Part shown: one piece after another, positions 1 to 64,000 of the stretch
How positions within the stretch are numbered: the stretch's first letter is position 1
How the letters are laid out: each line of letters begins with the position of its first letter
Assembly (NCBI RefSeq): GCF_964204645.1
Contig: NC_134029.1
Coordinates: 2,923,001 to 2,987,000 of the forward strand
Direction of reading: 5' to 3'
Source: Tubulanus polymorphus
Taxonomy: Eukaryota; Nemertea; Palaeonemertea; Tubulaniformes; Tubulanidae
Length of the DNA stretch: 64,000 bases
The notes under the pieces: model-generated
What the model was told of the DNA's origin: nothing
The model's input: the letters and a program-made list of their open reading frames with translations, nothing else
The model's database searches: none
Made by a program: the position numbers and the translations under genes

Positions 1-3000
1 TTTGGATGGAATTTTTCCAGCGCGTGTTGCATAGCCCAGATACATAGAGGACGCATATAACCTAATGACCGATAGATGTTTCCTTCCATGTAGGCTTCAG
101 GAGTTTGATATTGTAGTCCCATCGTTTCCCAACACGTTCTATAAACACCTTCAGCTGTTTTGAAACCTTCTTCAACCATTCCCTACAAAACGAAAATTGT
201 AATTGGTAATTGAATATTAGCACTAACCAGACTCTCTTTTTAATGCAGCCATTCAGATGCAGTAATTCATACGCTACATCATACACTGCCTCTGCGCTAC
301 TAGCATTGTCACTCATGACTCCGTACTCGTGCCTAGTCTGGACCAGAGGTAATACTGCTCATACAATGATTAAGAAAACTTGCCTGTTGTATCATAGTAG
401 CAGCTGCAGCGTAGATTATACCACACCAGAACTCCTCAGCCTGTGTACTAGAATGATCTTTCCGTCCATTCGGTCTCATTCCGTTGATCGCACCCATACG
501 CCCATTCGAAACTTTCATCACGTTGTTCTCGTAAATCATCTTCAACGCACTCAAAACATGATCTTTCGGGAAGATCTAACATAAATATACAATGATTGAT
601 AACATCAAGATTACTTCTTCTGGACCCACTCAGCAGTACAATCGATGAATTGAGTTTAAATTGATCCCATTGCCCGCTCGGTTGTGTAATTATTTTCAGA
701 AATAAATGCAGATAGGAGGTCGGAATAGAATCTTTTAAATTCATCAAAATAATTTATTGCGTGCTTACAGTATTATCTTCAATTCCTGATGCTTGAAGGA
801 ACCAATAACCTGATAACTGATCTGTCATTATACTGTCATGATACCCAGATGAACTACTGTCATAGTTATAGTAACTGCCTGTAATTAAAACATAAATTTG
901 TAACATTAAATGAATACAGAAGAATCCTCGCTGCAAACAGACAAGTAGAACATGTTTACCATTCCACAGTTTCTCTTCAAATGAACGTTTTCCTTTGTCT
1001 AAAAGAGCAGCAAATTCTTGAGTTTCCTCCGAACAACCAAGAATATCAGATATAGTGCATAACATCTTCAACGCAGCCAACCACAATCCACCGCAGTATG
1101 AACTATTCAACAAAAATACATCCTCTTAAATAGTTTTGCACTCTTGATTTCTAATTGGGAGACAGCACTGAATCAAATCTAATGATCTATCAAACACAAA
1201 GAGTGTTAAGAATGTTTTACCTGGCCCCGCAAACAGTCCATGCATCATAGGTTTGATCGGCAAATCCTCCATTATCGATGATACCATCATTATCAGTATC
1301 CCAACGTTTAGCAAACTCCATCACTGCCTGGAATAACAACACATCACTGTAATGCGGGCACAGTTCTACTCTCGAACAGTTTCCAAATGTACCGAAACCT
1401 TCTAAATAATCATAGAGTTTATACCTTAACTTGCGGAAATAAGTCTCTCAAATATTGTTCGTCTTTAGTCACTGAATAATCGCGGAACACTTGTAAAACA
1501 AACTTCAAGTTCAAATCTTTCCAGTCACTGGTTGGATGAACTACATACGCGTTTAATTTCTTCCACGGTTCATCCTCTGAAATAACACAATATTAGCCTT
1601 CATCAGTTTATTACCAGTAATCGATTGAATGATTGATAAAGAACCCAGTTCCTGCAGTTGAGTACGGTAATAACATTTGAGGCAACTGAACCGAGGTCTA
1701 GTTGAACCCGATAACATAACTGTGTTCATAAAAAAAACTGTTGCCATCCATCTACATATCTGAAATAAAACATCAAATAAATGGAATGCACTGGATCCTT
1801 CGTGTCCCTTAAAGTGCACTTAAAAATGTATCGACGTATGTTACATTATATTTATAAAATAAATATACTATTCGATATAAATACATTTACAGTTGAAGTG
1901 TGAGTTTACCTCAGCAGTTCTAATGAATTTCATTTTATATGTATTCAGTGAATCTGAGGTAAACAACATAATTCCATCGCTATCAACTGAAATCAACATC
2001 ACAGGAGCTAGAATACAATATAACTGATACGAAACTAAACTAGGAAATTCTACGCAGCATTTGAAAATGAGAACTTATAGAAGAGAAAGAAAATAGTCTA
2101 TAGACAGTTGCATAAAGCTTGATATTCATGGCAAAAAAGTAATTTATCATTATTTTACCAATTGCAAATTGATAAATGTGAAACTGTTGATAGAGACTTG
2201 AAAATAATGACTGTGGCTGATAACATAACAACAAAATCGAATAGTTTTTCAAAGCAACTAAATCCATTTACATGTAAATGTATATAATATAATGACAACT
2301 ACATGAATTTAGTAGATAACGTGTATGAATTAGTCTCTCAAAGTTCATTGTTATATTGATTAGAAATAACTATGGAAACTACCCAGCAAATAAAATCACA
2401 GTCACATACACATTATCATTCATCTTTGATTGCATAAGAAAGGCTCAGCCTGATGATAGAATAACCAGAGGCCACGGTGTGTCTGGTCAGAACACGGAGT
2501 CAGTTGTTGAAACACTGGTAAACATCGAAAACAACTGGTTCCTGAACACCGAAGACTCGCGATAGAAAATACACAGAGAGTGGTGACTAGAACTTACATA
2601 AAGAGCTAAAGAACTGGACTTGTGTAACCTGTAACATCGAGTAAATGATGAAATAAAACAAGAAGTGAATTCAAACAACCTTCAAAAACGTATATAGAGA
2701 AATCGCTATCGATATGTATAGAGCAGTTAAACTAACAAACAAACCTGGATCTCCGAAATCATGAGGCACCGTATTCTTTAGTTTTAAAGCTGATCGGTCT
2801 CCGTTCATCTGATATTTGATGACCTTCGTGTCTTCACGCAGAATAGCGTTACCTTCAAGATGAAACACGTTCGTGGTGTTTATTATTGCTCTGAATTGCC
2901 CAATATGGCAAATACTGTAGAAAGTGGATATTTTAGCCAATATGACAATATTCAATTGGCAAAATATCCACTTCTATCGATGGTCTTCTTCACGTTGGGT

Positions 3001-6000
3001 CTGGATCATAGACGTTTACTTACTGTAGTCATACTGTAATGACAGCTGTAATTTTGGCCACAGTTTTATCAATGCAAATGAAGCGTAATGATGTACGTCA
3101 TATGTATTAAACATACGATATTCATGACCTGAAAATAATGATAATAATTAAGACAAATCAAGATAAAGTACCTGGTACATGAATGACCAAATGACTTTAG
3201 GAAACTCTTTATTTGTAGTTAAGATTACCTTCAAGATATGCAAACTTCCCGTAATCCTGCCAGACGTCAGGTATTGACTGGCCTTCAGCAAGATGGAAAT
3301 CTTTCGGGTTCAAAGGATCGACCCAGACGCTGCCCCCATCACTGACGAAATATAGTTCATTAAACAGAGCTGATTTGTACCAGTCAGGAAAATTCCTATA
3401 ATTTCAAATATTCAAAAGAAGTTTTTATAAATGAATCTAAAATCGAAATCGAACCATCGAAGGGAATCTGATATCATACTCATTATCGAGAACCGGTTTC
3501 TGCCAGTCTTCTATTCGTTTCACCCAGTCGCGGTAGTTATTAAGAGTATGAGAGGAGAGAGACGGGGAGGCATCTCCATCAGCGCTGAACCATCTCGTAT
3601 AACGCCTAGAAAATCATTCATCAAATATCAGTTATGCCGTGAATATCAACTAAAATCTCCTCGATGAATCAGCTAAATACCGTACCTTTTGTAAGTCACT
3701 TCCCTTGAATGAAAGTGAATTAGAGGCATATCCCACGTGAGACTGAATTCTAAATCTTCGGTTGAATTTCCAGCAACGGAACACTTACAGCAAACAGCAG
3801 TAGCAATTTCTTTACCTTTTCTCGTCGGTTCACTCGGTTCTGTAAACATACGTATAAAAAACAATCAAAAAAGTTCCAAAAAAGTTCAAACCAAATTCCG
3901 ATTCTCTTTCCGGGAGTTTTAACAAACCATTTAATGAGTTAAGTTTGCCGTCTTCCATTAAATCCGTCCACAATTCCTCCCCGGATCCATTGGGATCAAA
4001 CGCTACTAGATAGCTTACATCTTTACCATCCTGTAATTGAACATGTTCACCTGACATGACCGAGCTTATGAAAATAATGAATAAGCCCACAATGATCACA
4101 TATCAAAGATGGTTAATCCGAGTTTCTAAATCCCATCTTCTAAGAAACAGTAACGAATGTCATTTCTTTAAATATAAAAAGTCACAGAGAATAAAACCGT
4201 TTATCAGAAACGTTAATGAAGCTTGTACCATGAAGATAATAAATGATAATTGATAATTGAGCAGGTATGGTGCAGTGACAACTCACCCGGGCAGCTGCAG
4301 ATATTGCGTATGTACACTTCATTTCATGAAATGACTGATGAATCATAACTCCGGTTAGAGTTCCATCGTCTGCCGTAAACGGTTCATTCCAAACTCCTCC
4401 GCATTTATCCATTTTCGATCCCTGTCCGTTCTTAAAAGTGAATGTGATGCTGACTTCGACGGGTTCGGCATTTCGGTTCTTGACGTGCCAAATGAAAGCA
4501 GCAGCCGGTAGACATGATTCCTACAATTGAGAAACATTTAGTTTAAGTCCTAATCCTAAAACATTTAAATTCCTCGAGGATCTTGTACCACAATGTTTTC
4601 AGTCACATGTTCAATATCAATCATCTGGGCCTGGTTTCACGAAAAAGTTTAAGCTTAAAACGGTTTAGGTTGAATTGTTATCCTCATTGAAAACATGAAG
4701 GAACCAATGGCAATTACACCAAAAATTTGAGTTTAACTTCTTTGTGAAACTGGGCCCTGCAAATTCTAAGATGCCACAATCAATCCCTGCTAGTCTTCCC
4801 TATGTAAATCTAGTCTCAGCCAGGCATACAGCCTTTTCACACTCTGCCCCAGTGGAATATATATCTAGTCCAATCGAAACTAGTCCATCAATCGATGTTT
4901 CAAAAGCAAATCTCAAAAAACCAATTTGTTCATCAAAGCTTTCAAACGAAACAATATTTTCATCAGACGTATTTGAATCAGCTCGACGTGGTGGTTCAAC
5001 CAACCTGATAATTATGCGGTATAACTGGTGAAATCTGTTCGCAGATAATCTGTACGTTCTGTTCTGGTATTTCGTAGACGGTCCACGCGCGAGGATATAA
5101 CCCGTGATACGTTGCCCGCTGTTTAGGGAATTCCCAATTCCAGGTCTTTAACGCCGAGCCTTTACGTCGCCGTGGCGACAATACCTGCTGATACACAGTC
5201 TTACCATTCCTCCGAATACACACTATAAACTACAAATATAATAATAATAATCATTAATATCATTTTTAAAGATTAACAAACAAAACTGCTATAAGTTTCA
5301 CATTAAGTTTCCTGTGTTACACATATTTATCGATGTTTTGAGTGCATTCATTGTTTTTGTTTACCTGATTAGCTTCGACTGTATGATATTTATAGATTCC
5401 CGGAATGAGTTGAAACCGGCAGAATTCACCTCTGTAACCACGACCGATCGTTCCACAACCTATTCCACCTATCGGTACTCCTAAAATTACGGATAGACGA
5501 AAATAGGGTGAAATCACTGCAGATTTTAATGACTACAATCAAAACACTCATCCAGATCATTTCTCATAAACCAGGTGCATTTCATCGGTCTCAACTGATC
5601 CAGATTTGAGCGGGTGAGACTGTATTAGACTGTACATGTATTTGTTCCAGCTATTGAAATATAGAAGACCCACAATTTAACAATGAGAATCTATCACACT
5701 GACATTTCAGGTACGGGTAGAATATTTCTACTCATCTTTAATAGTTCTCAAATAAATCTCTGAAGAAAAGTCAGTGTAACTAATTTTGTAATTTATCACT
5801 TTATCTACAAACTGACTATTAGTCGTCTGGATCTGCATGAGGTACGTTGACAGTGACCACTTCTGCCATGAGGTCGACGAGTGAGGAACTGAGGGCTGAC
5901 TGTTATCTAGGTGCTTTGGAGCCTTGCTTTGAAGGCTTCAACAGATGGTGCTGTGGCAGTCTCAATTGATTTTGACCGTTATTGACAGCTTACCGTAGAT

Positions 6001-6348
6001 CGGCCTATGAGGTTGTAAGTTAAAATGATCGATGAATGGTTTTCTTTTCTGTCTGTATTTCTTCAACCAGAAAACACAATACCTGCAATAGAAAAGACAC
6101 CAGTTTTTGGAGCGACCCAGCAAGCAATCAGAGATCGAGAGACAGCGTTTCAGCCAATCTTACCTGACACTGAGACCGACAAAATAAGGAATTTGTTTCA
6201 AACGCGGCACCATGAATGGTCCGCATTTTCTTTTACATTCATAGTCGCATTTGACTCTCCAGCCATAGGGCGGTACTCCGTCGATCGGTTCCAACAATGA
6301 AAACTGTTCATTGTCGCCGGCAGCGACGACATCGTTACTATCGGCCAT
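1..6348 (-). CDS. GBA2: Non-lysosomal glucosylceramidase (GBA2), 3' end beyond window
   Basis: Hydrolyses glucosylceramide to glucose and ceramide at ER/plasma-membrane surfaces (family GH116). Seventeen exons join in phase: 6164-6348, 5994-6082, 5365-5480, 5005-5229, 4287-4520, 3928-4030, 3686-3839, 3480-3605, 3229-3395, 3024-3128, 2745-2852, 1425-1576, 1221-1327, 960-1102, 769-878, 384-575, 1-182, giving about 832 residues. Family blocks seen in order: [66 protein letters not shown] (the nucleophile Glu is expected here, about residue 424), [29 protein letters not shown]. Only the last few tens of residues should lie outside the window. The start is the first in-frame ATG of exon 1 (MADSNDVV). 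The acceptor of exon 11 (2852) is weak and was chosen because it restores the family sequence. Exon 16 ends in a GC donor. The family is secure; some junctions are inferred. Confidence 0.95.
4627..4757. mobile_element. MITE-like repeat, family 1, copy a
   Basis: Lies in GBA2 intron 4. Begins GGGCCTGGTTTCACGAAAAA and ends CTTTGTGAAACTGGGCCC, giving inverted ends of about 18 bases. The core includes CTCATTGAAAACATGAAGGA. It shares ends and core with 14170-14279 and 23038-23167. Confidence 0.7.
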
Positions 6349-6978
6349 TCTATAATAAAAACATTCACAAACACGTATCTTAGACGTAAAGAAAGAAACT
6401 GATAATCGAATCTGACAGCAAGCAGATGAATACAGAAAACAAACTTTTAGTTTGAATGAATTGAATTACTGCTGGACTTTCTTGTTTTTTGTTAACTACA
6501 AAGCTTTATCTAATCGATGATCGGAAACTAAAAGCTGCGGTAAAAGTGCAGATCCGCACCTCTCGTGATTGACGCAATCTGCTGAATGACAGAATCCAGG
6601 CTAAAATCTTTCTAGTGAAAATATCTTTAAAATTAACCAATGGCAATGTACTGAATTGCTGAATTTTGAGTCTGAAACATTGATTGATATTTAATGTAAT
6701 GGATTGAACCGTTTACGCGGAGAGGTGCAGATCTGCACTTTTACCAAAGCTGCTTCTATCCTGAACGATTATTACAAAAATAGAAATAAAGGTGGAAACA
6801 AGAATTAGGGAGGACATTCAACCTGTGTTTGTTGACGCCGGCCGGCGATGTACTCGTCCTCTGCCCGGGCAAGTTTTTACTGAATAAACTTTAATTGAGT
6901 TAGATTGAATTGTGAGGGCGCTGCTATTCTGGAAATCTTCAAGGTTATCTTTCTTCATCGCGCGCTGAAGTCGTCAAA
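6349..6978. promoter_or_regulatory. Shared head-to-head upstream region of GBA2 and prag01-like gene
   Basis: About 630 bases separate the start codons of GBA2 (-) and the small mitochondrial gene (+). Both promoters and 5' UTRs must lie here, or in unseen upstream exons. No TATA box was evident. More than a third of the interval is an inverted-repeat element (6529-6760), so the usable promoter DNA may be short. The role is inferred from position only. Confidence 0.4.
6529..6760. mobile_element. MITE-like inverted-repeat element
   Basis: Imperfect inverted repeats of about 36 bases bound a core of about 150 bases. The left end carries GGTAAAAGTGCAGATCCGCA. The right end is the reverse complement with a few changes, including GTGCAGATCTGCAC. 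No coding capacity. This is typical of a non-autonomous DNA transposon remnant, and it sits in the GBA2 upstream region. I could not define a target-site duplication. Confidence 0.55.
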
Positions 6979-7776
6979 ATGCTCGCCAGGGTTGGAACAA
7001 TCACCAGATTGGGTTCATCTGTTATTCGTGAGTATTTCTACGATGTATAACGTGATATTTTGTGTTTGGTTTAAGTTTGAAACCGTCCGGAAAACCGACA
7101 TCATCAGGGGTCACGTTCTGTCAAGTCAAATTCAATCAAACTTTATTCCATTGGGCATTGACGTTCTTTCTGTCATGGTAAAATTCCTAAGTCATTCTAA
7201 CCCCTGGCCTATACGAGATTCTTAATCCAAAATTTACTGATTTTTTGAAATTGTTTTTCAGGTAGTCAAGCTGTAAGATGTATGAGTGGTGGTCATACTC
7301 CAGCTCACTGGAAAACTGAAAAAGAACTTGATATGATCAATAAAGTTCACATGGATTTCTACCCAGTGCCGGCCGGCTCGTGGCAAGAAAATTACAACAA
7401 ACGCAACAGAAAGATGAACTTGCAAATGGCAGGGGCGACAGCATTCCTTGTTGGCACGCTAGGTTTGGTACGTATTCAGGCCTTCAGAGGCGCCAAGAGA
7501 CAAACTTAACTGACAGCTGGTGAAGCATGGTCCAGTTAGTTGCACAGTGGTGAAATGAATTATAAAAGTGGTCTGAAATCATAAAATTGGTCTGAGATTA
7601 TAAACCCGATTACCCAGTTGCAATCAGTCGTGATGAAAGTCCTCTTAAATCATAGAATAACTGACATGGAGTTTTATTTTTATTTTCAGATGGTCAGCAG
7701 GGAGTGTTTCGATTTCAGTGAAATCACCGACGTCACCAAAGTGAAACTCTCCGGTCCTGGATTGAAATATGAATAA
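6979..7776 (+). CDS. Small mitochondrial membrane protein, prag01/Deltamethrin_res-like
   Basis: Exons 6979-7027, 7262-7467 and 7690-7776 join in phase to 113 residues. The N-terminus (MLARVGTITRLGSSVIRS) is basic and hydroxylated with no acid, as in a mitochondrial presequence. The middle holds PVPAGSWQENYNKRNRKMN followed by one hydrophobic helix (QMAGATAFLVGTLGL). This PVP-GSWQ...N-helix pattern recalls the prag01 (Deltamethrin_res) family of short inner-membrane proteins, an assignment made from memory. If the second intron is not removed, translation ends at 7509 with VRIQAFRGAKRQT instead of the acidic exon-3 tail, giving 98 residues. The start is the first ATG, followed by a standard GTGAGT donor. 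The gene is likely real; the family name is tentative. Confidence 0.65.
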
Positions 7777-8705
7777 CAATTGAAACGAAATAGATAAATT
7801 TAGACAGATTTTATAAAGTAATTGATTAACCATAGGAATTTTAATCAAGGCGCCGTGTGCAGTGTGGAATGTATTATATATATATATAGAACAAACTGAT
7901 TAATGTTGAACTTAAAAAACTCAAGGAAATCTATCTACATGCAAATTCTTTTTCGACTATTTTGCTGCTTTTGTTTTTACTAACGATTCTATGCAAAATA
8001 GAAATAATTCATTCATTAGATTCATTCCTTCATTCAGTGTTATATTACTTATCTAAAGTGTTCTACATGAAGTAAACCTCATATTGTCAGTTTATGTTGA
8101 AATACAAATGTCAATCAAAAAGACTATTGAGTTTATTGTAGTTTGTAGAGGAGCAGGTGTTTGTTCCAAGGTTTTTAAAGCAATTGAAATCAATTAAGAT
8201 CGATCAATCAGTATTGCGAGTCTTTTATATAGTTAAGGAACAACTTTTGTTATTTTATCAAGTCTGGCCAGTTCTTCAAGATGGATGCACTATCACATCA
8301 AGAACTTTCCACCATTCGTCCAAATGTCCATTTAACTTCGGAAGAAAGTGATGGGGGTTTTTCCACATTCATATTTTCTCATGAAAATATATGAGAAATG
8401 GAATGAAAAAATGGAAGTTTTGTCACTTAAAAGAATAATCATTCAAAAATGTAAATAAATCGGCGATCAGGGCCGTGACAAATTATTTCCAAAAAGTAGT
8501 ACTGGAGCTCTTTATATTAGACCTGCTACAACCATAAATAAATTCAACAATAGATACGGTACTGGTGATTTGATCACTTTTATTTTTAGGGTACAAATAA
8601 CATTAATTCTTTTTTGCTATCATGTTCTATATATATATATATTCGATCATTGAGGGACAACACAATTTAAACAGTTTACATGAGATGATTTTAGTTGTTT
8701 CTCAA
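7777..8705. other. Convergent spacer, prag01-like gene and VPS36 3' ends
   Basis: AT-rich DNA between two convergent genes, with short (TA)n tracts near 7875 and 8630. It should hold both 3' UTRs. The reverse complement of AATAAA at 8578-8583 is a plausible VPS36 poly(A) signal. I see no further gene. Confidence 0.6.
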
Positions 8706-11704
8706 TCAAGATGCAGCATCTCTTGTAAGGAATAGATTAGGATAAAATCGTAAACCTTCCACTGATTCATCTCGACATAATTTACCGCATCTTTCCGTTA
8801 CCAGTAATCTGAAAATACAACAGATGGATCTGCAGTAGGTATTAAATCTCTCAAGAGACTTATTGTGGTAATAGATGAATCATCTCAATATTCATCGATG
8901 AGTATATCAGATCATGGTTCTAGCAGATCAGGGAATCCATAATTCGTCCCTGAATTTCCCTCTGACCCTAGAACAAACACTCTTGATTTAATTATAAGAT
9001 ACACTCACCGGCAAGAATTCAAATCCATGAATTTTCTAGGATTTTCAAGAAATGTGTTTAGTCAGAATTCCCTGCAGGGAAGAGTAAATCTGGATTTCCC
9101 TGATCTGTAAGAACTCTGTGTTACCTGGTAGATAGATTTACCTTTGTTTAGCAAGTATAACTGAAACACCAATAACTTGAGCAAATTCATTTGCGGTCAA
9201 TGAACCAGTTTGTTCAACCTGAAAATAGTAAAATGTTTGCCGTTACATTTGAGACTCATTCTCCAAAACTAAATTATGTTCAATTAAGGTTCATCTCAGC
9301 AAGCAATTTATCATGTTATTCTATACTTACGAGTTCAAAGCATTGTTTAATGATTTCCTGTTCATTCTGTGAACTGAGTTGTAAAACCATCACACCACTA
9401 TCAAACGCTCGTAATCTGTGAAATAATCAATTCTGAATCATATCGTTTTTCCCTCGAGTCAACTCCTTCAGACATCTTTCATACGAAAGTGAATACTTCC
9501 TTTAGTTACCTGACTGATAGATTTAATTCTTCGAATAATCGACAAGCATTCACTAGATCTTCAGGAGACAATAACTTAAACATAAAACAAAAATATTGAA
9601 ATAAACTTAGCATAAATTGTTAAGCTGTTATCCCCTATGAATGCTGGACCAGTTTCGTTTCACAAAGAGGTTTCCCTATCTATTCCATTTCTTAATTTTG
9701 AGTATATCAATCTCCTGTGAACTGGGTGTTCAGATCCGGTACATAGTTTTTTCTGCGTATCGGATTTTAAAGGAATGATGAAATAAATACCTGCATTCCT
9801 CGTGCTCTATTCACTCTGCAATATGCATCAGTTAAAGTCATCATCCCGCCACATTCCTGGAAATAGAATAAACTGCTGAACATGGCGAAATAAAACACTG
9901 GTCGGCCGAATGAACAATCCCACGGTGAAAGCTTGTAGTCAGCCAGCAATTCCTGGAAAATTCCAGATACAGCATCCAGGCTCATTTAATAGCTGGTTAT
10001 GTGGGCTACCATTTTTCTTAAAGTTGGACATTTTGAAATATCATCATCTTCATTTTCATTTACCAAATACACCAGAGTTCATCTACAACTACAACTGTGG
10101 GATTGTTCATCATCTAGCACACTGAAATTAATACATCAGATTATCTGTGATAAAAACAACATATTGAAATGCAAACAACTTTCCAAACCTGAATAGGTTG
10201 TTGTAAAACCTCGGCAAGCTGTCGAGCTAGTTCTGAATAGTATTTATTACCAGTTCCGTGAGTTTCACGTGTAACAGGATCAGGTATACCCATACTCAAT
10301 AAATATGACTTAAACTTGATTGTTTCATCTTCTGTTATATCTCCTTTTTTCAGGCGAATTTTCTCAGCAATTGACTTCGATAAATTCACCATATCTTTAG
10401 CCTGCAATAGATCTCAATGATGATTATATATCCTAAATAGAAGGTCAAATTAAACCGACTGATTCACTTACTTTCTCGATCAGTTTACTCAAATCTTCAA
10501 AGGCGAGTGAAATATTTTGGTCGGTCGCTTTATTTTTCAGTTGAATATTGCGTTCAATTCCTACGATTCCGGTACGAATTATGCGACCCTGAAATAACAG
10601 ACATCATTCTATCAGAAACCGACAGAGATACGGAATGAGAAAATGTAAAACTTCATATCTCACTGTCGTTGGTTTTGTTGGAGTCGGTAACTTATGTTCC
10701 CATCTTCTTTGTTTTAATTCTTCTTGTAAACATCTCATGAACTGAAAATGAAGGTGGAATCATTTATCAATCGCTTTTTACCACATCATTTCTTATCCTC
10801 GAGCTGTATCAATTTACAACCAAGAACCACCCCTTCATTCTGGAACTATCCCCTTCAGACGTATCAGTTTTTGAAAGTGCGCTGATAAATATGTCTTATA
10901 TCTGGTGTTATTAGTTCATTTGAAATCAAAAATGATTCAGATATGAAGTTTGGACATTCTAAATTTGAAGAATAGTGATAATGTATCAAATGTCAGAGAG
11001 GGTACAGAGCTCTAATCATGTATTAAATTGTTATATTCACCTCCACTTGCCCAGCCTCTCGAAAACTGGTTCGAACAAATGAACTAGAACTGTGAGTTAC
11101 AGGTCCTTGAGGTCTGTTTGCTGGTACAGGACTCAAGTGAATTACTATCTTTGCACTGAAAACATTTTGAATAAACAAATAGGCCTAGTTAATTCATTCA
11201 AGGAGCGTTACAATCAATCAATAGGCCTAGGCCTACCTTTTAGCAAATCCTGAAGGTTGTTCTTCCACATAGATTATCTGTGATAACGATATAGCTATAA
11301 TACATGTCTGAAAGAGAAGCAAATTAGCCAATTACAGTAGGCCTGATTAAAACTAGATACTAAACCAAGGGATTATCCCTTCTCTGACACCCGATCTATC
11401 ATCTACCTGATCTTTAGAATCCTTCCATAACAATCTATGAGTTGTTAAAATCAAAACACCACAATCGAATTCTGTCTAAAAAAATGAATATGATAAGGGT
11501 AAAAATTTTGGCCAAAATTTCTATAATTCACTTAATTAATCTGCTAATTCAATAATTAATTGTGACTGCCGAGGAGAGAACTCAAATGTTACTATTTTTA
11601 CTAACTCGTTCATTGCCGTCATAAAGTCGAACACCAGACTGCTGAATGACATTCGTCTCTCCAATATTACCACCAGTAACATCTACCCAGATAAACCTAT
11701 CCAT
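8706..11704 (-). CDS. VPS36: ESCRT-II subunit VPS36
   Basis: Component of ESCRT-II (VPS22/VPS25/VPS36), which sorts ubiquitinated cargo on endosomes. Twelve exons join in phase: 11606-11704, 11407-11475, 11237-11307, 11041-11155, 10664-10741, 10472-10588, 10189-10401, 9791-9856, 9510-9574, 9331-9415, 9142-9218, 8706-8808, giving 385 residues against about 386 in human. Residues 1 to about 135 form the GLUE domain, which binds phosphoinositide and ubiquitin; it starts MDRFIWVD and contains [14 protein letters not shown]. The rest is the winged-helix core, with [36 protein letters not shown] and, near the end, [12 protein letters not shown]. No Npl4-type zinc finger interrupts the GLUE domain, as in animals and unlike yeast. 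The start matches the family N-terminus exactly. A 1.46-kb inverted-repeat element begins 100 bases upstream of the ATG. Confidence 0.97.
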
Positions 11705-11803
11705 GAAACGAGTAGTCTGAATACCAGTCGTTGTTACGGTTCCGTTGTTTCAGGGACAACGGCTAGGTACTAGACTATGAAACGAGCTGTCAGATCCATT
11801 TAG

Positions 11804-13261
11804 GTCTGTCTGCAGAGTTTCCAGAACCTGTCATGTCAGGGCCCAAGACCTGACATGACAGGTGGGACCTCAGGTGACAGGTCGATTTGCTAAAATGAAA
11901 ATCGTTATGACTGAACCGATGATAGGCGATTAGAAGATATGATAGGCGCGGATTTAGAACAAATGATACAGCCGATAAGAAACAAAAAGAACATATCTTA
12001 GTGCTTTCTGAATATATTATTCAAAAAACAAACTATGATGTGTTATGAATTCATTTAAGAATTTATGTTTGTCCGTTTATAAAAAGTTGTTGAACTATAT
12101 CGCCTTGTAAAGATGCAATGATGGTGAATTATTTGAGAACATTGAAAGAATTTTTTACAATTAATTTATTTTTTTGTAACATGAAACATGAAAATATCAA
12201 GATCAGGCAATGATACTAGTAGTGCCTTATGTAATCATAATCAGCATTAATAACAATCATTATACCGGTACTCATTATGATTACAGATTAGGCCCTATAT
12301 TATTATATATTATTATTAATTACTCGCACTATAATTAATTCACCAAGTGCACATACAATTTAAAAACATTTCAGTCCAAGCTTATAAGTTGACATAGATA
12401 AATTAGACATAACACTGATAAATTAGTGAGACCTCACACGGCAACGCGCGCCATTTTGCAGAGCTTCGGGACCTGTGGTGACAGGTCTGCACTAAAACTG
12501 ATGAAATGGAAAAAAACTTTACTTTTTATAACCTTTATATAGTAAAGAGTATAATATAAATTGCTAACCATAGATAGAGTTAATCTTAAGTTACTATAAA
12601 ACAATAATTATGAAGCGAGACCTGACACGGCAGCTCGCGCCATTTTGCAGAGCTTCTCGGGACCTGTGGTGACAGGTCTGCACTAAAACTGATGAAATGG
12701 AAAAAACTTTACTTTTTATAACCTTTATATAGTAAAGAGTATAATATAAATTCTCAATAAAATCAGTCTCTATATTGCATTCGGCTCTTTTACATGTACA
12801 TCATAAAGACAATGAATATAAATAGTGAGACTTCGACAGTGAGGAGTGATGCCGGCGAACTGTGATAGTGAGCAGATATTTTTCAGTGTCTTATTGCGGA
12901 AACGAAATATCAAGACCTCGATTCAGCTATCGAAAATATTCCCTTACTTCTACATTAATTAATTCATCTATGCCTGAAACTTATTTTTTTCCTTTAATAC
13001 AGAAATAAGTCATTTTACACATAAATATTTTCTTCTTATAAATCAACCTTTCAAATGAATTATTAGTCAGAACATTTTCCTTATCGTTATTGTTGAATCA
13101 TTTTCGATATTTACGACGGATCAGAATATTCATTCAACTCAAAATGTTCTTTCATTCGTCTAGCACATGCCTAGATATTTCGCCGTTTCGTCAAATATTG
13201 TTGTGAGTTTGGGTTGTTTCGGGACCTGACATGACAGGTTCTGGAAACTCTGCAGACAGAC
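11804..13261. mobile_element. Non-autonomous DNA transposon-like element with 41-bp TIRs
   Basis: The first 41 bases (11804-11844) and the last 41 (13221-13261) are inverted copies with a single mismatch. They read GTCTGTCTGCAGAGTTTCCA inward. Just inside the left end is a perfect 15-base hairpin (11827-11841 with 11850-11864), built on ACCTGTCATGTCAGG. The AT-rich interior has no ORF of useful length and contains a direct duplication (12428-12756). This fits a non-autonomous element whose transposase is supplied elsewhere. No target-site duplication was clear. It lies between the divergent VPS36 and EFL1 genes and may contribute to or disturb their promoters. Confidence 0.75.
12428..12756. 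repeat. Direct duplication inside the TIR element
   Basis: Two copies of about 137 bases start 189 bases apart (12428 and 12617). Both contain GCGCCATTTTGCAGAGCTTC, GACCTGTGGTGACAGGTCTG and a shared AT-rich tail ending ATATAAATT. They differ by small indels. The 52 bases between them are unique. Each copy keeps the palindrome GACCTGTGGTGACAGGTC, which is related to the hairpin at the element's end. Confidence 0.75.
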
Positions 13262-13693
13262 ATCATTCTGCTCAAATTCAATTATATTTTATTGAACCGT
13301 ATGTTTCACATGCGGAATAGATAAGTGTAAAATTTAAATGAAAATAGACTGATTCAAACTTCATTTACCGCATCATTAAACAGTTTAATCCCCATGTATT
13401 TGCCCCCTTCAGTCACACAGTTACTTTTAGTGATTCTCCTAGCCTTTTAGGCTAAATCGCCGCCTTAATTGATACTTTCGTTTTTTCAACCTCTTGCCAT
13501 GCTCACTACGACACTAGTCACTGGTCCATGAACCGTGAGCAAGAACCATTTATTTTTTATTTGCTTCTTTCGCCATCCTGAACTAACAAATACCTTAGCT
13601 GATACAACGTCGAGTGAGGTGTTCTGGTTTACTTCATCCGTTCATGATATCTATCATCATTATAGATCTGTGAGGCGTATGAAATAAAAAGAA
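13262..13693. promoter_or_regulatory. EFL1 upstream region
   Basis: The 432 bases between the inverted-repeat element and the EFL1 start codon should hold the EFL1 promoter and 5' UTR. No TATA box or other defined motif was recognised. The assignment is from position only. Confidence 0.35.
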
Positions 13694-16600
13694 ATGCCTT
13701 CCGCCACTCCGCAGCAGTTGGCACAAATTCAAGCGAGACCTGAAAATATTCGAAATTTATGTATATTGGCTCATGTCGATCATGGTAAGTAAGCTTACCG
13801 ATCAGTACCACGCTGTGACGGAGTAGATCAGTCGCGGGTGTGTCTCAGTCAATCATTCTCTTCTTGCCACTAGGGTAAAAGAAAGCGTTAAACGTGTTTA
13901 TGGTGATATTTGCGTTCCAGGTAAAACGACACTGGCTGATACTCTTGTCGCTAGTAATGGTATAATATCACATCGTTTAGCCGGTAAATTGCGTTATCTC
14001 GACAGTAGAGAAGATGAACAGATTCGTGGAATCACTATGAAATCTAGTGCTATATCATTGATTTATACTGAAGGTAGGTAACAGTCGGTTCTTGGGCCAA
14101 GTTAAGAAGCGTCTAAAAGGACGATAGGGAAGGATTTTAAAATGAGGAGGGTTGACTATGAATGGGAAAGGCCTGTTTCATGAAGAAGTTTAAGCCTAAA
14201 ACGGTGAAGTTTGAATTTTTGTCCTCGATGAAAACATGAAGTAACCACTGGCAAAAACTTTTTTGTGAAACCGGGCCTTGGGGCCAGTTGCTCAAAAGTA
14301 AGTTACAGTTAACCAGCGGATAGTTGACATAGTGACAATTAAAAGTTCATTGTTACCATGGTATTTATCCGCCAGTTATTTTAACCAACTTAAGAGCAAC
14401 TGGCCCCAGAGCGATAGCTTTAGACGCGAAGCAATAATAAGGGGTATGAAAAGTAAGATGCAATCTTAAGGCATCAAAATCTCTTGGAAAATATTTCAAT
14501 CAACTTGTTTGTCTGATATCAGCAATTTTCAGAAGGGAATTCAGTCACAATAGAGTAGGTTCAAGTCACTGAATGACTTCTTATTAAACTGTCTTCCAGA
14601 TGATCAGCCATATTTAATCAATTTGATTGATTCACCCGGACATGTTGATTTCTCTAGTGAAGTGTCGACTGCTGTTAGATTATGCGATGGTGCTATCGTG
14701 TTGGTCGATGTCGTAGAAGGAGTTTGTCCCCAGGTAATGTCGATCGAAGATTTCAGTTGGTTTTTTTTTAAGTGAGGTAATTTGTATAAATGTCATATTT
14801 CTTGTAGACTCATGTGGTTTTGCGTCAGGCCTGGTTAGAGAATATTAAACCGGTTTTAGTGCTCAATAAAATTGATCGATTGATTAATGAGTTAAAGATG
14901 ACTCCGCAAGAGGCTTATCTACACCTTCAACAGGTGCTAGAACAGGTACAACTAAAAACAGATACGACGTATCTAACTTTTAAAATTTGTCATTGAAATT
15001 CACAGTCATTTACTATGAACAGCCCCTGTACATCAAACTGGTATTCTAGTAATGCCCTGTTGAGGTTTCAGTGTTTTGATATTTGTAGGTGAATGCTGTT
15101 ACCGGAGAATTATTTGCATCACATGTTTTTGCGAAGAGCGCTGCTGTAAGTGACAACGGTCTTTTTACTCTCATGTATAGTTTTTTGATTCTAGTAATTA
15201 CAGAAGACTCGGAGTCGATTGCCTCGAATTGCCTCGAATCTATTGGTCCCGCGAGATCTGAGGCAAGTATGCAGTCTACTGTGATGAGATTTACTCTTTT
15301 TATTCTCAGGAAGCGAGTGAAACTAATGGAAGCTCGTCACAGATCGGAGTTACTCCGGATGCCGAACAGATTTATGACTGGAGCGTCGGGTTGGAGGAAA
15401 CCGATGACTCTCATTTATATTTCTCTCCAGATCAGGGAAATGTTGTCTTCGCTTGTGCTTACGATGGATGGGGTTTCGGGTACGAAAAATATCGGTTTAT
15501 GTCTTCATGGTGGCCACTTAACTGAAAATCAAAGAATCAAAGTCAGGGAATTTTCTTTTCTTTAAAAAGTTTTAGGAATTAGGGAAAAGCAAGTCAGATA
15601 AATGGCCACCCTATTCTTCTATCAGATATCGGAATTTTAAAAATGGCCATTTGTTTGTGAATTTATTTGTGAATTATTTCAGTATTGAACATTTCGCTGA
15701 GTTGTATGCTAGTAAACTAGGTATCAAATCAGCTGTCCTACGTCAAACATTGTGGGGTGATTTCTACTTGAATATGAAATCAAAACGAATCATGAAAGGA
15801 GCTCAGGTGACTCTAGTTGATATTATTCTTAATCTTGTCTTCGGTTACCATCAACCTATTCACTAATTATCTGAATGTTTTTCTGTTGTTTCAGGCGAAA
15901 GGAAAGAAACCATTATTTGTACAATTCGTGCTCGACAACCTGTGGGCTGTCTACGATGCAGTTAACAACCAGTAAATGAACTGAAAATTTTGATAACTTG
16001 TCACTAATTTGACTATCGTCGGTTTTCATGAAGTGAATGTACAATCGTATTTTAGGGATAAAGAGAAAGTGGAGAAAATCGTGAAATCTTTGAATCTGAA
16101 AATCCCTGCGCGTGACCTGAAATTCACTGATGTGAGAACGTGTGTACAAGCTATATGTAGACCATGGCTTCCTTTGTCCAACGCTATCTTGTGTAAGTTC
16201 ACCATCTTTTAAAGCGTGTTGATAATGCGAGTAAAGTTTGTATTTCATCATACAAATGTTTTTTCGTTTCTAGCAATGGTTATACGGAAATTACCGAGTC
16301 CTCTGGAAATAGTCGGTGATCGGGTTGATAAACTACTGTCGAGTAGAGGTCGCAGTCTGCAGTCACTTCCTCCTGAAACACAGAAACTCAAACAAAGTAA
16401 TTTTTCTTTCAGTTTGAATCTCAGTTTTTGGTATATTTGGTAAGGTATTATGTCGGTGTATTCTCTGTGAAATCCCACTTTCAGAGATACAGTCTTACTG
16501 TTTCTTTGAAGATGAGATTTAGATATTGAATTAGTCAGATGAATAAACTTTGGAATATCGTCGCTACGAGATTATACCGTGTTGTGATGATTGATGTTTT

Positions 16601-19600
16601 TGATAGATTTCCTGGATTGCGACGCATCTACCGAAGCTCCTGTGATCGTATTCGTATCTAAGATGGTCGCTGTAGAGCGTAAGATGTTACCGGATAAACG
16701 TCAAAGGCCGTTAACTCGTGAAGAGTTAGAACAGAGACGTGAGTTGGCGCGACAACGACATCACGACCGCGCGAATAAACATACAGCAGAGCAGCAGCAA
16801 CACAAAACAGGTAATGAATAGACAAACACCTAGAACTCTCTTACGAACAATCTCACTTGAGTTGAATCTACATTTTGACTGAAGGCCAATTAACAGGGCG
16901 CCTACGACTCCTTGATACCTTACAACTCCTTCTAAACAGAAATTGCTTTTTCGCTGGTATTCTGGTGTAATACATCACCTGGTACTCAAGAGGATGATAT
17001 TAAAGTTTTGATCGATTCTCTTTGTAAGGTATTGATAATCATGAGATCAGAGCTGTAGAGGAAAGCACAGATTTACCGGTGATGAATAAAGATTGCGAAG
17101 CTGAAGATGATCACGTATTTATTGCATTCGCGCGTGTTTTTAGTGGTACTATCAGAAAGGGTCAAACTTTATACGTTTTAGGCCCAAAACATGATCCAGC
17201 CACGGCGATTGAAGAGGTAATGATCAATCAATCATGGTTCAGTGTGACTGACTCACTATCGGTGAGTTTTATTTCGAATGTTTTTCTATAACAGATGCAG
17301 TTACGTGACGGTTGCCTTGAATCTAAACTCAGCCTTGATGATCTTAGCTCACATCGTCATATAACACAATTCACAGTTGATAATCTCTATCTGATGATGG
17401 GACGTGAACTTGAAGCTTTAGATTCAGTTCCTGCTGGTAATGTTTTAGGTAAGTCTGAGTCTTGCATTATGATATCTTGAACTTGTCATTTTGATAATAA
17501 TCCGATTGGTTTTGTTGCAGGTATATCTGGGTTAGAGAATCACGTATTAAAGTCAGCCACATTGTCGAGTACAGTCGCGTGTCCAGCCTTTACATCTATG
17601 TATTTCGAAGCCGAGCCTATTGTAAGAGTTGCAGTCGAACCGAAACAAGCAGGTGAGTTAAACTGATAATGAGAGTTTGAGATAATTCCGATGAGTCAAT
17701 GGACAAAAAAATGATACATATTTTAGGTGATCTGAATCAACTGATGTATGGAATGAAACTGTTAAATCAAGCCGATCCTTGCGTCGAAATCTTACACACA
17801 GAAACCGGAGAACACGTGATAATAGCAGCCGGAGAGGTGCATTTACAACGCTGTCTCGACGACCTACAACACAGGTTCGTTATAATGATGATAATTATAA
17901 TATTGAGCGTAATATAAGATTAATATAGCTCAATATTACCATACATATTTCACTACCTCTTATTCTCTAAAACCCTCAAAATTTTATGCCTCTCGGGCGC
18001 GTTGGAAGCAATTTTTGATTGCCGCGGCCAATTGCCGATTTTTCCATAGGTTCTAATATTGCAGCGGCGAATTTACTTCAATTTCATCAAAAATATAGTA
18101 TAGAAAGAAAAAAGTGTCATTGAGTAAATCATTGCCACGGCGTTCGCCGCTGCAGTTGCTACGGTTCCAACGCCACTGCCTCTTAGTTCTAAAATTTAGA
18201 AATCTTCAGGGAGAGATCGACCTAGACCCCCTGCATTGGTTTACAATTCTTAGATACGGGAAGTCCCTTTATTTCACAAAAGTTCTCTTTTCCAATACTA
18301 TCCAGATCCAACCCTGGATCCACACCCGAACATGAACTATGGAACTGGGTTAGATTTATATGAGAATTATATTCCTCTTATATTTAAGTCACGGTGAAAT
18401 ATATTCTATTCTGTCGATTTTCAGATATGCTCAGATAGAGATTAACGTATCACAGGCGATCGTGCCGTTCCGAGAAACAGTCGTCAAACCTCCGAAAGTC
18501 GATATGGTCAACGAGGAAATCGGAATCCAAGGTTCCGGGCACAACGATAAGAATTACGCGGACGATGAAGAAGTCATAGAACGAGGACTCGTCGAAATCA
18601 AAACGTCGAATAAATCGTGCGCATTTCGTATTCGTTGCTTAGCGTTACCACCGGGTGTCACCGCGCTCATCGACGCTCATGGCGATCTGATCAAAACCGT
18701 CGATCATTATATCCGCTTGAAAGAAAAAGGAAAACTGAAAAGTTCGTTTCGATTGAGCGAAGACATTTTGAAGAACGCGCGCGAACTCAGAGAGAAATTA
18801 GACGCCGAGTTTAAATCCTCCGGCTCGAAATGGAAGCACGCTTGCGATCAGATTTGGTCGTTCGGACCACGGCGATGCGGTCCGAATATTTTACTGAATC
18901 GGATCGCGGGATACGAACGCTTGTCGATTTGGTCGTGTTTAGAGACCGGTGGCGGTGATGATAGAAGCGATAAGAGGGAATTCGATGGGTGCGTTGTGGG
19001 TGGATTCCAGCTAGCATCACTGGCCGGACCGATGTGTGAGGAACCTATGATGGGTGTATGTTTTGTAGTAGAATGTTGGGATGTTAATGGAGACACTGAT
19101 ATAACTACGAGTACTTCTGCTGATGCAGCTGCTACCGATGCTCATGCTGTAGATTCTGAAAGTCACGATGGTGACCCGGATGAACTTGTATCGGATATCT
19201 CGTCCCTAAATCTTAAAGATGGCCTCCGTCGGCGTAGACGTAGTTCATCGAGACGTTTAGATTCTATCAGTTCGTTTAACGACGATTCGAGTTCAACGTC
19301 GAGCGATGACGACGAGGCAGGCGGTAGTAATAAAGATGGCGCCGATGGTGGTGTTCGACAGAATGTCTACGGTCCGCTCAGTGGACAGATTATGTCGTGT
19401 ATACGTTACGGATGCAGGAAGGCGTTTGAAACTCAACATCAGAGATTGATGGCTGCTATGTATAAATGTTCTATTCAAGCAACAGCAGACGTTTTAGGTA
19501 AAACTCAGACTGATTGATACATCAGATCAGTAAATGCGAAGACTGTTATTACTTTGTAGATGAACTCGATGTTATTGCGAGGTTTCGCTTTTAGTGCATA

Positions 19601-20416
19601 GTAGCTTCATCAGGAAAATTACTCATTCATTTGATGAAGCGATTTTGTTATTTCAAATAAAATCAGTTAACCTACGCAGTACTACCTGTTTTCACATTTT
19701 ATTTCATACTAAAACATGACGCACGACACACGACAACGATTTACTATCTTAGAGCAATTACTGAAATGATTGAATTTTCTTTTTTTATAGGGAAACTCTA
19801 CGCAGTATTAGGAAAACGAAATGGTAAAGTTTTACACGAAGACATGAAAGAAGGTTCTAATTTGTTTGAAATCGAAGCCATTTTGCCGGTTGTTGAAAGT
19901 TTTGGTTTTACGGAAGAGTTTCGCAAGAAAACTAGTGGATTAGCGAGTCCTCAACTGAAATTCAGTCACTGGGAGGTAACGTACCTAGAAAACCAGCTAT
20001 TGTGTATGTCCACTACGACTACAGTAGAACCCACTTAGAACCAATTCAGAACATTAAGAACCAATGAAATAAATGCAGTTGATGAGAAATCTGGATACAA
20101 CATCATATTTTTCGTTTATGTTTAGTTGGACTGTAAATATCTGGATTAGATGGAAATCCAAACTAAGTGGGTTTAACTGTTGTATCATAATCATAGTTAC
20201 TGAAGTAAGGAATTTTCGTTGATTTAGATGATAGATATCGACCCATACTGGGTGCCAACGACTGAGGAAGAGATAATGCTATACGGAGAGAAAGCCGACT
20301 ACGAGAATCACGGACGCAGATATATGAATAGTGTGCGTAAACGTAAAGGACTGAAAATAGATGAGCAAATTGTTGTACACGCCGAAAAACAGCGCACGTT
20401 AACTCGCAATAAATAA
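13694..20416 (+). CDS. EFL1: Elongation factor-like GTPase 1 (60S maturation)
   Basis: Cytoplasmic EF-2-like GTPase that acts with SBDS to release eIF6 from pre-60S ribosomes. Eighteen exons in phase: 13694-13784, 13921-14073, 14600-14733, 14808-14945, 15089-15145, 15310-15479, 15683-15806, 15895-15971, 16056-16192, 16274-16396, 16607-16810, 17029-17216, 17295-17448, 17521-17652, 17727-17874, 18425-19497, 19791-19975, 20228-20416, giving 1158 residues. GTPase motifs: AHVDHGKTT (G1), EQIRGITM (G2), DSPGHVD (G3), NKID (G4). Later blocks: [77 protein letters not shown] and the C-terminal [10 protein letters not shown]. An Arg/Ser/Asp-rich linker (about residues 893-985) is longer than in human. 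AATAAA overlaps the stop (20408-20413), so the 3' UTR may be very short. The exon 5 to exon 6 junction skips an unused ORF. Confidence 0.97.
14170..14279. mobile_element. MITE-like repeat, family 1, copy b
   Basis: Lies in EFL1 intron 2. Begins GGCCTGTTTCATGAAGAAGT and ends TTTTTTGTGAAACCGGGCC, so the ends are imperfect inverted repeats. It shares the core AAAACATGAAGTAACCA with copies at 4627-4757 and 23038-23167. No coding capacity. Confidence 0.7.
14280..14407. mobile_element. MITE-like repeat, family 2, copy a
   Basis: Starts GGGGCCAGTTGCTCAA and ends TTAAGAGCAACTGGCCCC, so the terminal inverted repeats are nearly perfect around a core of about 95 bases. The inner arms also pair, through GGATAGTTGACA-type and TTATCCGCC-type segments. 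It abuts the family 1 copy directly. A related, more decayed copy is at 27511-27616. Confidence 0.75.
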
Positions 20417-20979
20417 AATCAAAGATATCATCATCAAAGTCTATTCTTATTTCATTCTTTATGGAGAAACAACAAATCGTTGATACAGTAGATTTTGTTA
20501 ACCCTCGAGTCGATTGCCTAAGGTTATCACGAGCCCTCATGTACGACATTACAAGTTTTCGACGTGATGTTCCATCCCTGCTTCAACTGCGCTGGAATTC
20601 GTATATACCTCGGAGAGAATTTATCAGTCCCTTGGGATACCAGGAAAGTGGAGTCTACTGTTATGTAGACCCCACTACTTCCAAGCAACAGCTTGTCCTG
20701 TATTATAGAATGGCTGCTTCAGATGACTGCTTCCATAGAACTTCTTGTGTCTGGATATTTGTTCCAATTCGACAAACAAAATGGTAGTTCATTCATCGTT
20801 ATTAAATTGGATTCTGCAAAGGTGGCGTCAGTGTCCTGTTTCTATACTCAATTATGTAATTAGAAACTTCCAAAAAAAAGATTTAAGAGGAAAAATTAAC
20901 ATGAATTTATAACATATTTATTGTTACAACGATCACATGAAGCACATTAGAATATAATCAGACGAGCAGTTCCTGGTTG
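20417..20979. other. Convergent spacer, EFL1 and UBA6 3' ends
   Basis: About 560 bases holding both 3' UTRs. The reverse complement of AATAAA at 20917-20922 is a good UBA6 poly(A) signal, about 60 bases past its stop. A short imperfect hairpin (GTGGAGTCTACTG...GTAGACCCCAC) is at about 20650-20676. The 108-residue ORF here resembles nothing I know. Confidence 0.6.
20917..20922 (-). terminator. Candidate UBA6 poly(A) signal
   Basis: AATAAA on the minus strand, 58 bases after the UBA6 stop codon. Position and sequence fit; usage is inferred. Confidence 0.5.
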
Positions 20980-23900
20980 TTATAATCCGAAATAATATCT
21001 AACCGGAGGACCAGGTACATCTTCATGAGAGTCTGTCTCTAGGCTGACTATCAGATCCATATACTTCTTATCACGAGTCGGTTTTAACAGTTTTACCATT
21101 CTGAAAAATAGTAAGAAACCTTGGAATATGTCACAATTCATTTTTGTTGCGATCAGGCAGCTATATATTGCGCGCGATGAAACTTACGTCATGTTCAGAC
21201 GTTTTTTGTGTCCGGGCATAATAGGAACATAAACCATTCTAGCACCGTGGAGTACAGCAGACGCCTCAAAACCATATTTCTCCTGAAATGAACAAATCAT
21301 TGTTCCAAGGATCAGATTGATACCAGGGATGTATTTCTCACACATTTTTATGATTTTTCAGATTTTTTTCACTATTCCATAGGCAAACATCATCTTATTT
21401 CAGCATGTAATTCACATAAAAAAATATACAAATTACAAACCTTAAAATGGTTGATAAACTGTTGTAAAGTGAAATCTTTGTTTCCTGTCAGTTTCCAGAA
21501 ATCCCACAAAGTAAATGATAAACCATCCTTGATGATAGTTCTCTGTACGGGGCCCGGTTCTGATAGAACCACTATCGGAAGTGCAAGGTTCAAAAAGCAA
21601 TTCTTGTATTCTTCTAATGAGACTTGTTTCACTAATTTCAACAGTTCAATGCTCACCTGAAATAGCGCAGTAACTACCATCAATATATCACAGAAATTAT
21701 ATGGATTCGCACACTGAACATGAAAAGGAGTCTGAAATATTTCTCTGAGCGAGATGTCGACGTTTTGACTACATCATATTAGTTGTCTTCAGCAATACTA
21801 TTAGCATATAGTCAAAAAATTGAATTAGCTTGTAGCTCAAGAACCATTTCAGACCCTATTTTTCTTACTTTGTGAGGGATTTTATATTATCGTTATTGCA
21901 CGGACAGTGTTTCAATGAAAGGTCATCACAATATTACATGAAAAGGAAGGATGTAAGTTTGAAGAGAAGAATGTTATGAAACATACGAGCCCGGAGACGG
22001 CAGCAGTTGTTGTAGCGATGGCCGGAACAATTCGACCAGCAATTCGTTTCACGTGTAGCCGATCTTCTCGTTCAATGTTATACATCATAGCGCGTAAACT
22101 CTACACAGAAATCAAAAACTCAATAATCTGTCATCATAAACAGCAGAGCGGTATAAATACTGACTGGTACTCACTGCACAGCAATAAATAAAGTCAATAT
22201 GTCCGTTACTGTCGTCATCTTTCTCAAATGATACCGGAAACATTGAACTGAAACCTACAGAAATAATTCAATTTATCTATTTACTCTTGCGTTTGAAACG
22301 TAGTCGGACCTCGCGAGAGTTTCTGAACACTTACCCTTTTCATTATTTGATGATAAAACTTTCTGAAATCTTTCGACTACTTTTTGTTCGTCGTCCAGCG
22401 ACGATTCTTTGTTCGCCGGTTTCGGTGAATTTTCATCAGTTTCTATTCGCTGAAATGAATTTCAACAAGCGATTTCTGTAACAAAAATCAGCTCCTCGAT
22501 GCAGACTAGAATTACGGACGGGTATCCGTACCTTATTCGAGGGGACAAATTCAGGAACAAGATGTTCATTTCGCTGTAATATACGTAAAATATTTTCCCT
22601 CGCCATGTCCTATAACAAAATTTGATTAAAATTAGAAGAATTGATGACATCATAATCTCAATCCGAGGACAGCAAAGATTGTATTCTTACTTACTTCTTC
22701 AGTCCATTTGATTCCCCAAACATCAGCAAACAATCGAGCAGTAGACACTATATACAGCAAACATCTACAGCATCACAATCAACTCATTTAGATATGATAC
22801 TTCACATGAAATTTTAAACGTTTCAGAACCGTATTCATTTTCTACTCACAATTCGTCACTCATTGTAAATTCTAATGGAGTCGGAGGTCTCTTCGGTGAT
22901 TGCCAAAATAATGCTAAAATATGAAATAAAAATCTTCGAAGAGTTTCGTATAGTGAACATATAGCCATATTGGCTTTAAGTAGGTAACTAAGAAGCCAAT
23001 AGATGTCAGTTATCCACTGGTTAGTATTAAGTAACTGGATCCAGTTTCATGAAAAAGTGTAAGCCAAAAAAAATTAAGTTTTAATTGTTGTCCTCATTGA
23101 AAACATGAAGTAACCAATAGCAATTACACCAAAAATTTTGGTTAAACTTTTGTGCGAGACTGGGCCCAGTAGTCAGCGGTTTACTTACAGCCGTCAGGTA
23201 GTTTTGTGTCCAGTGGAAATGCATGTAGTAAATTTTTCGCTTTGTGATCGAAGTCTTTAGTGAATTTCAGTCGAGCCAGCGAGACACACTGTTCAAATGT
23301 GTAAACTCGTCGGGACGATGTTTTACTCACTTGTATCGCTCCATCTAAACTACAACCATCGGTCAGTTTCTACAAATGTGAGCGTATTAGCTTCAAGATT
23401 GTTCCTAGTTCCCTATAAATACTTGAGACAGTGTACTACGGATGAATTTTACCTGTATAACGTCTTTGGGGGTGTGTTCAGACCAGAATTTATTAAATAG
23501 AGCCGGTTTTTGACTAAATGCACTTTCAAACTGAAACAAAACACATTTTTACTTGTATGAATGAATATGAATGAATATATTTTTCTCAAATGTATAATAC
23601 ATAATAACATAAATAACTAGTGTACATGGTTACTGAATCTATACATTCAAGCAGGACATCCCCAAGCCCTAAGGGCTGTACCTATTTGGGGGGATACCCT
23701 GGTAAAGTGATAAGTAGCGGCATTTTACTGATCCAAAACAGAATCATGACACCTGAACTGACCTTATCTCTAGCCCATTGAATACAGTGTTCTAGCGAAG
23801 ATGGAAATGATTTGATTGTGCAGAAAGGCGCATCTAGATCTGGTGGATCAACCTTGAATAAAATACCGGTAGTAAAATACCTGACTGAACCATAATCTAA

Positions 23901-26900
23901 CAATAATTCAATACAGTGAATAATCATCTACCTGACTTGTGTATGATTCTGTTAAGTGCGGAACAATCGCTTGAACGTGGCCCTTCGTGCCCATAGTACC
24001 CGATTCTAATAAAGCCGTCTGATTGGTGATACATCGAGCGTCCATATATCGCCGGGCTTCAACGTTGTCCAATGCGTTCACGCATAAATCTTTATCGCAG
24101 AAAAACTCATCGGTGTAAACACTGTTCTCAGTTTGTGGACAAACTGAAATCAAATCGAATATACATTGAAAACCATAAATATACTGAAGACAACGTTTGC
24201 CTTGGATCTGGCAGGAGTAATCAATTCTCTACGATGTATGCAAATTCCGGGGCAGTCGAAATAGGGATTGGTCGATGATGAAGGGGAGAACAGAGTCTTC
24301 TGTGTTTCATTACATCATAAATCAGAATTGTGGTGTATTTTTACCTTTATGTTGTTGAGCTTCAATGTTCAATTGTGGGTTGATATCTAATGTTGATTGT
24401 GCAGCAGTTACACTTTTCGGTTTCTAAATGAAAGACGCATTTTCTGAATCTGAGCGGAAATATGATGATCGTACATTCTTGAACTACGTATAAATACCAG
24501 GTACCTGTATGTGATGAGGTCTGAACAGAAACTGTCTGTTTAAATTTGATTTTTCTATGAGATCATTATCTGTAATCGTTATCTGAGAAAAAGAAGGCGC
24601 AAAGAATTCTTTAGCCAAATGAAGGTGGATTTTTGAAAAAAGTCTGAGACCATCAAGAGAAGCAGACATTGACTGACCTTGCCATTTCCAGCAGAACCGA
24701 CTCCTAGCAAAGCATAATTTTTCATCATTTCACAGCCAATTGCTCCACAACCAACCTTAAACAAAATACAAACATATCATTAGCAGGGAATTACGGTATT
24801 TTCCTGATAGAACTTGCCAAGCGCACATTCACTGATTTACCATGAATACTTTGAGATTAGCAACTTTTTCACACAATTCTTCACCGATACAAATCCGTAG
24901 CCCATCATACCTATCATTCCTACAAATACCCGGTATCTAAACATCAATACAGCAATACAGTAGACTCCACCAGCCTCCGACAGTCTACTCAATACAGCAA
25001 TATTCACAAGAAGTGAAATACAAAATTTGTACAAACCTGGCTTTGATAACATCATTAGTTTCTGGTTTTGCGGGCAAAACTTCACAAACATCTAAGTAAA
25101 GCTGTAAAGAAATCATATTTGATATCATTACTCAATTGTAAATGATTTTTAAACAAGATTGATCTGATTATATAGATTTTTACCCATTGCGATAAAGGAG
25201 TGAATTTTCCGGTTAAAGCTTTCAACGCTTCCTGAGCAATGATTCCGCCGAGAGTAGCACACAGCGGGGCAAATACACCTCGACTTGTATACGACAGATT
25301 CTTAATCAACGTTTCATCAATTGATTCGATCTGAAAATATATTCACAACGAAGTAATGAATTCTTTGAGGATGGTTAAATATATGCAGTCAAACTAACCA
25401 CCACCATCATCTGATAAGTCATCATCTTTATTGCTTTAGGTCCAATTCGTATTTCCAATCCAATTTACTGAGCCTTATGTTCCAGCTATTAGTTCCAGCT
25501 ACGACTGACTGTAAGTACAAACTTACTTTATTTTTTAGTTGATTGCTCAGCTCACGGACAATTTTCAGCAATTCGTTTGCATCTTGGTCGCACCTGAGAA
25601 GACAACATTGTTTTAAAGATTTACAGCCAAAACAATGAATAAACAGGTGTGTTTCGAGTATGGCGCAGTCAATCGCTTACCAAACATCAGGAAGGCGATT
25701 ATATTTTTCTCGAAATGAATGAAGTCCATACATTCCTAAATGTATATTATTCGGAGCCTAAAATATAAATGATTTCAGATCAATTCTAAGGATATCAACT
25801 GAATCAATATGAACTGTTACCACAATCAACTCAAAACTCACCTCAAATTTGCTAAGATCCGGTAAAATGCAAGTTGGTTCACACAATTCATTTGATAATG
25901 AACTCTATGAAATAAACAAAAAAGATATATACCTACAGTATACATATAAATCTTACAGCAGATATCAGCGGCATTTTACTTACGAATTGCATGATTTTAG
26001 GGAGTTTGATTTGTTTAAATATTCCATCTCGTTGATAAACACCGAATTCATCAGATGTTGTATCACAGATTGTAAAACTAAATGGTGACATCACTAAAAA
26101 AAAACATCAACACATAATTCAATGATGACTCCGTGACAATTAAGGATTTGGCATGTGACAAGTGAGGATCCATTACGACAATAATGCTGGATTTGTTTTC
26201 TCGAATTCTACGAATGTTGAATTAACCTATGAACCTTAAAGATCACTTCTAGAGATCAAAGGACACCAATTGCCTAATTCTTTAAGTTGAAGGCTTAAAA
26301 GTTAAATGAAAATGAACTTGATTTTGAAACAGGTGTCCTATTGATATGCATACCAGCTAGTGGCACAACAGGGTGCTCATTTATCAATGATGAATCTTAG
26401 TAACAGAATACAATCAGAATTCAACTGTTCCTACCTTTTACCGGGAACATCCTTCCATTCAAAGCTTCCATTCCTCTCACTTCTTTAAACGTAACAACAT
26501 CACCAGTTTCTAGACCATGACGTATATCATCTAAGCAAGTCACAACGCCTGGATTTGCCTAGAAAAATCAGATTTAAATGAAGCCACAGTCTAGAATGTT
26601 AAAAATGTTCGAGATCATAAGATGTTTATTGAACCTTAGTGATTGTAGAGATAAAGTTCTCCCTGGATTCTTCACCGTCTGTATCCATCACTTCGAATTC
26701 AGCTCCGAAATCACAGAAAACACTTCCGAATACGCCGTATACTTGACCGAGTATGAACTACAGATTAAAGACAGAAGTATCGCAACACTCAAACAAAAAA
26801 TATTCAAATCTTCTTTTATATGATAATAGAAAACTTTAGTGAGTAAACCAAGTCTAGTTAAAAAGTGTATGGATAAATCAAGAAAAAGTATTTGTTACTA

Positions 26901-27868
26901 ACTTTTATTGGTGGCTGTTGAGTTCTACAATAATCATTGACTTTGATGGCCACTTTCAGGCTAACTTCAGTTAACACGACGCACTAGTAAATGAAAAAAA
27001 CGTAATTGTGAAACAAATTCAATCTTATTCTAGAAATATCATTGACTCCTAAAAATTTGAGGAATAAGTATAAATATTAATACAGTCCAGCTTATAGCAC
27101 TTGACTCTGTAAAGCGATGATTATTTCAGGGTTAAGACGAACCTGATATTTTTTCAGGTAAGAAAGATCAGTATTTTCATCGATCGAAGTTGTTAACGAA
27201 TCAACCGACACGTAGGGATTCAACTCGGCAACACGAGGACAACTCGATTCAGCTCGATTCCTCCGATTCAGCACGTCAACTTCACGCAGGAAAAACTGAA
27301 CTCCGAGATCAGATGCTGTTGCTGCTTCAGCATCCTGTATCGTCAATGACTGTAACATAAATAAAACTAATTTACTTACAGAAATTGATTCAATCTACAA
27401 ATTTTCAAGATTTTTAGACTCACCTTCACCCCAGCAAGAACAATATTTTTAGCTGAAATATAAGAAATTACAACTGCATTATTGAAAGAAGCCCATTTCA
27501 AACTATACAAGGGTCAGTTGCTCATTAATTGGTGGATAGAATGCTGACACTTTCTGCATTGTAACCATGGCATTCGTCCACCAGTAAAAGTATAACAAAC
27601 TTTTGAGCTACTGGCTTCAGATTGATATCTTAAGACTTAATTACCGATTTCAATTCCTAGACCACCGAGACCATAAACTAATACAGTCGATTTAGCCATT
27701 TTATGCATGGCAGAATCTCCCAATACATAACGCTGCCGACTGAAAAACAGAACGAACAATTCATTTGAAGAATGAATCACTATTAGAGCTGTAGCTTTTA
27801 CTGAAGTTTCATTAGGCATTCTACCTATACAGAGTGTCATCAATCTCACAGCCTGAATCCATCATCAT
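20980..27868 (-). CDS. UBA6: Ubiquitin-activating E1 enzyme, UBA6 type
   Basis: E1 that adenylates ubiquitin (and FAT10 in vertebrates) and passes it to E2s such as USE1. Thirty exons join in phase to 1016 residues: 27825-27868, 27645-27739, 27424-27452, 27143-27349, 26903-26983, 26635-26757, 26435-26558, 25984-26093, 25842-25904, 25681-25757, 25527-25593, 25184-25330, 25037-25101, 24841-24910, 24678-24755, 24505-24582, 24345-24423, 23932-24143, 23763-23852, 23453-23530, 23189-23369, 22850-22913, 22695-22764, 22532-22609, 22335-22449, 22175-22254, 21987-22100, 21441-21656, 21188-21282, 20980-21100. Landmarks: SRQRYVLGD near the N-terminus, [20 protein letters not shown] (active adenylation domain, about 435), [22 protein letters not shown], and catalytic Cys at about 594 in [13 protein letters not shown]6 rather than UBA1 is indicated by [14 protein letters not shown] and the ending [10 protein letters not shown]. 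The start ([15 protein letters not shown]) matches the family's EIDDALYSRQRY context. Confidence 0.96.
23038..23167. mobile_element. MITE-like repeat, family 1, copy c
   Basis: Lies in the UBA6 intron between exons 21 and 22. Begins GGATCCAGTTTCATGAAAAA and ends TTTTGTGCGAGACTGGGCCC. It shares the core CTCATTGAAAACATGAAGTA with the other two copies. It is the most diverged of the three at its ends. Confidence 0.65.
27511..27616. mobile_element. MITE-like repeat, family 2, copy b
   Basis: Lies in a UBA6 intron. GGGTCAGTTGCTCATTAATT at the left and TTTTGAGCTACTGGC at the right are decayed inverted ends. The core GTAACCATGGCATTCGTCCA parallels GTTACCATGGTATTTATCCG of copy a (14280-14407). Confidence 0.55.
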
Positions 27869-28749
27869 ACTTTCACAAATACGAGTTCTTTTGGCGGGAT
27901 ACGTTTTATATAAGTGATTGATCAGTGATTGTGATCACTGATTGTGGTCACTGATTGAGGTCAACCTGCAATTATCATAGCAAAAAAATTAGTCCATAAG
28001 TCTGGTTACATTTCTCCAGGTGATGTGTTTTACCGACCAAGACTGAATTTTTGAGGCCCAATTTGACCGGACGGTGGAGGAAAGCTAAAAGCACCTGTGG
28101 TGTTCAAACAACAAATGAATCCACTGTAGGCCTAACTCAAGATTATGAAGACTGAAGTCTTTTTCAACACTCACAGACTGTAAAGAGTTAGAGGAATTTA
28201 GAATTTAATGGTACATTAGAATTATATTGAATTGATGCCTGATATATCATTTGGGATTTCATAAATGAAGATGAACTGGGTTTTAATTTAGTGTTACTTG
28301 TGGTTGCAACAAAGCGATATATGTTTTTAGCATTTCTTTCTTCGTTCGTCTTTCGCCCCATACATAGCATTTGATTTAAAATCAAGCCTATTTCTTAAGA
28401 AAGCAATTCAACTAAAGCTTAAAGGGGAGGGACATCATCACACTCAACCTTGGAATTGAGACACTAAACGAATCGCTTTAAATATAGACTTTCAGCTGTA
28501 AAACCCAAGAAAAATTTACGAAAAATTTTTGACAGAAACCGGCAACCCGGAAATAAATGTCTCCACAGGAGCAATGGAATATGACTCGGACTACGAGACC
28601 TAACCCTAGCCCGAACAGATCCTATTGCCGCCAACCAGTCTATTCACGGAACACAACCCGGACTGTTTGCTGTGGCAAGCGAGCATTCTTCGGTAACCAG
28701 TCTAACCCGGGTAGCTCCACACACTGTGGTGAGGTAGTGTTTTGACACA
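27869..28749. promoter_or_regulatory. Shared head-to-head upstream region of UBA6 and MAP1
   Basis: About 880 bases between divergent start codons. Near 27913-27964 is a cluster of short tandem GTGATCACTGATT/GTGGTCACTGATT variants on the UBA6 side. No TATA box was evident. The function is inferred from position. Confidence 0.4.
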
Positions 28750-31700
28750 ATGGCTGCTGAAGTGTCATCTACTGCTGCAACTAACGGATTAGAAAATAGC
28801 GGTGGCGGCGGCGACATGCAACATTCAGGAGCTGGATTATTGGTGATCATAGGAGAACCATTCTCTGATGATCATAATGAATTAATAGTAGCTGAAATTA
28901 CTAAGGGTAAGTTGTACTGCATCTTCTCGATCCACCCTGCCAGACAGAAACAGCAGTCAGCAGCGACAATCCTGATTCCTTCTTCCCTATGGCTGCTGAT
29001 GATGTGATCAGGTTGCTGAATGAAGAGACATATATAGATACAGCATCGAACTAGGGATGGGCTGCATGTGTCATGTACATTTTTGAATAGAGAAAAGAAT
29101 AGAAACACTATTAATTGAAAGCACTTTTAAAATCCAATAAATAGTTCATTTGACATATTTTGTGTGTGTCAATAATCAATGTTTGTCGACTTCCCGGCCC
29201 TTGTAACTGCTGCTGCTATGACAGTCACTGGCTGCAACTGCTGTTTGTAAAATACATTAAATACCTCTTAAGGCTAACCTAGTATTAGCAAAGTTGTATC
29301 TATTTTCAAAAATGTTTTACCATCATTGTCTTAAAGCCAGAGCTAGCAAATTTTTTGATATAGCCCTAAATGTTGTTTTTCTAGTCAGTTTCTTGTTTAA
29401 AGCGAATCAGTGAAAGTCGTCTACAAACAGGCTTACATAGGTCAGTGGTTTAAGAATAGCATTTCAAGATCCTGGTTTATTGTTATTTTCAAAATCCTGT
29501 TCTAGATTGATATGAATTAAACTTGAGTCATCGCTGAATTCATGATAATTGCACAATGGGCCGAATCCTTAAAAATGATTAAAAGGAATTTTCCATATTA
29601 GGTTCTGTGGTTTTGAAATATTGCGGTGGTGATATCGGTCTTTGATCGCAATCGTATGAGAATTAAGCTCAGTTATTTGATGTCTGTATTGACAGGCTTT
29701 TAATTCAGTTTACAGATATCGTTGGTAGTAAATTTGACAGATTTTAGCCCTATCAAATTTATTCAACATGTTCCCTGTTTATTCGGTTATCTATAATGGC
29801 TTTTATGAGGTACGAAAGTCAACAAGATTTCCCGCTTGGCGAGCTACGGCGTTATGAGCTATGATGCGTTATTTCCTGCTAATGGTCATTTCCATTTATT
29901 TGACAACCGGGTTTAGCGTTACACGTCCTCCTGTCATCCTGCCAGGGATAGGTGATGTCATTCCCTGATCTGGACTCTTGACATAATAGACTAGGAGCCT
30001 TAAGTCATACTAGATAGGCCTATGTCTGTGTAGGTGTCCGGTATTCTTATGTCCTTAAGCGATCTTCAGGTCAGATAACCCCCATTGTGAAACTCAGAGG
30101 AAACAATGAAAACTTGTTCTTTTTTTTCACTATTCAGCCGATTCCCGACAAAGCGTCCCTTTTTCTATATTGTGCACTCAGAAGATATGTAGGCAATTAG
30201 TTCCTATTCATTTCTGCGCTGTTGGAATTTGACGAACTTCTTTCAGGAAAAATACTGTTCTTTTTTTCTGTAGATGAATGATATTTCAGCTGAATGTCGG
30301 CTATTTTTACAAATATTTGTTTTAATACAGGAAGAAGGATTGTTGGTATTTTGAGACTCCTCCTAATTCAATACAGCGCGCATGAAAATTCGTAGCTATT
30401 TTCTTTTTCGAGTTGCTTTCTACGCAGCAGTGTATGGTAGGGTTAGGCTACCCGGCTAAATGCTACTGACATTTTCGTAGATGATTCTTCGCAGACCATC
30501 CCGCATCCCGCAGCCCTGTAAGATCAGAAAAATCTATTTGTTTAACTGCTAGCTGGTAATATGGTTTTTTGTGAAATACGCAGGTACATCAGTTGTGAAC
30601 CTTGCTCGTTGGTAATTTAGAAGATTCTTGATTCAAACAACATGCCCTCCTCGTAAAACTGCTTGTTGGTTGCCAGTCGGTTGTATGTCTATACTTTCAA
30701 AACGTCTGCATACTTGGTATAAAAAAACTCATGTACTTCATGGTATGAAAATTGAAATTTGCGATAAAGGTTTTCGATCAATAAAACAGGCTTTTGGATA
30801 CCTGTGTTATTCATTATGAAGTCATTAGACGGCTAGTGAATTTTAATTATAATTTCAATGGCCTCTTCTCGTCAATTGCTACGCATAGTATTTCACTGAA
30901 CGCCTAAATGAACGGATTTCATTCACATTTATCTTCTGTCACTTGGCGTCATTTGTTGTTATTAAGTTGTATGATTCAATGTAAAACCGGTGATTTCTAA
31001 AGACGAAATTACAACCATTTTTTAAAACCTCCTTATTACATAATATATGAACGTAGTGTAGTTGTTAATGTTGAATATTGGAATTTTCGAGTATGTCTCA
31101 AGTGTTCGCTCGCTGTTAATACCGACAAATATCGGCAATAATGACAGCCAGAACTGTATCCAAATTTATCGGTTTAAAAACGCGCTTTCCTTCAAATAGC
31201 TTGAAACTGTATCACCACTTCATACTTATGTTACATATGAAGCGATCGTTTTGAAACAAAAAGCTGAATATCAATTCAAGAATCTCTATACGCAGTATAG
31301 GCCTATATTTGCTGCAATTTTTCGTTGCAACTTTTTTTAAACCTGCAAAGAGCTTCTTATTCCATGTAAGCCAATATAGAAGGTAAATGCATCGTTTCGA
31401 CTGCAGTCTTTACTTCGTTACTTTCTGTTTATGGTTTTAGCCTTTTCTTAGAGAAATGATCGATTTATCAATGTAAATGCGATGACTCTTCGTATCTAGC
31501 CCTAACTCTATATTTCTGTTCCGGCTTTCATTCCGTGCTTAGAAAACCGAGCCATTTAGTTGTTGTGGGAGAATGACTCATTCTCGATGTTTCGTAAAGT
31601 CTGAGTCAGTCAGTTGTGGGTTTGCGTCTGTCTGACCCGTTCGTGTTTTCACCACCCCTACGAAGTTCTCGAAACGTTCAGCCATTAGTCGCAGTTTTCT

Positions 31701-34700
31701 GTACCCCTTACGCGTTGAACCCGTCCGACTATCTCATTACTACCGGATCACAGTCGCATTGTGGTGAATTTATATATCACCATGGAAACAAAAGGCTATT
31801 TGACACTTGAGACGCCGATGATCTCGATATTTCAAGGTCTTTCTCGTCAGTTATTTAAGGCCGTTCTGGGAATTGAGCTATGTCCTGTTGTTGGAGGGAA
31901 CATTTTCGTTTCCAATATCAGAATAATGAATTTTCAACCATTCTTCTCGCTTTCCAGTTCTCGCTTGCCATTACAAAACGATGCAAAGATTTTCCTAAGT
32001 TTTAGACCAATAAACATAAAATCTGCGTGGAATAAAGTCTGCTTTATGTATTTGTCGTTTCATCGAAATAAACTTTTTATGTCGAATAACTTTTATAAAC
32101 GACACATGTTTTTACTGGGAGAGTTTTTATTGTAAAAATTCTGTTGCATTGAACCTTCGTAAACACAGCAAGCATTGATTGCATGCATTGGTCGTTTTGT
32201 CACAGAGCTTAGTTTTTTTGTATTGAAAATTGTGGCGGTAATTTATGCGTGTGAACGCAAAATGAATGGATTGATGCAGCAGCAGCAGCAACAGCAGCGC
32301 TGTGGGAGGTTTAGAATAAACGAACTGTGTAGAGATGACATGCACAAAACCTTGATGAAGCATTGCTAGCTATAACACATGTTGTCATATTGAGAATCTT
32401 TGTCCAGGCTGTCATTGTCGTAGATAAACAAGATTAGATTTTGAATGAGGAGAGCTCTGTGTTTATACAGGGAAACTACGTTAATCTCTGCTCTAGGATC
32501 TGTGTGTCTTGCCAGTAAGAATGATAGGTTTATCATTTCACTAATGGTGCAGTATTTCACTGCTCGGTTTGAATTTGATTTCATTTTTGGACCACCTTTT
32601 CATCATTCCATTGGTAAACTCGATATTGAAAATGAATTAATTTTCGCTCTGAACCTGAAGTAACAACTGTGCAATTACTGGAATAAATCCAATAACCATC
32701 AAAAATGAAAAATGTTTTCAACGTTGCGTGGGGATTATGCTATATGTTTTTTATGACAATAAGCCGTCATTAGTAAGTCACCAAGAAATGAAGGAAATAT
32801 GAACTGCATAATGTATGATTAAAGAATTAAGCTACTTAATGCTATAAAGCCTAATTACTGTGTAATATAAGTAAAGTTGTATTGTTATTACTATGGGGTG
32901 TTTTTAATCTGCTTTCGTATTTATTTTTTGCACCATAAACTTTTTTGTTCATAGAATTTGCATGTTATAGTCGACAAAAACCTATTTCACAATAGATCTA
33001 TAATCACAATCGTTTTGATAAGGTAAAGATCTCAGATATATGTAGTTTATACTGAAGGGTCATCTTCAATCTAGAGCGGTAATTTTACAACTATCACCCA
33101 CTTGTCTATTCAATAGTTAATCAGGTTCTTCTCGGGCGATTTTATGATTGGCCAATAATCATATCATTTTCGGTTGAACAATCCTAGATTTGCTTTAGGG
33201 CTTCCCTTCCCTTCCCCTTATCTTATTCCACTCTCGACAATGGTATAATTTATCGCTGGAAAAAAAATGTCAGGGGTGTCATATGTATTAAGTCCATACG
33301 CTTCTGATAGATTGTGTACAATTTCAATCCCTGAATAAATTGAATTTTTCTAGATATTTTTGATCTTGAAATAGGGATGATTGCCCCATCTCATTTTATT
33401 TCATTGATATGATGTGGATAACTGGTTTAGCGTCTCTTACAAACCAATCGCACATTATGAAATCGAAAATCATAGCAGGCTACAGATATAGTTGGATGGT
33501 TGGTCCAAATAACAAAAAATTTTTTGTATAAAATGAAAGTAGTTCATTATTGGAAATTTCAGTTCTAATTGGTGTGAAGTATCTGCTATCAACCGGAGCG
33601 AGTGACTGATCTAAAGAGTTGAAATTCATCACACAGCCACTCAGATCCCTAGTTCAATGACTGACTCCTTTGTTATACATTCTATAGGCTTAGATGTTGT
33701 AGTTTTCAATCAGATTATTAGGATTGATTTGATTAATTTCAGCCCCCTCTCTCCCTTCTCCCACTCCCTACATGTCTAATAATGATTTACTGCGTGTTGG
33801 TCAATTTACATCTGTGCTCAGTTGATCACCTGTTTCCACTCTGTTAGATGGATTTTAAATCCAGCATTACGACTGCTGCTGCTGTTGCTGCAGGCTTGTT
33901 TCATAATAAATTGTGTATAATTTATGAATTTTCCGATTCGATCATAATATTTATAGTCGCTTTGATTAGATATTCGACTAAATTCATGTTCATTCAATGA
34001 TACACATGAACTATAGATGTATCCAGGTATCCAGACACATCTGATGCATATAATGATTTTCTGCGCCGGGTTATTTGGACCTTATCCAAAAGTTGAATTG
34101 CCGCGCTTTGATGTGCGCTTTCATACAAAGCCGTTTAAACAGCGGAAACAAGAAAAATCTTTTTGAACATTTTTTTCCACGACGACAGTAGGAGTGGGAT
34201 CATCCTTCCACCTCGCAGAGCTGCCAACCGTTCCTGATTTTTAGTATTTTGTTACTATTTTATCTCCAGAAATACTGATTTGATTTATTTGATGTGTACG
34301 GAAATGTGAAAGATGTTACCGAGGATCTTTACATCGAACACTGATTAATTAGAACGTTTTCTAATATTGAAATATTCCCGAGGAAATTCAGCTCGTAGCT
34401 GAGACCACGATTGCTGGATGGTGTCATAATACTGACAGTATCGTCTTGACGTCACAGGACCATTGACATAATACCGTGTCTGTAGCATGTCTGGTAGTTG
34501 AATGATGGGTGAGATCAGTGCATAGCTTGTATTGAAATGTGAACCCAGATCTTCATGAATTTAGTGTATTTTTTTACAATATCAACTGGACTGGGTTCAC
34601 AGTTAGTCTTTACTTATTGAAGATTCTCCTTTCGATTTACCTCCATTTATGGAACATATCGTCATTTTATGGCATTTAATGATTCTGTTGTGTACTGATA

Positions 34701-37700
34701 ATAATGTTTAGTTTTATTACGAGTCGTTATCAGTTTCTGGTTGATTTATCCTATATTTTATCATCTCTCAGGATTATCATGTCCAGCCAAGCGCTATCCG
34801 TTTATCCATTTTAGGGTCATTAACACAAACTACTTTATGACTAACATAGAATGGTTTTCTCATCAGCATTAATTAACCCATTCCCTGCTGATGCAATTTC
34901 AAGAATATGTTGTTATACTAGTGGCCTATGCTCATGTGTCTTATCATACACTCGGCATATTGGTCCATATTGAGTATCATTTATAGGGACTAAAGATGTT
35001 TGACCTGGGCCAGACCCGGAGTCAAATTTGGTCCACAAGCTTACAAGCTAAGAATTGAGCCTGAGAGACCTTTTCCGATAATCTTAATCCTTTACATGAG
35101 CATAGATTTTGCTGGTGTATGATTTAAATCAGGTTTTTTTACTGCATATTTCAGTTCAGTAATGATAGGTACTGCCGGTATATACCGAAATGTTTTAAAC
35201 GTGTTAAGTAGTTAGTAAAATGTAAATCTGTTCACCCCCTTCATTTCAATCTAAAGTTCTGCCGCGCTCGCGAGCTCTTTAAGAAACTGAAGTTGAAAGC
35301 TTATAAAAGCTAACATTTTTACCATTTCAAATGTCAATCTCGCGGGGATCCGGTTGAAGAGATCGCTCGATTTAGCTATAAATTAGAATGGGAAATTTCT
35401 CTCGGAGATCTCAATCTTCACTCTGGTTAATGAATGTAGCGCGCGTACCTATTGCTAGTTGAGATAATGAATGTGTGGTGAATATACGTAGTTTACTGTG
35501 AAGAATTCATAATTTAGTAGCAGTAATAAGATTTACTACGAGAACAATAGCAACATCTGTGATCAGAAGAACTTTCACAGTGTGTGACCGCTGGAATGAG
35601 TCAGTTTCTGCTTAACTCTTCGATGTCAGGGAAAATACTTCTTCAGGGCGGTGGAATATTCTAATACTCTAAACACCTTGCTATGATGCATAACTTACTT
35701 CGTTATTATGTTTTGCTGAAAACCTATTTTACCGATGCAGCTGTCACTTTAAAAGAACCAGGCTAGTAGTAAAGAAAAATAGTCGGCCTTGACTAAGAGT
35801 CGATACTATTTCAGGAGTTATTGAGTCAGCGATGTAATTAAATAACAATGATGTACATTTTAAAACTCAGATTAGAACTTACGATTTTTAGATTATTTTA
35901 GATATTTGAAACCGGGATGATGATAGTCCTTCTTTCTTTCTTGTACAGTGTGGCCCTTACAAATCCACCACTCCTGGAACAAATAAGATTGTTTGATTTT
36001 GGAATCGTAATCAACGTATGGTAGATATATATAGAAGGTTGAATTTTTGGTTTAAATCCAGTACACTACATTTTCGATGTTCCAGATATTTCTGCTCGGT
36101 ACATCCATAGACCCATCCCTTTTTGCCCATTCATAACTTCATCTTCTGCTTCATCTGTCACTATATAGTGTTTGACTCAACTTCTCAGTATAAGAAATGC
36201 GTAAGACGACTTCAGGGAAACCGCGTCCTCCCCGTAGTCGCTGAGTACATTGTATTAGTGGTTACCTTGGTAACCAGACAGCTGTGTGAATTTCGTAGAA
36301 ACCTGTTGAAGAATACGCCACCGGTGAATTTTCTACTTGAGATCTGATCTGATCTCGTGATATTTGCAGTTACTGAGTAAGAGTTTTACCTGTTCACTGA
36401 ATACATGGTAGTGCCATACCCATGTTGAATTTCAAGAATTTCATTATATCTCGTCGCCCGGATCCAGCTTCAGCTCCTGAAAACTGCTACGTCCACTACC
36501 ACAGCACAATGGAGGAGTATGGGGATCCTCTACCAGAAAATTTTACCACTCCCAGAATGTAAGAGGTTGTGGGACGTCAAATTTAATTTGCCACGTATCT
36601 GAAATTAGGAGATCCTTTGACCTTAATTCATGCACATTGTACTCGATCACTACCGGGGCTCAATCCACCCTTGCATCCTCTTATGTTCTTTGGGTAAACT
36701 GTTTCCGTAGATTGAATCAGGTGAAAAATAAATCGGAACAGGAAAACTAAACTAAACATATGCACAAGGGATTGTTAATGTACGGTATATAGGCTAGGCT
36801 ATGATACATGCATTCCACAATGATGTCAGAACTCACTACGTAGATAGTTGGCTCTCGACCCATAATTAAAAATCATCATTAGGTTTATTACAACGTTCAA
36901 GGTTGTTATCATACCGACATGTGTGGATTGTTATGCATTTCGAGTATAGATATGTATTATAAATTCTACCCCTGATAAACCAGATGGGAATGTTAACTTA
37001 TTTACCCCCTGTTTAAATGTTTAATCGTTATTTTATGTGTCTTTTAAGGATTTAAATCCTGGGATATTGAAGTATGCGATATCAATGGTGAATTGGCTGG
37101 TGTTGTAAACTCAGCAGGATCCGGTGAAGAGGGTTCTGGAGGTAAGATAGATAACACTGATAAACCCGTAGAGAGCAACCGGGCGGATCCGCGAGTGCTT
37201 CACGTGCCTCGCGTCAGAATCAGAAATGCCCTTCTCGGAGAAAGGCAGAAAAAAATTTGAAAAGACTTAAAATTTTTATGAGGCAAAACGTCGGAAGTCA
37301 GTTTTTGGGCTTGTGACTTCATCGGTCTTCATTCTATCTGTATTTTTTAGCAGTAGGTTCATCATGCTATAATGTTGAAAAGGGCTTATACTCAACATCG
37401 GGGTTCATATGCGCCTGATTTATCTTTGGTGAGGCAGTCAAAATTGCACGCTGGATCCACCCCTGGAGAGGGAGAGGTGTTTCAGCGGAGAACTCACTAT
37501 CATCCACCATGTTCCACTCACCGTAATGTGCTTGATAACAAAAGAAACCTCTATTGCATAACAAAATAGTTTTAACAGTAGTTCTCATATAAACTTACTT
37601 ACTTTTCAATAAAAAGAAAGTGCTTATCATTGCTTTTCACTAAGTAGTTTTGAATAATTAACAGGCAATGTTTTGAAGTGATTAAACAATGGTTTGAAAT

Positions 37701-40700
37701 GTATAGATTTCTTCTTTGCTGACACAGCTATTGTTTTAATAACTGTATAAACAAAGACTTGTGATACGTATCTGAAAATATCGATTTGAAAGTGTGGGCT
37801 GTCTGGAGTGTCACATCCCTAGGCAACCATCATTGTGATGAGGCTCCTCTACAGCTTCCATATACAATGATGTGTATACAACAGAGACATCCGCAAAACC
37901 CTGCATATGTCTATAGCTATTCATCAAATAACGTCATTTTGTTAACTACTAAGCGAATAAAGAATTAGGCTACCTGATTTGTGACTAAGTTTATACCGTT
38001 TTCAGTATGAATGAATTTCGCCAAATGTTCTATTTTCGTCTGTCTAAATGCTGATAGTCATTCAGTGCACAGAATAATTCGAGTCTTTATAAATGAATAG
38101 CATGGATTCAATTATAGTGTAATGTCTTCTGACGAATTACCGCATACATCAATCTCTCGTCTATGCGGCACATGTAGCTGTTTGTCTGGGGATAATGAAT
38201 GTTATAAATCCCCGAGGAACGAATAGCGTGGTGTCTCAGACGTAGCTTAATCTTCTTCAATAATAAAAGCTATTGCAGCTAATACTTCGCCCAGATGACT
38301 GATGCTTTCAGGGCCTTATTCTATTCTATGTTGTATAGTGTCGGCTACGGTTATGTATGAAGCTTATTTTGTCTCGGCATTAACATTGAATGGTACTATA
38401 TCATAGTTACATCAGAAGCTCACGGTCTGTGAAATGTGTAAAGAGCTTCATGAACCCACTTAAATCCGGCATCCGAGGCTCCTGATCGATTCATACATTT
38501 TAATCTTGTCGATTTCAGGTGAAAGAATCGTGACTTATTCGTCCGGATGCTTGCAGACGGAAGTACTGGTTAATCCACAATGCAGCACGGTAAGAAATCG
38601 TCTGTATTCCCTGATCGGTTCACCGCTGCAATACAAGTACATCATATTCGCCGGTCATATGATCCAAGGCTCCGGCGCCTGGGTACTCCAGGATAACATA
38701 TTCGGGCCGGATCAGGTCATACAGATCGTTAAAGATACGCCTGACGCCGATTTAAAAGACTCTCTTATTACGATTCATTGTTTGGAAGAGGGTGATTGGT
38801 CGACTGCCGCATTCGCAAAACAACTTAAAGGTACGAACATCAAGGTGAACCCGGAAGGAAAGCTGACCGAGATCGCCGGCGTTATGCAGTTTACGGCTTA
38901 CGCTTCAAACTTCATCCACGTGCAACAAGTCGAGGACATTCTACAGTCATCGGACGTCGTCGGAAACATTAGATTTAGCAAGCCTACATTGTACATATTC
39001 CCCGGGGGTCAAGGGGATTCCGCACTGTTCGGTATAAGCGGTTTTAATCTCCTCGTTAATGGAGGATTTAATCGTAAAGCGTGCTTTTGGGATTTCACTC
39101 GACATCTAGACCGTATTGATGCCCTACTCCTTACGCATTTAGGCGCTGACAACATATTTGCTGTAAGCAGTGTTATGCAGCGTAAGGCAGCTCAGTCCGT
39201 ACATCCTGAAATCGGTTACATATATTATAACGCTATTGATAAGGTAAAGCATTCCACGAATGGCGAATCGCCACGTGATAAATCTCGAGGTCTTCTTATA
39301 AATGTACTCGATGAAGGTAATCGCATTGTAGAAAATTTGAAATTACAAGGCCAATCACCGGCTTCTTGCGTGCGACCGAATTCAAGTGAACCTATCAATC
39401 TTTATCATAAGGTCGGCCACGGGTCATTAGATATGTACATTTTGAATCCGCAGCAGGATAGCAAAGAATTGAAAGATTTCTTGCTGCAATGGAGCAAGAA
39501 AGTCCCAAATATTTCGGCCTGTAAACCAGGCCAAATCCCGTTACCTGATTCTGTGTCTGTATGCTCACTTCTAGTCTGGCAGCCAGCCAACAAGTCAGAA
39601 AATATCACTCGAATCTTGTTCCCAGGTAACGTTCCTCAGCAAAAAGTATTTGAGGGTCTCGACAAATTGAAGGCGTTAGATTTCCTTAAATTTCCACAAT
39701 GCACCGACGATGATCTCCACAATAAGAAGAAGCCAGTTGCCGGTAAATCAGCAGCTAAATCGGTTACGAAAGCAGGTACAAGTAAACTGGGCATTAGAAC
39801 AGCGGGTGAGAGAAAGGGAAGTGATGCTAAAACAGATTCAAAAACAGCAAGTAAGAGTCCCTCGCCACCGAAACAACCGACAAAGAAAGTTAACGATGCT
39901 AAAAAAGGCAAAACACCTCCGTCTAAATCATCACCAAGTGTAAAAAGTCCTGGAGACAAACCCAAAGAGCTAGCCCCAGTTCCTGTTGTAGGAGCTGTGC
40001 CTCCAGTACCAGTTGGGGAACCAACACCTCCGGCACCAATTGTTGAAGCGGCACCTCCAGCACCAGTAGAACCAATACCACCACCTCCAACTAAAAAGGA
40101 ACCTGAACCCATTGTTGAGCCAGTAGCTCCAGCTGCTATTGATGAGCCAGTAGCCCCTGCTCCTATTGTTGAGCCAGTAGCTCCTGCTCCTATTGTTGAA
40201 GCCTCACCTCCTGCCTCAGATGATCCGCTTCTAGATTTTGGTATTCCTCCTCCAGAAACGCCTCCAGAACCAAAAGCTGAGTCTCTTCCTGATCCAATTA
40301 TCCCTGTTGCGCCTGTAGAACCAGCTCTTATTGAGGATGATGTGCTGCTTGCAACTAAAGACTCTCCAACTGAAGATGCGTTAACACCAGATGACACAGA
40401 TGAGCCTTCTGTGGCTGAAGTTGTTAATGAAACCCCTGCATCTCTCGACGACCTTGAACCTGCTCCCACAGGTGATCTATTGGGAGAAAAATTGGAGCCT
40501 GCAGATGTACCAAATGGTTTAGGCGATCCTTTCATAGATACCCCATCTCCAGCTGATCCTCCTTCAGCTGATCTTCTTGGAGATCTCGATACGCCACAAG
40601 CTTTACCTGATCCAGCAGTACAGCTTGAAGCTTTCGGCCAACCTGTTTTAGATACACAAGAACCCATGAAAGGGCATGTAGAAGAAGAGGATGTATCATC

Positions 40701-42834
40701 CATTCTTCCAAGCAAGCAGGAGGATCTTTCCACTCTTGAGCCTGAAGAAATAGAATCAGAAACAACTCAGCCTGATCAAGCTTTGTTGTCCCAATCAGAG
40801 CCAATTGAGGCTGAATCCACACAGCCAGATCAAGCTTTCTTCCAACCTGAACCCATTGAGCCTGAATCCGCACAGCCGGATCAAGCTTTCTTCTCCCAAC
40901 CTGAACCCATTGAGCCCGAATCCACACAGTCGGATCAAGCTTTCTTCTCCCAACCTGAACCCATTGAACCCGAATCCACACAGCCAGATCAAGCTTTCTT
41001 CTCCCAACCTGAACCCATTGAGCCCGAATCCACACAGCCGGATCAAGCTTTCTTCTCCCAACCTGAACCCATTGAACCCGAATCCACACAGCCGGATCAA
41101 GCTTTCTTCTCCCAACCTGAACCCATTGAACCCGAATCCACACAGCCAGATCAAGCTTTCTTCTCTCAACCTGAACCCATTGAGCCCGAATCCACACAGC
41201 CGGATCAAGCTTTCTTCTCCCAACCTGAACCCATTGAACCTGAACCTGCACAGCCAGATCAAGCTTTCTTCTCCCAACCTGAACCCATTGAACCTGAACC
41301 TGCACAGCCAGATCAAGCTTTCTTCTCCCAACCAGAGCCAATTGAGCCTGAATCCACACAGCCGGATCAAGTACTCTTCCAACAAGAGCCCATTGACTCT
41401 GACAAAATATTTTTAGAGGAAGCATCTCATTGTGACACTGTAGAGCAACCTGGAAATGATGATCCATCTGAAAAGGCTAAACTCGCTGAATTGGGAATTT
41501 TTGATGATGAAGCTGGTTCTTTACCTTCACATGAAAAGCTGGATAGTCAGAAACTTGCTGAATTAGGTATCTTTGATGAAGAAAGTGAAAAGGATGTGGA
41601 TACAACAGAAACTCAATATCTTCAGCATTCGCCCGAAGATGTAGAAAATGCTAATGTACCAATGGACCAACGAATCATGGCAGAGATGGGTATATATGAT
41701 GAGGATGATTCGACAAATGCCAACAGATCTGAACCTACGCAGCAGGAATCTAGTCGTGAATCAAGCATACCTTCCGATTCACAGTCTCGAGAAACTCCTG
41801 ATACTGAAATTGAGATGGACGATAAACCTGCAGAAGAGGCATCAGTTCAGTCAAGCATTGAGACAACAGAGAAAGATGTAGCAGATGTCAATCTCGTTCA
41901 TCAGCCTGATCCATTCGTAGGTACAGATAGCAATGATCCATTCCAACCCGAACCATTGCAGATCCAGACCGGCGAGCCTTCTGAGCCATTTGACCCATTG
42001 AAAGACTGGGATGAACCAATGGGTTTACCATCACCACCTCCTCCCGAAGATAAGACAGCGAGCGCTACTGCCAATGACGTCAATCATAAGCCGACTACGA
42101 AAAAACCCGCTACGCGTAAACCAGCATCGGCTACCGCAAAAACGACTGACGTCAAGAAGAAGAGTCCGACGTCACCCACAAAGCCATTGACAACGACTAC
42201 GAGGAAAACAACTACGGAAAAGAAAGGAGACACGACATCGACCACAAAAACTACAACCGTCGAAAAGAAGGGAAATGCTACGAGTACAACAAAAACATCT
42301 ACGACCACTACGAGAAATGCAGCTCCGCTTAAAAAGACACGACCTACATCAGCACCGGTTAAAGATGCGAAGGAAAACGCTGCCCCTGCTACGAAGAAGG
42401 CACTGGCTTCAAAGCCAGCATCGGCGAAGACCCGCCCCACGAGCACCGCCTCGGCCAGTCCTAAACCTAAAGCTCTCGCCCCTGTCTCACCATTTTACGT
42501 GGATTTGACATACGTGCCAAACCACGGAAATGCACAATACTGTGATCTAGAATTTTTCCGACGTGTTCGCGCTCGATATTACGTAGTCAGCAGTCTGAAC
42601 CCTAGCGCCCATGTCCTCAACTCATTGCTGGAGGCGAAACAAACCTGGGAAGATAAGGATTTAGAGGTGACGGTCATACCTACTTATGATAATGATACAT
42701 TACGTCACTGGATGGGTCTTCATCGCGATAAGTTAACCGAATTAAAAATTGACGTCGCGCCATCAGCTAGTCGGTGTACTATACAGCTGCAAGATCATGA
42801 GACTAGTTGTGCTGCATACAGATTAGAATTCTAA
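28750..42834 (+). CDS. Microtubule-associated protein 1 (MAP1/futsch family)
   Basis: Neuronal microtubule- and actin-associated protein, cleaved into heavy and light chains in vertebrates. Exons 28750-28906, 37049-37141 and 38519-42834 join in phase to 1521 residues; the last exon alone codes 1438, as is usual for MAP1 genes. The N-terminal domain matches MAP1A/B/S blocks: [73 protein letters not shown], then THLGADN as a degenerate metallo-beta-lactamase-type motif (about 288) and [20 protein letters not shown]. The centre is Lys/Ser-rich, then Pro/Glu-rich, with eleven 18-residue repeats (about 844-1041) and three AELGI(F/Y)D motifs. A Lys/Thr-rich basic segment precedes the light-chain C-terminal domain (about 1408-1521: [30 protein letters not shown]). 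The first ATG precedes a standard GTAAGT donor. Intron 1 is 8.1 kb. Confidence 0.95.
28907..37048 (+). other. MAP1 intron 1 (8.1 kb), no gene seen
   Basis: The largest intron in the window. AT-rich, with no convincing exon on either strand. It contains a short CAG run at 32277-32296 and a CTG-rich stretch at about 33870-33892. The ORFs in it (the longest is 124 codons, 31761-32135) have no splice context or family resemblance. A gene with a long first intron often keeps enhancers or alternative promoters there, but nothing in the sequence identifies any. Confidence 0.7.
37142..38518 (+). other. MAP1 intron 2, no gene seen
   Basis: A 1.4-kb intron with a standard GTAAGA donor and a TTTCAG acceptor. 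No other feature is supported. Confidence 0.7.
40797..41390 (+). repeat. 54-bp (18-residue) coding tandem repeat in MAP1
   Basis: Eleven units of about 54 bases encode variants of [18 protein letters not shown], ending in a partial unit (QQEPIDS). The central units are nearly identical in DNA, differing mainly at third positions and at CCAGAT/CCGGAT. The edge units differ: EAEST, ESAQ, STQSD, EPAQ and QVLF. Because 54 is divisible by three and the units lack stops, several other frames stay open across it; those are not genes. Confidence 0.95.
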
Positions 42835-45800
42835 CTTTCATTAGGGAACCGACTTCCTAGCTAAATTGTGATTCATTAATATATAGATAATAACGACAAT
42901 ACTAGTTTTTCTTCGAGTAAGATTTTACTCTATCGCGGAATATTGAAATTTGTATTTGATTCAGCGAGTTAGAAATAAAGCCTAGCTGCTGGATGATGAT
43001 ATTTGCGGGGTGAAATCCAATTTGATGACGGATTGCGATTGTGACACAGTTGGTTGGTATTAGTTTTCGGATTGATTAAATATACAATGCTCTCTTGTCG
43101 CTGTATTAATTGACTGGTGTACCGTACAAGCGAACTGAGACATGTCACAATTCGTCCCATGGCCATGTTGTTTTTCATCAATGAAAATTGGGTGTCGATC
43201 AATTAGCGTTTCGTATGTTATAGCCTGATTATCATTACACGACGTATATATTGATAAAAATACTGTGGCATGAGCTTCAAAAGCTGCCACGGAACCAGCG
43301 CAACATAGCTAGCTATACTTCATTCTCGGCTTAAGACCATACTCTCTAAGCAACGCGATATCCGCAGGCCATTTCTAAAGATCATGTGCGTGATGTGCGC
43401 AAATCATCAATGCATTCTTCGATGTTGTTTGTCTTCGCTTTAATCTATAGAAGAAGTTTATCCGCTAAGGCAGTTATGAATCAAAACATTTATCCACCAC
43501 AATAATCGGACATGTCAGACATAAGTATAAATATGTTGTTCGTCGAGAATAAAAGGTTTGCAAAGTTCAAAAGTGATGAGAGCGTTTCATTTTTTTGCTT
43601 ATTCATTACCTCCAGACCAAATCAAAATGATATCTAAATCGGTAGTTTGAGAAATAACTGCCATTAACTGGCAATTTGATAAATTCAGTATTGTATTCAT
43701 TCAGTAATAACTTCATGTATGAATCTGCATCTATGCAGAATCGGATATTTATTGTCTTGAATGTGTATTGGTGGCGATGAAAAATAATGTGTAAACCCCG
43801 AATCGTGGTAATTTCGTACTCTATTCGGCTGATAATTTGGACGTTACACAATGGTAAAACATGCGATAGAATGCGTAGAATTCTAGTTATTTGCTGCAGT
43901 GATTACTGAAATCAGTCCAACATGTAGAGTGCAGTTTGTTGGTAGGTATACAAGCAGCTCGCAGCTCTCCTCTTGATGATGTTGGCAAATGAGTCATTGA
44001 TGTAAATAACGTATTCAGCACTTATTCATTTCGAATATTCGCGTTGTATCCTCTCTACTGCTATACTTTATATCATCAAGTGGAGGTTTTTTAGGCAGTC
44101 AAAGGTTAATTGATTATGTATTGTTTGATTGAGCGTAGTTTTTGGGCGTGTTTCGATGTCACGGTGGAACGAATCTATGAATCTACACTAGCACTGCGTT
44201 ACAGTCCGTGGTGTAGATGTCTGCTCATAGATGGCACCACATGCTTGACACCGCGCGGTACTAGCCTGAATGAACTGTATCTCGACTGCTTTTTTGCATT
44301 GTTCTGTTGGTTTTTTATACGATTTATATTATATTATGTGTACATATAGAACACTCGTGATTATTATTATTAATATTATTAATTAAATTAGGTACGATTG
44401 ATTAATTAGATAATTATTCCATGATTTGTTTAGGCGTAGGGACGCAATGAAGATTAAATATAGTAAGAGCTTATTTCGAGAGCTTTGTTATGATATTGAT
44501 ATCGCGTATAATTGATAAACTATGATACCTGATGATGCGTAATAAAGGATTTAAAGCCCAGAGAATTGTCAATAAGATAAAATGTTTAATGTAGTTAGAT
44601 AGACTTGAAGGGGGCCGCACTTGTCAACAGCTTTTTATATTGTGTCATTAGATTTAAAAAACTGGTGTCGGCTTAATGATATATACAATGTTGAAATAAT
44701 TAACACACGTTCGTTTGCCGTATGTCGTCTTTTTCATTAATTAATAATTGCAACGATATTATTGATAATTATTAATCTTCCAGGTTTTTTTGTAGTATGG
44801 TAATCGATGTTTATGAATCGAATGAAAAATTGAAAGCTTTTTCTGCTAGATGTAAATATTCATTATGAAATGTGTGCGAAGCGATTCCTTAAAGGAAATT
44901 AGTAACAGTAGATGTTTAGGCCAGTTCGGGGGTTAGTGACTAGTGAAACTCGTGTGAAGCTGAATTTACGTGGTGATGGAAGCCTAGCTATAAATCATGG
45001 TTCAACAAATTCTCTTCTATGAAGCTACGTAAATCGATGACTGTATTGTCTTGTGTAATATTTCGATAAGATGATTATAAAATGTTTATAAATGTTGTGG
45101 TTATTTTCTCTCTATGGTCTGTGTGAGTATGTTGGCGTGCTCAAGCATTTATACCGAACTGATAGTCGTAATAATGATGATGATTTTTGTGAGATTTTGC
45201 GCTGCTCCTCACTCGAGAGGGCGGGGGCGCGGGCTGATTGCGTTGATGTGCTATTTTTGGTCACTGCTCGTGTGGGTTGCGAACTAAAGAGTGCCATGTT
45301 AGAAGGTTTCGGTTTCCATGGTGATCGAAATAAGTTGAGACCCCTTCTATTTTTAAGTAAACTGCTGTTATATGTAATTATTGTCACTTATGAAATTATT
45401 TTCTGTATCTTTATTTAGTCTGTAATGACGCATTTGGTTGGTAATAGAATATAGAATCTGACTGCGTTTGCTTTTATCTCAAATAGCGGGATTGTATAAT
45501 GACACCAAACCTATCCCTTATCAATAACAGATGTTGTGTTATCACCTAAATTTACATGTGATCTGAAAGACATATTTCTACTGTGTTACTTGAACCTAGA
45601 GACATAATTGATAATTACTGTATGCCTTTGAATAATGACTACTGTTGGTTATGCTCAAAACTCGATTGAATTATGTATAAATCGAATTACAAGTTATTAC
45701 AATCATTGTGTCTAGAAGGGTCAACTGCAGTTAGATGTATGCTTGTCGGTGCAGCGGTAACAAAATCAATAGTACAAGCGAAAACTTGGCATCAAATCGA

Positions 45801-47323
45801 TGCATAAATACTGTCTGAAAATGTTGAAAGATTCTGTGAAATATGACATTTGAGTAGTCTGACATTATTCCAGTCTGGTTGTAGTGATATTTGTGCGAAC
45901 AACGCAGTTTTTATAGGTTTATTTAGCGGTTCATGTATTTAGAGTGAATGTGAAAAATGAAGCCAAATTGACACTTAACTCATAAATTTATACTTATTGA
46001 TTACATTAGTTCAATATGTTTTATAGCATATATAACTCTGTGCTGTGACATCAGGTTTGATGGTAATTTATTCTCAAATCCCCACCATAATTTTTGAGAT
46101 TTGTAACTCTTAAGAACAGCTCATGATTTGGGATTTCTCCACGAATTGGTTGTTTGAAAGTGGATTTTTGAATGGACCAGAAAGAGATCTTGTTTAATAT
46201 TACTGATTATTTGGTGCAGCATTTTGTAATAATATCATCCAAATATTATATATCTTTTACAGTTGCATACTTATGCATCATAGGCAATGACTGTATTTCA
46301 TCGGAGACCAAACTGGACTTTAGAGGTGTTAATCAACTGATATATATGTATGAATCTCACATAACTTATTAATGTCATTCGATGAGCTCGAGTAGGTTCG
46401 CTGACACATCATTAATAAGTCAAGTAGGAATTGCTCTTCTAGAAAGGTCGCTGCTTAAGACAAATAGCTCTAAAAACTAAGAATATATTTGTTTGAATTT
46501 GCTTGCGTAGCCTCACCCCTTGAAAGTGGGATTAATCATACTCTATTCAAATGTGTGTATATTCTTTGTTCAGCCTTCTGTCAATCACTTGCTATGGATA
46601 TAATATTAATAAGCAGTTGTTTTATGCAATGTCGCCACCCGATATCTTATAATCATGCATGAAAAAATTTGAAAAATAAAAATGGCAAAAAGTGCTGTAT
46701 CTATGGTGTTGAATTGTCAGTGTTTGATTGTTATTTTACGTTTGTCCTTCATCTGGTCGCGCACTCCGGACCTACCATATATCCTGTCTCTTCATATCAA
46801 TACTTGTTACTGCTGTCTAACCCGCTCAATTCGTGTCACATTATTCCAGATATTCATTCGAATTATGTACAAAACTTCCTCTCTTTTCCATCCATGATAT
46901 ACTATTTTTCGAGAAAATAATCAATATAAAATATAAACAGCCATTGTCCTCTCTCGATCCCGAGACATCATCCGACAGTAGAGAAACCAGCAACCACAAC
47001 AAACATTGTTAAACAACTGGGTAATCTTTTAACTTAAATTAGTAATATTTATTACGTATCAATATTTTACGTGCCGCCTTCATGAACAGATTGAAGCCAA
47101 ATTAAAACACATTCAGAAAACACTAATTACTGGTAACAGTAAGTGACATCGTTCCGCTGATATTTAAAACATGATGAGTTCACTTAAATCCAGCACACGC
47201 TTCACAAGCACGAAATATGTAATTGTTTAAAAATGTCTTCTATCCTATAACTAATCACAGTCGATGAAGAGAAAGATGATGCTGATGATGATGATGAAAG
47301 GATTCGTAGTGTAAGAGGATTCA
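42835..47323. other. Convergent spacer, MAP1 and DNAJA3 3' ends
   Basis: 4.5 kb of AT-rich DNA with no gene I can support. AATAAA at 42974-42979 is a plausible MAP1 poly(A) signal, 140 bases past the stop, though much of the interval could be an extended neuronal 3' UTR. A (TTA)n-like stretch is at about 44360-44390. The paired plus and minus ORFs near 45.1-45.4 kb lie over a GC-rich patch and have no family resemblance. Confidence 0.55.
42974..42979 (+). terminator. Candidate MAP1 poly(A) signal
   Basis: The first AATAAA after the MAP1 stop, 140 bases downstream. Other AATAAA hexamers occur later, so longer 3' UTRs are possible. Confidence 0.4.
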
Positions 47324-47424
47324 TTAACCGCTATCTTCTTTTTTATTTTTGTCGAGCCATTGTTCGTTCAAAATAGTCCGTAATTGCGCAACAAGATCAT
47401 CTTTATCATCTACACACAGGCGCC
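47324..47424 (-). CDS. Candidate alternative last exon of DNAJA3
   Basis: On the minus strand TTTTTGTAG precedes an open stretch that ends in TAA. Joined to the G left by DNAJA3 exon 11 (47921-48018), it reads in phase G-RLCVDDKDDLVAQLRTILNEQWLDKNKKEDSG-stop. The result is an acidic/amphipathic tail replacing the usual [12 protein letters not shown] ending. The phase match, clean acceptor and protein-like composition support an exon. Alternative C-termini of DNAJA3 (long and short forms) are known in mammals, but this tail is not one I recognise. A poly(A) signal (AATAAA, minus strand) is at 47048-47053. It could instead belong to an unseen gene or be chance. Confidence 0.45.
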
Positions 47425-47602
47425 CTACAAAAACCATATAATGAACATTCGTTATTCAATTGACAATAAAATCTACCGGTAAAAAAAAATTCTTCTAAAT
47501 AAGTATTCAATTATGGGGCAATAATCTGTAGCTGTAGACTGCCTAGTAAAGCCAAGAGTAAAGAACAGAACTGCCTACCTATTAAACTAAGTTATATCTA
47601 TG

Positions 47603-50600
47603 TCAGCCAAAGATTTTCTTCTTCATTTTTGTAAGGAATCCATCATTAGAACTGGATTCGGGACTATTTTTGCCTTCATCATCGTTACCTGCGGTTGTAT
47701 AAGACAATAATAACGATCAACTTTTAACCGAACTGAACTCGTAGAAAATATCTTAGGGGTTTCAGTGTATTGAACGAATTTGACTTTCGGATTATCGATT
47801 AACAGAACCTTCAAGAAAACTAATCGTAACAAGTTTTACTGACTAAATTTTGATGAAACTGTGCGAAGAATATCTTTGGCCGAGAATTCGATTCCGTGTA
47901 TTAAGATGCGCGAGTTTTACCTGCTGAGGTTTGAGCTATACCATTTACTGCACCATTCACATCAGTTTCAGTTTCAGCATAAGCTTGTATCAACGCCTTT
48001 TGTTTATTTGACAATTTACTGGAAAAAAACCCCATCAATTCATCAACTATAGAAATAACTTCATCCGTGTATATACATATATCGCAATTTTATTAAAAGT
48101 TAGATTTTAAATGATGAGAACAAACTGTTTGTGACTGCAAGGGACACTAGTTGGTGCTCGACAGGGAGCTGGACTGGTTCAAGAAAGGCGTCAGTGAAGC
48201 CATACAGATCAGGATCCACAGCCTTACCTCAAACGAGAGATAGATACCAGCTCCACCATGTTTGGAACAGTTCACTACGTATGCACTTGCATGTGAAGCG
48301 CATCGATGAAGATCGAATCGATTTGGATCAAAAGCTCAGGGCGAGTTTTAAATCCAATGAAATTGTGTATTTTCAACGTTTAAAGTTCATCCATCTATAA
48401 TTCATCACAGTATATCAGCATAAGTGATAATTTTACTGTTATTGAGAGTGAGACTTACGTCGGAACTTTGATGACGAAATAAATGTAGTGATCTCCGTAT
48501 CCGTAACTGTTTACACGACTAATACCTTTACCACCTAGACGTATCTTAGTATGTGACGACGTCCCAGCAGGAATCTGTAATAACATTAATATACCGAGTA
48601 ATATTTTGCAATTTCCTGCTTTATTTTGTAGTTACACTATAATTTAAGTCCAGGGCAGATCCGAAGGGATTAGAGCCTGAGTTACCTTAACATTGATATC
48701 ATCATAAACGCCGGGTACAATTACATTTCCACCGAGAATCGCTTGAGATAACGTAATTGCGACATCAGAATGTACATCAGCCCCTTCACGGCGGAAATCT
48801 TTACTTTTCGCTACCTACAAAAATAGCAACATAGTCTTATTCCATACCCATTTTGAGAAGTGAGATGTAGACCAGACTAGCTGATATCTCTAATTGTAGA
48901 ATTTTCAACAAAAAATCTGAATTATTTGACATAGAAAATAGTAGTTAAACTGAAAATGAACTAGAATCCATTCGCATTTTGAGAGAATATTGATATTCTC
49001 AGTAGTTGAGGTCTTAAGAAGAGTAAAAGCTAATCTCAAATAGTCAGGGTCTGCAGGAGACAGCAGAAACATGCAATACAGCCAACTAAACCCTTATAAA
49101 CTTAAACTTTCAATTAACTGCTATGCCAGGTTTTTTTTTGAGAATGATCTGAACAAGTAACAGTTAAACCCAGATACGTTATCACTCTCTCTCTTTATAA
49201 CACCACAATCCTAAATCATTGATTCGATGTGGCTTACAGTACATCGGGGATTAATTGTACTTACTTTTAACTGGACAAATAATTCATTTTTGCCCACATT
49301 AACACGAACGGTCTGTCCATCTTCAACACCTGAAAATAACAATAAGTAACAACTATCTTAATTATCTTAACAAATTCCATCAGAGATTCAATTTATCAGC
49401 GCTTCAACAAATAATAGGCACATGAAGCAAGTAGGTAGTACCAGCACTTACCAGCCGGTATTTTAACCATAACTTTCTTGCGTTGTAACGTGACACCTCG
49501 TCCGGAGCACTCCGTGCATGGAGTCGGAATAATAGTTCGTTTACCCATACATCGGCGACAAGTCGACTGCATCATGAAACTACCGAATGACGTCGTTTCC
49601 TACAATAGTGAATCATGTGTTTTAACAAGAGACGCGACATTCAATTACATATTCACCATGGAAAAGCGTCAATAAACTACCCGCCCGGATCCATTGCACT
49701 GAGGACACATAATTCTACGCGTGCCCGGTTCAGCTCCAGAACCATCACATTTCGGGCAAGTGTCTTTAGCGTTGATATTTATTTCCTTGTTGACTCCGCG
49801 AGCGGCTTGAGTGAAATTCAATTCTAACGTCACCTAAAATGACAAAACAAGAGTTTATGGATTAGATAATGACAAAACAAGAGTTTATGGATTAGATATT
49901 ATTGATGTAAAATTAGTCTTTCACGTTATAAAGAGCACGTTTTTAAACCCTGTTTTTTCCCAGCAGATGCAACTGGCGGGTACAATGGAGAGTTGCATCC
50001 AAAAATGGTCTTAAATTGTGAGACTGGACTTTAATATTAGATAAGCTTTAAAACAATAGATTGTTTTGGACTGGTCTTAAATCTAAGCGTAGCCTAGTTG
50101 GAACCGTACCCAAAAAAATTCAAAGAATGTTTTTTTTTCAGCTCACATTAATTCAACTATCTCAACCCATAATCAGTGAGAAAAGAATTATTCATCATAC
50201 CTCCATCGCTGCGGCAAATCCATGTTTCGAATCCTCGTAGCTTTCAAAATCAGAATACGACGAATTCATCCCAAAATCTTTGAAAAAATCGCGAAACAAA
50301 TCCTCTGCGGTGAAACCTGAAAAACATCATCGAAAAACAGTTTTCAAACTTAAAGAGAAAAATGCCTTCAATTCCAGGATTCTTCATACACCCCAAGATC
50401 ACAATCTAGTAACACGACTTTCTGTGACTTTTTTCAGCAAAATTCGACTCAATTTCACATTAGTCCATATTTCCTGACAGCGTGCTCACCTTTTTGTTGA
50501 CCACCTCGTCTCTGAGCAAATGGATTTTGATACGCGCCCTGACCAGGGAAGCCTTGTCCAAAGCCACCTGGGCCGCCCATTCCTGCTGACCCAAACGTAT

Positions 50601-51322
50601 CGTACTGTTTCCTTTTAGTTTCATCGGATAAAACCTGTATAAACAAAAATAAAATAATTCGATCTCAAACAATCTTGATTTCAATCGGCAAAAATCATAA
50701 ATACGTAACTTACTTCATAAGCTTCAGAGATTTCTTGGAATTTTTTCTGTGCGTTTGGCTCCTTGTTAACATCGGGGTGATATTTCTTTGCTAACTGTGC
50801 AAACGAAAGAAGATTAAATTCAATGAAACAAACCTAATTTTGTTTAATCAGGGTTTATCTTCATTCTATACCTGAAAATACGCCTTTTTTATGTCTTTCT
50901 GGGAAGCATTTTTAGATATTCCCAGAACATCGTAATGATCGAATGAAGGCGATGAAAGATGAAATAATCGCACATTCTTCGTGAAGAGGGTTAAACTACC
51001 CTGAAAACCTGCAGAAAAAATAAAAATAAAACATCGCTTTATACTTTTAACGAGATAATAAATAATCACACCATCATCGATCAGTAATTAGTTGATTGAA
51101 TAAATTAAATTTTATTAGGCTATAGATGTCATCATCAACACTAAAGAAGGTATTACCGAGTAATCTCTGATGTATTTTCTGGCTATGAATGCCAAATGAG
51201 TGAAACTGTTTTTTCAGTATTTGTTCGGTGATTTTGCTGTGATTCTGCCACGTTTCGGCGCATGGTAAATGTGATAATTTAGGTGTGATTAGAAATGAAC
51301 CCCGTCTCCACATGGCGGCCAT
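47603..51322 (-). CDS. DNAJA3: Mitochondrial DnaJ co-chaperone DNAJA3 (Tid1)
   Basis: Type I J-protein that stimulates mitochondrial Hsp70. Twelve exons in phase: 51157-51322, 50872-51008, 50714-50794, 50490-50634, 50201-50316, 49681-49833, 49452-49599, 49265-49329, 48686-48814, 48459-48574, 47921-48018, 47603-47688, giving 479 residues (human about 480). Basic presequence ([15 protein letters not shown]), J domain from DHYDVLG (about 79) with HPD at 107-109, Gly-rich linker, then four zinc-binding repeats from about 241: [32 protein letters not shown]. The third lacks the final Gly. Next come the C-terminal substrate-binding domain ([30 protein letters not shown]) and the tail [12 protein letters not shown]. 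The start is the first ATG; an in-frame TTG lies three codons upstream. A competing last exon is at 47324-47424. Confidence 0.96.
49838..49897. repeat. Perfect 30-bp tandem duplication in a DNAJA3 intron
   Basis: Two abutting identical 30-base copies containing GACAAAACAAGAGTTTATGG, starting five bases from the splice acceptor of exon 6 (49833). The duplication includes the acceptor-proximal intron, so it may be recent or allelic. Confidence 0.85.
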
Positions 51323-52061
51323 GTTGTTCAAGCGGATGAGTTTGGACTGAGAATCGGACGCTTTGCCCGGGAACCTGTCTTACACGGTGCGGCGTAGGAA
51401 AAATACTTGCCGCTCTCGCTCTCTCGATACTATTTTCGAATCGGAATTGATGACATTTCTTAATGTCGCGATATCAGTCAAAACACCCAGCAGGGTCGAA
51501 ACTTGGTGAAGCGCACAGCCGGAAAATCCAATTTCGTTTAGATTTAAGTTTAAGGCTCTATGGAAAGAAGCCCCTGAGACGACATTGCTAGTTGCCAATT
51601 GCTAGTTGCTAGTTGCCAATTGCTAGTTACCAGTTGCGAGTTGAGCGTCAACAACTGTCAACGGGCCCAGTGTAAGGTGCAGTGTCGTATTGGTTTTGTC
51701 GTCGATTGCTATAATCGCATAAATTAAAAACTTAGTCGGCAGACCAGTTGGTGGGATTATTTTTTTGGTTGAAAAAGAAGTAGATTGCAAGAATAAAACA
51801 CAGGAGTTTCATAAAAAGGTTTTGACCCTTAAATCGATTTAATCTCAAATAATTCAGTTTATCTTAAACGATATAGTCCTCAATCCAGAATTTGCTGTAT
51901 TAAACTATACTAAACGAATGACAAATTTTGAAATCAATCATTCGTTTTAAAATCGCATTGAATAAAGCAAAACTATTTGTGCGTGAAATGATTTATTTAT
52001 CGAAAGATTGTTTCCATAATCGAGTGAGACTTTTGAATACTGATAATCGCAGAATCCACTG
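51323..52061. other. DNAJA3 upstream region and spacer to transporter array
   Basis: Should hold the DNAJA3 promoter and 5' UTR and the 3' UTR of transporter copy A. A degenerate repeat of TTGCTAGTTGCCAA-like units spans about 51585-51645. No gene was seen. Confidence 0.5.
51585..51645. repeat. Short degenerate tandem repeat upstream of DNAJA3
   Basis: Repeated GCTAGTTGCCAATT, with variants CTAGTTGCT and CCAGTTGCGAGTTG. About four to six imperfect units. It lies about 260 bases upstream of the DNAJA3 start. Confidence 0.6.
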
Positions 52062-53437
52062 TCAGTTTTTTAGCTCGATTCTCCTCGTGGCATCAGTTTT
52101 CGTTTCTGGTTTTTTAGTCAAATGTTTCATCAATCCTGGAATCATGATCACAACACTTAGAATCTGCATCCCAGCACAGAAATAGAACGAATAGGCATAG
52201 TTCCCTGTTGCGTCGTATATCCAACCTGCGAATAAGGAATATCATCAAATTTATCTAAACATGTTTCTAAAATCTATCGTCTGAATTAACATTTTGGTAA
52301 TCATAATCGTTTGAATGAAATTCATTCGAAAACGTTATAAAATGGATGTTAGGATAGTTTTGTTGCATTCAGTAGACCTAGACCTACCTGCAGCAGGAGC
52401 ACCAAGTACATATCCAATTCCACTAAAAAACAGACTATATGAATATGACATGTACAAGTATTCACTTCCAAATAGCTGTAACGGGACCAGTACGTATAAA
52501 CTACTATATGCAGACAGAAAAACTCCAGTAGAAGCACTGACTACCAGGGCTGCTGTAAAACCCTTCAGAAATGGTAGTACACCGACTGGAATCGCAAGTA
52601 ACGCGTTGAGAATCATGTATAAGGTGAATGTATCGATCCTCGGATGTTTGGTCATCATCGAAAATACAACTCTTCCAACGAGCAATGCTATAGCTATGGC
52701 GGATAACGTAAATCTTGCTTGTTCTGTTGATATTTCGAGTAGAAATTTAGATCCTGATACAATATGTACATAGATCGTAGACACAGACAAGCACAAAATA
52801 AAAGAATGTATAACAAATGCCACAAACATTTTCCGTTTAAAAAGTTCTAGTTGGTAGAGATTGTGCTTTGCGTCTTTCTTTTGCCCCAAGAGCGATTCTT
52901 GATGCTCGTCTGGAGGATGTTGATTTCGATTTTGATTCTGATGTTTATCATTGGACCAATTACGAAACACGAGTCCAAGAGCGCATTGTTGGAATGAGAT
53001 ACCACCGATAATTAAACAGCCTCCTCGCCAACCGTACTCATTCAAACAGTAGTTGATGATGAAAGGGAAAACGAAGGTTCCTCCAGATCCACTCATACCC
53101 CGCAAAGCTTGAACCACTGCCACGTGATTCAGGAATCTGCATAATAGATATGGGCCCATGGCATTCATCAAAACTGCCAAACCACATCCTGAAAATAAGG
53201 TCGTATATATTGAAAATATTTTCCAAATTGAATTAGATGTAGATGAAAGCTCTTTAAATTGAATATTAGAAATATTCTTGTTTCAGAAATGTCTACCAGC
53301 GAGAACCCGAAGAGCTATAGCAACGTAGAAGTTGTATGCAAATGACGTCATTGTAATAGCAGTTGCGTTGATAACGGAGGCAATGAAGAAAACTTTGCAG
53401 AAACCAAATCTTTTGACCGCCAAGTTTCCAAACAGTG
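52062..53437 (-). pseudogene. SLC16-like transporter, copy A, first exon missing
   Basis: Exons 2 (53297-53437), 3 (52388-53188) and 4 (52062-52225) match copies B-D, and all stay open with good splice sites. Upstream, homology to intron 1 continues only to about 53570 (through TTTGATGCCAGAAACGGTAA) and then gives way to unrelated sequence. The exon coding MIEDEKSNRLETV and the first membrane helix is absent. In exon 4 an indel shifts the tail to TKTDATRRIELKN followed by a stop, so the C-terminus differs from B and D. This may be a 5'-truncated pseudogene. Alternatively it may be expressed from an unseen exon, or by splicing from the exon 1 of copy B, 2.3 kb upstream. No inactivating stop was seen in exons 2-3. 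Confidence 0.7.
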
Positions 53438-54158
53438 CTGAAAAGATATAGATTCCTAAAATCTTCATTGGTATGTATTTGCTCGATTTGTCCTCTTAAA
53501 TAATCATTTTATCGACGTCGAAACATACAAACTATGGACTTTGATGCCAGAAACGGTAACAATAATGAGTAAATATAATAATAACGGGTTGGCATTGTTT
53601 TGATCTCAGATCAGAGTACTGTAATTAACTTTGATCCGAATGTCCCCTCGTGGTATATTTCTGGGAATTGGTATCTTTTCGTCGAGAAAGGCCATCTGAT
53701 TCGACGCGTGAATTTCACATTGGACTGTCTATATGACCCACTCGCACTAACCATCTCGTGACTGTCTTCTAAAAGACATATATGGATTATACTTAGTGAT
53801 ATCACTCAGGTCAGATGCCCCGTACGCATGGCGTGTTCGACCCTGATCTCTCTTAATTAATGCTTTCTGCGGCATGTGAGTTATCACTTACGCCGCCGAT
53901 ACCAATGTTAAATACTTAGTTCGTTGCCCCATATATATCATTGACGGGGGTGAATTTATGAACTAATTCAGTATAAACATCACCACCGGACTGAATATTT
54001 CCCGCATTCAATAGCTTACTAAGCCTTAGTAAAATGAAGTTGGAGTGGGATTTCTGTTGATGGTTGGTCCATATTTGAATTTCCTCCTCATATGAAATAA
54101 TGATAGACAAAACAAAGCCCATGTTGTGCATTATATGGATTGATTGTTGTAACAAATA
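53438..54158. other. Breakpoint interval between copies A and B
   Basis: Starts as intron-1-like DNA (to about 53570), then about 590 bases not seen elsewhere in the window. This is where copy A's first exon should be. I recognise no gene or named repeat in it. Confidence 0.55.
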
Positions 54159-55954
54159 TCAAGTAAGGCTTTGAACACTGATTATATAATTTGCAGATTC
54201 AACTGTCAGTTTTTTAACTCGATTCTCATCATCATCAGTTTTCGTTTCTGATTTTTTAGTCAAATGTTTGATCAATCCTGGAATCATGATCACAACACTT
54301 AGAATCTGCATCCCAGCACAGAAATAGAACGAATAGGCATAGTTCCCTGTTGCATCGTATATCCAACCTGCGAATAAGGAATATCATATCAAACATGAGA
54401 TATTCCGTAGAAATATTTTTCTAAAATCTATCGTCTGAATTATCATTTTTGGTAATCATAACCATTTCAATAAAATCCATTCTAAGACTTAATGAGATGT
54501 ATTTTATGGGATAGTTTTATTGCGTTGAATAGACCTACCTGCAGCAGGAGCCCCAAGCAGATATCCAATTCCACTAAAAAACGTACTATATGAATATGAC
54601 ATGTACAAGCATTCACTTCCAAATAGCTGTAACGGAACCAGTACGTACAGACTACCAAAAGCAGACAGAAAGATCCCATTTGAAGCACTGGCTACCAGGG
54701 CTGCTGTATAACCCTTCAGAAATGGTAGTACACCAACTGGAATCGCAAGTAACGCGTTGAGAATCATGTATAAGGTGAATGTATCGATCCTCGGATGTTT
54801 GGTCATTATCGAGAATACAACTCTTCCAACAAGCAATGCTATAGCTATGGCGGATAACGTAAATCTTGATTGTTCTTTTGATATTTCTAGTAGAATTTTA
54901 GATCCTGATACAATATGTACATAGATCGTAGATACAGACAAGCACAATACGAAAGAATGTACAAGAAATGCTACGAACATTTTCCGTTTAAAAAGTTCTA
55001 GTTGATAGAGATTGTGCTTTGCATCTTTCCTTTGTCCCAATAGTGATTCTTGGTGCTCGTCTGGAGGATGTTGATTTCGATGTTGATTCTGATGTTTATC
55101 ATCTTTAGACCAATTACGAAACACAAGTCCAAGAGCGCATTGTTGGAATGAGATACCGCCGATAATCAAACAGCATCCTCGCCATCCGTACTCATTCAAG
55201 CAGGAGTTGATGATGAAAGGGAAAACGAAGGTTCCTCCAGATCCACCCATACCTCGAAAAGCTTGAACCACTGCCGAGTGATTCGGAAATCTGCATAATA
55301 GGTATGGGCCCACAGCATTCATCAAAACTGCCAAACCACATCCTAAAAATAGGTTCAAATTCAATAAGATGTAAATAAAAGTTACATGTATGTTCATAGA
55401 ATAATAGAAATAATCAAGTATCAGAACTCTAACCAGCGAGAACCCGAAGAGCTATAGCAACGTAGAAACTGTATGCAAATGACGTCATTGTAATAGCAGT
55501 TGCGTTGATAACGGAGGCAATGAAGAAAACTTTGCGGAAACCAAATCGTTTGACCGCCAAGTTTCCAAACAGTGCTGAAAAGAAATAGATTTTAAAAATA
55601 TTCATTAGTATAGAACTCGGATCGGATTGTACTTAAATCGATGCCGGACTTGATAACCTACGAGACATAGCAAAGACTATGGACTTTTATGCCAGAAACG
55701 GTAACAATAACGAGAAAATACACATATAACATACCTCCACAAAAACTAATTCCTACTATGACTGTACCGAGCCAGGCAGTCATACTGCTTCCCTGATGAA
55801 AATAATCCATCCATTCCGCTACCAGAATTCCATCAACAAAACATCCACCTACGATGAATTCAGCCGCGAAACCAGCTAGGATAATTATAACAGTCTCCAA
55901 ACGATTCGATTTTTCGTCTTCTATCATCGCGTCACCGGAGCGGTTTCCGCTCAT
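54159..55954 (-). CDS. SLC16 (monocarboxylate transporter)-like protein, copy B
   Basis: Major-facilitator solute carrier, probably twelve membrane helices, in the plasma membrane; the substrate is unknown. Exons 55735-55954, 55434-55574, 54539-55342 and 54159-54367 join in phase to 457 residues. Helix 1 follows SNRLETVIIILAGFA. The loop after helix 2-3 has FGNLAVKRFGFRKVFF. A hydrophilic central loop (NQHPPDEHQESLLGQRKDAK) separates the two halves. Helix 8 carries an internal Arg (VGRVVF). GWIYDATGNYAYSFYFCAG near the end matches the SLC16 G-W-(I/L)-Y-D pattern. The highly charged cytoplasmic tail contains KKSETKTDDDENRVKK. Start: ATG of MSGNRSGDAMIEDEK. It sits in a minus-strand tandem array; nearest relatives are copies A, C and D. 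Confidence 0.9.
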
Positions 55955-57698
55955 GTGTATATAATTTGTGTCATATTTGATTAAATCACGCCAAAGAAAG
56001 AAACTTTAATCGAACGACGTTTTTGAGTAGATCCCTGGAAATGTTTCCAACTATGGAATTATATGATCTTATCTTATCATGAAGGCCGTCTTACTCGACC
56101 AGCAGATTTGACCCGGGGTTTGAATGAATGATTGAATGAATTGTGTGTTCTTTGTATTAATAATACGTGATTAATTCAAAACATATACCGTATATTATGC
56201 ATGCATTTTGGAATGATGACACAACGAAGGACCCCAACAGTGCGGCGGCTGTGCGCAGAGTGGTCTGGGCCACTGATAAATGGAGGGGATGAAAAATTAA
56301 AAAAAGAGAAAAGAGATCAACAAAAAGCAAAAAAGGTTATAAGAAATAAAAAACGAATAAAAAAACAATATTTCAACGTGTAAATGTATTTATATACATA
56401 TCTGGTGAGTTCTATTAGTGATGACGTGGAGGATGCGAGGGCTGTAATACCGCTGATCACGATTACTTATATCGAATGGTTTGGGTTTTATTTGATGTTT
56501 GGTTCAAAAAATAGAAATGAACGATACCACATACCGGTATAAAATAAATACTATACTCACTGAATATATCTTGTATGTATAATCACGTCCACCAATTCAC
56601 AGAAGCTGAGTGCAGTTTCTGACATATCTAAATCCCCAAAAATCTCCGCATAAGCATTCTCAGATTTGATTGGCTAATTTGTCTATAACCTTAATTTCAT
56701 TGGATGGCGAGTTGTGCTTTCCTTGAGTATCGAAATGGTTAAGGATTTCTAATTATTTGAGATTTAATTAGAATTCTACCTCCTCAAGCATATGGATTGA
56801 TCTTGAATTGAATTAGTTTGCCTAATTATGTGAAGATTAAGCTTCACGTAAGTTAAGTACTCTATTGAGCCAAACCACATCAGAGTCAGCAGCTATTGTT
56901 CCAAAACGGTTTCTGCTGCCATTATTCCATTTTGTGCAGTTTGACTATCGTCTCTAAAACGAAGAGCCCATGGTTTTTTTTCATGTAGACGGAAGTCCAT
57001 GGGTTTATCAATCAAATGAGAACAGTGCGGGTTCACACTCGGGTGAACATATGAAACACGGATTTGCGCATTTGTACCAAGATAATAAGGAGAAAATAGA
57101 AAAAAGGAAATATCATTAACAAAGTAGAATTATATGAGATTTAGAAAGTATGAATTGGAGCAAAAAGTGTATGAAAGAAGTTGACGAAAGGTCGACTATT
57201 CCACAACATGGTACAAGCTATCCAAATACAGCTAAAGCTAGAGTAAATTGATTCATATCAAGGATATCAATAGGGGCAAATAAAAATACAAAATAAATAA
57301 AAATTGGCCTAGAGCGCTTAAGAGTTGTCGAATATTACATACTATTAGCATGAATTTAAGATTTGAATTTGTCAGATTTAATCTGTAAACCTGGGGGTTT
57401 AACCTTAAGCGATAACAGCTTGTTGTCAAATCAAAATCAGATTATGTCAATGATGAAGGAAGAGGCTCAAAAAGTGTTGATCCCTTTCTGTGTAACAGAT
57501 CTAAATCCAAACACTCCCCCATTAATAGTACCGACAGAGTAAAAAGTGGCTCACAATTCTTTAAAAAGAAGCAGATAATGCTTTAATATGGCTTTAAGTA
57601 TCAATGAAATTATACGATGAAACAAGTTGTTTGAATGATTGAATTCAATAGATGTAATTTCACATCACTGTCTATTGTTGTAGAAAAAAGCATCGTCG
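55955..57698. other. Upstream region of copy B
   Basis: Promoter and 5' UTR of copy B plus the 3' flank of copy C. From about 56570 onward it is recognisably homologous, with many changes, to the flanks at 59640-60670 and 62640-63670, for example around TAATTTCATTGGATGGCGAG. This places it in the same duplicated unit but from an older event. No gene was seen. Confidence 0.6.
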
Positions 57699-59424
57699 TC
57701 ATGGATCAAGTTGGACTTCAGATTCAAATGTCAGTTTTTTTACTCGATTCTCATCATCATCAGTTTTCGCTTCTGTATTTTTAGTCAAATCTTCGATCAA
57801 TCCTGGAATCATGACCACAACACTTAAAATCTGCATCCCAGCACAGAAATAGAACGAATAGGCATAGTTCCCTGTTGCATCGTATATCCAACCTGCGAAT
57901 AAGGAATATCACATCAAATATCGAATATCTATTAGCGAATATGGAACCTGAAAATATTTGAAATAATCAATATCTATAATTTCAGAGACATTCGTGCGAA
58001 TCCTTACGGATCGGGTTTTATACAAGGGTATACTTAATATTACATTGCATTGAGACCTACCTGCAGCAGGAGCACCGAGTACATATCCAATTCCACTAAA
58101 AAACATACTATATGAATATGACATGTACAAGTATTCACTTCCAAGTAACTGTAAAAGAACCAACATATGTAAACTACTATAAGCAGACAGAAGAACTCCA
58201 ATAGAAGCACTGACTACCAGGGCTGCTGTATAACCCTTCAGAAATGGTAGTACACCGACTGGAATCGCAAGTAACGCGTTGAGAATTATGTATAAGGTGA
58301 ATGTATCGATCCTCGGATGTTTGGTCATCATCGAAAATACAACTCTTCCAACAAGCAATGCTATGGCTATGGCGGATAACGTAAATCTTGCTTGTTCTTT
58401 TGATATTTCTAGTAGAATTTTAGATCCTGATACAATATGTACATAGATCGTAGACAGCGACAGGTGGAAGATAAACGAATGTACAAGAAATGCTACGAAC
58501 ATTTTCCGTTTAAAAAGTTCTAGTTGATAGAGATTGTGCTTTGCATTTTTATTTTTTTCCAAAAGTGATTCTTGATTGTCTTCATTATCCGGAGGTAGTT
58601 GTTCATCATTTTTAGACCAATTACGAAACACAAGTCCAAGAGCGCATTGTTGGAATGAGATACCACCGATAATTAAACAGCATCCTCGCCATCCGTACTC
58701 ATTCAAACAGTAGTTGATGATGAAAGGGAAAACGAAGGTCCCACCAGATCCACCGATACCTCGAAAAGCTTGAACCACTGCCACTTGATTTGGGAATCTG
58801 CATAATAGATACGGACCCAACGAATTTATCAGAACCGTAAAACCACATCCTGAAAATTTAATAGGTTTGTCTAAAATAATCGAATCAAAAATATGTTTAT
58901 CAATAAAAAAGAGAAGGAAGAATCAAACAACAGAATTCTTACCAGCGAGAACCCGAAGAGCTATAGCAACGTAGAAATTGTATGCAAATGACGTAATTGC
59001 AATAGCAGTTGCGTTGATAACGGAGGCAATGAAGAAAACTTTGCGGAAACCAAATCGTTTGACCGCCAAGTTTCCAAACGGTGCTGAAAATGAATTCAAA
59101 AATCTTCTTATTTACTGGAATCCATGTTTTAATTGAAGGACCTGATAACCTAGCGTCTATGTATAAACTATGGACTTTGATGCCAGAAACGGTAACAATA
59201 ACGAGAAAATATACATACATGTACAACATACCTCCGCAAAAACTAATTCCTACTATGACTGTACCGAGCCAGGCAGTAGTACTGCTTCCCTGATGAAAAT
59301 AATCCATCCATTCCGCTACCAGAATTCCATCAACAAAACATCCACCTACGATGAATCCAGACGCGAAACCAGCTAGGATAATTATAACAGTCTCCAAACG
59401 ATTCGATTTTTCGGCTTCTATCAT
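57699..59424 (-). CDS. SLC16-like transporter, copy C (shortened N-terminus)
   Basis: Exons 59232-59424, 58943-59083, 58061-58849 and 57699-57892 join in phase to 438 residues, with the same helices and SLC16 signatures as copy B. The central loop has the alternative form PPDNEDNQESLLEKNKNAK shared with D. The upstream ATG used by D (at 62449) is present here, but an extra base makes it read MSRKRRFR followed by a stop. The next in-frame ATG (MIEAEKSN, 59424) is therefore taken as the start, losing about ten residues before helix 1. The C-terminal tail is also shorter than in D, ending SEVQLDP, apparently through a small deletion. Probably functional, since the membrane core is intact. Confidence 0.87.
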
Positions 59425-60672
59425 CACGTCACCGAAACCTGCGTTTTCTGCTCATACGTAAATTGTGTCGTTTCGATCTTCAGTTTAACTTTGAACAGTT
59501 TATTTGTGTTTCGAACTGAGAAATAATCGGTCTTATCTTTAGAAAAGGAGGCTATCATTACGTAATGAAGTGTCCCTCTTTTACCTATACTGAATACCAG
59601 ACGTTGATACGGTTCCCTACTTTGAGGAACAACGGAATGTAATGTGTATGTATAATCACGTCCACAAAGTCACAGAAGCTGAGTGTAGGTTCTGATATAT
59701 CTAAATCCCCCCAAAAAAACTCAACATAAGCTTTCTATCAGATTTGATTGGATAATTCCTTCTAAAACCTTAATTTCATTGGATGGCGAGTTGTGCTTTC
59801 CTTGAGTATCGAAATGGTTAAGTACTTTGTTATTTGAGATTTAATTAGAATTCTAACCCTTCAAGGCATATGGATTGATCCAACGAAGGTCCCATGGTGT
59901 TTTGCTGTGTTTTGGCGTCCTTGACGCCAGGGTGAGAGTCCATGGTTTTATTGATCAAAGGGAAAACAGTGTCACCTCAGGACGAACGTCCATACGAAAC
60001 ACGGATTCGCGTTTTTACCAAGAAAAGAAGAAAAGAAGGCAAAGAAAATATCAGACACAAAATAGAAATATTGGAGATTTAGAAATCATGAATTGGGGCA
60101 AATAGTGTGAAAGAAGATGACAAAATGTCAACTATTACACAACATGGTACAAGCTATCCAAATACAGCTAAAGCTAGAGTAAATTAATTCTTATCAAGGA
60201 TATCAATAGAGGCAAATAATAAATGGCCTAGAGCGCTTTGGAGTTGTCGAATATTACATACTATTAGCATGAATTTAAGATTTGAATTTGTCAGATTTAA
60301 TCCGTAAACCTCGGGGTTTTAACCTTTAGCGATAACAGCTTGTTGTCAAATCAAAATCAGATTATGTCTATGATGAAGGAAGAGGCTCAAAAAGTGTTGA
60401 TCCCTTTCTGAAGATCTAAATCCAAACACTCTCCCATTAATAGTACCGACAGAGTAAAAAGTGGCTCACAATTCTTTAACAAAAACAGATAATACTTTAA
60501 TATGGTTTTAAGTATCAATGAAATTATACGTTGAAACAAGTTATTTGAATGATTAAATTCAATAGATGTGATTTCACATTCGGGGCGGCCTGGAGTAGTG
60601 ATGGCGGCGAAGACCAGTTTTTGTTGTTGTGCACTGTCTAATGTTGTAGCAAAAAAGCATCATCTTCATGGA
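59425..60672. other. Inter-gene segment C/D, part of ~3.0-kb tandem unit
   Basis: Upstream region of copy C and 3' flank of D. Nearly identical to 62450-63671, with scattered single-base changes and a few short indels. Short ORFs such as those near 59875 and 60568 recur in the second unit only because the DNA is duplicated; they show no coding signs. Confidence 0.8.
59558..59565. promoter_or_regulatory. TTACGTAA palindrome upstream of copy C
   Basis: A perfect TTACGTAA, the core recognised by PAR-bZIP/NFIL3-type factors, about 135 bases upstream of the copy C start. It is also present upstream of D (62552-62559). The near-identical flanks mean this conservation carries little weight. Regulatory use is inference. 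Confidence 0.2.
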
Positions 60673-62449
60673 TCAAGAGAGACTTTGAACACTGATCATA
60701 TAGTTCGCAGATTCAACTGTCAGTTTTTTAACTCGATTCTCATCATCATCAGTTTTCGTTTCTGGTTTTTGAGTCAAATGTTCCATCAATCCTGGAATCA
60801 TGATCACAACACTTAGAATCTGCATCCCAGCACAGAAATAGAACGAATAGGCATAGTTCCCTGTTGCGTCGTATATCCAACCTGTGAATAAGGAATATAT
60901 GTCAATATAGAAATATATGTATCCTAAAAATATTTGAATTCATCGTTTTCTTGAATTTCAATTATTTCAAAGAAATTCGGTGCGAAACCTGTGGGCGATT
61001 ATACGCAGGGTAGACCTACATAATTGCATTGAATAGACCACCTACCTGCAGCAGGAGCACCAAGTATATATCCAATTCCACTAAAAAACATACTATATGA
61101 ATATGACATGTACAAGCATTCACTTCCGAATAACTGTAAAACCACCAACGTATATAAACAACCATAACCAGACAAGGAAATCCCAATAGTAGCACTGACT
61201 ACCAGGGCTGCTGTATAACCCCTCAGAAATGGTAGTACACCTACTGGAATCGCCAGTAACGCATTGAGAATTAGGTAGAGAGTGAATGTATCGATCCTCG
61301 GATGTTTGGTCATCAAAGAAAAGACAACTCTTCCAACAAACAATGCTATAGCTATGGCGGATAACGTAAATCTTGCTTGTTTTGTTGATATTTCGAGTAG
61401 AAATTTAGATCCTGATACAATATGTACATAGATCGTAGACAGCGACAGGTGGAAGATAAACGAATGTACAAGAAATGCTACGAACATTTTCCGTTTAAAA
61501 AGTTCTAGTTGATAGAGATTGTGCTTTGCATTTTTATTTTTTTCCAAAAGTGATTCTTGATTGTCTTCATTATCCGGAGGTAGTTGTTTATCATTTTTAG
61601 ACCAATTACGAAACACAAGTCCAAGAGCGCATTGTTGGAATGAGATACCACCGATAATCAAACAGCATCCTCGCCATCCGTACTCATTCAAACAGTAGTT
61701 GATGATGAAAGGGAAAACGAAGGTCCCACCAGATCCACCCATACCTCGAAAAACTTGAACCACTGCCACTTGATTTGGGAATCTGCATAATAGATACGGA
61801 CCCAACGAATTTATCAGAACCGTAAAACCACATCCTGAAAATTTAATAGGTTTGCATATCTTTAATAAAATGATCGAATCAAAAATATGATTATCAATAA
61901 AAAAGAGAAGGAAGAATTAAGTATCGGAATTCTTACCAGCGAGAACCCGAAGAGCTATAGCAACGTAGAAATTGTATGCAAATGACGTCATTGCAATAGC
62001 AGTTGCGTTGATAACGGAGGCAATGAAGAAAACTTTGCGGAAACCAAATCGTTTGACCGCCAAGTTTCCAAACGGTGCTGAAAATGAATTCAAAAATCTT
62101 CTTATTTACTGGAATCCATGTTTTTAATTGAAGGACCTGATAACCTAGCGTCTATGTATAAACTATGGACTTTGATGCCAGAAACGGTAACAATAACGAG
62201 AAAATATACATACATGTACAACATACCTCCGCAAAAACTAATTCCTACTATGACTGTACCGAGCCAGGCAGTCATACTGCTTCCCTGATGAAAATAATCC
62301 ATCCATTCCGCTACCAGAATTCCATCAACATAACATCCACCTACGATGAATCCAGACGCGAAACCAGCTAGGATAATTATAACAGTCTCCAAACGATTCG
62401 ATTTTTCGGCTTCGATCATCACGTCACCGAACCTGCGATTTCTGCTCAT
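60673..62449 (-). CDS. SLC16-like transporter, copy D
   Basis: Exons 62227-62449, 61937-62077, 61046-61834 and 60673-60881 join in phase to 453 residues. The N-terminus is MSRNRRFGDVMIEAEKSNRL. All family landmarks of copy B are present, including GWIYDATGNYAYSFYFCAG and the central loop form PPDNEDNQESLLEKNKNAK shared with C. Residues around LSGYGCLYTLVVLQLFGSE differ sharply from C (LSAYSSLHMLVLLQLLGSE), although the flanking DNA is nearly identical. The tail ends SVQSLS. Complete and apparently intact; the substrate is unknown. Confidence 0.9.
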
Positions 62450-63671
62450 CCGTAAATTGTGTCGTTTCGATCTTCAGATTAACTTTGAACAGTTTATTTG
62501 TGTTTCGAACTGAGAAATAATCGGTCTTATCTTTAGAAAAGGAGGCTATCATTACGTAATGTAGTGTCCCTCTTTTACCTATACTGAATACCAGACGTTG
62601 ATACGGTTCCCTACTTTGAGGAACAACGGAATATAATGTGTATGTATAATCACGTCCACAAAGTCACAGAAGCTGAGTGTAGGTTCTGATATATCTAAAT
62701 CCCCCCAAAAAAACTCAACATAAGCTTTCTATCAGATTTGATTGGATAATTCCTTCTAAAACCTTAATTTCATTGGATGGCGAGGTGTGCTTTCCTTGAG
62801 TATCGAAATGGTTAAGTACTTTGTTATTTGAGATTTAATTCGAATTCTAACCCTTCAAGGCATATGGATTGATCCAACGAAGGTCCCATGGTGTTTTGCT
62901 GTGTTTTGGCGTCCTTGACGCTAGGGTGAGAGTCCATGGTTTTATTGATCAAATGGAAAATAGTGTCACCTCAGGACGAACGTCCATACGAAACACGGAT
63001 TCGCGTTTTTACCAAGAAAAGAAGAAAAGAAGGCAAAGAAAATATCAGACACAAAATAGAAATATTGGAGATTTAGAAATCATGAATTGGGGCAAATAGT
63101 GTGAAAGAAGATGACAAAATGTCAACTATTACACAACATGGTACAAGCTATCCAAATACAGCTAAAGCTAGAGTAAATTAATTCTTATCAAGGATATCAA
63201 TAGAGGCAAATAATAATTGGCCTAGAGCGCTTTGGAGTTGTCGAATATTACATACTATTAGCATGAATTTAAGATTTGAATTTGTCAGATTTAATCCGTA
63301 AACCTCGGGGTTTTAACCTTAAGCGATAACAGCTCGTTGTCAAATCAAAATCAGATTATGTCTATGATGAAGGAAGAGGCTAAAAAAGTGTTGATCCCTT
63401 TCTGTGTAACAGATCTATATCCAAACACTCCCCCATTAATAGTACCGACAGAGTAAAAAGTGGCTCACAATTCTTTAACAAAAACAGATAATACTTTAAT
63501 ATGGCTTTAAGTATCAATGAAATTATACGTTGAAACAAGTTATTTGAATGATTAGATTCAATAGATGTAATTTCGCATTCGGGGCGGCCTGGAATAGTGA
63601 TGGCGGCGAAGACCAGTTTTTGTTGTTGTGCACTGTCTAATGTTGTAGCAAAAAAGCATCATCTTCATGGA
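62450..63671. other. Inter-gene segment D/E, part of ~3.0-kb tandem unit
   Basis: Second copy of the segment at 59425-60672. It contains the upstream region of D (TTACGTAA at 62552-62559) and the 3' flank of E. No separate gene. Confidence 0.8.
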
Positions 63672-63880
63672 TCAAGAGAGACTTTGAACACTGATCATAT
63701 AATTCGCAGATTCAACTGTCAGTTTTTTAACTCGATTCTCATCATCATCAGTTTTCGTTTCTGGTTTTTTAGTCAAATGTTCCATCAATCCTGGAATCAT
63801 GATCACAATACTTAGAATCTGCATCCCAGCACAGAAATAGAACGAATAGGCATAGTTCCCTGTTGCGTCATATATCCAAC
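63672..63880 (-). CDS. SLC16-like transporter, copy E, last exon only
   Basis: The terminal exon with GWIYDATGNYAYSFYFCAG and the charged tail ending in SVQSLS, almost identical to the last exon of D. The acceptor at 63881-63883 is intact. The remaining exons lie beyond the window, so the array continues past the right edge. Confidence 0.85.
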
Positions 63881-64000
63881 CTGTGAATAAGGAATATATG
63901 TCAATATAGAAATATAAATATCCTAAAAATATTTGAATTCATCGTTTTCTTAAATTTTATTTATTTCAAAGAAATTCAGTGCGAATCCTGTGGGCGATTA

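Follow-up and report, generated by a model that had tools for sequence, protein, structure and literature searches.

A candidate alternative last coding exon in the single DNAJA3 (Tid1) gene of Tubulanus polymorphus

INTRODUCTION

Does the DNAJA3 (Tid1) gene of the nemertean Tubulanus polymorphus have the means to make proteins with two different C-termini? The human gene does so by alternative splicing: all 12 exons are present in Tid1-L (TID-L), whereas in Tid1-S (TID-I) exon 10 is spliced directly to exon 12 and exon 11 is skipped (PMC4941349, PMC11201664). Human Tid1-L terminates in EDEEGFLSKLKKMFTS and Tid1-S in KRSTGN, with a Gly at the junction of either form. The L tail lengthens cytosolic residence via Hsc70 and STAT binding and the S form reaches the mitochondria faster; in mammals the DNAJA3 tails determine how long the protein stays in the cytosol, which partners it binds and, in opposite directions, how it affects apoptosis (PMC9297570).

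The window examined here is a stretch of 64,000 nucleotides (NC_134029.1, positions 2,923,001 to 2,987,000), and positions given below are those of the window. A preliminary description of it had proposed that a second terminal exon lies beyond the normal one of DNAJA3, that this exon would exchange a short, basic tail for an acidic one, and that the resulting switch would parallel the mammalian long and short forms and be undescribed and notable in an invertebrate.

RESULTS

The gene and the common part of its product

DNAJA3 lies on the minus strand with its ATG at 51322, and spliced translation together with a whole-genome search (assembly of 267.8 Mb in 77 contigs) showed a single gene copy; the remaining matches were to other J-domain proteins and were located in the J domain. 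The common part is built from eleven coding exons, running from the ATG to the end of exon 11 at 47921, with GT-AG at every border and the frame open (Table 1). Its product contains a J domain (PF00226, E 7.6e-28) with HPD within KYHPDVNK, a Cys-rich zinc domain (PF00684, E 1e-13) in which the third of the four CXXCXGX(G) repeats is imperfect and CTECSGRG is seen, and a DnaJ_C substrate domain (PF01556, E 2.1e-32). The best human matches in the PDB were to DNAJA3 itself, 2dn9 for the J domain and 2ctt (E 2e-26) for the Cys-rich domain. The N-terminal 76 residues ahead of the J domain are basic, as would suit a mitochondrial presequence. Intron 5 carries a perfect 30-bp tandem duplication (2 copies, 49838-49898) which ends within a few bases of the exon 6 acceptor.

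Table 1. Features of the DNAJA3 gene and its 3' end in the window
Feature	Position	Strand	Remarks
DNAJA3 coding exon 1	51157..51322	-	Spliced translation; ATG 51322; N-terminal leader basic
DNAJA3 exons 2-11	47921..51008	-	J domain, Cys-rich domain, DnaJ_C domain
DNAJA3 exons 2-6	51008-50872, 50794-50714, 50634-50490, 50316-50201, 49833-49681	-	Spliced translation
DNAJA3 exons 7-11	49599-49452, 49329-49265, 48814-48686, 48574-48459, 48018-47921	-	Spliced translation
DNAJA3 exon 11, last common exon	47921..48018	-	Phase 1 end inside Gly codon (..NGIAQTSA-G)
Exon 12, L-type tail	47579..47688	-	Acceptor 47688; TGA ends 47603; 3' limit 47579 set by candidate donor
Candidate alternative acceptor	47425..47442	-	ATTATATGGTTTTTGTAG; score 9.62, best after exon 11
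Candidate alternative (or shared) last exon, coding part	47324..47424	-	Tail RLCVDDKDDLVAQLRTILNEQWLDKNKKEDSG; TAA at 47326-47324
Poly(A) signal AATAAA	47048..47053	-	GT-rich stretch after; first good signal past both stops

The two predicted tails

The last base of exon 11 is the first (G) of a Gly codon, and exon 12 and the exon downstream of it can both be joined to this base in the same phase. Spliced to exon 12, exon 11 yields a product of 479 aa with a tail of 27 residues. The preliminary description of this usual tail as short and basic was mistaken: its net charge is 0, the first half being acidic and the end basic, and it resembles the tail of human Tid1-L. The alignment with the human tail (conserved L-tail motif GFLxKxKK) has P=0.0036 by shuffling and indicates that exon 12 here probably corresponds to human exon 11.

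Spliced instead to the exon at 47424, exon 11 yields a product of 484 aa ending in G + RLCVDDKDDLVAQLRTILNEQWLDKNKKEDSG + TAA, in which the split Gly is followed by 32 complete codons. Here spliced translation bore out the proposal exactly, in the coordinates 47324-47424, the phase, the acceptor and the 32 codons plus stop. The alternative tail, a sequence of type DDLVAQLRTILNEQWLD, has a net charge of -2; it is thus acidic as had been claimed, but the contrast with a basic tail was overstated given the zero net charge of the usual one. AlphaFold2 applied to the alternative tail alone returned one helix with a pLDDT of 87, which counts for little because short charged peptides often give one. 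An amphipathic helix was considered and discarded, as the hydrophobic moment was no better than that of shuffled sequences (P 0.68-0.73). Searches of Pfam and the PDB found no similarity of the tail to any family or solved structure, and no relatives were found among viral or prokaryotic contigs, as expected for an animal exon.

The alternative acceptor and the coding signal

The acceptor ATATGGTTTTTGTAG, followed by GGCG at 47424, restores the frame left by exon 11. Scored with a splice matrix built from the ten constitutive acceptors of DNAJA3, and thus from only 10 introns of one gene, it surpasses every other AG downstream of exon 11, the acceptor of exon 12 itself scoring 3.34, and no other AG occurs within ∼48 nt upstream of it. 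Such a score was reached by 0.42% of 9,124 background AGs, the background being made up of the window and of 8-kb pieces taken at random from the same genome.

The openness of the frame is by itself weak evidence for an alternative exon because at least 33 open codons follow 17% of AGs. An acceptor with at least the score of that at 47424 and followed by at least 33 open in-phase codons is expected 0.026 times per 600 nt of non-coding DNA, and the combination of an acceptor that good, the frame and an equal coding score was found 0 times in 186 kb (both strands). The coding score of the tail frame was 0.162 per codon, compared with a mean of 0.129 for CDS and of -0.07 for null frames; 3-4% of the null frames match it, and all five remaining reading frames of this DNA were negative. 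The score holds when the MAP1-like gene and DNAJA3 are left out of the training, and the signal lies in amino-acid composition only, synonymous codon choice being neutral. The genome contains the sequence of 47424-47324 only once, which gives no hint of a transposon fragment.

The end of exon 12, poly(A) signals and surroundings

A candidate donor, TAG/GTAGGC, is present at 47578, 24 nt past the exon 12 stop. Its score of 6.43 is close to the median for the donors of this gene, and chance alone would supply an equally good one in 22% of stretches that long. If used, it would turn exon 12 into a 110-nt cassette as in human, with the last exon then present in the L mRNA too; the alternative arrangement is a composite last exon. 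The interval from the exon 12 stop to the alternative exon contains neither AATAAA nor ATTAAA. A second AATAAA is located inside the tail codons, at 47347-47342, and could be used also by exon 12 transcripts.

Four UAGG motifs were observed between 47688 and 47416, near the candidate exon 12 donor and the alternative acceptor, where 0.58 would be expected (P=0.003). UAGG is the core bound by hnRNP A1. The cluster at 47416-47688 is only a lead, as two of the four motifs lie at splice sites and the motif was picked after looking. Skipping of the human DNAJA3 exon is favoured by hnRNP A1/A2 (PMC4941349).

The next gene below is MAP1-like; it lies on the plus strand at 38464-42834 and is convergent with DNAJA3. 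The DNA from 47324 to the MAP1-like stop at 42834 contains, on both strands, only stop-to-stop frames shorter than 110 aa. Within the MAP1-like gene, 40768-41371 (plus strand) contains about 11 copies of a 54-bp unit that are 92% alike and code for an 18-residue repeat.

DISCUSSION

Origin of the exon at 47424

We consider that 47424-47324 is probably a true alternative 3' coding exon belonging to the one DNAJA3 (Tid1) gene and would put the probability of this at roughly 0.68. The direct basis is its sequence, its phase, the quality of its splice site, its coding-like composition and its uniqueness; from these we infer that it is used in RNA and translated and that the tail has a function.

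A rather unlikely alternative is that a real acceptor at 47424 does no more than allow a 3' UTR intron to be spliced out, using the donor at 47578, in which case exon 12 would be constitutive and the 32-codon frame incidental. A good donor (6.43) is present and its position 24 nt after the stop is close enough to escape nonsense-mediated decay, but a donor of this quality arises by chance in 22% of such stretches and the coding-like frame in the right phase would have to be a coincidence of ∼0.6% (17% open multiplied by 3-4% coding-like). Moreover, the same layout is spliced both ways in human. Another suggestion is that the acceptor-like sequence is cryptic and unused and that the frame opened fortuitously in a 3' UTR, but the site occupies the very position of the alternative last exon in human. 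While an open frame alone is common (17%) and the codon choice is neutral, both in keeping with chance, an acceptor and frame together are expected only 0.026 times per 600 nt and, once the coding score is included, fewer than ∼0.01 times (0 in 186 kb), making simple chance distinctly improbable. Finally, the exon might be part of an independent transcript read from the minus strand, downstream of DNAJA3. No supporting point was found for this. The exon has the phase of exon 11 and closes with a stop codon, frames of at least 110 aa are absent between 47324 and 42834, and the MAP1-like neighbour is on the plus strand, so that the minus strand offers no other gene to which the exon could belong. 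Given that the stretch is unique and the next gene is convergent, a transcript of this kind is very unlikely, in agreement with the assignment of the exon to DNAJA3 in the preliminary description.

Comparison with human Tid1 and a possible mechanism

The candidate alternative coding exon of DNAJA3 sits where human exon 12 sits, and skipping of the Tubulanus exon 12 would give an S-type protein. In human DNAJA3, as is predicted for the Tubulanus gene, skipping the penultimate exon swaps an L tail, which in human ends GFLSKLKKMFTS, for a tail encoded by the last exon. The switch point is a Gly in both, with GGSTMD.. versus GKRSTGN in human and G-NDD.. versus G-RLC.. here. The parallel with the mammalian forms is thus closer than had been claimed, as the exon that would be skipped encodes the Tid1-L-like tail. 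The genes differ in that the human S tail has 6 residues (KRSTGN) and the tail here has 32, and no significant similarity of the two was found (P=0.16) in a comparison that has little power with 6 residues, although S tails are known to vary from species to species; furthermore, the human gene has 12 exons and that of Tubulanus 13, its second form being predicted from sequence. Because the layout matches that of human Tid1, the 47424 exon is read as a local L/S switch with a longer S-type tail.

Joining of exon 11 (47921) to exon 12 (47688) would produce the L-type protein, and skipping of exon 12 with joining of exon 11 to 47424 would produce the same core with a slightly acidic, probably helical tail of 32 residues. 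The core, comprising the J, Cys-rich and substrate domains, would be unchanged between the forms. Both mRNAs would most likely end at the common poly(A) signal at 47053, and with a shared end the choice of tail would therefore be made by splicing, through skipping of the penultimate exon, as for Tid1-L and Tid1-S. By analogy the tail may set the time that the precursor spends in the cytosol and its binding partners, and a protein carrying the new tail would lack the contacts made by the L tail.

Other invertebrates

The alternative tail itself seems to be undescribed, judging from a string search of open papers, and this part of the claim of novelty stood. The claim did not hold for the kind of switch in an invertebrate, as one has already been reported for Tid of the honeybee Apis cerana: Tid-L has 520 aa and Tid-S 489 aa, of which 457 residues are common, and the C-termini differ (PMC9813389). 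By subtraction the unique residues number 63 in the L form and 32 in the S form. The AccTid-S tail and the alternative tail here are therefore both 32 residues long and follow a shared core, although the two were compared by length alone and the equal length is only a lead. The Apis cerana forms were isolated from the animal by the authors, whereas the form here is predicted. Literature searches for other invertebrate Tid isoforms with a C-terminal switch gave Apis alone; a whitefly 'Tid-S' was rejected as a further C-terminal isoform, being a partial clone, and a tsetse paper contained nothing on a Tid C-terminal switch. With the kind of switch already known from human and honeybee, the gene here appears, from its sequence, to be a credible new example.

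It is conceivable, though we regard it as doubtful, that the helical tail of 32 residues is an S-type tail of ancient origin, conserved in invertebrates and later cut to six residues in vertebrates, and that the L/S switch predates the protostome-deuterostome split. The same exon layout with a recognisable L tail in a distant invertebrate would suggest that the switch is a long-standing means of regulation, not one new to mammals, and partners of a longer tail would perhaps be easier to find. Apart from that, the DNAJA3 tail switch would be ordinary alternative splicing.

Additional observations

Upstream of DNAJA3 and on the same strand (minus), 52100-62470 is occupied by a tandem cluster of at least 4 closely related MFS transporter genes, whose exon borders are near-identical. 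In another locus, L018 1-8000 (C5:12000001-12008000), ∼8 kb of DNA is locally repeated and open in all three forward frames (RPRQFIILVLSPATIHYFGF...). This repeat is a satellite-like array, and similar units are present in L016.
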